A stretch of DNA of 48,781 nt from positions 1-48,781 of the forward strand of contig JAFTWZ010000027.1 of the NCBI GenBank assembly GCA_017465055.1, in the 5' to 3' direction. A program made the translations under genes and the position numbers. The stretch is from Alistipes sp. (GTDB lineage Bacteria > Bacteroidota > Bacteroidia > Bacteroidales > Rikenellaceae). Under the pieces are notes generated by a model. That model made no database searches, was not told the DNA's origin, and saw nothing but the letters and a program-made list of their open reading frames with translations. Positions 1 through 48,781 of this stretch are shown in pieces. Position 1 is the stretch's first letter. The number at the start of each line of letters is the position of its first letter.

Positions 1-1
1 C

Positions 2-73
2 GACCATTTCAAAGACTTTGTGAAATGGTATCTTTTTCTGCAAAGTAATCAGGGAAAGGCTAGCAAAAAATAG
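2..73 (+). CDS. Partial C-terminus of probable IS transposase
   Basis: An open frame enters from the window edge and stops at 71-73 after 23 codons (ending NQGKASKK). It is followed at once by a terminator hairpin and then by an IS-type terminal repeat at 119-142. The right end of the window carries the matching opposite terminus followed by a transposase start, so this is most simply the last part of the same kind of transposase. The fragment is too short to assign to a family from its residues; the call rests on position. Confidence 0.4.
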   Translation, partial: DHFKDFVKWYLFLQSNQGKASKK

Positions 74-99
74 GGCGAGAAATACTCCGTTTCTCGCCC
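73..99 (+). terminator. Hairpin after IS transposase fragment
   Basis: Perfect 10-bp stem: GGGCGAGAAA at 73-82 pairs with TTTCTCGCCC at 90-99, with a 7-nt loop and an AT-rich tail. It begins at the last base of the transposase stop codon. It lies inside the IS, before its terminal repeat. Confidence 0.6.
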
Positions 100-118
100 A
101 TAATTTATTATCTATAAA

Positions 119-142
119 GCGCCACTTTTGGCATCATTACCC
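119..142. repeat. IS terminal inverted repeat, right end
   Basis: The 24 bp ending CATCATTACCC match the reverse complement of 48548-48571 at 23 of 24 positions. The outer bases resemble IS1-family ends (GGTnATGnTGCCAA), but the family is not settled. Base 142 is the probable outer edge; the flank starts TAAAGTG. Confidence 0.65.
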
Positions 143-211
143 TAAAGTGTAAATGAGCATTTTGAAGGCGAGCTTAACAACAAAATAGACTTTTTACTGC
201 GGCCTCCTATC

Positions 212-239
212 CGCTACAGCCGTAGCTACGGCTGTAGCG
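212..239 (-). terminator. 28-bp perfect palindrome over a stop codon
   Basis: CGCTACAGCCGTAG (212-225) is followed immediately by its exact reverse complement (226-239). On the minus strand the first arm contains the last three codons and the TAG of the SIMPL-domain gene, so the transcript folds across its own stop. There is no strong U-tract, so it may act as a 3' stability structure rather than a classical terminator. Confidence 0.5.
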
Positions 240-909
240 CGAACTTGGCCGATAGCGAGTGCTCGAGCTTTATGGCGCGGAACTCTGGGGCGAAGGGCTC
301 TGCTGCAGCATCAGCTACAGCGCTCTCCTCGATGCTCTTATAGGCCATATTCATCCTAAAGATGGGCGCCGAGCCACTCGTGTAGTCGATAATCGTTAGA
401 CAAGGGCCTATGCTCTGCCCTATGGCCGTGGCAAGCTCCGAGGCTTGACGTTGCGCATTTATAATAGCCTCACGACGCAGCTCCGAACGTATCTCCTCGA
501 GGCGCGAAGACTCAGCACGCACAAGCTCCACACTGTGAAGGCCTAATGGCGAGAGCGCATCGAAGGCAGCAGTAAGCGCCTCGGTAGAGAGCAGCGTAAG
601 CTCGTAGCTTCGCGAAAGCAGCGAGCCGCCACGACGGTAGTAGTCGCTACTGCTATAGCTAAGAGCCAGCGCCGTGCGCGTATCAATGCCCACCTTTTCG
701 AGTGCCGCAACCATAGCCCTCTCCTGCTCCTCGACACCTCGACGACCGCGCGTGTCGCTCTCCTTAAGCTCTATGGCAACGGTAAATTTATCGGGCACAA
801 CCTCTCGCTGGGCATATCCCGTAACTTGAACATAGCGCTCGTCGCTCTCCTGTGCCGACACACTCAGCACCGTGGCCATAGCCACCATCAATATCAATAG
901 TCGTCTCAT
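226..909 (-). CDS. SIMPL (DUF541) domain periplasmic protein
   Basis: 227 residues. Residues 1-19 form a typical Sec signal peptide ending SVSA before QESDERYV. The rest follows the SIMPL/DUF541 pattern: an early strand with VTGYAQREVVPDKFTVAIEL, a central charged helix with an EEIRSELRREAI-type run, and a short C-terminal beta region. Family members are periplasmic or outer-membrane-associated, and no enzymatic activity is generally agreed. The length is normal for the family. It stands alone, separated from the upstream lipoprotein gene by a strong hairpin. On the minus strand a degraded -7 element (TATAGTTG) lies upstream, but I could not pick a clear promoter. Its stop codon lies inside a 28-bp palindrome. 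Confidence 0.85.
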   Translation of the reverse strand: MRRLLILMVAMATVLSVSAQESDERYVQVTGYAQREVVPDKFTVAIELKESDTRGRRGVEEQERAMVAALEKVGIDTRTALALSYSSSDYYRRGGSLLSRSYELTLLSTEALTAAFDALSPLGLHSVELVRAESSRLEEIRSELRREAIINAQRQASELATAIGQSIGPCLTIIDYTSGSAPIFRMNMAYKSIEESAVADAAAEPFAPEFRAIKLEHSLSAKFALQP

Positions 910-993
910 AAGCTACATATAATTGGTTTGCTACAACTATAACGCCAGCATAGTGTCATTTATTGAGTGAAAGTGCGATTATCGCCATATATG

Positions 994-1032
994 AAAATAG
1001 ACACCCAGCCGAAAAAGCTGAGTGTCTATTTT
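994..1032 (-). terminator. Terminator after the large surface lipoprotein
   Basis: Arms 994-1009 and 1017-1032 pair over 15 of 16 positions (GACACCCAGC against GCTGAGTGTC at the core) with a 7-nt loop. Both flanks are A/T-rich, so it could work on either strand. It sits 20 bp past the stop codon of the minus-strand lipoprotein gene. Confidence 0.75.
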
Positions 1033-1051
1033 TATCGAGCATATGGTTATA

Positions 1052-3598
1052 CTACTTGGTGCTCCAAGTACCACCGCCCTTATCCCAAGTGTTCTCCTTC
1101 ACGGTATATAGGTTCTTTCCATCGGTAGGAGCCTTCAAGTCTGAAGTTTGGTTCCACTTGTTATTCCAGTTGTTAGCTGTGGTATTAGGATTCATACGGC
1201 AGAAGATAACATTACAACCATAGTCATAACCCTCAGGGATATTGAGCTCGTAGATGCCGTCGCCGTCGCTATCGGTCATACTTACCCACTTATCTCCACT
1301 ACCCCAGAAGTAAGCAGCAAAGCGAGCATTATCCTTCTTCCAGTTTGCATTAGGCTTGAGGTAGAGTTTGTTTTCTGTTACCTCTGGCTCTTCCTGCTTA
1401 GGCTCCTCACCATCTACGGTCTGCTTAGCTACGGCTGTGTAGTCCGCGCCAGCATCTACCATATAAAGGAGCTTACTTGTATAGTCAAAGTAGAAATCGA
1501 ATGTACCTGCTGCAGTGTTAGAGATATCCGCGCCATTTGCATATACCTGGATGTAGCCGTTGGGGTTCATATATACGATACCTCCACCGTAGTTCTCGCT
1601 CCACCCCTTATCCTTACGAACCTTAAATGACGCATAAGCATCCAGAGCTACACTCTTGGCAACGAATAGATTCTTTACCTCAGTTGTTACCATCGCTGTA
1701 TCACCCCAGTTGTTGAATGTTCCACAGAGTGACCACGATGATGGTTGGTCTGGGGTCTCCTGAGTATCAAGATTACCCACACGCTCTGCCTTAAACTCCT
1801 TTGTCGTATAATTGAAGTAGAGGTTATAAACGCCTGCAGGAACCATCATATTCTTACCACCCTGAACTAGAGTATAGAGCTCATCAGCATTAATAGCGTT
1901 GTCCTCAATCAAGCTCTCTACGCCGTAGCTCTCTTCCCAAGCGTCGTTAATGCGAATTTTGAAGCTATCAGTTGCATAGATATCCTTACCCTTGAGGGTA
2001 TAGAAATCTCCCTCTAAGGTCATATCTATGTCTGTCTCCCAATTACCACCAAAACCGATAACACCAACGCTGCGCTCCGTATCATCTGGAGTCTCGCCCT
2101 CGTCGGGATTCTCAACGCCATTCTCAGTCTGCTCCTCTGCTGTGGTGTAATCAACGCCAGCCTCCATAAGATAGAACTTACTATACTCTCCCAGTGCATC
2201 GTACTCAAAGTATACGTCGTATGTACCTGCATTAACTACAACAATGTTAGAGCCATTTAAATAGGCCTTCATCCAGTTGTTTGCATTAAGGCCAACGATA
2301 CCACCACCATAGTTTATATCCCACGTGTGCGACGCCTTAACCTTAATCTCTGCACCAGCAGCAAGCTCCAGTCCCTCAAATACGAAGAGGTTAGCCGTTG
2401 CAGTCTCAGCCATCGCATTACCAGTCTCTGACCATTCGCAATATGAGCCAGTTAAAACCCATGATAGCGCAGGCTCCTCGGGGATTACATAGCCATCCTT
2501 GTTGCCCCATACGCCCTTAGCCCAGTCGAGGATATAGTAGTAGTTGTCAGGCTCGACGCCGATAACCTCATCTGCAGTCTGATTCCAAACGTGGAGATTC
2601 TCATCGGTTGCACCCTCCTCGTTCCAAGCAAACTCGGTAAATGCTGGATTCATACGGCAGAAGAGCACATTCTCCATATCTGCGGGTACTGAGCACTCGT
2701 AGATACCATCGGCATTGTCGTCAGTCATCTTAACATCGGCAAAGCCATCTGTCGAGTTGAAGAAGTGTGCCGAGAACCAAGCGCCATCAGCCTTCCAACC
2801 GTCATTAGGTACAAGATAGACCTTCGCCAAGGTCTCTGGCTCGGTCAGTGTACCGAGGTTGTAGACCTTGCCACAGCCGATTCTATTGATTGTAGCCTCC
2901 TTAACCTTTACGCCATCAATAGAATACGACAAAGTAGCATTACGCTCTACTTCAGTCGAATTCACTCCACACCAGAAAGGAACAAAATTCTCGCCCTTAA
3001 TACCCGAGAAGGTAATCTCATTTGTCTCCTTTGTCTCCACGTTGTTATCTATGAAAGCGTAGACTTCGCTGCCATCAGATGTTTGTAGCTCTAATTTCAA
3101 GGTAACATCACCCTCGCCCTCATAGGTATAACGCAAGAACGATGTCTGCGATGTAAGCTGAATCGTTGCATCCTGCGTAAACGTAACACCAGTAGTCAAC
3201 ACATAAAGAGCCTTCTTGCCAAGACGTGAGTCGCGCAGATGTATATCGCTATCCGAACTGATGCTTACACTCTTACCAACTAGATTAGCTGCTGCGCTAT
3301 CCTCGCAAGTAAATTTACCTGTAGCGGCGTCAGTACATACGAACGTATAAGAGCTGTTATCAGCAGTGTTAGTGACCGAAAGAGTATCACCACTCTCCCA
3401 GATAGTCGTCCACTTCCTATCGCCATCCGCGTCATCGATATAGGCACGAGTGTCGTCATCGCCAAAAGTTGCGTAGAACGATACGCCAGCCTTCTGGCCT
3501 GCGTCAACGCTCTCATCTGTCTCTGTACAAGCTGCTGCACCCAACATAACCAGCACAGCAAGCATCAAATTCCAAAACTTTTTCATCTCTTTGCTCAT
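1052..3598 (-). CDS. Modular surface lipoprotein: fimbrillin-like N-terminus plus starch-binding-like modules
   Basis: About 848 residues. A lipoprotein signal (hydrophobic core, then GAAAC) is followed by five or six beta modules. Residues about 25-255 look like the Mfa/fimbrillin fold (DTRAYI, then WESGDTLSV). At about 258-370 and 740-848 are two related modules with YL.PN..W and FCRMNP motifs, as in starch-binding modules of the CBM26/SusF type. Between them are three SusE/SusF-like repeats starting near 377, 509 and 620; the first and third share W..YGGGI and FDFYFDYTSK-type ends. Inferred role: glycan binding at the outer surface. No SusC/SusD pair adjoins it. The frame is open to an ATG at 3613; the hydrophobic signal begins at the internal Met at 3586, so 3598 or 3586 is preferred. 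It lies just after a 51-residue peptide gene and is probably co-transcribed with it. Confidence 0.75.
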   Translation of the reverse strand: MSKEMKKFWNLMLAVLVMLGAAACTETDESVDAGQKAGVSFYATFGDDDTRAYIDDADGDRKWTTIWESGDTLSVTNTADNSSYTFVCTDAATGKFTCEDSAAANLVGKSVSISSDSDIHLRDSRLGKKALYVLTTGVTFTQDATIQLTSQTSFLRYTYEGEGDVTLKLELQTSDGSEVYAFIDNNVETKETNEITFSGIKGENFVPFWCGVNSTEVERNATLSYSIDGVKVKEATINRIGCGKVYNLGTLTEPETLAKVYLVPNDGWKADGAWFSAHFFNSTDGFADVKMTDDNADGIYECSVPADMENVLFCRMNPAFTEFAWNEEGATDENLHVWNQTADEVIGVEPDNYYYILDWAKGVWGNKDGYVIPEEPALSWVLTGSYCEWSETGNAMAETATANLFVFEGLELAAGAEIKVKASHTWDINYGGGIVGLNANNWMKAYLNGSNIVVVNAGTYDVYFEYDALGEYSKFYLMEAGVDYTTAEEQTENGVENPDEGETPDDTERSVGVIGFGGNWETDIDMTLEGDFYTLKGKDIYATDSFKIRINDAWEESYGVESLIEDNAINADELYTLVQGGKNMMVPAGVYNLYFNYTTKEFKAERVGNLDTQETPDQPSSWSLCGTFNNWGDTAMVTTEVKNLFVAKSVALDAYASFKVRKDKGWSENYGGGIVYMNPNGYIQVYANGADISNTAAGTFDFYFDYTSKLLYMVDAGADYTAVAKQTVDGEEPKQEEPEVTENKLYLKPNANWKKDNARFAAYFWGSGDKWVSMTDSDGDGIYELNIPEGYDYGCNVIFCRMNPNTTANNWNNKWNQTSDLKAPTDGKNLYTVKENTWDKGGGTWSTK

Positions 3599-3617
3599 CT
3601 TTAGGTTAAACATTGGG

Positions 3618-3773
3618 TTACCAGATTACATCCTCCTCATCGTAAGTAGGACCGTCGAAACCAAACTCGTCGCTGGCCTCAAAGCCTCGCTCGACGTTGA
3701 TCTCTAAAATTGCTAACTGAGGAGCCTCATAACTACCGGTATGGGCACACTCAAACTGATTTAAGACTTTCAT
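3618..3773 (-). CDS. 51-residue conserved-type small peptide
   Basis: A short frame, ATG at 3773 to TAA at 3618, encoding MKVLNQFECA at the start and YDEEDVIW at the end. There is no signal peptide. The middle reads YEAPQLAILEINVERGFEAS, a pattern (Y-x-x-P, alternating hydrophobic strand, E-x-GF-x-x-S, acidic tail) I recognise from small hypothetical peptides placed ahead of fimbrillin-like or surface lipoprotein genes in Bacteroidales. That recognition is from memory. The stop is only 4 bp from the first possible ATG of the lipoprotein, suggesting an operon and translational coupling. A -7 element lies at 3851-3858. Possible roles include a secreted or processed peptide, a chaperone for the neighbour or a leader; none can be shown here. 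Confidence 0.65.
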   Translation of the reverse strand: MKVLNQFECAHTGSYEAPQLAILEINVERGFEASDEFGFDGPTYDEEDVIW

Positions 3774-3850
3774 TTGAATAACAGTTTATTTGGTTTATGG
3801 TTTCTCGTTTATCACCGCCACAGCCACCTACGCTGCGACCACAGACTATA

Positions 3851-3858
3851 CAAAGATA
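3851..3858 (-). promoter_or_regulatory. -7 element for small peptide/lipoprotein operon
   Basis: TATCTTTG on the minus strand fits TAnnTTTG. It is 78 bp upstream of the small peptide ATG. No TTG lies at the usual 19-20 bp spacing, so only the -7 part is supported. Confidence 0.5.
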
Positions 3859-3964
3859 GCCATTATTGATTAATATGAGTTACCAAATCGGCTCTTTGCT
3901 GACGAGTGGGCGATATTCCTCGACGAGTAGTCCTATTCCACGGACAAGGCGCACCAAATAGCAA

Positions 3965-3996
3965 GGGGATGACAAAAAAGTACATTTGTCATCCCC
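3965..3996 (-). terminator. Hairpin between two lipoprotein transcripts
   Basis: Perfect 12-bp stem: GGGGATGACAAA at 3965-3976 with TTTGTCATCCCC at 3985-3996, 8-nt loop. It lies about 95 bp past the stop of the 624-residue lipoprotein and upstream of the next promoter. On the minus strand the T-run is in the loop rather than after the stem, so it is an imperfect terminator. Confidence 0.5.
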
Positions 3997-4091
3997 GTTC
4001 TGTTATGAGATTGAATAAAAAGATGTAGTTTTAGGTTGGCGAAATAGACTTTTTATTCAGCCTCTAATCACTTCAAAAGGTTATATATAAC

Positions 4092-5966
4092 CTACCTTCT
4101 CATCGATAGAGGCTGAGCACTTGCCGCCGCAGTCTCTGCCGAGAGATCGATAGCCTCGCCACCACCAGTCCACTGGCCCGTAATCTTATTACCGCCATCG
4201 TCGACAAGGTCGAATGTAAAGCTATAGTTACCCTCCTCGGCCTCCTCGGCCTCCTCAACTGTAACCGTACCCGAAACGATAGGCGCTATCTGGCTTGAGT
4301 AGCCCTCGGCATCGGGTGTAAGGTCACCATACCAAGTAAAGAAGATGTTACCAGCATAGTCAACAATACCAGGGAACATAGTGTGATCCTTAACCTCCAT
4401 AGCAACATTAAATGTACCTGTAGGCATCTTATCGCGTGGAGCACCAGCCTCGACAAGAAACTCTGTGGTAAACATATCGCCATAACCATCTGGGTACTGG
4501 TCATTAAAGGCCATAATTGTGATAAACCACAGATCGAAGCCCTTCTTCATATACTCACCGATGCAAAAAGCTGCATACTCGGTCTCGACAGGGAAGTTAT
4601 AGGTATGATTCTCCGTAAGCGTAGTGTATGGGCGCTCAGGCTCAGTCTCATCATTGTCGTTAAGATTGCCTACAACAAGCTCACCCGAGTAGTTTACCTT
4701 AACCTTAACACCATTCTCAGCCACAAAGTCTGCAGTAATCGTATAGCTATCGCCGCTACTCTCTACAGTCATAGTACCACCTGTGATGACAGCAACCCTC
4801 TTGGTATCGCCATCGACATAGGTAATATATGTACCTACAAAATGCTTATCACCGAAGAGATCCTCGATACGACCATACTCAATAGTGTATGGCTGGCAGT
4901 AGTTAGCCTCGGGCAACATAGCAACCTCGTATACGCCATCGGCCAATGGCACATATTCGGCATTGTAATCGGCATACTTAGGCATCATCACACGACTAAT
5001 ATGAACGTAGTAGCCACTTGTCATAGAGCCATTATCATCAAACTCACCACTGAACATCTCGACACCTACATCATCAGCAAATGGATAGAACCAACCACCC
5101 CAGTAGCGCATCTGAGCATCTTCGGCCGTAACCTCGAAATCCTCCTCAAAGAACTCGTAGGCCGAAGTACCGCCCTGAACAAACTGCAGAGTACCAGTGT
5201 AGCGTGCCGAGAACTCCATATCATCAAGCAATATAAGTGTTCCGACTACAGTGATAGTGTATGTTGGACCAGTGCGCTCTACTGTAACGGTACCCATAAT
5301 AGGCGATGACACAAGCTCGCCACCCTCAACAACGATATCTACGTAAGAGTCGCTTGGGCTATAGCTAAACGCCGAGTAGTCCGAGTTAGGCTCGTACGTT
5401 CCGCTTGGAAGCACTGGGTTGATAGGATCGCTATCGGCCTCGTTGTAGAAGTCGATAAATACCTGCATATCACCCACCCACTCGAGCTTAGTGGTGTTAC
5501 CAAATGCGACCTCATAGTTACCCACAACAGCCTCATTATCGGTGCGATATACCGCCGAAACGAGTTTATCCAACTGATAGCCATCGAAGGGGAGCTCCGT
5601 AGCCTCCAACGTAGTAAACTCCGCCTTAGCCTCGGCACTCTTGTCGCCATTAACAGCCAAAGCATAGGCCGTATACTTGGTCTCGGGCTGCAGATTGTCG
5701 GCCGTAGCCTCGCTACCCGACACCTTAACACCCTTAGTCTTGATATCCTCAGCCGTAGCAGTGGCATCCGTACAATAGAAGTATACCTCTGTAGCATCGG
5801 TCGCGGTGATAGTAAACACCGCACTGGTAGCCTCGACACTCTTAGTCTCAATCTTTACCGTTGGGGTCTTATCAACGCCACCCTGTGGAGTGGTATCCTC
5901 CTTACACGCTGTGAAGAGCATAGCCAACATAGCCATCATCATCACCATAGAACTCAGTTGTTTCAT
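4092..5966 (-). CDS. Fibronectin-III-type lipoprotein, 624 aa
   Basis: Lipoprotein signal with Cys21 (MLFTAC, then KEDTTP), so probably an outer-membrane lipoprotein. Residues about 33-118 form a Fn3-like domain of the Bacteroidota type (PTVKIETKSVEATSAVFTITA; then LQPETKYTAYALAVNG). The remaining 500 residues are beta-rich, acidic and aromatic, in what looks like successive related domains each with a GTVTVE- or GTMTVE-type strand and a -YTI or -YSF strand. No catalytic motif was seen. It follows a 510-residue lipoprotein of the same general build by 35 bp, so the two likely share one transcript from the promoter at 7656-7686. A 9-nt tandem repeat near 4232-4256 encodes an EEAEEAEE run. Function unknown; surface binding is likely. 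Confidence 0.7.
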   Translation of the reverse strand: MKQLSSMVMMMAMLAMLFTACKEDTTPQGGVDKTPTVKIETKSVEATSAVFTITATDATEVYFYCTDATATAEDIKTKGVKVSGSEATADNLQPETKYTAYALAVNGDKSAEAKAEFTTLEATELPFDGYQLDKLVSAVYRTDNEAVVGNYEVAFGNTTKLEWVGDMQVFIDFYNEADSDPINPVLPSGTYEPNSDYSAFSYSPSDSYVDIVVEGGELVSSPIMGTVTVERTGPTYTITVVGTLILLDDMEFSARYTGTLQFVQGGTSAYEFFEEDFEVTAEDAQMRYWGGWFYPFADDVGVEMFSGEFDDNGSMTSGYYVHISRVMMPKYADYNAEYVPLADGVYEVAMLPEANYCQPYTIEYGRIEDLFGDKHFVGTYITYVDGDTKRVAVITGGTMTVESSGDSYTITADFVAENGVKVKVNYSGELVVGNLNDNDETEPERPYTTLTENHTYNFPVETEYAAFCIGEYMKKGFDLWFITIMAFNDQYPDGYGDMFTTEFLVEAGAPRDKMPTGTFNVAMEVKDHTMFPGIVDYAGNIFFTWYGDLTPDAEGYSSQIAPIVSGTVTVEEAEEAEEGNYSFTFDLVDDGGNKITGQWTGGGEAIDLSAETAAASAQPLSMRR

Positions 5967-6001
5967 ATAATCTTAAGTTTTTTAATTAGTTGCACATTAT
6001 A

Positions 6002-7534
6002 TTATAATACCATATCCTGAATCTCGCCCTTGTAGTACATATAGAACGTCTTAGCAGTTGAACCACTGCCAGCAGTGCCTATAAACGTAAGCTCATACTC
6101 CGAGCCATCTACGTTTACAACAAGCTCTGCCTCAGTAAAGTTCTCTGAATAATATGGGCTATACAATGCTACGTTACTATAACTATCAATAGTGCCATCC
6201 TCCATAGTGTAGCGACCAGCAGGAAGGGCATCCTTACCATCGTTACACGTCGCGGGGTCAAGCATAAGGTCAAGAACCAGCTCGTTCCAATTGCTATCAT
6301 AGAACTTCATATAGTACTCTCCTGGCACAAGTGATGAGGTATGAAGACGTACAGGCTGTTTAATTTCAACGTCAGGCGTAAACACCGTAGCTCCCTCGGG
6401 GATATTTGGCGTATCGGGCAGAGGCTCTGGGAGCACGATGCCCTCAACTGTGCCACTATAGCTAAGCGACACGAAGTCACCATTATCGAAATAGAGTACT
6501 CCATTGAACGAGTAGTGCACCTCGCGAGTCTCCTCATTTGGTGTTGCCTCCACCGTAACACTACCACGCTCAAATAGGGTCATCTGGCTATCTGAAGGGG
6601 TGAACATAAAGGTTGTATAGCTCTTGTTTAGTGCACCCTCTGCAGTCTCGCCGAGAGTGTACTCGCCCGATGGGAGGTAGTCGCCCACAGCAGCATAGAA
6701 GTCGCAACGCAATGTGTAACCATTAGCCTCATCGGTGAAGATGACAAAGTAGTTATCAAGCTCCGAGGTAATCTTGCTGGCAGTAACAGTGGTAGTCTCC
6801 GAGAAGAGATAACCTACGGGCTCTGGCTCGGCAGTTTTAACAACGAGCTTCTCCGAGATAACTGGCTCAAAGCCCTCGATATCGCACGTAGCAGCAGCGT
6901 AGATTGCATACGCTGTATCTGGCTCAAGATTCTCAACCACAACCTCGCTCTCGACATTTGGCTCAACAGCCGTACCATTGGCAATCACCTGAGCTGCAGT
7001 AACATCGCGTGAGCCATCCTCGATACATACCCACTTGAGTGTATCGGCCTCAGTCGACGTAATGAAGAAGCTCAACGAGTTCTCTGCTACACTACCCTCG
7101 CGCAGCGATACCGTTACATTGGGCATTGGCACCTCCTCTGCCTCGGTCTTTGCACCAGTCGAGGCGTATGCCTGCTTCTCGACATTTACGGCCACTACCG
7201 CTATCGAGTAGTCGGTATCGGGTTTTAGTTCCGAGCAGGTAATCTCGCTGGCCTCGGCCTTCACACCCTCATTAAGCACCTTCTCAGCATCGGGTGCAAC
7301 GGTACCCTCGGCTACAAGATAGGTGATGCTCTTGGCATCAGTAGCCTCGATAGTAAATGAGAGGGTGTTTGTCGTAATCTCGCCGACCTCGATTGCCACT
7401 GTTGGCACCTTCTCCTCATCGGCTGGTGGGTTGTTATTGGGGTTGTCAACTCCGGGCTCGTCGTTGCTACAACCCACAACTGCAAACATTGCTATTAAAG
7501 CGAAAAACGCATTTAAATAGATTCTCATTCTCAT
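6002..7534 (-). CDS. Fibronectin-III-type lipoprotein, 510 aa
   Basis: Lipoprotein signal ends FAVVGC at Cys22. Two Fn3-like domains follow, about residues 43-133 (VPTVAIEVGEITTNTLSFTIEA, LKPDTDYSIAVVAVN) and 137-236 (PNVTVSLREGSVAENSLSFFI, LEPDTAYAIYAAA). The C-terminal half holds beta domains of the sort seen in the downstream gene (LFSETTTVTASKI and DTPNIPEGATVFTP regions). The two products look like paralogues that arose by duplication. It is the first gene of the pair, with a high-quality promoter about 120 bp upstream. No enzyme motif seen; inferred to bind a ligand at the cell surface. Confidence 0.7.
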   Translation of the reverse strand: MRMRIYLNAFFALIAMFAVVGCSNDEPGVDNPNNNPPADEEKVPTVAIEVGEITTNTLSFTIEATDAKSITYLVAEGTVAPDAEKVLNEGVKAEASEITCSELKPDTDYSIAVVAVNVEKQAYASTGAKTEAEEVPMPNVTVSLREGSVAENSLSFFITSTEADTLKWVCIEDGSRDVTAAQVIANGTAVEPNVESEVVVENLEPDTAYAIYAAATCDIEGFEPVISEKLVVKTAEPEPVGYLFSETTTVTASKITSELDNYFVIFTDEANGYTLRCDFYAAVGDYLPSGEYTLGETAEGALNKSYTTFMFTPSDSQMTLFERGSVTVEATPNEETREVHYSFNGVLYFDNGDFVSLSYSGTVEGIVLPEPLPDTPNIPEGATVFTPDVEIKQPVRLHTSSLVPGEYYMKFYDSNWNELVLDLMLDPATCNDGKDALPAGRYTMEDGTIDSYSNVALYSPYYSENFTEAELVVNVDGSEYELTFIGTAGSGSTAKTFYMYYKGEIQDMVL

Positions 7535-7655
7535 ACTCTTTTATCGTTATTATGTTTTACACTATTAGTTGTTCTACGTCTAATTGTCTTATTTTTCACT
7601 CGAAAGCAACCCTCTATCACCCCACACACCTCACATTTCTGCCATTGAGCGAAAG

Positions 7656-7686
7656 CAAAGGTATACAAAAAAAACAAATATCCAAA
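7656..7686 (-). promoter_or_regulatory. Promoter for the Fn3 lipoprotein pair
   Basis: On the minus strand TTTG (7686-7683), 19 bp, then TACCTTTG (7663-7656): an exact match to the Bacteroidota housekeeping consensus. The start site should fall near 7649, giving a leader of about 115 nt. Confidence 0.8.
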
Positions 7687-7769
7687 TAAAAAACAAATAA
7701 AAAAGAATAATAAATTAATTTAAAAAATTGCTAAATAGATTTAAATATTATTTTTTTTCGATAAAAACA

Positions 7770-7800
7770 TTGTCAATATAAAAAAAGATTTTTATTTTTG
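7770..7800 (+). promoter_or_regulatory. Promoter for the clostripain-like gene
   Basis: TTG (7770-7772), 20 bp, TATTTTTG (7793-7800), matching TAnnTTTG, 53 bp before the ATG. It is divergent from the lipoprotein-pair promoter; the very A/T-rich 7660-7853 stretch between the genes holds both. Confidence 0.65.
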
Positions 7801-7853
7801 TGATGAGATATGGTTAACCAGATTATTAATACCTATATAAATATATTAAAACG

Positions 7854-9053
7854 ATGAAAAGATACCTATCATTTGTAGCCCTCGCGCTTGTCAGCCTACT
7901 CTTTGCACTCTCTTGCCAGAAGGAGACGCCACAAAGCGGACCAGGGCCTGAACCTACGCCACAACCCGAGCCTCAACCCCTCACCGAGAGCCACACGCTG
8001 ATGATCATTATGCAGGGCAACAACGGCCTTGCCGAGTTTATGGACTCGAACCTGCAGCGCATCATCACCGCATACTACGACGTACCTACAGAGATTGGCC
8101 GCATAATCATCTTCTACGACCGCGGCAACTACACACGACTAACGGAGCTCTACTTAGACGATGGTATGGCCAAGCAACGCCTCATCGAGGAGTATCCTAC
8201 CTCGACCTCGACCGTCGACAAGGAGTTTCTCAAGAGCATCATTAGCCGTATGAAAGAGGAGGCCCCGGCCGATAGCTACGGACTGATTATGTCGTCGCAC
8301 GGCGGAGGCTGGGTGCCTGCCGACCTCTACGACGTCTACCTTCTCAACGAGGATAGCCGCGCAGCAGCACCTACGGCACGCCCACTATTCTACGGTCAGG
8401 ATGACTTCGACTGTATGGAGATTCCCGACCTGGTAGACGCCCTCGACGAGATTCGCTTTAAGTATATCATCTTCGACGCCTGCCTAATGGCCAACATCGA
8501 GGGGCTGTACGATATGCGCAACACGGCAGACTACATCATAGCCTCGCCGACGGAGATTCTTGGCGCAGGATTTCCATACGAGGACTTTATTCCTATGCTC
8601 TTCGAGCGCACCGACCACAAACTTAAGGAGGTATGCGAGGCCTATATGGACTACTATCGCGACTCGGCAGGCACTGTAGCGCTTATCGACTGCAAAAAGA
8701 TTGACGCGCTTGCCGAGGTGATGAAAAACGTATACGACGATGCAGAGAGCGCTACTCTCAACGTCGCAGATGTTCAGGCCTACGACAACTTCCCCTACCA
8801 CCTATACTTCGACCTCGGACACTATGTCGAGAAGGTGGCATCCGACAAGAATAGAGAGGCATTTGACCAGGCACTTGCAGAGGCCGTGATATACTCAGAT
8901 CACACCGAGACCTTCTTCACGGTTACAGGGCCTGATGACGCCTACATCCCCATCACCCACTACTCGGGTCTATCGTGCTACATACCTCAGGAGGAGTCTC
9001 CTAATACCGTAGCAGCGTGGAACGATACAGCCTGGGCTGAGGCGACAAAGTAG
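7854..9053 (+). CDS. Clostripain-family (C11) cysteine peptidase lipoprotein
   Basis: 399 residues. Signal peptide with lipobox Cys21 (LLFALSC) and a Pro/Glu/Gln-rich linker (residues 29-45). The peptidase C11 core follows: SHGGGW with His149 and FDACLM with Cys210 match the catalytic His and Cys of clostripain, and ASPTEILGAGFPY follows as in the family. Family members cut after basic residues and, in gut Bacteroidota, are exported. The protein is probably anchored on the outer membrane or in the periplasm. The C-terminal region (YIPITHYSGLSCYIP) is complete and the length is normal. It is monocistronic: own promoter upstream and a hairpin at 9079 after the stop. Confidence 0.85.
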   Translation: MKRYLSFVALALVSLLFALSCQKETPQSGPGPEPTPQPEPQPLTESHTLMIIMQGNNGLAEFMDSNLQRIITAYYDVPTEIGRIIIFYDRGNYTRLTELYLDDGMAKQRLIEEYPTSTSTVDKEFLKSIISRMKEEAPADSYGLIMSSHGGGWVPADLYDVYLLNEDSRAAAPTARPLFYGQDDFDCMEIPDLVDALDEIRFKYIIFDACLMANIEGLYDMRNTADYIIASPTEILGAGFPYEDFIPMLFERTDHKLKEVCEAYMDYYRDSAGTVALIDCKKIDALAEVMKNVYDDAESATLNVADVQAYDNFPYHLYFDLGHYVEKVASDKNREAFDQALAEAVIYSDHTETFFTVTGPDDAYIPITHYSGLSCYIPQEESPNTVAAWNDTAWAEATK

Positions 9054-9078
9054 CGCCACCGATATGAAATATTCCGCT

Positions 9079-9116
9079 CCAAAGGTACAAAATTGCATAC
9101 TTTTTTGTACCTTTGG
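9079..9116 (+). promoter_or_regulatory. Stem-loop with embedded -7 element
   Basis: CCAAAGGTACAAAA (9079-9092) pairs perfectly with TTTTGTACCTTTGG (9103-9116) around a 10-nt loop. The right arm contains TACCTTTG (9108-9115), a perfect -7 element for the cyclophilin gene; by symmetry the left arm carries one for the other strand. It also sits right after the C11 gene, so it may terminate that transcript. Confidence 0.6.
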
Positions 9117-9154
9117 CATCATTTAGACAAATAGCAAAACTAAAACAAAGAGTT

Positions 9155-9592
9155 ATGAAATACGCAATTATCTCTACCGAGAAGGGCGATATGAAGGCCG
9201 AGCTCTACGCAAACGAGACACCTATTACCGTCGATAACTTCGTTAAGCTCGCCGAGAGCCACTTCTACGATGCTCTCACCTTTCACCGCGTAATCCCCGA
9301 CTTCGTAATCCAGGGCGGCTGCCCTAAGGGCGACGGCACGGGAGGCCCAGGCTACACAATTCCTTGCGAGACACGCGCCGAGCGTCAGTATCACGATAGA
9401 GGCGTACTCTCGATGGCTCACCGCGGCCCTAACACTGGAGGCTCGCAGTTCTTTATCTGCCACAACCGTATGAACACCCAGCACCTCGACGGTATGCACA
9501 CCTGCTTTGGCCGCGTAGTAGAGGGCTTGGATGTCATCGACGACATACGTCAGGGCGACCTTATCCTCTCGATAACCATCGTCGAGGAGTAA
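9155..9592 (+). CDS. Cyclophilin-type peptidyl-prolyl isomerase
   Basis: 145 residues, a compact cytosolic cyclophilin. Family motifs are in order: [38 protein letters not shown], then [19 protein letters not shown] and [19 protein letters not shown]. The catalytic Arg of the FHR motif and the QFFI/H region are present. The start is set at the ATG at 9155: the frame is open 42 bp further upstream, but that extension would begin inside the promoter hairpin. There is no signal peptide. The stop is 17 bp ahead of the DAHP synthase gene, so they are probably co-transcribed. Confidence 0.9.
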
Positions 9593-9609
9593 TAACCATC
9601 CGAGGGAGT

Positions 9610-10668
9610 ATGGAAGACCTAAAGCCACTATTCAGTGATGCTTGCTGCGAGCCGCTATACATAGCAGGCCCCTGCAGTGCCGAGAGTCGTGAGCAGCTCC
9701 TCGCTGCTGCGCGCGGTGTTGCAGCGGCTGAAGTGTCGGTATTGCGCGCAGGAGTGTGGAAGCCACGCACCAAGCCTGGCTCGTTCGAGGGCATAGGCAG
9801 CAAGGCGCTCGAGTGGCTCGCGGAGGCCAAGCGTGAATATGGCCTTAGGGTCATCACCGAGGTAGCCACGCCCGAACACCTCGAGCAGGTGCTTAAGGCG
9901 GGGCTCGATGGCGTGTGGATAGGCGCTCGCACCACAACAAACCCTTTCGCTATGCAGCAGATAGCCGACGCCCTGCGTGGCGTCGACAATGCCGTCATCG
10001 TCAAGAACCCTGTAATCCCCGACGTAGACCTATGGGTAGGGGCTATCGAGCGCATCTATAACAGCGGCATACGCCGCTTAGCTGCCGTGCATCGCGGCTT
10101 TGGCACACACCAGACCACGCCCTATCGCAATGCTCCACACTGGTCGGTACCCATAGAGCTTCATCGCCGCATACCCACGATGTCGATTCTCTCCGACCCG
10201 AGCCATATAGGTGGCCGCCGCGACCTTGTCGCTCAGCTCTCGCAGCAGGCTCTCGACCTCGGCTTCTCGGGTCTGATGATCGAGTGCCACCCACGGCCCG
10301 AAGAGGCGCTTAGCGACGCCGCGCAGCAGATTACGCCCGACACGCTCAGCAAGCTTATAGCTACGCTAAAGCTACGCCGCACGCCTGCAGGCAACGACGC
10401 CTTAGGCGACTTCCGCCTGCATATCGACACCATCGATAGCCGCATCATCGAGCTACTGGCCGAGCGTATGGACGTGGCGCGCGAGATAGGCGAGTATAAG
10501 CGTCAGCACGGTATGGCCGTAGTTCAGCACGACAGATACAACGAGCTACTACTTGCTGCCGAGGCTAAGGCCGAGGCTATGAGCATCTCCAAGAAGTTCG
10601 TAAACCAGATATTTAGCGCCATACACGAGGAGTCGGTACGCCAACAGCTCGACGTTGGCAAGGAGTAG
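9610..10668 (+). CDS. Bifunctional DAHP synthase / chorismate mutase
   Basis: 352 residues. The N-terminal part (about 1-255) is a type I-beta DAHP synthase of the KDSA-like family, condensing phosphoenolpyruvate and erythrose 4-phosphate as the first shikimate step: IAGPCSAES, VLRAGVWKPRTKPGSF, VITEVATPEHL, WIGARTT, HRGF and SDPSH motifs are present. The C-terminal part (about 265-352) is an AroQ-type chorismate mutase (LHIDTIDSRIIELLAERMDVAREIGEYK). The fusion is normal in Bacteroidota and lets chorismate or prephenate feed back on the synthase. It follows the cyclophilin gene closely. Both active-site sets look intact. Confidence 0.93.
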   Translation: MEDLKPLFSDACCEPLYIAGPCSAESREQLLAAARGVAAAEVSVLRAGVWKPRTKPGSFEGIGSKALEWLAEAKREYGLRVITEVATPEHLEQVLKAGLDGVWIGARTTTNPFAMQQIADALRGVDNAVIVKNPVIPDVDLWVGAIERIYNSGIRRLAAVHRGFGTHQTTPYRNAPHWSVPIELHRRIPTMSILSDPSHIGGRRDLVAQLSQQALDLGFSGLMIECHPRPEEALSDAAQQITPDTLSKLIATLKLRRTPAGNDALGDFRLHIDTIDSRIIELLAERMDVAREIGEYKRQHGMAVVQHDRYNELLLAAEAKAEAMSISKKFVNQIFSAIHEESVRQQLDVGKE

Positions 10669-10725
10669 GCGCACGAAGGGTATATTTTTAGAAGGATATA
10701 TTTTCATATTAACCAGTAACATACT

Positions 10726-11652
10726 ATGGATGCAATTCTTAAAATCGAGAATGTATCGAAGAGCTACACGGGGCACAAGGCCTTAGACGACGTATCGTTG
10801 GAGGTGCCTCGCGGTGCTGTATATGGTCTGCTCGGCCCTAATGGCGCGGGCAAGACTACGCTGATACGCGTGATAACACGCATAACAATGGCCGAGAAGG
10901 GGCGCGTGCTACTCGACGGCAAGCCACTTACTGCCGAGGACGTATACCACATAGGCTATATGCCCGAGGAGCGAGGACTATACAAGAAGATGCGCGTGGG
11001 CGAGCAGGCGATGTTCTTTGCGCGCCTCAAGGGTCTTGATAAGCAGGAGGCCGAGCGCAGGCTACGTCACTGGTTCGACCGCCTAAGCATAGCCGACTGG
11101 TGGAACCGCAAGGTCGAGGACCTCTCGAAGGGTATGGCCCAGAAGGTGCAATTTATATCTACCGTAGTACACGAGCCCAAGCTCCTCATCTTTGACGAGC
11201 CATTCTCGGGCTTCGACCCCATAAACGCCAACTTGCTCAAGGAGGAGATACTCGGCCTACGTGAGCGCGGAGCTACGGTGATATTCTCGACACATAATAT
11301 GGCCTCGGTGGAGGAGATTTGCGACCATATAACGCTGATAAACAAGTCGCGTAACATACTCTCAGGCTCTGTGGCGGAGATACGTCGCACCGCTGGCGGC
11401 AACAACTTCGAGGTGCTACACCGTGCCACGGACGAGGAGTTTGCCGCAGCCATAGCCTCACACGCCATAATTCTCGGCGAGAGCCGTGGCGTGGTGGGCG
11501 GATATCGCGAAACACGCATCGCAATACCTAAGGACGAGGATGTACGCCTTGTGATTGCAGCACTTAACGACAAGTGTCAGCTCCGAGCACTTAGGGAGGT
11601 GATGCCATCGATGAACGACATCTTTATTCGTGCCGTAAACGGAACGCTATAG
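10726..11652 (+). CDS. ABC transporter ATP-binding protein (NatA-like)
   Basis: 308 residues. Walker A GPNGAGKTT near residue 38, signature LSKGMAQK, Walker B LLIFDEPF followed by SGFDP, and H-loop STHNM. The C-terminal extension after about 220 resembles the DUF4162 domain of NatA-type ATPases. It is followed by a permease of the matching NatB type, so the two form an exporter; the substrate (sodium, drug or lipid-like) cannot be read from sequence. The gene lies 57 bp after the DAHP synthase gene, with two tandem TATATTTT-like stretches in the gap that may hold a promoter. Confidence 0.9.
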   Translation: MDAILKIENVSKSYTGHKALDDVSLEVPRGAVYGLLGPNGAGKTTLIRVITRITMAEKGRVLLDGKPLTAEDVYHIGYMPEERGLYKKMRVGEQAMFFARLKGLDKQEAERRLRHWFDRLSIADWWNRKVEDLSKGMAQKVQFISTVVHEPKLLIFDEPFSGFDPINANLLKEEILGLRERGATVIFSTHNMASVEEICDHITLINKSRNILSGSVAEIRRTAGGNNFEVLHRATDEEFAAAIASHAIILGESRGVVGGYRETRIAIPKDEDVRLVIAALNDKCQLRALREVMPSMNDIFIRAVNGTL

Positions 11653-11698
11653 GCCGTCATTGCACAATCGTATAACAACGAAAAAATGCTATAAGGAT

Positions 11699-12982
11699 AT
11701 GAGAAACATATATCTAATCATCTCGCGCGAGTACTTAGAGCGCGTGCGTAAGAAGTCCTTTATCATCGTGACGCTCCTTATGCCCCTCTTTATGATAGCC
11801 ATAATGGTAGCGCCCTCGCTAATGATGCTCTACGGCACCAGCGACCAGAAGCAGGTCGTTGTTGTCGACCACTCGGCGATGGTGGCCGAGAGGCTGATGG
11901 CCACGCCCGAGGTTACCTTCATAATTGAGGAGGGAATCTCTAAGGACGAGGCTTGCAGCATATACAACGAAGAGAGTGGAATATTTGGCGTGCTATACAT
12001 AGGCCGCGACATCGAGGCACGCGACTCGGTGCAGCTGATTACAAACAGCTCGTCATCAATGGTCTTGGAGGAGAGCATAGCCTCGCAGATTGAGGCTATC
12101 GTCGAGCGCGAGAAGCTACACGCCTACGATATCGATAACCTCGAGGAGATACTCGCCGAGGTGGAGACCAACATCGAGCTAAGCACCTACATAAACGACG
12201 GCACTGGTGACGAGGAGTCTATGGAGTCTACGTCGTCGGGTATGAGCTACATACTCGGCCTGATACTCGGTATGCTACTATATATGGTCATCATCCTCTA
12301 CGGCCAGATGGTCCTTACGTCGGTAGTCGAGGAGAAGGCCAGCCGCGTGATAGATGTTATGGTTACGAGCTGCACGCCATTTGAGCTTATGATGGGTAAG
12401 ATTCTGGGTATTGCAGCCGTGGCACTTACGCAGATAGCCATATGGGCGGCACTGATTATCGCAGCATCGAAGATGCTTGTGCCAGCACTCTTCTCGCCCG
12501 AGCTTGCCGCTACAAACGATATGATGATGAACACCGTGATGGGCACGCTCGGCGATACGGGATATATCGCACTGCTCTTTACCTACGTGACACTCTTTAT
12601 GTTGGGCGGTTTCCTCCTCTACGCCTCGCTCTACGCCGCCTCTGGCTCGGCCGTAGACTCGGTGCAGGATGGCCAGCAGTTCAACACCATCATTATGCTA
12701 CCTATCATCCTCTCGATTATCGTTATGATGTCGGTATTTAACGATCCGAACTCGCCTATCGCCTTCTGGTCGTCGATGATACCCTTCACGTCGCCTATCG
12801 TGATGATTGCTCGCATACCATTTGGCATTGCTACGTGGGAGATTATCGTATCGTTGGTAGTTCTCTACGCCACCTTTGTTATCACCACTTGGCTTGCAGC
12901 CAAGATCTTCCGCGTGGGTATATTTATGCACGGCAAGCGCCCTTCGTGGGGCGAGCTGTGGCAGTGGCTAAAGATGAAGTAG
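11699..12982 (+). CDS. ABC transporter permease (NatB-like, ABC2 type)
   Basis: 427 residues from the ATG at 11699, chosen because the conserved family start MRNIYLIISREYLERVRKKSF begins there; an upstream in-frame ATG adds 13 unlikely residues. There is one membrane span near 20-42, a long extracytoplasmic domain (about 45-170), and then a cluster of five or so spans (MSYILGLILGMLLYMVIILYG onwards) ending in a short cytoplasmic tail. VVEEKASRVIDVMVTSCTPFELMMGKILGI is the typical ABC2 signature. It pairs with the ATPase gene 46 bp upstream. It ends at a hairpin facing an accessory cassette on the other strand. Confidence 0.9.
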   Translation: MRNIYLIISREYLERVRKKSFIIVTLLMPLFMIAIMVAPSLMMLYGTSDQKQVVVVDHSAMVAERLMATPEVTFIIEEGISKDEACSIYNEESGIFGVLYIGRDIEARDSVQLITNSSSSMVLEESIASQIEAIVEREKLHAYDIDNLEEILAEVETNIELSTYINDGTGDEESMESTSSGMSYILGLILGMLLYMVIILYGQMVLTSVVEEKASRVIDVMVTSCTPFELMMGKILGIAAVALTQIAIWAALIIAASKMLVPALFSPELAATNDMMMNTVMGTLGDTGYIALLFTYVTLFMLGGFLLYASLYAASGSAVDSVQDGQQFNTIIMLPIILSIIVMMSVFNDPNSPIAFWSSMIPFTSPIVMIARIPFGIATWEIIVSLVVLYATFVITTWLAAKIFRVGIFMHGKRPSWGELWQWLKMK

Positions 12983-13018
12983 AGTTCAACACGCCAACGT
13001 AAAATAGTTCACTAAGGC

Positions 13019-13075
13019 TGATGCAAGGAGTGGCATTTATGCAGGTAATGATGCAAAATGCCACTCTTTGCATCA
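13019..13075. terminator. Convergent terminator hairpin
   Basis: Arms 13019-13038 and 13056-13075 pair at 19 of 20 positions (core GGAGTGGCATTT). It lies between the convergent ABC permease and AbiC-like genes. It overlaps, and would compete with, the shorter palindrome at 13044-13080. Confidence 0.6.
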
Positions 13076-13081
13076 TTACCC
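13044..13081. repeat. Miniature IS-end palindrome (MITE-like)
   Basis: GGTAATGATGCAAA (13044-13057) and TTTGCATCATTACC (13067-13080) form a perfect inverted repeat. The stretch 13058-13081 matches the IS end at 119-142 at 20 of 24 positions without gaps, and the left arm matches the other IS end over its outer bases. It looks like two IS ends with almost nothing between them. Confidence 0.5.
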
Positions 13082-13096
13082 CAATGCGTATGTAGA

Positions 13097-14086
13097 CTAT
13101 GAGATAAACTCTCCAGAGTCATATTTTATTCGGGGGGCAATAGACTTATCAATATCTTCGCATAAGCTTTGCCACAAATCCTCCTCATTCGAGTTATTCT
13201 GCGGATATCTCAAGTAGCCTTCGTGTGCATATATCAAACCTAATTCGTGATCTGTTTGCTCCTTCGACAAAAACTGCAACGCAGATTTTCGTTTCTCGAC
13301 ATCAACATTACCCTCTATAAACTCTAAAATAAGAGATATATACTTGATATATGGCACAAATCGCAGACGATGACCATCGAAATACTTAATTCGCCTATTG
13401 CTATAATCTTTCAAGTATGAGGGGCCTTCGTGCCAACCACCTACTTGTGCTCGCTCACTTTTATCTTGCAATCTCAGTAGAGTATCTCGGAGAATAACCT
13501 TTGCCGATACAGGAAAGATCGCATCGCTTATCGACGACTCTATTTTATCTACCGTAACACCATTAATGAAATATGTAAATGCTATATAATTAAGCGTAGA
13601 ATCTTCGCTTGCGCCATTAGCCTCTTCGGCATTGAAGTTTATCTGCGAGTAGATAGCCTGATTCTTTTTGATGATATTGTATATTGCCTTATACTCGTAG
13701 AACATATAGTGATACGCCACCTTACCCTTGCCAACATTCTCTATCAAGGTATCGTTACATATAGTCCTATATACGTCGAGCAGGTGGAACAGCTTGTTTT
13801 CAAAACGCTCCTGTTCTATATCCTCCTTTTGTCGATTATTGTAGTCAAATTGGACGTAGAAGGCAAGAAACGTAAGCAAGCCTCCAATACAAGCTATAAT
13901 CCAATTAACGACATTTACTCGAGCCTGATAGAGATTTAACAACGTATCATATCTCTTCTCTATATCACCATTTGGCACTTCGTGTATATAGTCGTACCCC
14001 AAGCCATCATTTATAAACAGTATGCCAACAAGTACAACAACCGTCAATCCTATGACGCTGATAAAAATTAATTTTTTTGCTTTCAT
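13097..14086 (-). CDS. AbiC-like putative phage abortive infection membrane protein
   Basis: 329 residues. Two membrane spans (about 6-26 and 59-80) with a short extracytoplasmic loop, then a large soluble domain. Just after the second span, RFENKLFHLLDVYRTICNDT (95-113) matches the pattern that begins the putative phage abortive infection (putAbiC) family: a membrane hairpin, then FEN-x-(L/F)F-x-LL. By family knowledge, such proteins are linked to abortive infection, though the mechanism is unclear. Codon use is more A/T-rich than in the neighbouring operons, suggesting transfer. Its ATG overlaps the end of the M15 peptidase gene by 4 bp, so the two are translated together. The assignment rests on a short motif plus topology. 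Confidence 0.6.
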   Translation of the reverse strand: MKAKKLIFISVIGLTVVVLVGILFINDGLGYDYIHEVPNGDIEKRYDTLLNLYQARVNVVNWIIACIGGLLTFLAFYVQFDYNNRQKEDIEQERFENKLFHLLDVYRTICNDTLIENVGKGKVAYHYMFYEYKAIYNIIKKNQAIYSQINFNAEEANGASEDSTLNYIAFTYFINGVTVDKIESSISDAIFPVSAKVILRDTLLRLQDKSERAQVGGWHEGPSYLKDYSNRRIKYFDGHRLRFVPYIKYISLILEFIEGNVDVEKRKSALQFLSKEQTDHELGLIYAHEGYLRYPQNNSNEEDLWQSLCEDIDKSIAPRIKYDSGEFIS

Positions 14087-14781
14087 TTTTCAAAATGTTG
14101 ATAATCCTTCAATGTTGACCATTCACCTCCCCACTCAAATCCGTACGATTTGAAAAGTTTACAACATAGGTCATCTGCCTCAATCTTATATGGAAAATTC
14201 TGTTCTCTATCGACATAGGGCGCTGCACCATATGGCTCTACGCGTAGACTATTGTTTGACAACATCTTCACATACGGATTATATAGCGGATTGATATCTA
14301 CTGCCAGGCCGAAGGCGTGTTTCGACAATTTACCACCACCTGTAATCTCTCTATAGTTAAACGCGACGGTGTTATTATCCATCATCGACCTTGTATCGTC
14401 TGCATCATACTCATCGACCAAGACCATTCTCTCGATAGGATATTTCGCCTCATACAACGCTCTAAAAATAGCGATAAGCTCCCCCTCTATCAACCTGTTA
14501 CATATCATCTCTCCAACAACGATATTACCCTCCGCGTCGTAATGTAGGAGCTTTAGATATCGTAAATCACTTGGCTGAATATAGCTATTAGCTCTATATG
14601 ACCTTCCATTTATTCTCTCGAATATAGCTTCAGTAATTTCGGTACTTACAAACACCCTCTCCAAGCCAAAAATCCTGATTGCCTCACTCGACACCCTATC
14701 TTGTGGTCTCCACAGCTCCAGAGACTCCAACTCTTTTTGTATGTTACATAATCCCATAGTACTAAGGTTATCAGTATTCAT
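14083..14781 (-). CDS. M15-family metallopeptidase (VanY/D,D-carboxypeptidase-like)
   Basis: 232 residues. The C-terminal 115 carry the M15 zinc site: His155 and Asp162 in SKHAFGLAVDINP and His229 in KDYQHFEK, with Glu/Trp-rich FEWGGEW just before. A conserved region NNTVAFNYREITGG lies upstream of it. M15 enzymes cut D-Ala-containing peptidoglycan stems. No signal peptide is visible: the N-terminus MNTDNLSTMGLCNIQKEL is hydrophilic, unlike exported relatives. It is co-translated with the AbiC-like gene. Unless export is by another route, it may act inside the cell, or on peptidoglycan only when the membrane is breached. The gene starts 13 bp after a broken lipoprotein gene. Confidence 0.8.
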   Translation of the reverse strand: MNTDNLSTMGLCNIQKELESLELWRPQDRVSSEAIRIFGLERVFVSTEITEAIFERINGRSYRANSYIQPSDLRYLKLLHYDAEGNIVVGEMICNRLIEGELIAIFRALYEAKYPIERMVLVDEYDADDTRSMMDNNTVAFNYREITGGGKLSKHAFGLAVDINPLYNPYVKMLSNNSLRVEPYGAAPYVDREQNFPYKIEADDLCCKLFKSYGFEWGGEWSTLKDYQHFEK

Positions 14782-14794
14782 CTATTAAACAAGG

Positions 14795-15067
14795 TTATGC
14801 CGTGGGGCTACCTGCGCGACACGGCACAAGGGGCAAGGTCGCGTGACCTGCTGGTTTGGGCACTCGGCTACGCGAGTATCGTAGGTCGGCACTTGCCCAC
14901 GCGCCGTTAATAGGCTCGGTTACGCCACTCCACTCGGCCTCCTGCTCCAAAGTGAGAACTATAGGGTCTTCGGCCTCGGCAAATGTTGCCACAGGAGTAT
15001 ACTCGTGCGCGCAACCAACCATTGCCATAAGCATAAGTGCGAGAAGTGTGCAGGTTTGTAGTTTCAT
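14795..15067 (-). pseudogene. Truncated lipoprotein gene at cassette edge
   Basis: Codes for 90 residues: a clean lipoprotein signal with Cys19 (MAMVGC), then about 70 residues. WASADLRYSRSRVPKP resembles the early part of glycoside-hydrolase-123-type or DUF4091 lipoproteins (W..S.DVR..RS.VP), which normally run to several hundred residues. The chain ends soon after in a low-quality tail (LPLVPCRAGSPTA). The simplest reading is that the rest of the gene was lost when the neighbouring AT-rich cassette arrived. It could instead be a genuine small lipoprotein. The match is from memory and short. Confidence 0.45.
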
Positions 15068-15109
15068 TGCTTCGAGTTGTTATGTACCTAATGACTATGG
15101 ATAAGGTCT

Positions 15110-15961
15110 CTATATTATATTCAATGCCGAGGCCAGGGCATACCCCTCGTCGTAGAGTCTAAGGAGCTTACGCGTATCGCGCTCCATACGGTCTACCTCG
15201 ATGGGGTGCTCGGGGCGTATGACCGTGAGAAGTCCCGCCTCCTCCTGCTCCTCAACATAGGATATCTGTTCATTATAGAGCGCATTACGACGCTTGATAG
15301 CCTCGCGCAGACGTGGATACCTGCAATAGAAGAGTGGTGGCACAAAGACGTTACCTGCCGACTTACGATAACCCCGATTACGCGTCAGCACCACGAGGTT
15401 ATTATCAAATCCCTCGGCACGCGCCCTAAGAAGCGGTATAGAGTCGGCAATGCCACCATCAAGCATAGGCTCGCCATCGACATAGCTTATAGGCGAGACA
15501 AACGGAAGGCTACTCGAGGCCTTGACAATATCGATAATACGCTTCGGGTCACGCTTCTCGTCGTAGTAACACGCCTGGCCCGTACGGCAGCTCGTAGTGA
15601 CCATCTCGAAGCGCTCATCCGACTCGGCATAGGCTGCGTAGTCATATGGAATTATCTCGTTGGGGAACTTATTGAACAACAGGTCGAAGTCCATAATGTT
15701 CCCCTTGAGAATTAGATGCTTGAAACCTATATAGCGATACTTCTCCAATAGGTCAATATTGCTATACTTTGCCCTGCCACGCTGGCGCGACATATACGAG
15801 AGTCCGTTGCAAGCACCTGCGCTCACACCCACCGTATAAGGAAAGCGCACTCCCCTATCCATCAGCGCATCGAGTACGCCGCAGGTGAATATGCCGCGCA
15901 TACCTCCACCCTCGAGGATAAGCCCCGAACGGGCATCGAGTATATATGTAGTATTAGCCAT
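15110..15961 (-). CDS. Patatin-like phospholipase
   Basis: 283 residues, a RssA/YjjU-type patatin. The oxyanion loop is LILEGGGMRGIF, the nucleophile is Ser47 in GVSAG, and the dyad Asp168 sits in MLDGGIADSIP. These make up the whole Ser-Asp catalytic pair of the family, which hydrolyses acyl esters of lipids. No signal peptide, so cytoplasmic. It is on the same strand as the acyl-CoA ligase gene 49 bp upstream; release of fatty acids by one and activation by the other would be a sensible link, but this is inference. The length is normal. Confidence 0.88.
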   Translation of the reverse strand: MANTTYILDARSGLILEGGGMRGIFTCGVLDALMDRGVRFPYTVGVSAGACNGLSYMSRQRGRAKYSNIDLLEKYRYIGFKHLILKGNIMDFDLLFNKFPNEIIPYDYAAYAESDERFEMVTTSCRTGQACYYDEKRDPKRIIDIVKASSSLPFVSPISYVDGEPMLDGGIADSIPLLRARAEGFDNNLVVLTRNRGYRKSAGNVFVPPLFYCRYPRLREAIKRRNALYNEQISYVEEQEEAGLLTVIRPEHPIEVDRMERDTRKLLRLYDEGYALASALNII

Positions 15962-16010
15962 ATCTTACGACCATTGCCGTCACCAACGCAAAATCTCTAC
16001 CAATCGGCCA

Positions 16011-17924
16011 CTACCCTAAGATACGCTTAAGGGCCTCGAGGTTACGCGCATTGTCTATAGCCTTACCCTCGGGGGTATAGGCGTGGGCTATAGCCTCCGA
16101 GAAGTGCTTCTCCACCTTGTTACGCACCACCTTCATAGTACTGTTTACCAGACCGTTCTGCTCGGTAAAGGCCTCGTCGGCAAGCGCCACAACGGCAGGC
16201 ACCCATCTATCGGGGAACTCGTCGGCAAACTCTCCGCCACGACGATACTTGGCCACCTCTGCGCCGATAATCTCCGCAGCACGCTTATAGCGAGCATCGC
16301 CTGCAAGGCCTTCCTTATCGAGCTGGCGGTTTAGGTTCTCCTTCGATGCTACGGCCAGAGCAATGGTATAAGGCGACTGGTTGTTGTAGACGATTATCTG
16401 GTCGATATATGGCGACTTATCTACGATAGCCTCCTCCATACCCTCGGGGCTATACTTCTCGCCATCGCTCGAGATAAGAAGGCTCTTGAAGCGGCCCAAG
16501 ACGTAGAGGAAATCGTCGTCGGACATATATCCCATATCGCCCGTATAGAGCCAGCCATCGCGCACGGTGTCGGCCGTAGACTCTGGATTCTTCCAGTAGC
16601 CAGCCATAACATTCTCGCCACGGATAACAATCTCGCCCTTCTCTCCTGCGGCCATCTCGCGACCCTCGTCGTCGAGAATCTTGATATCGAGAGGCTTAAC
16701 CAATCGGCCCGAAGAGCCGAAACGGTGGTTACCCTTTGACGGTGCGTTTGTCGAGATAACTGGCGTAGCCTCCGAGAGTCCATAACCCTGGAACATAGGG
16801 ATACCGATGGCATAGAAGAAGCGCTGAAGCTCGCTGTCGAGAAGCGCTCCTCCACCGATAAAGAACTGTAGCTCGCCACCAAAGGCCTCGCGAACCTTGG
16901 AGTATAGTACCTTGTCGAAGAGAGCTACAAAGGGCTTAAGAAGCATACGCCAACCCTTACCCTTAGAGTAGCCGTCGGCCTGATAGGCATACGAGGTCTT
17001 TAGTGCGAGGTTGAACAGTCGCTCGGTAGTCTTACCCTTCTTGCGAATCGAGGTCTCGATATTCTTACGGAAGTTCTTAGCTAATGCTGGCACCGAGAGC
17101 AGGAAGTGAGGACGCACCTCCTTGATATTGATAGGTATGTTCTTAAGCGTCTCCATAGGCGTACGGCCCACCTCGGTAGTTGCCACCGAAGCACCACAGG
17201 CAATCATAATATAGAAGCCTACGACGTGGGCAAAACAGTGGTCTAAAGGCAGGATGATGAGCGTGCGCCACGTGGAAGGTATCGAGACCACCGAGAGCGC
17301 CTGCTCGACATTAGCCGTATAGTTGCGATGCGTAAGCACCACGCCCTTAGGGTCGGCCGTAGTACCCGACGTGTAGGTAATCGTAGCGATATCGTCATTC
17401 TTAAGCGACTGGCCGATAGCCAAGAACTCCTCGCGGCGCTCCTTAAGGTACGCCTCACCCTGAGCCTCGAGCTGCGCGAGCGGTAGCTCGCAACCCTCAA
17501 GCGCACCGTCTACGTCGCCCCACACCACTACGTGCTTAACCTCGGGAAGATCAGCGATGATGTTACGCACTTTACGTAGCTGCTGCTTCGACACGAAGAT
17601 AAGCTTTGCGTCGGAGTGCTTAAGGCGGAAGCTAAGGTCGTTGGCCTCCTCGAGTTTTATCGACAGAGGCACGCTGATAGCACCGGCATATAGTAATCCT
17701 AACTCCGAGATAATCCAGTTGTTACAACCCTCAGCAAGAATCGACACACGGTCACCACGCTCGATACCCAAAGCGGCCAAGCCAGCACCGATATTCAGAG
17801 CACGGCGCTTAGTCTCCGCATATGTCGTAGGCTCGAATTTACCGTTATGCTTCTCGAGAAGAAACTCCTTGCTGCCATACTTAGCAACCGACTCCTCAAA
17901 TAGGTCTATAATTGTTCGTTTCAT
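16011..17924 (-). CDS. Long-chain acyl-CoA ligase (AMP-forming)
   Basis: 637 residues. The adenylate-forming core is complete: YTSGTTADPKGVVLTHRN near 183-200, the GYGLSEATPV motif, YTGDMGYM near 458-465 and GRFKSLLISSDGEKYSP with the conserved Lys-rich hinge. The family activates long-chain fatty acids to acyl-CoA for lipid synthesis or salvage; the FAA1-like length and C-terminal extension fit this group. It is cytoplasmic or peripheral on the inner membrane. A -7 element at 17964-17971 lies 40 bp upstream. The patatin gene follows closely and may be co-transcribed. Confidence 0.92.
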   Translation of the reverse strand: MKRTIIDLFEESVAKYGSKEFLLEKHNGKFEPTTYAETKRRALNIGAGLAALGIERGDRVSILAEGCNNWIISELGLLYAGAISVPLSIKLEEANDLSFRLKHSDAKLIFVSKQQLRKVRNIIADLPEVKHVVVWGDVDGALEGCELPLAQLEAQGEAYLKERREEFLAIGQSLKNDDIATITYTSGTTADPKGVVLTHRNYTANVEQALSVVSIPSTWRTLIILPLDHCFAHVVGFYIMIACGASVATTEVGRTPMETLKNIPINIKEVRPHFLLSVPALAKNFRKNIETSIRKKGKTTERLFNLALKTSYAYQADGYSKGKGWRMLLKPFVALFDKVLYSKVREAFGGELQFFIGGGALLDSELQRFFYAIGIPMFQGYGLSEATPVISTNAPSKGNHRFGSSGRLVKPLDIKILDDEGREMAAGEKGEIVIRGENVMAGYWKNPESTADTVRDGWLYTGDMGYMSDDDFLYVLGRFKSLLISSDGEKYSPEGMEEAIVDKSPYIDQIIVYNNQSPYTIALAVASKENLNRQLDKEGLAGDARYKRAAEIIGAEVAKYRRGGEFADEFPDRWVPAVVALADEAFTEQNGLVNSTMKVVRNKVEKHFSEAIAHAYTPEGKAIDNARNLEALKRILG

Positions 17925-17963
17925 AGCTTATATTGTTTAATTTTAATAACCAAAATACCAAGA

Positions 17964-17971
17964 CAAAGTTA
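17964..17971 (-). promoter_or_regulatory. -7 element for acyl-CoA ligase
   Basis: TAACTTTG on the minus strand fits TAnnTTTG. The nearest TTG upstream is 23 bp away, longer than usual, so only the -7 part is firm. Confidence 0.5.
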
Positions 17972-18019
17972 CGAATAAATTTTGTAAAAATTGGCAAGCG
18001 TCATCGCCTAAATAGAGTA

Positions 18020-18046
18020 GGGACCGGCTAAACCTTAGCCAGTCCC
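18020..18046 (-). terminator. Terminator after glycogen gene
   Basis: GGGACCGGCTAA (18020-18031) pairs with TTAGCCAGTCCC (18035-18046) at 11 of 12 positions, with a 3-nt loop. It follows the stop of the glycogen synthase/phosphorylase gene by 40 bp. The T-run is weak. Confidence 0.6.
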
Positions 18047-18085
18047 CAATATACAATCGTATTACGCGTTAAGGCGCTGAAAATG

Positions 18086-21000
18086 TTATGCCCACTTAAC
18101 AAGCGCGAAGTCCATACGATGCTCAAGCTTATCGTTCGATGGGAAGATACGCAGAGCTACGTCGAACATTCCAGTATGCTCAGGAGCGTAGTCCAAAGCC
18201 AATGTTACGGTCTCCTGGTCTGCTGCAACAACCTCGAGACGGCGCGTCTCAACGACGTTGGCAGCCTGGCCAGCCTCAATCTGTGTTGCCACAACAAGCT
18301 CAGCACCAATATCCTCCTTGCTAAGACCTGCAAGGTTGAGCGTAATCTCAAAGCGATACTTCTTACCTACGTACATTGCCTCTGACTCGATCTCGGCACG
18401 CTTAACATCGAGGATAGTAAGGTTATCCCACGCTGCCGACACCTTACGCTTCCAAGCAGCAATCTGGCGAGCCATCAAGTAGTTCTTGTCGAGCATAAGA
18501 GCCTTACGCGCTGCGAGCTTATTGTAGAAGCGCTCCTCGTAGTCGATGAGCATACGGTTAGTTGTGAAGTTCGATGCGATATCGGCAACACACTTCTTAA
18601 CCGAGTTAACCCATCGGTGAGGTACGCCATCGTCCGAGCGGTCGTAGTACAGCGGTACGATCTGCTCCTCGATAGTGTTGTATATCATCTCGGCGTCGAG
18701 CTCGTCCTGGAAGCGCTGATCGGCATAGGTGCGCTCCATAGGAAGCATCCAGCCAGCACCCTCCTTGTAGCCCTCAACCCACCAGCCGTCGAGAACCGAG
18801 AACTGCATAACGCCATTCATAACACACTTCTCGCCCGAAGTACCCGAGGCCTCCAAAGGACGCGTAGGAGTGTTGAGCCATACGTCAACGCCCTGAACCA
18901 TACGGCGAGCAAGCTCCATATCGTAGTTCTGCAAGAAGACAATCTTACCTACGAACTCTGGCATTGCCGATACCTCGACGATACGCTTGATAAGATCCTG
19001 ACCTGGCTTATCGTTAGGGTGAGCCTTACCTGCGAAGATGAACTGCACGGGGCGCTCCTTATTGTTTACCAATGCCGACAAACGCTCAAGGTTGGTGAAC
19101 AACAAGTAGGCACGCTTATATGTCGCAAAGCGGCGAGCAAAACCGATAGTAAGCACATCGGGCTTGATGCTCTCGACAACCTGAACCATCTGGCGTGGCG
19201 ACTGTAGACGCACCTGCGTAGGGTCGCTGAAGCGCTTGCGGATGGTCTTGATGAGGCGCTCCTTGAGGAACATACGCTCCTGCCAAAGCTCCTTATCGTC
19301 AATCTTGTGTACACCCTGCCAATCAGGGATGTTGTATGTGTGACCCTCGAAGCCAGAAGCGAAGTAGCGAGCATAGAGGCGACGAAGGTTAGATGCAACC
19401 CAAGTTGGGAAGTGTACGCCATTGGTTACGTAGCCAATGTGGAGCTCGTTCTTGAAGTAGCCTGGCCACATATTGCCGAGGATATCCTTCGACACCTCGC
19501 CGTGCAACCACGACACGCCGTTAACCTCCTGCGAGAGGTTACAAGCGAGTACCGACATCGAGAACTTCTCGTTAGGATCGTTAGGGTTGGTCTTACCGAG
19601 GTTGATGAACTGATCCCACGTGATACCCAATACATCGGGGTAGTGCGACATATACTGACGAATCATCGACTCGGGGAAGGCATCGTGACCTGCAGGCACT
19701 GGTGTGTGGGTCGTAAAGAGCGACGACGAACGGATAACCTCCAGAGCCTCAGAGAACGACAAGTGCTTCTTAGCGATGAGGTTACGTATGCGCTCGATAC
19801 CGATAAACGCTGCGTGACCCTCGTTGCAGTGGTATACCTCCTGCTTGATGCCCATCTTCACGAGGGCGCGGATACCACCGACGCCAAGCAGAATCTCCTG
19901 CTTAAGACGGTTCTCCCAGTCGCCACCATAGAGGTAGTATGTCACCTGACGATCCTCCTCGAGGTTAGCCTCGTAGTCAGCATCCAAGAGGTAGAGATCG
20001 GTACGACCTACCTGGCACTTCCACACGCGCGCCGTAAGCGTACGTCCTGGGAAGGCCACCTGTGTGGTAATCCAGTTACCAAACTCGTCACGCACAGGAG
20101 AGATAGGGAGCTTGAAGAAGTTCTGAGCCTCGTACGTAGCCTCCTGAGCACCCTGAGCCGAGAGACGCTGCGTAAAGTAGCCGTAGCGGTATAGAAGGCC
20201 CACAGCAACCATAGGCACGTTGCGGTCTGAGGCCTCCTTGAGGTAGTCACCAGCCAAGATACCGAGACCACCAGAGTATATCTTAAGTGATGAGTGCAAA
20301 CCATACTCCATAGAGAAGTATGCCACCTTAGCGTGCTCAGGCGATGGCTTCTCGCTCATATACTCGGTAAACTCCTTGTAAACAGCATCCATCTGCTTGA
20401 GGAACTCGGTGTCGTTGCACAGCTCCTCGCAACGCGTCGACGAGAGCTTATCGAGAAGGGCGATAGGATTGCGATCAACCTTTACCCACAGCTCAGCATC
20501 TACCGCCTCGAAGAGGTCGCGGGCTGCTACAGTCCAGCACCACCAGAGGTTGCGCGAGAGCTCCTCGAGAGGCTTAAGACGCTCTGGAATACCCTTCTCG
20601 ACCATAAGACGGTGCCAAGATGGGCGGTTTGAGGTAAGCTGCTGACGCACAAAGTTAATCTGCTCTGAACGGTCGCCACCATCGATAAGTACGCGGTTGG
20701 TGCGCGACACGGAGTTGTCCATAGCCTCCTCGTATGCCTGCTTGTACTCCTTGAAGAGCTTGCTCCAGAGAGCTGTAGCCGACACCTCCTGAGCTGCTGC
20801 ACGAGCCTCGGCCATAGCCGTAGCATCCATAGCCATATAGCGCTTGATAACCTCGGTAATCTGGAATACTACCTCTCGCTCGTTGTAGTCGTCGCGACGT
20901 ACGATATCTACGCCCTCGTGATTCGAGTGCTTCGCAACCCACATACCGAAGCCTGCAAGCGTTGTGGTAACGGTAGGCACGCCATAAGCTACCGACTCGA

Positions 21001-22330
21001 GTGGCGTGTAGCCCCAGGGCTCGTAGTACGATGCAAATACCGTGAGGTCCATACCTGCCAACAACTCATAGTAACGCATATTGAAGATGCCATCCTCGCC
21101 ATTGAGGTATGTAGGTATGAAGAGCACCTTAACGCGCGATGCCGAGGTTGAGAGTATGCTACCCTCGACGCTCTGTGTCACCTGATCCCACGCCTCCGAC
21201 TCGAGGTAGTGCGTAAGGAAGCGCTTCTGTGATGGGTCGATTGCCGACTCGCTATTCTCGAGGTGCTGGATAAGATCCTGACGAGCACCTACTGAAGCTG
21301 CAGGCACAGCGATTACAGCCAAGACGTCGCGGTCGATATTGCTTGCTGCCAGCTGCTTGAGTGACTCGAGGAATACGTCGATACCCTTGTTGCGGAACTC
21401 GTAGCGGCCACTTGTGCCCACGATGAGGGTGTCGGCCTGGAAGTTGTAGCCCCACGTTGCCGAGGCTACCTCGATAATCTTCTTACGCGAAGCCTCGCGC
21501 TGCGCCTCCAACTGCTCGCCCTTAGGAACGAAGCCATTGTCGAAGCCGTTAGGTGTGATGCGCGTCACCTCGCGACCAAGCAGGTAGTTACACTCGTTGG
21601 CGGTGATATCGCTGACCGTAAGGAAGGCATCGGCATATGTTGCAGCCGACTTCTCGAGCGAGTGCTTAGCCATAACGTTAAACTGGCGAGCCAACTCGTC
21701 GGCGTTGAACTTGTGAAGGTCGTTGTACAGAGGCAGGCGGTTACCAGCGATGCAGCGACCCATAACCGTAGCGTGGGTAGAGAATACCGTAGCCACATAG
21801 GGGGCGTTATCGCGAAGGTAGAGCGAACCGGCTGCAGCCATCCACTCGTGGAAGTGAGCTACAACCTTGTTTGTTGGCGATGCGAAGTTCTCAACGAACG
21901 ATGCGATAACAACACCTGCAGCGTGACCGAAGAGCACTGGCTCGATATAGTCCCACTGACCCGAGAGTGAGTCTACGTGGTACGAGTCCCAGAGCTGCTT
22001 GAGAATCTGATCCTTCTCGCGGATAAATGACTTAAAGTCGATAAGGATAGCGATAGGCTCGCTCTCGATGGCCCAGCGACCGATACGAACACGCACACCC
22101 TTGTTGTATAGCGACTCGCGCCAAGCGGCCAGCAGCGTGGCATCCTCCTTAAATTCGGGGCTTACAGCATCGTACGAAAAGTCGGGGCCAATGGTAATAT
22201 ACTTATCGCCCAACATTCGCTTTACTGTTGGTGCTTTCGAGGCGATGACCGTATGTATGCCACCCACCTTGTTGCACACCTCCCAGCTAACCTCAAATAG
22301 GTAGTCAGGAGTCAAATTAACATTACTCAT
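18086..22330 (-). CDS. Fused glycogen synthase (GT3) and alpha-glucan phosphorylase (GT35)
   Basis: 1414 residues with two enzymes in one chain. The first half (about 8-530) is a eukaryote-type glycogen synthase: LFEVSWEVCNKVGGIHTVI at the start and EPWGYTPLESVAYGVPTVTT near the catalytic glutamate. The second half (about 545-1330) is an alpha-glucan phosphorylase of the short DUF3417-type group: FSMEYGLHSSLKIYSGGLGILAGDY, NEGHAAF, and EASGTSGEK with the pyridoxal-phosphate Lys1168. The last 80 residues are a beta domain. One chain can thus build and break the same glucan, so the balance must be set by metabolites. The fusion is known in Bacteroidota. A -7 element lies at 22423-22430. The gene is monocistronic. 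Confidence 0.92.
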   Translation of the reverse strand: MSNVNLTPDYLFEVSWEVCNKVGGIHTVIASKAPTVKRMLGDKYITIGPDFSYDAVSPEFKEDATLLAAWRESLYNKGVRVRIGRWAIESEPIAILIDFKSFIREKDQILKQLWDSYHVDSLSGQWDYIEPVLFGHAAGVVIASFVENFASPTNKVVAHFHEWMAAAGSLYLRDNAPYVATVFSTHATVMGRCIAGNRLPLYNDLHKFNADELARQFNVMAKHSLEKSAATYADAFLTVSDITANECNYLLGREVTRITPNGFDNGFVPKGEQLEAQREASRKKIIEVASATWGYNFQADTLIVGTSGRYEFRNKGIDVFLESLKQLAASNIDRDVLAVIAVPAASVGARQDLIQHLENSESAIDPSQKRFLTHYLESEAWDQVTQSVEGSILSTSASRVKVLFIPTYLNGEDGIFNMRYYELLAGMDLTVFASYYEPWGYTPLESVAYGVPTVTTTLAGFGMWVAKHSNHEGVDIVRRDDYNEREVVFQITEVIKRYMAMDATAMAEARAAAQEVSATALWSKLFKEYKQAYEEAMDNSVSRTNRVLIDGGDRSEQINFVRQQLTSNRPSWHRLMVEKGIPERLKPLEELSRNLWWCWTVAARDLFEAVDAELWVKVDRNPIALLDKLSSTRCEELCNDTEFLKQMDAVYKEFTEYMSEKPSPEHAKVAYFSMEYGLHSSLKIYSGGLGILAGDYLKEASDRNVPMVAVGLLYRYGYFTQRLSAQGAQEATYEAQNFFKLPISPVRDEFGNWITTQVAFPGRTLTARVWKCQVGRTDLYLLDADYEANLEEDRQVTYYLYGGDWENRLKQEILLGVGGIRALVKMGIKQEVYHCNEGHAAFIGIERIRNLIAKKHLSFSEALEVIRSSSLFTTHTPVPAGHDAFPESMIRQYMSHYPDVLGITWDQFINLGKTNPNDPNEKFSMSVLACNLSQEVNGVSWLHGEVSKDILGNMWPGYFKNELHIGYVTNGVHFPTWVASNLRRLYARYFASGFEGHTYNIPDWQGVHKIDDKELWQERMFLKERLIKTIRKRFSDPTQVRLQSPRQMVQVVESIKPDVLTIGFARRFATYKRAYLLFTNLERLSALVNNKERPVQFIFAGKAHPNDKPGQDLIKRIVEVSAMPEFVGKIVFLQNYDMELARRMVQGVDVWLNTPTRPLEASGTSGEKCVMNGVMQFSVLDGWWVEGYKEGAGWMLPMERTYADQRFQDELDAEMIYNTIEEQIVPLYYDRSDDGVPHRWVNSVKKCVADIASNFTTNRMLIDYEERFYNKLAARKALMLDKNYLMARQIAAWKRKVSAAWDNLTILDVKRAEIESEAMYVGKKYRFEITLNLAGLSKEDIGAELVVATQIEAGQAANVVETRRLEVVAADQETVTLALDYAPEHTGMFDVALRIFPSNDKLEHRMDFALVKWA

Positions 22331-22422
22331 AACTTATTGAATTATAGATTATTCTTCACCTATAGTAAGATTATATCCTTTCTTGCCACCATAGCTACAC
22401 AAAAGAGTATAATATCACGCTG

Positions 22423-22430
22423 CAAAGTTA
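22423..22430 (-). promoter_or_regulatory. -7 element for glycogen gene
   Basis: TAACTTTG on the minus strand, about 93 bp upstream of the ATG. No TTG lies at 19-20 bp. Confidence 0.5.
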
Positions 22431-22587
22431 ACACAAATATTTAATATGGGGAAATCTTTTTAAATTATTTTAATAAATAACGAGATAAAGTTGCCGAATG
22501 GTTGATTTTGCTGACTGAGTGGGGAAAATGATGAGAAGTATGGAGGTTTAGTCCTACTTCTACAGCGATGCTCAAAGGGTCGCTAAT

Positions 22588-22679
22588 GAGTAGAGCGCAG
22601 GCCAGTGGCTTGCTAAAGGGTTTATAGTGAGATTGGGGATAACGAAACCGCTTTAGCAAACCCCAGCTTGCGCCTACTC
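22588..22679. repeat. Long imperfect inverted repeat in the 22331-22727 gap
   Basis: The arm at 22588-22617 (GAGTAGAGCGCAGGCC...TTGCTAAAG) mirrors 22651-22679 (CTTTAGCAAACCCC...GCCTACTC) with a few mismatches and a one-base gap. The loop is about 33 nt. It lies 48 bp past the stop of the TonB receptor gene. The rest of this 397-bp gap holds only the glycogen-gene promoter region; I see no gene in it. Confidence 0.5.
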
Positions 22680-22727
22680 TTACTGCACTTTTCAGCTCTT
22701 GCTTAGGTCATTGGGTGGGCCCTTAGA

Positions 22728-25076
22728 TTAGATATACAACTTTACGCCAAAGAAGTATGTGCGTGGTAGCGATGGGCCAAAGATATAGGCCGAGTCGCGA
22801 CCTGCACCACTATCTATGTCGCGCTGGTACGAGTCGAAGATATTCTTAACGCCAGCGTTTACCTCGAGGTTAACGACATTAGAGAGGTGGAACGTATAGC
22901 CGAGCTTTATGCCGAAGTCCCAGAACGAGGGCGTCACAACCTCCGAGTCGGGCATCTCCACACCCTCGGGCGTTGTATGTGCGGCGTGCTGCACGAGCAT
23001 AGGGCCAGTAAACGTGCCGAAGAGCGAAGCTCCAAACTGCTTAGTAATATAGAAGTTAGAGCTTAGGTAGCCATAGTGGTCGGGCGAGCGGAACATACGA
23101 CGCTGCGCTACGACATCCTCGCTCCACTGCTCCGGCTCGACATACTGGCTCTTCTGGAAGGTATAGCCAAGCTGCAGGTCGAAAATACGGGGTATACCGA
23201 GCTTAAGCTCCGCGGTGATACCACCAACACGAGCACCTGCGGCATTGCGGCGCTGCTTGTAGATGAAGTTGTTACCCTCAGTATCGGTCTCCTCGCGCAT
23301 ATTCTCGAGCGTGAAGACATCGTCGAGCATAGTGTAGAAGCCCTCGACGAGGAGGTTTGTCTGCAGGCGACCAAACGAGTGGTATAGGTCCACCGAGGCG
23401 CTTAGCGAGTGCGAGAACTCGGGGCGCAGGTTGGGGTCTATCTCGATTATCGACACCGAGTGGTTCAGCGCGTCGATGTGCAAATCCTCGTTGTAGGCCT
23501 GGGGCGCACGGTAGCCACTCGAGTACGAGACTCTGAGGCCGATATTCTCGATGGGGCTATAGCGTATATTGGCGCGTGGCGCGAAGATGGGCCTATCGAT
23601 CATATTATGCTTGTCGAGGCGGAAGCCGATGAGGATATTGAGCTTTTCGCTCTTCCACTCGTTCTGCGCAAAGAGGCCGTAGGTCGTGGTCTGCTGGTTA
23701 AGCTCACGCCCCGTAGCCATATATATATCGTTGAGATTGTTGAGGTTGTACTCTGCGCCTACGGTCAGCTCCGAGGGCAGGCCAGCCTTATAGCCGAGCG
23801 TATACTGCGCACCGCCCACAAAGGTAAGGTCCTTTGTCGTACCATAGGCATTGGGGTTCATATCGGCGCCAAAGTAGCTCGAGCGCGAGATTCCCTGGGC
23901 CGAGGCGTATACCGAGGCGCGGTGGCGCATATTGGGGAAGATGTCGAAGCGAAGGCCACCACCGTCGATGTTGTGGTCGAGCTGCTCGCAGAGCATAGCC
24001 ATATGTGGCGCCTCTTCGAAGTTATCGCCACCACGGCGGAACTCGTGGATATGGTGGTACTCGGCCGTCAGGCGCGAGTGTGCCGAGGTCTTGTAGTAGG
24101 CGCGGAAGCCTGCGGTCTCGGAACGCAGCTTAGTGAGGTCCGAAAAGCCGTCATCATTGCGGTCGTAACCTCCGCGGCTCTTGACCTGTCCGAAGATATA
24201 TGTCCCGAGTTTGTAGTCGTCCGAGACGAAGGCACCGCCGAGCGAGGTGTTGATATCGGGCGTGCCATCCTCCATAATATTGGTGGTATTTGAGAGCGAA
24301 AGGGTGTTGCGCACAGGGTCTTTGGTGATGATGTTCACAACGCCACCTATGGCATTTGAGCCAAAGAGTGCCGAGCCGCCACCACGTATCACCTCCACGC
24401 GCTCGACCATAGCTACGGGCATAAGGTCGAGGCCGTAGACGCCTGCCAGCGACGAGAATATGGCACGACTATCGAGCAATATCTGCGAATACTGACCCTC
24501 GAGGCCATTGATTCTGAGCTGTGGAGCACCGCAGTTACCGCAAGTATTTTCCACGCGCAAGCCCGACTGGAAGTTCATCGCCTCGGACAAGTTTGCCGAG
24601 GCCGTACCCTCGAATAGTTTTGACGAGGCAACGTTTACCACGGTAGCAGTCTGGCGGCGGTTTGTCTCGTTTCGCGTAGCCGATACTACCACCTCATCTA
24701 CCACCGTTGTCGACTCCTTAAGCGAGAAGTTTATCTCGTCCGAGGTGCGCTCAAGGGCGATATAGGTTAACTCCAGCGTCTCGTAGCCTATGGCCGAGAC
24801 CACGAATACCACCTCGCCGAGTGGCAGGTTGTGAATAGAGTAGTGTCCCGTACCGTTTGCCGCGCAGCCGAGCGTCGTGCCCTTAACCGCCACTGTGGCA
24901 TAAGGGAGGTGCTCGCCAGTATTTGCCGACACCACGTGTCCGAAGACATTGGCATCTGTAGCCTTCTTAGGGTTGCGGTTATGTATCTCGGTGTTGGGGT
25001 GCTGCGGCGAGTCTATAGCTGCCGAGGCTATCTCGGGTAGCGCAAGGATTAGTAGCGCAAGAAAAAATCTTTTCAT
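22728..25076 (-). CDS. TonB-dependent receptor, probable metal or metal-complex uptake
   Basis: 782 residues from the ATG at 25076; the longer frame to 25166 has no signal peptide and would run through the promoter at 25111-25141. Signal peptide ends EIASAA. A carboxypeptidase-regulatory-like domain (about 42-120: VFGHVVSANTGEHLPYATV) precedes the plug (about 130-240: LRINGLEGQYSQILLD, VERVEVIRGGGSALFGSNAIGGVVNI) and a beta-barrel ending in YFFGVKLYI. The plug carries Cys179 and Cys182 in CGNCG, which could bind metal. A histidine-rich small protein gene lies just upstream on the same strand. The substrate is unproven; heme or cobalamin remain possible. Confidence 0.85.
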   Translation of the reverse strand: MKRFFLALLILALPEIASAAIDSPQHPNTEIHNRNPKKATDANVFGHVVSANTGEHLPYATVAVKGTTLGCAANGTGHYSIHNLPLGEVVFVVSAIGYETLELTYIALERTSDEINFSLKESTTVVDEVVVSATRNETNRRQTATVVNVASSKLFEGTASANLSEAMNFQSGLRVENTCGNCGAPQLRINGLEGQYSQILLDSRAIFSSLAGVYGLDLMPVAMVERVEVIRGGGSALFGSNAIGGVVNIITKDPVRNTLSLSNTTNIMEDGTPDINTSLGGAFVSDDYKLGTYIFGQVKSRGGYDRNDDGFSDLTKLRSETAGFRAYYKTSAHSRLTAEYHHIHEFRRGGDNFEEAPHMAMLCEQLDHNIDGGGLRFDIFPNMRHRASVYASAQGISRSSYFGADMNPNAYGTTKDLTFVGGAQYTLGYKAGLPSELTVGAEYNLNNLNDIYMATGRELNQQTTTYGLFAQNEWKSEKLNILIGFRLDKHNMIDRPIFAPRANIRYSPIENIGLRVSYSSGYRAPQAYNEDLHIDALNHSVSIIEIDPNLRPEFSHSLSASVDLYHSFGRLQTNLLVEGFYTMLDDVFTLENMREETDTEGNNFIYKQRRNAAGARVGGITAELKLGIPRIFDLQLGYTFQKSQYVEPEQWSEDVVAQRRMFRSPDHYGYLSSNFYITKQFGASLFGTFTGPMLVQHAAHTTPEGVEMPDSEVVTPSFWDFGIKLGYTFHLSNVVNLEVNAGVKNIFDSYQRDIDSGAGRDSAYIFGPSLPRTYFFGVKLYI

Positions 25077-25110
25077 CTGTCTGCTTCTTTTTTGTGTAAT
25101 TGTTTGTATG

Positions 25111-25141
25111 CAAAGGTATAACGACCGCATAGAGTGGTCAA
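25111..25141 (-). promoter_or_regulatory. Promoter for TonB receptor
   Basis: On the minus strand TTG (25141-25139), 20 bp, TACCTTTG (25118-25111). The start site falls near 25104, about 28 bp before the ATG at 25076, which supports that start codon. Confidence 0.72.
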
Positions 25142-25221
25142 TAGCTACTCTACGGTAATTTAGCAATGAGATGCTCCCTACGATTGGGGAGCAACCTCTT
25201 TGTCACTTGTAATTTCGGTTG

Positions 25222-25539
25222 TTATAGGCTTGCGGGAGGCGCACGAAGCAGACTTATGCTATGCTCTGCCGCGTAGGTTGCATCCACCACAGAACTCTCC
25301 TCTATGGCGATAGTGAGCATAGTATATGGAATCTCTGCGACGCCATCTGCCGTCATAGCATTGGGCATCGTGAGGCGGTAGATAGTATCTACCGAGCTAT
25401 CGCTGTGGGTATGCGCAGAGCTACTGCCTAAGAAGGGGTGAGAGTGCACCACCACGATACCGTCGATGGTGTGGCTATGGATAAAGAGAGTGCTACTCGC
25501 AAGGTAGATGGCTACCACGAGCATCAATATCACACCCAT
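25222..25539 (-). CDS. Histidine-rich small exported protein
   Basis: 105 residues from the ATG at 25539. A hydrophobic segment (about 2-20) is followed by three His pairs: H21-S-H23, H32-S-H34 and H43-T-H45, spaced about 11 apart. The rest has no recognised domain. ATGs at 25560 and 25608 are in frame, but the promoter's -7 element spans 25568-25575, so 25608 is excluded and 25560 would be almost leaderless. Similar His-rich short proteins sit beside TonB receptors in other gut Bacteroidota, from memory. It may buffer or sense zinc, copper or a related metal in the periplasm. The receptor downstream has its own promoter. Confidence 0.6.
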   Translation of the reverse strand: MGVILMLVVAIYLASSTLFIHSHTIDGIVVVHSHPFLGSSSAHTHSDSSVDTIYRLTMPNAMTADGVAEIPYTMLTIAIEESSVVDATYAAEHSISLLRAPPASL

Positions 25540-25567
25540 AAATCTCTCTCTCTGTCGCATACGGCCG

Positions 25568-25609
25568 CAAAGGTAAACAAAAAAGGTGGAAAAGCAATAT
25601 TCTTCCACC
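25568..25609 (-). promoter_or_regulatory. prfC terminator overlapping the next promoter
   Basis: On the minus strand GGTGGAA (25609-25603) and TTCCACC (25591-25585) form a stem followed by six T (25584-25579): a rho-independent terminator for prfC. A TTG in its loop (25597-25595), 19 bp, and TACCTTTG (25575-25568) form the promoter of the His-rich gene. Confidence 0.7.
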
Positions 25610-25642
25610 CTTTTATCGCATTATATATTATATAACAGATGC

Positions 25643-27226
25643 TTACACCTCCGATGTGAACTTAAATCGGATATCCTTAAAGTTCTCCTGCGCCAAGGCT
25701 AAAGCGTAGCTCGTGTCGGCAAGGAAGACATCGCGGCCGTGCTTGTCGACTGCCATATTTGTATGCTTGCGGCGCTTAAAGTCGGCCAGCTGCGCCTCGT
25801 TATCAGACTCTATCCAGCAGGCTTTGTATATCGATATAGGCTCCCAGCGACATTTTGCACCATACTCGTGCTCGAGACGATACTGTATAACCTCGAACTG
25901 CAGAGCTCCCACCGTGCCGATAATCTTACGACCGTTAAGCGACGAGGTGAAGAGCTGTGCCACACCCTCATCCATAAGCTGGTCGATACCCTTAGCCAAC
26001 TGCTTGAACTTCATAGGGTCGGCATTCTCGATATAGCGGAAGTGCTCAGGCGAGAACGAGGGGATACCCGTAAACTTTAGCTTCTCGCCCTCGGTGAACG
26101 TGTCGCCAATCATAAACGTTCCTGTGTCGTGCAGACCGACGATATCGCCAGGGTAGGCCTCGTCTACGACCGACTTCTTCTCAGCCATAAAGGCCGTAGG
26201 CGACGAGAACTTCAGCATCTTACCACTACGCACGTGAAGGTAGTTCTTATTACGCTCGAACCGTCCCGAGCATATCTTCATAAATGCTATGCGGTCGCGG
26301 TGGTTGGGGTCCATATTAGCGTGTATCTTGAATATGAATCCGGTGAGCTTGGCCTCCGCAGGCTCTACGATGCGAGTCTCGGTTGTGGCGTTACGGGGCG
26401 AGGGGGCTATGCGTATGAAGCACTCGAGTAGCTCCCTGACGCCGAAATTATTGACCGCCGAGCCGAAGAATACTGGCGCCAACTCGCCTGCAAGGTACTC
26501 ATCGCGGTTGAAGCTGTCGTAGACGCCCTCAACAAGGTCGATATTCTCGCGCAGCTGCGAGGCAAACTTCTCGCCAATGTAGCTATCTATCACCTCCGAG
26601 CCGAGGTCATTGATATCTACCGTCTCGGCATCAGCCGTCTGGCGCTCATCGGTGGTAAAGAGCGAGAGGTTCTTCTCGTAGATGTTATAGACACCCTTGA
26701 ACGTATCGCCCGACGATATCGGGAAGGCTAATGGTCGCACACGTATCTTAAGCTCGCGCTCCACCTCGTCGAGCAGGTCGAAGGGGTCTTTCGAGGGTCT
26801 ATCGAGCTTGTTGATAAATACGATTACAGGGGTCTTACGCATACGACATACGTCCATCAGCTTACGTGTCTGCGTCTCGACACCCTTAGCACCATCGATA
26901 ACGATGATTACAGAGTCTACGGCCGTAAGCGTGCGGTAGGTATCCTCGGCAAAGTCCTCGTGACCAGGGGTATCGAGGATGTTAATCTTGACATCCTTAT
27001 ACTCGAAGCCCATCACCGATGTAGCCACCGAAATTCCTCGCTGACGCTCTATCTCCATAAAGTCGGACGTTGCGCCCTTCTTAATCTTGTTGCTCTTTAC
27101 GGCACCTGCCACGTGTATCGCGCCACCGAAGAGTAGGAGTTTCTCCGTGAGCGTTGTCTTACCAGCATCGGGGTGAGCAATGACGGCGAATGTACGTCGT
27201 CGTGTAATCTCCTCTATTAGACCCAT
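25643..27226 (-). CDS. prfC: Peptide chain release factor 3
   Basis: 527 residues, full length. Translational GTPase of the RF3 type: P-loop AHPDAGKTTLTEKLL (16-30), a switch region with RQRGISVATSVMGFEY, LDTPGHEDFAEDTYR, and INKLDRPSKDPFDLLDEVE. The RF3-specific C-terminal domain (VGALQFEVIQYRLEHEYGAKC) is present. It recycles RF1 and RF2 from ribosomes after peptide release, in the cytoplasm. It is monocistronic, with its own promoter at 27285-27315 and a terminator at 25579-25609. Confidence 0.96.
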   Translation of the reverse strand: MGLIEEITRRRTFAVIAHPDAGKTTLTEKLLLFGGAIHVAGAVKSNKIKKGATSDFMEIERQRGISVATSVMGFEYKDVKINILDTPGHEDFAEDTYRTLTAVDSVIIVIDGAKGVETQTRKLMDVCRMRKTPVIVFINKLDRPSKDPFDLLDEVERELKIRVRPLAFPISSGDTFKGVYNIYEKNLSLFTTDERQTADAETVDINDLGSEVIDSYIGEKFASQLRENIDLVEGVYDSFNRDEYLAGELAPVFFGSAVNNFGVRELLECFIRIAPSPRNATTETRIVEPAEAKLTGFIFKIHANMDPNHRDRIAFMKICSGRFERNKNYLHVRSGKMLKFSSPTAFMAEKKSVVDEAYPGDIVGLHDTGTFMIGDTFTEGEKLKFTGIPSFSPEHFRYIENADPMKFKQLAKGIDQLMDEGVAQLFTSSLNGRKIIGTVGALQFEVIQYRLEHEYGAKCRWEPISIYKACWIESDNEAQLADFKRRKHTNMAVDKHGRDVFLADTSYALALAQENFKDIRFKFTSEV

Positions 27227-27284
27227 ATTAATTAAGGGGTATTCTATGAATTAGTAAATAAGTCTTGCGTTAATTATTTGGCCG

Positions 27285-27315
27285 CAAAGATAAGAAAATT
27301 TCAGTAAGTAAGCAA
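27285..27315 (-). promoter_or_regulatory. Promoter for prfC
   Basis: On the minus strand TTG (27315-27313), 20 bp, TATCTTTG (27292-27285). It is 58 bp upstream of the ATG. Confidence 0.68.
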
Positions 27316-27444
27316 TATTACGACATCTTGGCCTCGCGGCCACTGCTGCGCTGAGCAGGTGTAGTGGGCGCCGAGATGTAAAATCTCTGTATCGCTAATT
27401 ACATTTAGGTATTCCAACTCTCTCTATTTCCCACGTTTTGGGGA

Positions 27445-27475
27445 TTGTGAGCCTCGGCCACATACCCTACCTTTG
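27445..27475 (+). promoter_or_regulatory. Promoter for the Xus-like operon
   Basis: TTG (27445-27447), 20 bp, TACCTTTG (27468-27475), 34 bp before the ATG. The 27300-27440 stretch upstream holds no gene. I did not find a clear Fur-type operator. Confidence 0.7.
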
Positions 27476-27509
27476 CAGTCGGAAAACTAAGAGAAATTGA
27501 AGAGATGCT

Positions 27510-29945
27510 ATGCAGAAGATTCTCGTTAAAATATCGCTATACTCACTATATATAATAGCGGCCATAATTTGTGGCGCAAGCGTAGCCACCGCAGCAACGA
27601 CACTGTCGACCACAGAGCCCCCCACAAGCCATACGCACACAACAATATCGGGCAGGGTGCTCGACAGCGAGGGACGTCCTATACCCTATGCCACCGTATA
27701 TGTCGAGGGAACAACGCGAGGCACGACGACCAACTCCGAGGGACGGTACACACTCTCAATACCCTCGGGCAAGGCCACCGTCGTAGCCTCGTCGCTCGGC
27801 TATGCCTCGCAGAGCCACACCGCAAACATCGCTAACGCCACCCACACCATAGATTACACCCTCGAGGAGTCATCGACAGCAATCGATGATATTGTGGTGT
27901 CAGCCTCGGGCGTAGGCGTGGTAAAGCGCTCGCCTTTTAATGCTGTGGCAATCAGCACCGAGAAGTTTGCCGATGGTGCTAAGTCGCTTAGCGATGCTCT
28001 ATCGAAAGCCCCAGGTCTCAAGCTCCGCGAGTCGGGAGGTGTAGGCTCGGATATGTCCATCACGCTCGACGGATTCACAGGTAAGCACGTCAAAATATTT
28101 ATCGATGGCGTACCTCAGGAGGGCGTAGGTAGCTCCTTCTCGCTCAACAACATACCTGCGGGCTATGCCGAGCGCATAGAGGTATATCGCGGCGTTGTGC
28201 CCGTAGGCTTTGGCGCCGATGCCTTAGGTGGCGTTGTCAACATCGTAACCTCGAAGACGCGCCGCAGCTGGTATGTCGACGCTTCGTACTCCTACGGCTC
28301 GTTTAACACTCACCGCTCGTCGGTAAGCGCTGGTCAGAGGCTCGCAAATGGCTTTATGTGGGAGGTAGACGCCTTTCAGAACTACTCCGACAACGACTAC
28401 CACGTAATGGCCTCTGTCGAGGACTTCGAGACTGGACGCATAGATAAGAACACCAAGCAGCGCGTGCGCCGCTTCAACGACACATACCACAACGAGGCCA
28501 TAGTGGGCAAGATAGGTATAACTGGCAAGAGATGGGCCGACCGCTTGGTCTTCGGCACGACATACTCTCAGATGCACAAGCAGATACAGACGGGCGTACG
28601 CCAAGATATAGTCTACGGTGCAAAGTTTCGTCGCGGCAACTCGCTGATGCCATCGCTCGAGTACCGCAAGCGCAACCTCGGCATCGAGGGCCTCGACCTC
28701 ACAGTGACCGCCAACTACAACCGTAACACCACCTACAATGTCGATACATCGCAGTATAAATACAACTGGCTCGGAGAGACCAAGCGTCTAAACTCGCCAG
28801 GCGAGCAGTCGTACCAGCACACACGCTCAAACAACGACAACTGGAACGCCACAGCAACACTGGCATATCGCATAGGCAAGAGGCACACCATCACGCTCAA
28901 CCACGTATTCAACGCCTTCCGCCGCTCCAACACCTCGCTACTGGCCGAGCAGCCTGAGGAGGATGCCATCAAGAAGCGTACAAATAAGAATATCACAGGC
29001 CTGCAGTATCGACTTGCGCCCAACGAGCAGTTTAACATCTCGGTATTTGGCAAGTACTACGCCTTGAGCGTTAGCGGGCCAATGGCTACCGATGCCAACA
29101 ACACGGCCTTTGTCGAGACCCAGCGACACAACAACGCCTTTGGCTACGGTGCTGCTGCGACATACCTCCCGACGACATATCTTCAGGCTAAGCTATCGTA
29201 CGAAAAGGCCTACCGCCTGCCTACTATCGAGGAGATGTTCGGCGACGAGGACCTCGAGATGGGCGACATAGGCATACGCCCCGAGTATAGCGACAACCTG
29301 AACGTCAGCCTCAGCTATACGGGCGACTTCGACAATGGCCACAGCCTATATCTCGAGGGTGGCTTCGTATGGCGCGACACCAAAGACTACATACAGCGCA
29401 ATATCGTAGATATGAGCGGTGGCAAGGCGGCAGCAACATATATAAATTATGGCCGTGTCAAGACCCTCGGCGGTAACCTCACCGCGCGATACAACTTCTC
29501 ACATTGGCTATCCATCGGCGGAAACATCACCTATATGGACGTGCGCGACAATATGCCCATAGCCATAGGCACCGTATCGATGCCCAACCTCGGGTACAAA
29601 GATCGTATGCCCAACACACCATACCTCTTTGCCGATGGCGACGTAACCTTCACGTGGCGCGACTGCATATGGCCAGGCAACACACTGACACTTAGCTACG
29701 ACAATAGCTACCTTGCGGGCTTCTACTACTACTCGGCACGCATAGGCACCAACAAGGCGGACTATATGGTACCCTCGCAGCTGTCGCACAATCTATCTAT
29801 AGGCTACGCCATAAAGAATGGGCGCTACACCATCACGGCCGAGTGCCGTAACCTCACAAATGAGGATCTATACGACAACTTTAGCCTCCAGAAGGCTGGC
29901 CGCGCCTTCTACGTCAAACTACGCATAGCCCTCGGAGGACGATAA
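27510..29945 (+). CDS. TonB-dependent receptor, XusA-like siderophore importer
   Basis: 811 residues. Signal peptide ends near ASVATAA. A carboxypeptidase-regulatory-like domain (about 45-125: TISGRVLDSEGRPIPYATVYVEG), a plug (about 130-240: DALSKAPGLKLRESGG, ITLDGFTGKHVKIFIDGVPQ, RIEVYRGVVPVGFGADALGGVVNI) and a barrel ending YVKLRIALGG follow. It is first in an operon with a DUF4374 lipoprotein and a PepSY membrane protein, the order described for XusABC of Bacteroides thetaiotaomicron, which scavenges enterobactin-type siderophores. The substrate here is inferred from that context. Confidence 0.85.
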   Translation: MQKILVKISLYSLYIIAAIICGASVATAATTLSTTEPPTSHTHTTISGRVLDSEGRPIPYATVYVEGTTRGTTTNSEGRYTLSIPSGKATVVASSLGYASQSHTANIANATHTIDYTLEESSTAIDDIVVSASGVGVVKRSPFNAVAISTEKFADGAKSLSDALSKAPGLKLRESGGVGSDMSITLDGFTGKHVKIFIDGVPQEGVGSSFSLNNIPAGYAERIEVYRGVVPVGFGADALGGVVNIVTSKTRRSWYVDASYSYGSFNTHRSSVSAGQRLANGFMWEVDAFQNYSDNDYHVMASVEDFETGRIDKNTKQRVRRFNDTYHNEAIVGKIGITGKRWADRLVFGTTYSQMHKQIQTGVRQDIVYGAKFRRGNSLMPSLEYRKRNLGIEGLDLTVTANYNRNTTYNVDTSQYKYNWLGETKRLNSPGEQSYQHTRSNNDNWNATATLAYRIGKRHTITLNHVFNAFRRSNTSLLAEQPEEDAIKKRTNKNITGLQYRLAPNEQFNISVFGKYYALSVSGPMATDANNTAFVETQRHNNAFGYGAAATYLPTTYLQAKLSYEKAYRLPTIEEMFGDEDLEMGDIGIRPEYSDNLNVSLSYTGDFDNGHSLYLEGGFVWRDTKDYIQRNIVDMSGGKAAATYINYGRVKTLGGNLTARYNFSHWLSIGGNITYMDVRDNMPIAIGTVSMPNLGYKDRMPNTPYLFADGDVTFTWRDCIWPGNTLTLSYDNSYLAGFYYYSARIGTNKADYMVPSQLSHNLSIGYAIKNGRYTITAECRNLTNEDLYDNFSLQKAGRAFYVKLRIALGGR

Positions 29946-30030
29946 GGATATGTACGACGATAACGACAATAAGTGTCATAACAAAGATTAATATCAAATT
30001 AGTATAAATATTTAAAGTGCAAGATTGATT

Positions 30031-31431
30031 ATGAGAGTAAGAATGATTTTTATGGCCGTGGCGCTGCTCAGCATCGTGGCCTGCCAGAAGGAGGAGACTC
30101 CACAGAACAACACAAACAACCCAGCAGCAGGCGCTGAGCGTCCCTACGTCATCGCCTCGCAGGGTACATTCTCCAACACCACGACCAACGCGCTACTTAC
30201 GGCCGCATCGCTCGATGGTGGCACTATAGGTATGGCCGACGGTCTGGTTAACGACGGCGCCTCGTACTGGGTATTCTGGGGCGATAAGTATCTCTACGGC
30301 CTCACCTATAACCAGGGTAACGCTGGCACTACGCGCTCGTTCGTTATGAACGACGACTACACCCTCTCGGCACGCCCTGCAGAGTATGCCGTGCGCCGCT
30401 TCACCACCGTAGGCGTCTACGACAAGTATGTTATGACCACCTCTACGGGCGATGGTCCTGCGGAGTGGGCCGACGAGAGTGGCTACCTGCCTAAGGCTAT
30501 CCTCGTGTCGCTGCTCGACGTCGAGAAGGAGACATATACCACCAACAACACCCTCGAGGAGCACTACCTCTCGGAGAACTTCTTAGGTAATGGCGAGTTT
30601 GTGACCTTAGCTGGTATCGAGCAGGTTGAGGACAAGATATACTCGGCGGCTGTGCCTATGGGTCTTAGCCAGTACGGCGTTAAGGCTGAGGGCGGCAAAT
30701 GGATTCGTGAGGGATATGCCGACCTGGTTAAGACCGAGGCTGGCGGCTCGGGCTCGGGATCTTACAAGGAGGGCGAGCTGCAGTGGACACAGTATCCCGA
30801 CGAGTGCTGGGTGGCCATCTTCGATGATGAGACGCTCAAGAGCAAGAGGCTCATCCGCACCGACAAGATTAGCTACGCCTGTGGTCGTAACAAGTCGCAG
30901 TACTATCAGATGATTTGGGCGACAGAGTCGGGTGATGTATACGTCTTCTCGCCCTCGTATGCCAAGACTATGGCAGACGAGCGACAGCAGACCTCGCTCC
31001 CAGCAGGTGTGGTGCGTATAAAGTCGGGTAGCGAGACCTTCGACGAGAGCTACTACGTCAACCTCGAGGCCTTAGCCGATGGCCGCTCGTTCCTGCGCAC
31101 GTGGTATATCGGCGGCGATAAGTTCCTGATGCTTATGTACGATAGCGCCCTTACGCCAGCCAAAACGATGAAGGCTAACCAGCTTGCCATCTTCGATGCT
31201 GCCACCTCAACGCTTAAGAGTGTCGAGGGTCTCCCATCGGCCGACGTAATCTCGGGCTTTGGCAACACGCCATTTGCCGAGAATGGCAAGGCTTACATCG
31301 CCGTTACCACCACGGATAGCTACCCTGCTATCTACGTTATCGACTCAGCAACGGCCGTAGCCACTAAGGGTCTGACGATCGAAGCAACACAGATTAGCGG
31401 CGTAGGACGCCTTTCACCCCTCGGAAAGTAG
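30031..31431 (+). CDS. DUF4374 lipoprotein, XusB-like siderophore-binding
   Basis: 466 residues from the ATG at 30031; the frame reaches a TTG two codons earlier. Lipobox Cys18 (LLSIVAC), then an Asn-rich linker. The body follows the DUF4374 beta-propeller pattern: [43 protein letters not shown], and repeated strands ending in [20 protein letters not shown]. In the Xus system the matching lipoprotein sits on the cell surface and captures ferric enterobactin for the receptor. It lies 85 bp after the receptor gene and is probably in the same operon. Complete, with no odd features. Confidence 0.82.
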
Positions 31432-31453
31432 AAATAAACCAGCTTAATGGTCT

Positions 31454-31487
31454 GATACGGCGAAGTTTTTTGTAACTTTGCCGTGTC
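31454..31487 (+). promoter_or_regulatory. Stem-loop with embedded -7 element
   Basis: The arms at 31454-31467 and 31474-31487 pair over all 14 positions if two G-U pairs are allowed; the loop is TTTTGT. TAACTTTG (31473-31480) sits in the right arm, fitting TAnnTTTG. It may end or attenuate the xusAB-type message and restart for the PepSY gene. Confidence 0.55.
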
Positions 31488-31523
31488 GACCGTAGCAATA
31501 CACGACACACAGACAACAGAACA

Positions 31524-32369
31524 ATGAAGAACTTTATCAAACAACTACATATCTGGCTCTCGATACCACTCGGTGTGGTGATCTCTGTAACCTGCTTCTC
31601 GGGCGCTATGCTTGTCTTTGAGAAGGAGATAACGCCACTCATACAACGAGAGTACTACTACGTAGCTGAGAGTAATGGCGAGCCTCTACCCATTGAGGCG
31701 CTGCAGCTCTCGGTCGAGGCCACGCTCGCCGAGGACGAGGAGGTCAAGCGCGTCGAGACCTTCGACAACAACGCGCGAAGCTACATCTTCCACCTGAACC
31801 AAAAGCGCACTAAGGTGTGTGTAGACCAGTATAGTGGTCAGGTGTTAGGCCGCCCCGAGCGCCCCGCCTTCTTTACGACTATGTTCCGACTACACCGCTG
31901 GCTTATGGATGCCCCAGCAAGCAAGGGCGAGATGTCCATAGGCAAACTCGTTGTGGGCATCAGCACCATAGCTATGGTCATCGTGCTTATCTCGGGCATC
32001 ATAGTGTGGTGGCCCAAGAGTATAGCAATGCTTAAGAATCGCCTTAAGGTGTCGCTGACAAATGGCTGGCGCCGTTTCTGGTACGATATGCACGTATCAG
32101 TAGGCTTCTACACCTCGCTGCTACTGCTCGTTATGGCACTTACGGGCCTCGTATGGTCGTTTGGCTGGTACCGCGACCTCTTCTACGGAGTGTTTGGCGA
32201 TGGGGCTCGCGAGTGGCTACGCGCACTGCACATAGGCACTATCGGAGGTATGACGACACGCATACTGTGGTTCATAGCCGCACTCATTGGCGCTATGCTA
32301 CCACTTACGGGCTACTACCTGTGGATTAAGCGCAAGCTGGCGAAGCGTAGCCATAAAGGCCATAAATAA
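31524..32369 (+). CDS. PepSY-associated inner-membrane protein, XusC-like
   Basis: 281 residues. PepSY-TM pattern: QLHIWLSIPLGVVISVTCFSGAMLVFEKE (span 1, about 8-30), a periplasmic PepSY-like domain (about 40-120), LHRWLMDAP, then three more spans (about 137-157, 190-212, 243-263) and a basic C-terminal tail. Conserved His residues beside spans (HIW, HRW, LHIG) could ligate heme iron; the family includes flavin- or heme-linked ferric reductases. In XusABC the third component is such a protein in the inner membrane, probably aiding iron release. It follows the XusB-like gene by 92 bp. Confidence 0.8.
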   Translation: MKNFIKQLHIWLSIPLGVVISVTCFSGAMLVFEKEITPLIQREYYYVAESNGEPLPIEALQLSVEATLAEDEEVKRVETFDNNARSYIFHLNQKRTKVCVDQYSGQVLGRPERPAFFTTMFRLHRWLMDAPASKGEMSIGKLVVGISTIAMVIVLISGIIVWWPKSIAMLKNRLKVSLTNGWRRFWYDMHVSVGFYTSLLLLVMALTGLVWSFGWYRDLFYGVFGDGAREWLRALHIGTIGGMTTRILWFIAALIGAMLPLTGYYLWIKRKLAKRSHKGHK

Positions 32370-32397
32370 AATTAAAACATATTCTAAATAGATTGAC

Positions 32398-32787
32398 GTG
32401 GTAAGACGAGAGACGCTATACATCGTAGCTGCACTTATTTGGGGTATTCCGGGCGTTGCTATCACCATTAAGGGTGTTACGGCATACGCCCAGATGGACT
32501 CCATCAGTTGGTGGCTTCTGGCCATCACCCTCGGAGTGCTCGCTATGTTCTTCGCTATATTTCGCAGGGTTACCACGCGCTACGTGGCACATATCGCCAC
32601 GCAGGAAGAGCATACTCGCCTATGGCGCACCTTCACGCCACGTGGCTGGTGCCTGATACTCTTTATGATGTGCTTAGGTATGACAATCAGACATATTCCC
32701 CAGATTCCACAAGAGTTTATCGCCTCGTTCTACTCAGGCTTAGGCCCTATGCTCCTGCTCGCAGCTCTGAGGTTTCTCCGCCACTGA
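32398..32787 (+). CDS. Small four-span membrane protein of the Xus-like operon
   Basis: 129 residues, GTG start at 32398. Four hydrophobic segments (about 6-26, 38-56, 84-100, 108-127) and a conserved-looking stretch RHIPQIPQEFIASFYSGLG. I do not recognise a named family. It lies 28 bp after the PepSY gene and ends before a strong terminator, so it is the last gene of the iron-uptake operon. It may be a partner or assembly factor for the PepSY protein. The GTG is the only start that keeps the first span whole. Confidence 0.65.
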   Translation: MVRRETLYIVAALIWGIPGVAITIKGVTAYAQMDSISWWLLAITLGVLAMFFAIFRRVTTRYVAHIATQEEHTRLWRTFTPRGWCLILFMMCLGMTIRHIPQIPQEFIASFYSGLGPMLLLAALRFLRH

Positions 32788-32823
32788 TAGGCTGCATAAC
32801 AGAGCATAACACGACATATAAAA

Positions 32824-32855
32824 AGAGAGGTCGAAGGGTATCCTTCGGCCTCTCT
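32824..32855. terminator. Bidirectional terminator
   Basis: AGAGAGGTCGAAGG (32824-32837) pairs with CCTTCGGCCTCTCT (32842-32855), one wobble pair, 4-nt loop. On the minus strand it is followed by TTTTTATA, ideal for the papain-like gene; on the plus strand it closes the Xus-like operon. The two operons converge here. Confidence 0.8.
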
Positions 32856-32881
32856 TCTAACATCTAAATAGTCATATAGAT

Positions 32882-35800
32882 CTACTTAATCAACGCCTCA
32901 CAATCTTTAAACTCGAGTGTAGCGATAGACATACAGGTCAATCTATATCGATCGTCCGTATTATAGAATCCCGTAGCCGCAGAGAACATCTCTCGGAGTT
33001 TTTGCTGATGCGTCGAGACATCTGGGCCCATCAAATACTCAGAACAGAGAATATCTGGGCTAGCATTTTCACTTAACTGGATAAATAAATCGGACTGACG
33101 TTCACACTCTTTAGCAACCGAACGCTCCACCTCGTGCACCCACGATGAAGAGGCGTTAACAATATGCTCCGTAATATTAAAGTCTGCAACCTTAGGATGA
33201 CGACACAGATTAACAATCGTTGTATCTATCAAACGTTGGCGCAATCCTTTAAGATACAAGGCATCGGCTTGAGCTTCAGTTCCCACCTCCGCATTCACCA
33301 ATGGCAAATCCTTAACTGCCTGAGTGAAATCAATTTCAAATGATGTACCACGGTTTATGGTCTCCTCAAAAAAAGCATCCAACAACCTCTGATCCAGAAG
33401 CGATATGACAGGAATCTGCTTGGTAAGCACAATACTCTTCTTCGACTGCTCTATCTCGACATACCACGTGCGCAAGTTATTGATGAGCTTTAGGAATCGC
33501 ATATAGTCATTTTCTAATCTAATCCTAACAACATCCATCATCTTGAGCATATATGAGGCAGCATAGACTCTATAGCGTAATTGGGCCTGTATCCGCTCTT
33601 TACTAGCAATATCTGTTTGAAGCTTCTTATCCTCATTCTCCAATTTATGTTTCTGCTCACGATACTCCTTCCACTGCCTGTGGGCCTTGTATATCGTCCA
33701 AAGCGCATATACTCCGTTAAGCGTCCACGGTAACCACTTAGGGATGTCTAAGTAGTGCCAATCGATGATACTCCACATATAGTTCCAGCCATAGGCAAAC
33801 AAGCAGACTATTGCTGCAAAACCAATAATAAAGAGCAGCGCCTTAAGATTATAACGTCGCTGGTTCTTAGCCAGCGTTTCTAACTCCTCAACAATATCCT
33901 TGCGGCGCTCACTCATCGCCTTTATGCTTGTAGCCAATTGCGCGTCTGCTGCATTAAGATACTTATCACACCACGTAGAATCCGAGAAATTCGCTGTCAT
34001 ATCAATAAACCTCTGGAAGAGTATGTTACGAGTCTTTCGAGATAGCTGTAACTCCGCCTCGGTCTTGGCCAACATACCCTGAGCAATGTAGTAGCGAATG
34101 CGCATATCTTGATCATCAACCGATAGCGTTGGAATTTCTGTCATCTTAACCATAGACAACGAATCAATCTCGGTCAAGATCGATGCGCTCACGAAAAGCT
34201 TCTCGTGGTCCATATACTCATATGGGATATAACAATAGCCATTATCGCCCCAATCTGCACCCCACGAGTTACGGACGATGAAGCGACGAAGCTCATCACT
34301 ATAGCCCACCACCACCATTGCATGACAAGTGTGACGCGGCTTTTTATCCTCGGGCATAGATTCACGAGCCTCTATCTCCTCCTCTGTAGGCATAGGAACA
34401 TAGCCTCCCGAAGAGGCCGATCCAAAGCTATTGCACAGCGACAACGATACTGCTACGGGATAACCCTCGGCCAGCGCCTCCTTAATAGCCGTTGACGACA
34501 GACCGACATTCATCGCCTTGATAAGCCTGCGCTTAGCGGCATCTTTGTATGCCTCCTCCGAGGGCTTAATTGTGCAATCGGCCTGGTCATAACGACAGAA
34601 TGCCTCTTGGGCCAATCCATACTTTGCCAATGACTCAATTGCAGGCTTGACACGTGAACCCGTATCGGCAGTTACAGTAATATCTTCCCTGGGGTCCATC
34701 TCTCGAGCATTGTAGTACAAGAAGGCCTCGCTGAGATCGAGCTCCTCATTGATACTAAGCTTCATTGCATACTCGAATAAGGCAGTCAGAGCGTATGCCA
34801 AACACGAACCCAGCTTGCCCTGATTCTGAGCTGGTCTAAAGCCCCCACGCAGATCGATACTCTTGGGTATTACAAGGCCTTCCTTAGGTGTAAACGTCTC
34901 CTCGAGAAGCTCCTGCTCAAGCTCTGGCAACAGGCGGAAACCGTGCTCCTTAAAGTGAAAAACACCATCCTCGATATAGCAATCCTGAACCTGATGACTG
35001 ACGTCAATCTGCTGCTGAAGCTTCTCCATATCCTTTGCCACACGACGCTTTTCAGCTTCCAACTTGACAATCTTAGCTTCGATATCTTTAAGTGCTGAGA
35101 TTGGGTTATCGTGCTGTCCACCGTTGGATATAATGTAGCCACCATAATCGTTCTCAATGAAGAAGTCAAATCCCTCTGAGAATAGATCATAGATGCAGAT
35201 TCCATCGTGTTTGTAGACCGCGTGTGCAAATAGTTCACAATCGGTCTTTGCCAACAATGCTGCAAAGATTGCAGTCTTCATCGGCAGGCTTTTCTCTTTG
35301 CTAAGCAGCATAGCACACTGCTCGAGGATAGCCCGAGCCTCCTGCTCAAAATGATGCTGCACCTCCGAGAACGGTCTCTCAAGTCTCTCCTTGTCGAACT
35401 GCTCAAAGAATTGTGATAGTATCTGCGGCTTACCCTTCAATAACTCCGTAGCCTGCTCGTATGCCTTATCTGCACTGACGTTTCGTTCATTAACCGAGGC
35501 CGCATCCATAGCGTAGAGCATAGTCCTATAGAGCAGATAATCTATCATTAGGAACTTATCTACCTGCAACGACGACAAACCAAAAGCTACAACATCCTTA
35601 TATTGTAGCACGTTGGGCAATAGTTCATCGTAGTAGCCACTACAAGCAATCACAAAGTGGGAGATAACCTCGATTAACGTCTCTTTTGTAAGCCTAAGCG
35701 TTAAGCCCATACGATTGGAGTTCTGCCATACAATCAGATGCTGCGAAATAGGCATCTTCATCTTCTTGCGGAAATCGGCGTACTTCACAATACTCTTTGA

Positions 35801-36295
35801 CACTGAGTCCCAGCTTGTCAAGCCTGGCTCAATTAACTCCGACAGGTCCTTTGCATAGCCAACAAAATCGAGTTGCGTAGGTAGATTGACACGGCTTATC
35901 CCCTGATATAGCTGCTGGAAAGTATCCATCGCCGAGGATTTATAGAGGGGGAAGTGTATCATCACATTGAGCTGTGTCGCATTATCCCCTGCACTAATCA
36001 CCTCATTATAGACATCTCTCCACGTCTCCCCAAAATCGGGCAAGGTAGTCGCAGGATACTCTATCCACGACATATTTACATAATGATCCGTTCCTATCAA
36101 CTCTGGCTCTGGGATATCTTTACTACTCTCAACCTTGAGACGGCTGAGATTTATCTGCCCATTGTCGCAATCGGCAACCATATAGTTGATATTGGCAGCG
36201 GCCGCGCTACCGCCATATCGTAGCGTAGCACGGCCAATGCCTGAAACTAAATCCGTAAACTCCTTGCCAACAAAGATGTGAACAAAGTTTGACAT
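32882..36295 (-). CDS. Giant papain-fold (C1) peptidase with membrane hairpin
   Basis: 1137 residues, last gene of a four-gene operon. The middle (about 475-725) is a C1 peptidase: IDLRGGFRPAQNQGKLGSCLAYA with Cys498, HAMVVVGY with His658, NSWGADWGDNGY with Asn676, so the triad and the oxyanion Gln are intact. The first 400 residues match nothing I know; a coiled coil lies at about 405-435. After the peptidase come two membrane spans (about 816-838 and 850-872) and a long charged coiled C-terminus (about 878 on). No signal peptide, so the peptidase most likely faces the cytoplasm. It starts 6 bp after the tubulin-like gene. Substrate unknown; proteolytic control of its operon partners or of a target cell component is inferred. 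Confidence 0.8.
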   Translation of the reverse strand: MSNFVHIFVGKEFTDLVSGIGRATLRYGGSAAAANINYMVADCDNGQINLSRLKVESSKDIPEPELIGTDHYVNMSWIEYPATTLPDFGETWRDVYNEVISAGDNATQLNVMIHFPLYKSSAMDTFQQLYQGISRVNLPTQLDFVGYAKDLSELIEPGLTSWDSVSKSIVKYADFRKKMKMPISQHLIVWQNSNRMGLTLRLTKETLIEVISHFVIACSGYYDELLPNVLQYKDVVAFGLSSLQVDKFLMIDYLLYRTMLYAMDAASVNERNVSADKAYEQATELLKGKPQILSQFFEQFDKERLERPFSEVQHHFEQEARAILEQCAMLLSKEKSLPMKTAIFAALLAKTDCELFAHAVYKHDGICIYDLFSEGFDFFIENDYGGYIISNGGQHDNPISALKDIEAKIVKLEAEKRRVAKDMEKLQQQIDVSHQVQDCYIEDGVFHFKEHGFRLLPELEQELLEETFTPKEGLVIPKSIDLRGGFRPAQNQGKLGSCLAYALTALFEYAMKLSINEELDLSEAFLYYNAREMDPREDITVTADTGSRVKPAIESLAKYGLAQEAFCRYDQADCTIKPSEEAYKDAAKRRLIKAMNVGLSSTAIKEALAEGYPVAVSLSLCNSFGSASSGGYVPMPTEEEIEARESMPEDKKPRHTCHAMVVVGYSDELRRFIVRNSWGADWGDNGYCYIPYEYMDHEKLFVSASILTEIDSLSMVKMTEIPTLSVDDQDMRIRYYIAQGMLAKTEAELQLSRKTRNILFQRFIDMTANFSDSTWCDKYLNAADAQLATSIKAMSERRKDIVEELETLAKNQRRYNLKALLFIIGFAAIVCLFAYGWNYMWSIIDWHYLDIPKWLPWTLNGVYALWTIYKAHRQWKEYREQKHKLENEDKKLQTDIASKERIQAQLRYRVYAASYMLKMMDVVRIRLENDYMRFLKLINNLRTWYVEIEQSKKSIVLTKQIPVISLLDQRLLDAFFEETINRGTSFEIDFTQAVKDLPLVNAEVGTEAQADALYLKGLRQRLIDTTIVNLCRHPKVADFNITEHIVNASSSWVHEVERSVAKECERQSDLFIQLSENASPDILCSEYLMGPDVSTHQQKLREMFSAATGFYNTDDRYRLTCMSIATLEFKDCEALIK

Positions 36296-36301
36296 AGGAC
36301 C

Positions 36302-39232
36302 TTATTTAAAGTTCTCTATTGCATTTCCCAACTCATTAACGATATAATCCCACTCGGCATCAATCTGAGCAGACTCCATCTTCTTCTGGCTGTAGTATGT
36401 AGCACTACTCTTATCGGTACAAAGAATAAGGTCGATATAATCCATCTTACCCATATCACATACGTCCTTAACCAACGCCTGACGCTGAGCCTGGCCGAGC
36501 TTATGGAACACATCGAGCAAATAGTTGTGAAGTTCGCATCTGTACTCTGGCAAAACCAATGACTTAAAGTATTCGAAAGCCTTCAAACGATCAGCCGTTG
36601 TGCGCTCGCCACCGATTGGATACCACTTATCGAGCTGGCCATTAGAACCCTTATCGTTAGCCCAGAAGTAGTAGCGGCCCTTGATACAGCGGATATACTT
36701 ACGATGAGTAACCTCCTCCTTATGATCAATCTTGAGCGTAATGTTATCCTCCTTCTCATCCTTGACCATAACGTATCCTGTCTCGGTAACCTCCTTGTAT
36801 CCAAAGAGCTGACCACAAACCCAGTAGAACAGTGCCTCATTCTGAAGCTCTGGCTTAAGCTTAAAGTTCTTCTCGACCATCTGCGCGAATACTACCCTAT
36901 CGAAGTGAGGATTGAAGGATTCGCTGGCTTGTGCGTTACGCACAGTCGTCTCATACTCCTTAGCAACAGTATCATTGAGTGCATCGATACAGTATGGGAT
37001 TATAGCATAATCTGCTCGGAATACAAACATCTTCTGGCTCAATGGCTCACAACTGTTTGCTACGACCTGACAACCTGTAGCAGCTGTGGCATTTCTCTTA
37101 AAAGCCTCATCTGTATTAAGGCGACAGGCGTTTACCTCATCTGCACTACCAAACAGCGATATCAGATACTCATTTACCATCAAATCTGTAGGCTTACCTG
37201 AGTCATTCTGCTGGCCACGATTATTTACGCGCAACAGACGGCTCGACTTTGCAATAATCGCATCCTTAAGCAAGTTGTAAGACTTTTCGTCCAGATTATT
37301 GATTATATCGATCAAGCGCTTGGTGCGATAAGCTACTGCCTGAGGCAACGATGCCACAAACTTATCGACAGCAGGCTTAAGAACGACATTTACATCCAAC
37401 TCAAGAAGCGAATTATCCAATGTCGCAATAAATCCTGCCACGCCAATATCGTTAGCATCTATGCGGATTGACTTACGCTCTGCCAGCGACAGGTCATACT
37501 CAAAAATTGAGGTGCTACACTTATTAACAGAGGTCTCAAGCTCAATATTATAAGCATCGCTCAACGTGTTCAATGCCTCATCTATAGCCTTAATCTTTTT
37601 CTTAAAGTTATCGATGACATCCAACAGATGGATAAAGATATCACGAGCAGCCTCACGACGCTTAATCTCTATAGCGAGTCTTAATTTACCCTTAGCAACA
37701 CCAATTAGGGTACCAAGACGCTCCTGCTTTCCGCTATCGGTCTTGAAGAAGCGGTGACGATACTCCTCATACTCCTTATACCTCTTCTCAACGTCAAGGG
37801 ACTTGGCATCTCGCTCTTTGTCCCTATCTAAAATCTCGGCCTCCATCTCAGCACGACATATACCTATCTGGCTTGAGAGTGAGCTGAGGAACTTAAGAGC
37901 GTTGCCAACGCCACCATCACCAGCTAAGATAGCATCCAACTTCTCCTTGAGCAGACGATCCTTCTCGGCCTGAAGCTGAGATAGGATTTTAGCATCTGGG
38001 AAGTCTACGAGGGTATTGGTATATCGCTCAATCTCGGTCTTGGTATCTGTATCCGAATCATCGATGGTAACCTTTGGATCCTTGAGCTTACCCATTGCCT
38101 CAGGAGAGTAGATCGAGTCAATAAGCAGGTCATTGCCCTCATCCTCACGCACCTTTGCCGACATAGTCCAATCGATGGCTACCTGCTGGATATCTGTACC
38201 CTCCTGGCGCATCTTGCGAATAAGCTCGACAGCAGCTTTGCAGCCATAGATTTGTGCCAACAAATCACCATTATAGACCACCTGACATCCACCAAGGCCC
38301 TGAACCCAGCCTAACTTATGCATAATATCGTATCCACCCTGCGACCAGTTGTTGTTACTCTGACCGCCCTGAATAGTAGAGCCCATATCACCACTGCTGG
38401 CAAATAGACACGTACCCAATGCCTCACATAGACTACCAACATCTGAAACCGCATGACCCTTAGCCGTAAAATTATCTATTACGAAGAACTCATTAAATAA
38501 TGGCTGTTTAAGGGTGCGATGCTCACCATTAATTATTAACGAGATAGGATTATGGATATCTGCCGACATCAAATAATCCAAGTCGAGGATTGCCGAGTAA
38601 GCATTGGCTGCCACCCTCTTCGTCTTTGTACCTTTTGTATCCATCGCCTTAAATACCCCGTGCAATACGCCATAACCTATGATGTGTGCACGTTCTCCAT
38701 ATCTGCGGCTGATAAGCTCTGAGATATTGATAAATGAGCCAGCTCCAGTACCTCCGGCCAACGACATAGCGATATGAATATCTATCTCCTCGCACTTTAC
38801 AGCATAACCATCATCTCCGGAATAGGTAAGGTTTGCAACCTGTAACCAAACCTGCTCCAACGCGGGCTCAATCTGAGCCATAATATACTCGGTGTACAAT
38901 CTACCAGTAGTACGAACCTGACCTGCACCATCGGTAATCTTATCGGCAATACTTCTGGTATTTCCCGGAAACATCCACTTGTAATCACCCATCGCCTGAC
39001 GCTCCTCATAGTGCTTACGAGGGCTACCATTGTACTGAATAATCACCGCATCATCCCTTATAGATGTTGCCAACGAAGAGTCTTCAATTTCCTTAAGATT
39101 AAAATCAATAGCTAAAAATGCTATACACTTAGGAACATTTCCGACGCCATAAACATCCTCATACAGTTTCTTTGTTTGAGCTATAGCACGAATACCCGTA
39201 CCACCCAAACCAACGTAAATCGAAGGTCTCAT
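36302..39232 (-). CDS. Tubulin/FtsZ-like GTPase (Tubulin_2 type), 976 aa
   Basis: The N-terminal part has the features of the tubulin-like family found in bacterial operons with von Willebrand proteins: RPSIYVGLGGTGIRAI at 2-17 and the nucleotide-binding loop AGGTGAGSF near 157-166, which corresponds to GGGTGTGS of FtsZ and tubulin. About 420-490 and 515-555 are strongly charged helical stretches likely to form coiled coils, so it is far longer than FtsZ. The C-terminal 200 residues hold a beta-rich stretch (YIRCIKGRYYFWANDKG). No membrane segment, so cytoplasmic. It probably polymerises with GTP. It lies third in the operon, 72 bp after the lipoprotein gene. Confidence 0.8.
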   Translation of the reverse strand: MRPSIYVGLGGTGIRAIAQTKKLYEDVYGVGNVPKCIAFLAIDFNLKEIEDSSLATSIRDDAVIIQYNGSPRKHYEERQAMGDYKWMFPGNTRSIADKITDGAGQVRTTGRLYTEYIMAQIEPALEQVWLQVANLTYSGDDGYAVKCEEIDIHIAMSLAGGTGAGSFINISELISRRYGERAHIIGYGVLHGVFKAMDTKGTKTKRVAANAYSAILDLDYLMSADIHNPISLIINGEHRTLKQPLFNEFFVIDNFTAKGHAVSDVGSLCEALGTCLFASSGDMGSTIQGGQSNNNWSQGGYDIMHKLGWVQGLGGCQVVYNGDLLAQIYGCKAAVELIRKMRQEGTDIQQVAIDWTMSAKVREDEGNDLLIDSIYSPEAMGKLKDPKVTIDDSDTDTKTEIERYTNTLVDFPDAKILSQLQAEKDRLLKEKLDAILAGDGGVGNALKFLSSLSSQIGICRAEMEAEILDRDKERDAKSLDVEKRYKEYEEYRHRFFKTDSGKQERLGTLIGVAKGKLRLAIEIKRREAARDIFIHLLDVIDNFKKKIKAIDEALNTLSDAYNIELETSVNKCSTSIFEYDLSLAERKSIRIDANDIGVAGFIATLDNSLLELDVNVVLKPAVDKFVASLPQAVAYRTKRLIDIINNLDEKSYNLLKDAIIAKSSRLLRVNNRGQQNDSGKPTDLMVNEYLISLFGSADEVNACRLNTDEAFKRNATAATGCQVVANSCEPLSQKMFVFRADYAIIPYCIDALNDTVAKEYETTVRNAQASESFNPHFDRVVFAQMVEKNFKLKPELQNEALFYWVCGQLFGYKEVTETGYVMVKDEKEDNITLKIDHKEEVTHRKYIRCIKGRYYFWANDKGSNGQLDKWYPIGGERTTADRLKAFEYFKSLVLPEYRCELHNYLLDVFHKLGQAQRQALVKDVCDMGKMDYIDLILCTDKSSATYYSQKKMESAQIDAEWDYIVNELGNAIENFK

Positions 39233-39304
39233 TTTGATTGATATTTAGGTTAATTACTGTTTGTATCTATTATATACTTGTATGCACACCGTCTGCCGAT
39301 ATCT

Positions 39305-40192
39305 CTACCACGTCTCAATACCTATCCGCACATTGTCATCATTGGTAACATAGAACTTCTCTCTACGCTCGGGGACATCCAATGGATAGGTATCGACACT
39401 CAAAGTGGTGTAAACTCTCAGTTCACGTCCTCTACCAGACTTTATGGTGACTTTTGATGTCCAGAGCTCGTTTACAACTACGGTATCTTTGACGAAGAAT
39501 ATCTTCTTTAGCCAACTTTGCTTAATCGGAGCATTTGTCAATATCAGCTTGCGGCAACCCTTTGTCCTCTCTGTTACCGCGTCTGTTAAGCCGGGATAAA
39601 AGATATCCACCTTTGTAAACTTGAGGTGCGAGAAGAACATAGGGCGAAATATAATTACCCAAAGGAGATAGCAAATAAGTAGTGTTATCGAAATCAACAT
39701 CAACCACATTTCCGTAGGATTCATCACCGTCTTCTTCCTGGCCACAAAGCCTTTTCCCAATGTGGTATATTCAATACGATCCAGTCCATTGAGCGACACC
39801 TCCTTTAGGTATAGTTCGTGATATCCATCTATAGCCTCGGCAGTAAACTCTACTCCTACGACCACATTACCTTCATCGCCCCTTACCTTAAGCGTATTAT
39901 TCGGACAAGGCTCTCCATTTTTATAAAGCACCACACACTTAGCCATCTCCATACCGCCGTTCACATTTTTCTCATACAACTCGAAGGCAAACTCTGCATC
40001 TGCTAAGTCACTACCATCCTCATTAAGGCTAAAATTCAAGGTCTTAGACATAATCACAGGCTCATACTCCTGCAAAAATGAACTCTTGAAATATCTCGTT
40101 TCGCCCCAATTTAGGCTATCGCTATCATCGTTACACGCTACCGTAACAAGTGCCAAAGAGGCCAAAAATATTATTGTAAAAAATCGTTTCAT
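39305..40192 (-). CDS. Lipoprotein with internal membrane span, operon partner
   Basis: 295 residues. Signal with lipobox-like Cys20 (VTVAC), a periplasmic beta domain (about 30-155: KTLNFSLNEDGSDLADAEFAFELY, YHELYLKEVSLNG), a single span at about 162-182 (MWLMLISITLLICYLLWVIIF) and a cytoplasmic beta domain (about 183-295: SHLKFTKVDIFYPGL, KVTIKSGRGRELRVYT). The combination of lipid anchor and span is unusual and would let it relay a signal from the secreted von Willebrand protein to the tubulin-like protein; that is inference. Not recognised as a named family. It starts 6 bp after the stop of the upstream gene. Confidence 0.65.
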   Translation of the reverse strand: MKRFFTIIFLASLALVTVACNDDSDSLNWGETRYFKSSFLQEYEPVIMSKTLNFSLNEDGSDLADAEFAFELYEKNVNGGMEMAKCVVLYKNGEPCPNNTLKVRGDEGNVVVGVEFTAEAIDGYHELYLKEVSLNGLDRIEYTTLGKGFVARKKTVMNPTEMWLMLISITLLICYLLWVIIFRPMFFSHLKFTKVDIFYPGLTDAVTERTKGCRKLILTNAPIKQSWLKKIFFVKDTVVVNELWTSKVTIKSGRGRELRVYTTLSVDTYPLDVPERREKFYVTNDDNVRIGIETW

Positions 40193-40198
40193 AGCTTA

Positions 40199-41203
40199 CT
40201 ACTCTACTATTGAAATGGTTAATACTCGCTCTTTTTTGTTAATCAACGTAACCTGCGAATAATTAGGCACGATAATCAACTTCTTCTTTTGCTCCTTGAC
40301 AAGGATGTCGTTATTCTCGACGCTGAGGTTCAGACGCATCTGCTCCCTCTCGGCCAACTGATGTTTCAAGGTCGCATAGTCATAGTTTGGCGATAGCTGA
40401 ATCTGACCATTAACCAACTCTACCACCTCGTCGATAACAATTGGAGCATCCACCTCGCTCTTGACTCGTATCTTAGCGTCTACTGGCAGCGATATTGAAC
40501 TATTGTTTTTAAAGTAAATAGCTATACTCTTATTATCCTTGATATTAAACGACACTTCTGGCGTGGGCTTGACCAATAATCGCTCTATTTGATCAACAAA
40601 ATGATCAACTGGAACATAGTCACCATTTTCCAAATCATCTGTTGGTTTTATGGCATTTTTTGTAGTGAGGACATAGACCAAGAAATCACACTCTTCAGCC
40701 TGTCGATCCCAGCTATTCACGGCCTCGGCCAGAGCCTCCATACCACCATTCATATTTTGATAACCATCAGTCAGGAGCACTATCTTATTCTCCTTATCAG
40801 GCTTCTGGTATTTACTCTTTGCAAATAGCAGTGGCTCGGAGATATTTGTCCTTCGATGGCTCAACTTTAGACACTTTGGCCCGACCTCCTTTATTCTATC
40901 AATAATCTCTTGCTTAGACTCATCAGTAGAGTTAGGGACTGTGAGTATGTAATCTGACAGCACACCCTCCTGGAAAGGTATAACAACTATCTCGGTATAT
41001 GCATTGGCTACTCTTTGGATATCATTGATAAGATAGCCCTCCACATCATCGTAGACATTGGGAGTTTTTTCGCCACTCTCCGTCGTTCCCTTGCCTATCA
41101 TCGACGCTGTCACATCCCAGATATAGATGTTACGATTCTGCGCCCACGCATTATTGACTAAACAGCAGGCACACAAAGTAAGTAGTAAGTAGAGTCTCTT
41201 CAT
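40199..41203 (-). CDS. Secreted von Willebrand factor A protein
   Basis: 334 residues, first gene of the operon. A signal peptide ends NNAWA at residue 21. The vWA fold follows: the metal-ion-dependent adhesion site is DVTAS (Asp30, Thr32, Ser34; a variant of DxSxS), RRTNIS supplies the next Thr, and LLTDGYQN the Asp. The C-terminal third (about 210-334) is a beta-sandwich-like domain ending in SQVTLINKKERVLTISIVE. It is periplasmic or surface-attached. The site is complete enough to bind a divalent metal and a partner ligand. Promoter -7 element at 41274-41281. Which partner it binds is unknown; the next protein is the obvious candidate. Confidence 0.78.
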   Translation of the reverse strand: MKRLYLLLTLCACCLVNNAWAQNRNIYIWDVTASMIGKGTTESGEKTPNVYDDVEGYLINDIQRVANAYTEIVVIPFQEGVLSDYILTVPNSTDESKQEIIDRIKEVGPKCLKLSHRRTNISEPLLFAKSKYQKPDKENKIVLLTDGYQNMNGGMEALAEAVNSWDRQAEECDFLVYVLTTKNAIKPTDDLENGDYVPVDHFVDQIERLLVKPTPEVSFNIKDNKSIAIYFKNNSSISLPVDAKIRVKSEVDAPIVIDEVVELVNGQIQLSPNYDYATLKHQLAEREQMRLNLSVENNDILVKEQKKKLIIVPNYSQVTLINKKERVLTISIVE

Positions 41204-41624
41204 ATCTATTTAATATTGATAGTTTGCAGTTATTCTCACCGTAAAGCCGCCAACAAAAAATCATCATCACACACAAAGGTATGCCCATCGCTTACCATTT
41301 TGACGACACTTAAATCCAGTAAATGTGATGCAAGTTAGTATTTTTCGACAAGATGTCCAAATTATTCAACCTCTATTTTCACTTTCGCAAGCGAAAAATA
41401 AAACATTTTCAGGGAGGAATTTGCCATACATATCACTCACCATCTTATCAATACTGCAACGATATCTTTAATATCCAACAAGTTACAACATCCACAAACA
41501 TCGGGCAAGATATACACACCTGCCTTACTTAATACACCGGACGTTATTATAGATAGCCACAAACAGAACAATATATCATTTTTGCAAAAAAATCGATATA
41601 TCTTCACACATTGCGATGTCTGAT
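41204..41624. other. AT-rich gap upstream of the tubulin-like operon
   Basis: No gene is supported here; a 76-codon frame at 41437-41667 overlaps a terminator and has no recognisable content. The gap carries the operon's -7 element at 41274 and a small palindrome TTTCGCAAGCGAAA at 41383-41396 that could be an operator. The composition is more A/T-rich than the flanking housekeeping genes, in keeping with transferred DNA. Confidence 0.4.
41274..41281 (-). promoter_or_regulatory. -7 element for the vWA/tubulin-like operon
   Basis: TACCTTTG on the minus strand, a perfect -7, 71 bp upstream of the vWA gene. No TTG lies at the right distance; -33 function may need an activator or be degenerate. 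Confidence 0.55.
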
Positions 41625-41660
41625 AAAAAAAGTGACACACGCCCATATAAACGTGTGCCA
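41625..41660 (-). terminator. Rho-independent terminator after rnhB
   Basis: On the minus strand TGGCACACG (41660-41652) pairs with CGTGTGTCA (41641-41633), one wobble pair, followed by C and seven T (41631-41625). It lies 26 bp past the rnhB stop. Confidence 0.82.
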
Positions 41661-41685
41661 TATTCATATCTACCCTATGTTGTCA

Positions 41686-42282
41686 TTAAAATAGCTCAAG
41701 CTGCTCGGGCGAGGAGTTAAACGAGAGGCGGTGGTGAGGTGTCAGGCCGTAGTCGCGGATGGCAATGCGGTGCTCGCGCGTGGGATAGCCCTTATTCTTA
41801 CTCCATCCATAGTGTGGAAACTCCTCCGAAAGACGCATCATATACTCGTCGCGGTGGGTCTTGGCAAGCACCGAGGCCGCAGCGATATTGGCATACTTAC
41901 CGTCGCCCTTGACTATCGTGCGCCACGGGATATCTAAATCGGTGTGGAAACGATTGCCATCTATAACAAGATACTCGGGCTGAATAGAGAGGCCCCTAAC
42001 CGCCAAATTCATACCCTCGATCGAGGCATTCAATATATTAATCTTATCGATACGCTCGGCATCGACCGCAACCACCTTCCAGGCGATGGCCTCACGCTCG
42101 ATAATCGCACGTAGCTCATTACGCCGCCGCTCGGTCATCTGCTTCGAGTCGTTGAGTAGCGGATGGCTAAAGTCGCGCGGCAGGATTACCGCCGCAGCAA
42201 AGACTGGCCCTGCGAGACATCCACGCCCCGCCTCATCGCAGCCAGCCTCCAGCAGGTCGTGTTGATAGCAATTCTCGAGCAT
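41686..42282 (-). CDS. rnhB: Ribonuclease HII
   Basis: 198 residues, normal length. Catalytic motif AGCDEAGRGCLAGPV with Asp16 and Glu17, then LNDSKQMTERRR, the third acid in VIDGNRF, and the KGDGKYANIAAASVLAKTHRDE block. It removes ribonucleotides and RNA of RNA-DNA hybrids from DNA. Its ATG is 2 bp after the stop of the phosphatase gene upstream, so the two form a transcript that ends at the 41625-41660 terminator. Confidence 0.95.
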   Translation of the reverse strand: MLENCYQHDLLEAGCDEAGRGCLAGPVFAAAVILPRDFSHPLLNDSKQMTERRRNELRAIIEREAIAWKVVAVDAERIDKINILNASIEGMNLAVRGLSIQPEYLVIDGNRFHTDLDIPWRTIVKGDGKYANIAAASVLAKTHRDEYMMRLSEEFPHYGWSKNKGYPTREHRIAIRDYGLTPHHRLSFNSSPEQLELF

Positions 42283-42284
42283 AG

Positions 42285-43763
42285 CTACTCTCCCTTATCA
42301 GACTTAACCTCCCTCTGTCGGCACTCGTTATCGGGCTTATAGCCACGACCCTCGAACGAGCGAATATACCGTAGCATCGCCTCGCGTACGGTAATATCTG
42401 TCTTAACAAACTGACGCGCCACAATAACCGAGTCTATATAGTTGTCGGCTATGTAGTTACACATTGCCACGCGGTACTCTCTGGGCTCAAGGTCAAAGAC
42501 AACATCTACGGCATCGGGCTCAGCCTCCGTGCTATCCTCCAAAACGATAGTGTAAGGCACATCGCTACGGAAATAGGGGTAGTGCGACTCCTTATCGGGC
42601 GCCTCGGCTGTACCGTTGTTATACTTCGTAAGGATAAAGTCGCGCATCTGCTCAGGTGTGAGTCTGCCTACGTATATAGTCGAGACAAAGGGGTCGTTAT
42701 TCAGTATGTCGGCTCGCTTGATATTACCTTGTGCAAACTCGTCGAGGCGCACGCCACCGTAGTGGTAGAAGGTAACCTCGGGGACAAAGCCATCGGCATA
42801 TGGATAGCTTGCCAACGCGGCGATTGTAAAGTTCGCAACGCCCTCCTTTGAGGCATACTCCGTAGCCACACCCTCAACGGTGTTAAGTTCGGGATCGCTG
42901 GCCTTAAGCTCCTCGATACGTGCCACCATAGCCTCGTCGGGAGCAAACTCCGAGGTCTTAAGCTGCTCATACGCTACGCCCACAATCTCGCCATCGCGCA
43001 CCTCGATATCGGCCACAGTAACATATCGCAAATTCTTATTGTTCTGCGACATATGAACGCTCTCACGGTCAGCACTGAGCAGGTCGTGGCTATGGCCTCC
43101 AGCTATCCAGTCGTACGAAGCGCCGCGCTCAACAAGCCGCTCGTCGGCTCCCCGACCCATATGCGAGAGCAGCACCACAAAGTCGCACTTTGCGGCAACC
43201 TTGCCATACGCCTCATAGGCTGTATCGACATCCGACGTGAAGGTGTAGTTGACATACGAACTCTTACCACCCAAAGGTCTGCCACCTCCATCGGTATCTA
43301 CTACGCCCACAAAGCCAATATCCACACCCCCGAGCGTTACGATGGTGTACTCCAGTGGGTCAATAGCTCCATTTAGGGCCTCGACATTGGCGCAGACAAC
43401 CTGATACTCTGCTGCCGCGAGCATAGCATCGAGCCTCTCCGAGCCCTTGTCGAACTCGTGGTTCCCGAGCGTAGCGACGTCGTAGCCTAACTCGTTCATA
43501 ATCTTAACCAAAGGGACACCTGGCTCACGAGCATCGTCGACATAGGCGTTACCCGTAACCCTATCGCCAGAGTCAACAAGGAGCACCTCGCCACGCATCT
43601 CATACTCCTTGATTATAGTAGCAAGATGTGGCAGAGCATCTATCGTGGCGTGTATATCGTTTGTCGAGATGATATATACGTGCTCGCTCTTATCGCCCTC
43701 TATGCGACCACACGAGAGCGCAAACAGAGCTACTGCTGAGAAAAAAATTAGAAGTTTTCGCAT
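42285..43763 (-). CDS. 5'-nucleotidase/metallophosphatase lipoprotein
   Basis: 492 residues. Lipobox Cys18 (LFALSC). The N-terminal part (about 28-280) is a calcineurin-like metallophosphoesterase: STNDIHATID, VDSGDRVTGN, ATLGNHEFDKG, LLSHMGRGADE and AGGHSHDLL supply the two-metal site. The C-terminal part (about 290-475) is a 5'-nucleotidase C-terminal domain that sets substrate choice. Family members hydrolyse nucleotides or nucleotide sugars outside the cytoplasm for salvage; a nucleoside kinase gene lies divergently next door, which fits nucleoside recovery. On the minus strand TAAATTTG at 43786-43793 is a candidate -7 element. Confidence 0.88.
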   Translation of the reverse strand: MRKLLIFFSAVALFALSCGRIEGDKSEHVYIISTNDIHATIDALPHLATIIKEYEMRGEVLLVDSGDRVTGNAYVDDAREPGVPLVKIMNELGYDVATLGNHEFDKGSERLDAMLAAAEYQVVCANVEALNGAIDPLEYTIVTLGGVDIGFVGVVDTDGGGRPLGGKSSYVNYTFTSDVDTAYEAYGKVAAKCDFVVLLSHMGRGADERLVERGASYDWIAGGHSHDLLSADRESVHMSQNNKNLRYVTVADIEVRDGEIVGVAYEQLKTSEFAPDEAMVARIEELKASDPELNTVEGVATEYASKEGVANFTIAALASYPYADGFVPEVTFYHYGGVRLDEFAQGNIKRADILNNDPFVSTIYVGRLTPEQMRDFILTKYNNGTAEAPDKESHYPYFRSDVPYTIVLEDSTEAEPDAVDVVFDLEPREYRVAMCNYIADNYIDSVIVARQFVKTDITVREAMLRYIRSFEGRGYKPDNECRQREVKSDKGE

Positions 43764-43785
43764 AACTTATCAAGTTTAATCGTTA

Positions 43786-43793
43786 CAAATTTA
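43786..43793 (-). promoter_or_regulatory. Candidate -7 element for the phosphatase/rnhB pair
   Basis: TAAATTTG on the minus strand fits TAnnTTTG, 23 bp from the ATG. No -33 TTG at normal spacing. The short divergent gap (43764-43841) must also hold the nucleoside kinase promoter; TATCTTTA at 43804-43811 is the best but imperfect candidate. Confidence 0.35.
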
Positions 43794-43841
43794 CAAAAAA
43801 TTACTATCTTTACACACCATTAATTAAAATTTGTACGACAA

Positions 43842-45512
43842 ATGGCAGCTACCGTATCACTCCGACTACTCAACAACGCCTCGACACTCGAGGTTGCGAT
43901 GGGCACAACACTTATGGAGGTGCTCCAGACTATCGAGCTCGATGCTCCCTACCCCATCCTCGCTGCGAGGGTAAACAATAGGTACAAGGAGCTTGGCTAC
44001 CGCATCTACAAACCTGTCGAGGTGGAGTTCTTCGATATGCGCCACTTCGAGGGCTATCGCGTATATCAGCGCACGCTGTCGTTTGTCCTGCAGCGCGCCT
44101 CGTACGAACTTTTCCCCGAGCGCAAACTACGCATACGCCACACCTTAGGCAACGGTTTCTACGCCGAGTATGACGACCACAAATCACTAAGTTCTGAAGA
44201 TGCCGTACTCCTAAAGCTACGTATGGAGGATATCGTGGCACGCGACCTACCTATCACACGCGTTAAGCGCCTGGCTACTGAGGTTGCCGAGGAGTATCGC
44301 CGCTACGACTTCGATGACCGCCTCGAACTTCTCGACACACGCCCACGACTATACCGCACGGTTAACTACTTGGGCGATATGCCAGGCTATTTCTATGGTG
44401 CGTTGGCCCCTTCATCGGGCTACGTATCGCGTTTCGACCTTGCTCCATACTACAACGGCTTCTACGTGGCCATACCGGCACGCACAAACCCCGAGCAGGT
44501 GACCACAGCTATACACCACGACAAGATGTTCGACATCTTCCACGAGTACCAGCAGTGGATAGACGTTATGGGAGTGCCTACGGTTGGCGACCTCAACCGC
44601 CGTGTGATGGATGGCGACAGCTCCGAGCTTATACAGATTGCCGAGGCCTTCCACGAAAATAAGATTGCCGCCATAGCTCGCGCGATAGCCGAGGCAAACA
44701 GCGAGCGCGGAGTACGTATGGCCCTTATCTCGGGCCCTTCGTCGAGCGGTAAGACCACCTTCTCGAAGCGCCTGGGCGTGCAGCTGCGCGTCTTAGGCCT
44801 CGACCCTGTACTCATAGCCTTAGACGACTACTTTGTCGACCGCGACAAGACCCCATTAGACGAGAGTGGCAAGCCCGACTACGAGGCTTTGGAGGCCATA
44901 GACCTCGCCACGCTCAACGACCACCTGCGCCAGCTCGCCGAGGGCCGTAGCGTAGAGATTCCGCGCTACGACTTTATCTCGGGACGCAGACAGTGGCACG
45001 AAAAGCCGCTGCAGCTTAGCGAGCGCTCGATACTCATAATGGAGGGTATTCACGCCCTAAATCCCAACCTCACGCCTGGCATCGCCGATGGCCAGAAGTT
45101 CAAGATATACATCTCGTGCTTCACGTCGGTGGCTATGGACAACTTCTCGCGCATACCGACAACCGACAACCGCCTGCTGCGACGCACCATACGCGACAAC
45201 GCTACGCGTGGTAACGACGCACTGAAGACCCTGATGATGTGGCCTGCGGTACGTCGTGGCGAGGAGAAGCATATATTCCCCTATCAGGAGAATGCCAACG
45301 TGATGTTCAACTCGTCGCTCTTCTACGAAATCTCCGTACTTAGGGCCGTTGCCGAGCCAGTACTTCGCCAGGTGCCCGACACCTCGCCCGAGTATGCCGA
45401 GGCACAGCGTATGCTCAAGTTCCTGGACAACTTCGTGCCTATATCGCCTGACGAGATACCCCCAACGTCGCTACTTAGGGAGTTTATCGGCGGTAGCTCG
45501 TTTAAATATTAA
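43842..45512 (+). CDS. Nucleoside (uridine-type) kinase with TGS-like N-terminus
   Basis: 556 residues. The first 60 are TGS-like (VSLRLLNNASTLEVAMGTTLMEVLQTI); the next 150 resemble the threonyl-tRNA synthetase second domain (HTLGNGFYAEYDD). From about 290 a phosphoribulokinase/uridine kinase core begins: Walker A SGPSSSGKTTFSKRLG, then LDDYFVDRDKTPLDESGKPDYEALEAID and MEGIHALNP. This architecture is common in Bacteroidota and Firmicutes and is annotated as nucleoside kinase; it phosphorylates uridine, cytidine or a related substrate in the cytoplasm. It is divergent from the nucleotidase gene. Confidence 0.9.
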   Translation: MAATVSLRLLNNASTLEVAMGTTLMEVLQTIELDAPYPILAARVNNRYKELGYRIYKPVEVEFFDMRHFEGYRVYQRTLSFVLQRASYELFPERKLRIRHTLGNGFYAEYDDHKSLSSEDAVLLKLRMEDIVARDLPITRVKRLATEVAEEYRRYDFDDRLELLDTRPRLYRTVNYLGDMPGYFYGALAPSSGYVSRFDLAPYYNGFYVAIPARTNPEQVTTAIHHDKMFDIFHEYQQWIDVMGVPTVGDLNRRVMDGDSSELIQIAEAFHENKIAAIARAIAEANSERGVRMALISGPSSSGKTTFSKRLGVQLRVLGLDPVLIALDDYFVDRDKTPLDESGKPDYEALEAIDLATLNDHLRQLAEGRSVEIPRYDFISGRRQWHEKPLQLSERSILIMEGIHALNPNLTPGIADGQKFKIYISCFTSVAMDNFSRIPTTDNRLLRRTIRDNATRGNDALKTLMMWPAVRRGEEKHIFPYQENANVMFNSSLFYEISVLRAVAEPVLRQVPDTSPEYAEAQRMLKFLDNFVPISPDEIPPTSLLREFIGGSSFKY

Positions 45513-45545
45513 GCATCGACACCGAGATTGATAATTGAGAAAGAT

Positions 45546-45603
45546 TGGGCCTAGGCCCACAACATAGATAGCTTAAACCAAAACAACTAATAAAACAACT
45601 AAT
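45546..45603. repeat. Palindrome and 12-bp tandem repeat before gcvP
   Basis: TGGGCCTAGGCCCA (45546-45559) is a perfect palindrome. AAAACAACTAAT occurs twice in tandem (45580-45591 and 45592-45603), ending 13 bp before the gcvP ATG. They may be regulatory or a recent slippage duplication. Confidence 0.5.
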
Positions 45604-45616
45604 ATTTAAAACACGA

Positions 45617-48463
45617 ATGAAAACCTTTGACAGCTTTGTAGACCGCCACACAGGTCTAAACTCTAAGGATGATTTGCAGCAGATGCTCGCAACCATAGGC
45701 GTAGCCTCAGTCGAGGAGCTCCTTCAGCAGGTGATTCCTCAAAATATTCGCCTTAAGAAGGATCTCGACCTTCCAGAGGCTATGAGCGAGTATGAGTATG
45801 CTGCACATATCGCAGCACTGGCAGCCAAGAACCGCACACTGCGCTCGTTTATCGGTATGGGATACTACCCCAACGTAGTACCTGCCGTAGTATCGCGCAA
45901 CGTATTTGAAAACCCAGCGTGGTACACATCGTACACCCCATACCAGGCCGAGATCTCGCAGGGCCGCTTGGAGGCACTGCTCAACTACCAGACAGCCATC
46001 CTCTCGCTTACAGGTATGGAGGTGGCTAACTGCTCGCTCCTCGACGAGGCTACAGCTACGGCCGAGGCTATGCTTATGATGTTTGCCCTCCGCTCACGCG
46101 AGGCAGTAAAGCAGGGCCGCAACCAGCTCTTCGTCGACGAGAACATCTTCCCACACACCTTCGACGTGCTCATCACACGCTCCGAGCCATTCGGTATCGA
46201 GATTATCCGCGACGACTTCGCATCGTATGAGTTTACGGGCAAGGAGTTTGGTGCCATAGTTCAGTTCCCTGCAGCTAATGGCGAGGTACGCGACTACGCT
46301 GCCTTTGCAGCTAAGGCTCACGACAATGGTGCACTTGTTACGGCCGTTGCCGACCTCCTCTCACTGGCACTCTTGAAGTCTCCAGCAGAGTGGGGCGCAG
46401 ATATCGCCGTAGGTACAACGCAGCGTCTCGGTTGCCCTATGGGTATGGGTGGTCCAAGCGCAGGTTATATGGCTACGCGCGACGCATACAAGCGTCAGAT
46501 GCCTGGACGTATCATCGGCGTATCGGTAGACCGTCTCGGCAACAAGGCACTACGTATGTCGTTGCAGATGCGCGAGCAGCACATCAAGCGCGAGAAGGCT
46601 ACCTCGAACATATGTACCGCTCAGGCACTGATGGCCTCGATGGTCGGCTTCTACTGTATATATAATGGTAAGGAGGGTCTGCAGCGCGCTGCACTCAACG
46701 CCCACACCGCAGCTGTAACCGTAAAGGAGGCTTTGGAGGCTATGGGCTACAAGGTGCGCACACAGGCACTCTTCGACACCCTCGAGGTCGAGGCCGAGGC
46801 ATCTGTAATCCAGGATATCGCCCTTGCTCGCGAGATTAATATGTACTACCCTGCCGACGACTGCGTGCGTATGTCGTTCGACGAGGTGACCACCGACTCG
46901 GAGATTCAGAGCGTCGTGGAGATCTTTGCCGAGGCACGCGGCAAGAAGGCTAAGAGCGTTAAGCGCGTAGAGAAGGCCGTTATCGCCGAGACGGTAGCAC
47001 GCCAGAGCGACTTCTTCAGCGAGAAGATCTTCAACGCCTACCGCACCGAGACCGAGATGATGCGATATATCAAGCGCCTCGAGCTACGCGACATCTCGCT
47101 TATGAACTCGATGATTTCGCTCGGCTCTTGCACTATGAAGCTCAACGCTGCACAGCTTATGCAGCCACTTTCGCTGGCTGGCTTCCAGAACATCCACCCA
47201 TTTGCACCCGCAGACCAGACCGAGGGTTACCGCGAGCTTATCGCAAACCTCGAGAGCTACCTCGCCACGATTACAGGCTTTGCAGGTTGTACGCTCCAGC
47301 CTAACTCGGGCGCTGCAGGTGAGTACACAGGCCTTATGATTATCCGCGCGTACCACCAGAGCCGCGGTCAGGGCTATCGTAACATCATCCTCATCCCATC
47401 GTCGGCACACGGCACCAACCCTGCTTCAGCAGCTATGGCCGGTATGAAGATCGTTACCGTTGCCTGCGATCAGAATGGTAACATCGACGTTGACGACCTT
47501 CGTAAGAAGGCCGAGGAGCACTCATCAGAGCTATGCGGTTTGATGGTTACCTACCCTTCGACACACGGTGTATTCGAGAGCCGTATCCGCGATATCGTAG
47601 ATGCTGTACACGACGCTGGCGGTCAGGTATATATGGATGGTGCTAATATGAACGCTCAGGTGGGCCTTACCAACCCTGGATATATCGGTGCTGACGTCTG
47701 CCACCTCAACCTCCACAAGACCTTCGCTATGCCTCACGGCGGTGGCGGCCCTGGTGTAGGCCCTGTGTGCGTCGCTGAGCACCTCGTGAAGTTCCTGCCT
47801 ACTCACTCGCTTATGGAGACAGGCGGCGAAGAGGGTATCACCGCAGTATCATCATCACCTTGGGGCTCGGCAATGTTGCTGCCTATCACCTACGGCTACA
47901 TACGTATGCTCGGCTTCGAGGGTCTGCGTCGCTCTACCGAGCTGGCTATCGTCAACGCTAACTATATGTCATCGGCTCTCAAGGATGAGTACAAGACATA
48001 CTACTCTGGCGAGACGGGCCGCGTAGGTCACGAGATGATTCTCGACCTTACACGCTTCAAGCACGACTACAACATCGACTGCGGCGATATAGCTCACCGA
48101 CTTATGGACTACGGCTACCACGCTCCTACCCTCTCGTTCCCAGTACACGAGACATTGATGGTTGAGCCTACGGAGAGTGAGTCAAAGGCCGAGATGGATC
48201 GTTTCATCGCGTCACTCATTCAGATTAAGCGCGAATGTGAGGCTGCTGCAGCTACGGGTAATGCCGACAACGTTGTTGTCAACGCTCCACACACAGCACT
48301 CGAGCTTGCTGGCGAGTGGTCGCACCCATACTCACGCCAGGAGGCTGCCTTCCCACTCGAGTGGGTCGCTGAGGGCAAGTTCTTCCCCTACGTTACAAAG
48401 ATTGACAATGGCTACGGCGACCGTAACCTTGTCTGCCGCTGTATGGATTGGATCAAGGAGTAA
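45617..48463 (+). CDS. gcvP: Glycine dehydrogenase (decarboxylating), P protein
   Basis: 948 residues, the full-length single-chain form with an N-terminal catalytically silent half and a C-terminal active half. SFIGMGYYPNVVPAVVSRNV and NPAWYTSYTPYQAEISQGRLE open the first half; NLHKTFAMPHGGGGPGVGP carries the pyridoxal-phosphate Lys701. It decarboxylates glycine and passes the aminomethyl group to the lipoyl H protein. The genes for H and T proteins are not in this window. It follows the nucleoside kinase by 104 bp and ends at a clear terminator. Confidence 0.96.
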   Translation: MKTFDSFVDRHTGLNSKDDLQQMLATIGVASVEELLQQVIPQNIRLKKDLDLPEAMSEYEYAAHIAALAAKNRTLRSFIGMGYYPNVVPAVVSRNVFENPAWYTSYTPYQAEISQGRLEALLNYQTAILSLTGMEVANCSLLDEATATAEAMLMMFALRSREAVKQGRNQLFVDENIFPHTFDVLITRSEPFGIEIIRDDFASYEFTGKEFGAIVQFPAANGEVRDYAAFAAKAHDNGALVTAVADLLSLALLKSPAEWGADIAVGTTQRLGCPMGMGGPSAGYMATRDAYKRQMPGRIIGVSVDRLGNKALRMSLQMREQHIKREKATSNICTAQALMASMVGFYCIYNGKEGLQRAALNAHTAAVTVKEALEAMGYKVRTQALFDTLEVEAEASVIQDIALAREINMYYPADDCVRMSFDEVTTDSEIQSVVEIFAEARGKKAKSVKRVEKAVIAETVARQSDFFSEKIFNAYRTETEMMRYIKRLELRDISLMNSMISLGSCTMKLNAAQLMQPLSLAGFQNIHPFAPADQTEGYRELIANLESYLATITGFAGCTLQPNSGAAGEYTGLMIIRAYHQSRGQGYRNIILIPSSAHGTNPASAAMAGMKIVTVACDQNGNIDVDDLRKKAEEHSSELCGLMVTYPSTHGVFESRIRDIVDAVHDAGGQVYMDGANMNAQVGLTNPGYIGADVCHLNLHKTFAMPHGGGGPGVGPVCVAEHLVKFLPTHSLMETGGEEGITAVSSSPWGSAMLLPITYGYIRMLGFEGLRRSTELAIVNANYMSSALKDEYKTYYSGETGRVGHEMILDLTRFKHDYNIDCGDIAHRLMDYGYHAPTLSFPVHETLMVEPTESESKAEMDRFIASLIQIKRECEAAAATGNADNVVVNAPHTALELAGEWSHPYSRQEAAFPLEWVAEGKFFPYVTKIDNGYGDRNLVCRCMDWIKE

Positions 48464-48494
48464 TCCTACGGCTTAACGTAAGATAACACAATGT

Positions 48495-48529
48495 CGAGGA
48501 CGTCACGTAATGTGACGTCCTCGCTTTTT
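48495..48529 (+). terminator. Rho-independent terminator of gcvP
   Basis: CGAGGACGTCAC (48495-48506) pairs perfectly with GTGACGTCCTCG (48512-48523), 5-nt loop, then C and five T. Confidence 0.88.
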
Positions 48530-48547
48530 GTAATTGTCCAATTTCTT

Positions 48548-48571
48548 GGGTAATGATGCCAAAAGCGGCGC
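48548..48571. repeat. IS terminal inverted repeat, left end
   Basis: 24 bp beginning GGGTAATGATGCC, the inverted partner of 119-142 (23 of 24 positions). The IS starts here, 18 bp after the gcvP terminator, and runs off the window. Confidence 0.65.
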
Positions 48572-48620
48572 TTGACTAAAGATGTAATTGCTTATAAATT
48601 TGGAAATTACAGTGATATTT

Positions 48621-48656
48621 TAGAGATTAGTAGAAAACGGTTTCTACTAATCTCTA
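48621..48656 (+). terminator. Hairpin guarding the transposase start
   Basis: Perfect 16-bp stem: 48621-48636 (TAGAGATTAGTAGAAA) and 48641-48656, 4-nt loop ACGG, followed by TTTTTT that runs to the ATG at 48663. This is a textbook terminator shape placed inside an IS, before its gene. Confidence 0.75.
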
Positions 48657-48662
48657 TTTTTT

Positions 48663-48781
48663 ATGGTAAAAAAGCGCAAAATTCGTTGTCCGCAGTGTGG
48701 TTTTCTTGACACAATTAAAAAGGGTAAGCGAGACGGATATTCTCGCTATTTCTGCAATAATTGCAAGAGCTATTTTACGGA
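48663..48781 (+). CDS. Partial IS transposase, N-terminal zinc ribbon
   Basis: The first 39 residues are visible before the window ends. CPQCG and CNNCKSYFT supply four cysteines of a zinc ribbon (RCPQCGFLDTIKKGKRD, then YSRYFCNNCKSYF), the DNA-binding start of several transposase groups (IS1, IS256-variant, IS1595 and others). The family cannot be fixed from this part. It starts 91 bp inside the terminal repeat. Confidence 0.7.
   Translation, partial: MVKKRKIRCPQCGFLDTIKKGKRDGYSRYFCNNCKSYFT

Follow-up and report, generated by a model that had tools for sequence, protein, structure and literature searches.

A conserved four-gene operon of Bacteroidales combines a vWA module, a lipoprotein, a predicted tubulin-like GTPase and a predicted papain-fold protease

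A block of four genes from an Alistipes genome is a real, conserved and apparently mobile system, a variant of the FtsZl1/vWA kind in which a vWA protein, a lipoprotein and a tubulin-like protein are usually followed by a large predicted protease. The DNA analysed (hereafter the window) is the 48,781-nucleotide contig JAFTWZ010000027.1 of Alistipes sp., taken from a draft genome of 2.13 Mb that is 84% complete.

Results

Organization of the locus

The operon consists of four open reading frames, given here in the order of transcription:

40199..41203, minus strand, vWA protein of 334 aa (ORF list; weak Pfam vWA match)
39305..40192, minus strand, lipoprotein of 295 aa (ORF list; lipobox pattern and hydropathy)
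36302..39232, minus strand, predicted Tubulin_2/FtsZl1 GTPase of 976 aa (PF13809, E 2.2e-48)
32882..36295, minus strand, predicted giant protease of 1137 aa (PF00112, E 3.6e-17)

The genes are separated by gaps of 6, 72 and 6 bp, so that the ORF coordinates agree with the same-strand arrangement proposed in the original prediction. The A/T-rich character claimed for this block, between iron-uptake genes and rnhB, was likewise recovered: G+C content is 0.447 in the operon against 0.512 in the remainder of the window, and GC3 is 0.475-0.52 in the four operon genes compared with 0.593-0.699 in the six other window genes measured. One flank carries genes for a TonB receptor, a DUF4374 protein and a PepSY_TM protein, while the opposite flank carries those for ribonuclease HII (PF01351, E 3e-41) and a 5'-nucleotidase-like protein. 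None of the four proteins matched an NCBIfam model over its cut-off. An exact match to the Bacteroides-type promoter motif was absent before the vWA gene.

Ordered co-occurrence of the four modules

Tubulin_2 genes are sparse, being detected in 13 of 395 phylum genomes at E 0.001 and in 10 over the cut-off. With the protease as bait, a homolog was found in 7 of 180 genus genomes, the window's own included, and a tubulin gene was adjacent in all seven. A scan with the tubulin alignment, covering one genome per species for 84,980 species, returned 101 relatives, and the best 80 of these together with the window and the congener G003 make up the 82 loci described here. The scan reaches kin close enough to share two short patterns, and absence beyond Bacteroidales does not follow from it. 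The best 80 of the 101 relatives are mostly gut and rumen MAGs and include two apparent isolates, Bacteroides sp. 519 (L069) and Prevotella ruminicola KHT3 (L104). By name they all appear to belong to Bacteroidales (one is named only as Bacteroidia).

The complete set was found in the same order in 73 of the 82 loci (some of them partial at contig ends), and the tubulins across the loci diverge to about 20% identity. Conserved order in different flanking contexts had been set as the check on the original prediction, with homologs scattered among unrelated neighbours as its refutation; the modules were instead found to stay together amid varied neighbours. Downstream sequence is available for 79 loci; in 76 of them the gene that follows the tubulin gene encodes a papain homolog, and across the 79 the interval between the stop codon of the tubulin gene and the following start codon is -17 to 113 bp (median 8). 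Three of the 82 loci have a non-papain partner after the tubulin (L124, L125, L020) and three stop at a contig edge before the next gene (L052, L055, L115). Upstream of the tubulin gene, the vWA and lipoprotein modules occur in 79 of 82 loci, as separate genes in 39 and fused in 40. Of the three other loci, L056 and L080 begin at the edge of a contig; L054 has the lipoprotein, the tubulin and the papain, but 9 kb of upstream sequence yielded no vWA gene.

Clusters recurring in more than 15 of the 82 loci are limited to vWA/lipoprotein, tubulin and papain. Beyond these, 15 loci have small lipoproteins (some with a DUF6565 match), 11 have non-specific endonucleases, 8 share a protein family without a name and 5 have PqiA-like proteins. 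Genes of <80 or >900 aa and loci without a neighbour were left out of these counts, for which 61 downstream and 48 upstream neighbours were listed and 51 and 42, respectively, were scanned. A link to type IX secretion was considered and set aside; its sole sign was one response-regulator neighbour with a PglZ domain (L046), presumably PorX-like.

An accessory block in a draft genome, at a variable site behind rnhB, might hold unrelated genes co-transcribed by accident. This explanation is already contradicted by the co-occurrence, since four modules ordered in so many loci, among tubulins so divergent and with fusions between modules, are more than chance; we rejected a chance neighbourhood and regard accidental co-transcription as very improbable. 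Two further homolog searches are to be read within their reach: in a papain search with the whole alignment most hits were to ordinary papains (275 of 393 genomes), with two candidates scored in each genome among the matches listed, so that it is no test of absence, and the A7 search is not sensitive, as it missed the partner in G936.

A predicted membrane span in the vWA-lipoprotein part

The vWA protein matches PF00092 with E 0.0075, which is under the Pfam cut-off, so the match is weak taken alone. The protein carries a MIDAS-type motif (DVTAS at residue 30, about 41102-41116, and TDG at residue 145) and, judged by eye, a signal-like N-terminal segment. The lipoprotein has no Pfam match over cut-off (best E 0.02). 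Its lipobox pattern (TVAC) and its single strong mid-chain hydrophobic stretch (residues 164-182 by hydropathy, about 39647-39703) bear out the lipoprotein with a mid-chain span that had been proposed. The outer domain precedes the span, and a tail of ~110 aa past it is predicted to lie on the opposite side of the membrane. The simple lipobox pattern is missing in 10 of 43 lipoprotein rows. Taken together, sequence features place the vWA module and the lipoprotein outer domain on one side of a membrane span and the tail on the other, within a single chain in the fusions. The envelope-crossing topology suggested at the outset is strengthened, because the natural vWA-lipoprotein fusions contain the membrane span. 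The adhesion role suggested alongside it found no support in any result here.

A tubulin fold split by a helical insert

The third protein scores 165.8 bits against PF13809 (Tubulin_2), for which the curated cut-off is 27. It can be divided as follows:

38198..39232, minus strand, tubulin nucleotide-binding domain, residues 1-345 (GLGGTG at 8-13, SLAGGTGAGS at 157-166)
37253..38050, minus strand, helical/coiled-coil insert in the tubulin fold, about residues 395-660 (structure model; boundaries approximate)
36848..37195, minus strand, displaced C-terminal part of the tubulin fold, about residues 680-795 (model and PDB alignment; boundaries approximate)

Residues G8, G10-G13, G160-G163 and G165 are invariant in 60 aligned sequences (the structure alignments hold 60 tubulin and 55 protease rows). 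In the predicted model the insert forms two helices of 52 and 71 residues, and PDB tubulins align across residues 1-796, indicating that the insert splits the tubulin fold. When the tubulin profile was compared with PDB sequences no tubulin was returned (best E 0.052, to coiled coils); the fold is supported by structure comparison of the predicted model, not by the PDB sequence search. Failure of the fold in structure prediction had been named as a refutation, and the alignment of the model with PDB tubulins speaks to the contrary. By sequence and model, the protein thus has the fold of a tubulin, and its glycine-rich motifs for nucleotide binding are intact. It is predicted to hydrolyse GTP and to form filaments; the catalytic T7 loop was not located.

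The fourth protein combines a papain domain with predicted membrane spans

The original prediction described the fourth protein simply as a protease. The papain domain stood, and the chain was found to hold a separate N-terminal alpha/beta domain and membrane-spanning helices as well:

35396..36295, minus strand, N-terminal alpha/beta domain, residues 1-300 (model; possibly tubulin-like, without nucleotide-binding motifs)
34160..34972, minus strand, papain domain, residues 442-712, with a propeptide-like lead-in (PF00112; triad residues)
34802-34804 (Cys498), 34322-34324 (His658) and 34268-34270 (Asn676), minus strand, catalytic codons of the papain domain (sequence)
33791..33847, minus strand, hydrophobic span, residues 817-835, in a long helical hairpin (hydropathy; helices in model)

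The predicted model has a papain fold, and fold searches with it were filled by papains. The Cys498-His658-Asn676 triad is intact as claimed: these residues and Gln492 are kept in all 73 spanning sequences, the window's included (3 further sequences are cut). Proteolytic activity is predicted from the catalytic residues and the fold. Two membrane spans are predicted in 45 of the 79 partners examined. The protein therefore joins, by sequence and model, an N-terminal alpha/beta domain, an intact-triad papain domain with a propeptide-like lead-in, and membrane spans. Xylellain, a bacterial C1A papain (PDB 3ois), has a chain of <=291 residues, whereas here the papain domain is embedded in a 1137-residue protein with membrane spans.

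A possible second tubulin-like domain

In the predicted models the order of strands and helices in protease residues 109-265 is that of tubulin residues 150-342, and a profile alignment made blind to structure order paired the same elements (P 0.0016; 55 rows, residues 1-300). Control comparisons gave P 0.41 and 0.44 for reversed profiles and P 0.06-0.22 for the vWA, lipoprotein and papain. The margin is small, since 60 block-shuffled tubulin profiles reached a maximum score of 28.8 against the 31.2 observed. Other setups were weaker (P 0.012 with residues 1-455; P 0.039 with a 28-row alignment), a forced global alignment of the two yielded nothing, and the glycine-rich tubulin loops have no counterpart in the protease domain.

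The partners of papain-less relatives were compared in the same manner. One small alignment of four of them (L124, L126, L125, L020) matched the whole tubulin with P 5e-5 and a score of 51.1 (maximum 27.6 in 60 block shuffles), tubulin residues 1-345 with P 0.00066, and the protease N-terminal domain with P 2.8e-7. The L127 partner matched the protease domain (P 3.6e-6) and gave no match to tubulin, and single papain-less partners taken individually gave weak matches to the protease domain. A joint profile of N-terminal domains and papain-less partners scored 34.6 against tubulin, its shuffles reaching <=27.3. From these alignments and models, the protease N-terminus may be a degenerate tubulin-like domain, for which we see perhaps somewhat better than an even chance.

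Other hydrolases in papain-less relatives

Five papain-less Bacteroidales relatives were examined. The L020 partner has a transglutaminase-like domain at its end (E 3.7e-13) and is followed by a second such protein (E 2.3e-17), with C-H-D residues in both. L124 has a DA1-like gene (E 5.6e-7) with HEMLH directly behind the partner, and in L126 the gene directly before the vWA gene encodes TPR repeats and an aspartyl-protease domain (E 1.7e-14). L125 shows no co-oriented hydrolase, only an alpha/beta hydrolase gene (S15 match, E 8.9e-11) that runs towards it from the opposite strand, and no hydrolase was detected among the four L127 neighbours scanned. A co-oriented hydrolase therefore accompanies 3 of the 5, a count without a control rate, and we treat the apparent hydrolase theme as a lead. 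The original prediction included the papain as a member of the set; it is the usual hydrolase and not the sole one, a few relatives having other enzymes or none found. Proteolysis is not universal, as L125 and L127 show no co-oriented hydrolase among the neighbours scanned. In the tree, seven papain-less rows, Thermales included, are separated from the rest by one change, so the hydrolase swaps may stem from one deep split.

Mobility of the operon

The nucleotidase-rnhB stretch matches, in whole or in part, in 118 of 121 genus genomes. Ten genomes with a long match were examined, and in none did the operon lie behind rnhB; several differing arrangements were found there, some common to two or three genomes (one contig ends 2.8 kb on), and two of the ten (G555, G480) have the system at another site. 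The tubulins of the eight loci from the genus are not monophyletic (p-AU 2e-14; a quick tree with several long branches, proteins <780 aa left out). Given the variable site, the scattered genus tubulins and the low GC3, the operon is read as horizontally transferred. Neither phage nor plasmid carriage was adopted for the Bacteroidales form: the 13 IMG/VR stretches that the tubulin profile matched by pattern include no relative, the phage collection yielded one weak partial match, and distant partial matches only were found in 5 plasmid records.

Relation to FtsZl1/vWA operons

The FtsZl1 family and its association with vWA proteins were defined by Makarova and Koonin in 2010 (PMC2875224), who predicted a role in membrane remodelling. 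As described in the accessible text, those operons resemble the present one in the N-terminal FtsZ-like domain, the coiled coil, the helical C-terminal part, the vWA partner with a metal site, the membrane-associated partners and the patchy spread. They differ in that a diverged P-loop GTPase, kinases and OmpA proteins are frequent, though not universal, partners there and do not belong to the conserved set here; an OmpA domain was found in one of the 42 upstream neighbours scanned. A T6-H7 or C-terminal tubulin domain was not confidently identified there, whereas the present model aligns with tubulins on both sides of the insert. The words 'papain', 'peptidase', 'protease' and 'lipoprotein' do not appear in the accessible main text. 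The original prediction knew of tubulin-like/vWA pairs in bacterial operons and not of this full set; the tubulin/vWA core had already been described, and a protease within it was not found in the literature searched.

Following the 2010 interpretation, the operon could be a membrane-remodelling or vesicle machine whose protease only matures or recycles machine parts, and the small lipoproteins (some DUF6565) at 15 loci and PqiA-like proteins at 5 add envelope proteins to its neighbourhood. However, a hydrolase present in 76 of 79 loci, with its triad intact wherever covered, is more than housekeeping predicts, and the other hydrolases in or beside the slot in 3 of 5 papain-less relatives and the sparse distribution (7 of 180 congeners) also argue against this explanation, which we consider rather unlikely.

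Relation to conflict systems

Tubulin-vWA sets are placed by Kaur et al. 2020 (PMC7159879) among GAP1-N2 GTPase-centric conflict systems, with a coiled-coil tubulin, an extracellular vWA by the membrane and a proposed assembly-based output; the present operon shares the first of these and is predicted to share the other two. In the accessible text those tubulin systems are given as firmicute and actinobacterial, whereas this operon is from Bacteroidales; peptidase cascades are described there for other conflict systems, and no papain fused to the partner is mentioned. In the present conserved set no FNIII or TRAFAC GTPase gene was recognized and no further cluster recurs in most of the 82 loci, as judged from cluster counts.

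A related trio was found on Thermales plasmids (Thermus, Meiothermus, Allomeiothermus; L135-L138), where genes for a vWA protein, a tubulin and an unknown protein are followed by brxL. In Allomeiothermus an IS copy intervenes, and the T. thermophilus plasmid holds a remnant of the trio. The trio shares its gene order with the Bacteroidales operon, its tubulin aligns as a homolog across 799 columns (hhalign probability 100, E 6.6e-55), its vWA protein is likewise related (97%), and the vWA chain has one hydrophobic span (by eye). Unlike the operon, the trio has no papain and precedes brxL, and the third protein has no detectable homology to the protease domains, the possibly tubulin-like N-terminal domain included. 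CRISPR, helicase, nuclease and HEPN genes lie nearby. Plasmids of Deinococcus, Azospirillum and Cylindrospermopsis also carry Tubulin_2 genes, which are more distantly related and stand among different genes, e.g. those for OmpA and caspase proteins.

These contexts suggest a defence against phages or plasmids that would end in suicide or dormancy of the cell, the effector being the protease and, where present, the linked endonuclease. The sparse, apparently mobile, low-GC3 block is consistent with such a role, as are the brxL gene behind the trio in all four Thermales records (one trio a remnant), the non-specific endonuclease cluster near the operon in 11 of 82 loci, and the prediction of both peptidase-NucA pairs and tubulin-vWA systems as conflict systems in the accessible text of PMC7159879. 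Single neighbours also match defence models strongly (PDC-S27, E 1e-199; mad3, E 5e-50). Against this, the sensor faces outwards, and none of the four proteins matches a PADLOC model (best E 0.68). PADLOC models matched number 23 in the 51 downstream and 5 in the 42 upstream neighbours, each in one member except mad8 in two, and carry no control rate. Some of these matches are strong, but a defence island in Bacteroidales is not supported by them; we hold defence to be a doubtful explanation of the operon as a whole.

Elsewhere, a 2023 FtsZ/tubulin survey (PMC9871819) sets Tubulin_2 proteins aside, and in their accessible texts a papain-family survey (PMC10380794) lacks the word tubulin and a 2026 BREX survey (PMC12839542) mentions neither FtsZ nor Thermus. 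A literature search of mostly openly accessible main texts returned no described papain or other protease fused into a tubulin-vWA operon, and no experimental work on FtsZl1 tubulins was found.

Discussion

We propose that the four genes encode a single device in the inner membrane through which an event in the envelope reaches a cytoplasmic protease, a proposal to which we give a little less than an even chance. Most probably it works as a switch across the membrane, in which a signal would pass from the vWA module to the tubulin and on to the protease; the assembly, activation, trigger, targets and benefit described here are those that we infer. The signal-like N-termini suggest which parts would face outwards and which inwards. 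Metal-dependent ligand binding or strain at the vWA domain would be relayed through the span to the tubulin, whose GTP-driven assembly, perhaps with the protease's own tubulin-like domain, would gather the tethered proteases. Once gathered, these could release their pro-segments and cut cytoplasmic targets. The cell would probably benefit by responding, locally or lethally, when its envelope is insulted, for example by an entering phage, a toxin or a competing cell.

A more specific version of this switch, which we offer tentatively and with distinctly less than even confidence, contains two tubulins. An active tubulin GTPase would be paired with a second protein whose core is a degenerate tubulin domain, lacking nucleotide-binding loops, with an exchangeable hydrolase fused to it (papain, or transglutaminase-like in one congener), and co-assembly of the pair, set off by way of the membrane-spanning vWA receptor, would activate the proteases by crowding. 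If true, such a switch would be a cytoskeletal counterpart of death-domain or STAND platforms.

The Bacteroidales version gives the FtsZl1 family an enzyme output, with an invariant catalytic triad, and a membrane-spanning receptor. Because these are combined with apparent isolates that carry the operon, its role could be tested with standard gene deletions and active-site mutants. If the protease is controlled by assembly of the tubulin, bacterial cytoskeletons and protease-based signalling, themes separate so far, would be joined in one system.

Genes adjoining the operon

Eleven loci carrying relatives of the operon's tubulin, including L071, L080, L081, L086, L101 and L103, also have a gene for a non-specific endonuclease that contains a GHM motif. 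The endonuclease gene is placed behind the protease gene in 10 of the 11, and in the six loci named it is separated from the preceding gene by no more than 10 bp.

Other neighbours were seen at single loci. In the congener G029, the protease gene is followed by a second, shorter tubulin gene of the same family (744 aa; L019:4844-7075). In another congener, G480, the operon adjoins a repeat array and apparent Cas2, Cas1 and Cas9 genes (L045:12300-19900), which were recognised by eye in a region containing one masked stretch. At the Bacteroidales locus L126 (2-6295), three genes lie ahead of the fused vWA-lipoprotein gene: one with a caspase domain, one sigma-factor-like (called by eye), and one combining TPR repeats with an aspartyl-protease domain.

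Other AT-rich stretches of the window

1052-7534, minus strand: second AT-rich block, large genes of 853, 624 and 510 aa
13097-14781: two overlapping AT-rich genes

Two of the three genes in the first stretch had no Pfam match, while the remaining gene matched fn3. In the overlapping pair, one gene is M15-type carboxypeptidase-like and the other (329 aa) had no Pfam match at E 1e-5.

Distant relatives and plasmid loci

L128:5779-10563 and L129:2463-7164: more divergent tubulin relative of 797 aa, next to two small genes

One gene of L129 matches the vWA profile, and a profile search found no papain match in either interval. These sets perhaps represent another subtype.

On the Thermales plasmids (L135, L136, L137 and L138), brxL stands last in a row after a vWA gene, a tubulin relative and an unknown protein of ~680 aa, the L138 copy being a remnant. 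The rows are surrounded by CRISPR, helicase, nuclease or HEPN genes, and may constitute an undescribed defence set.
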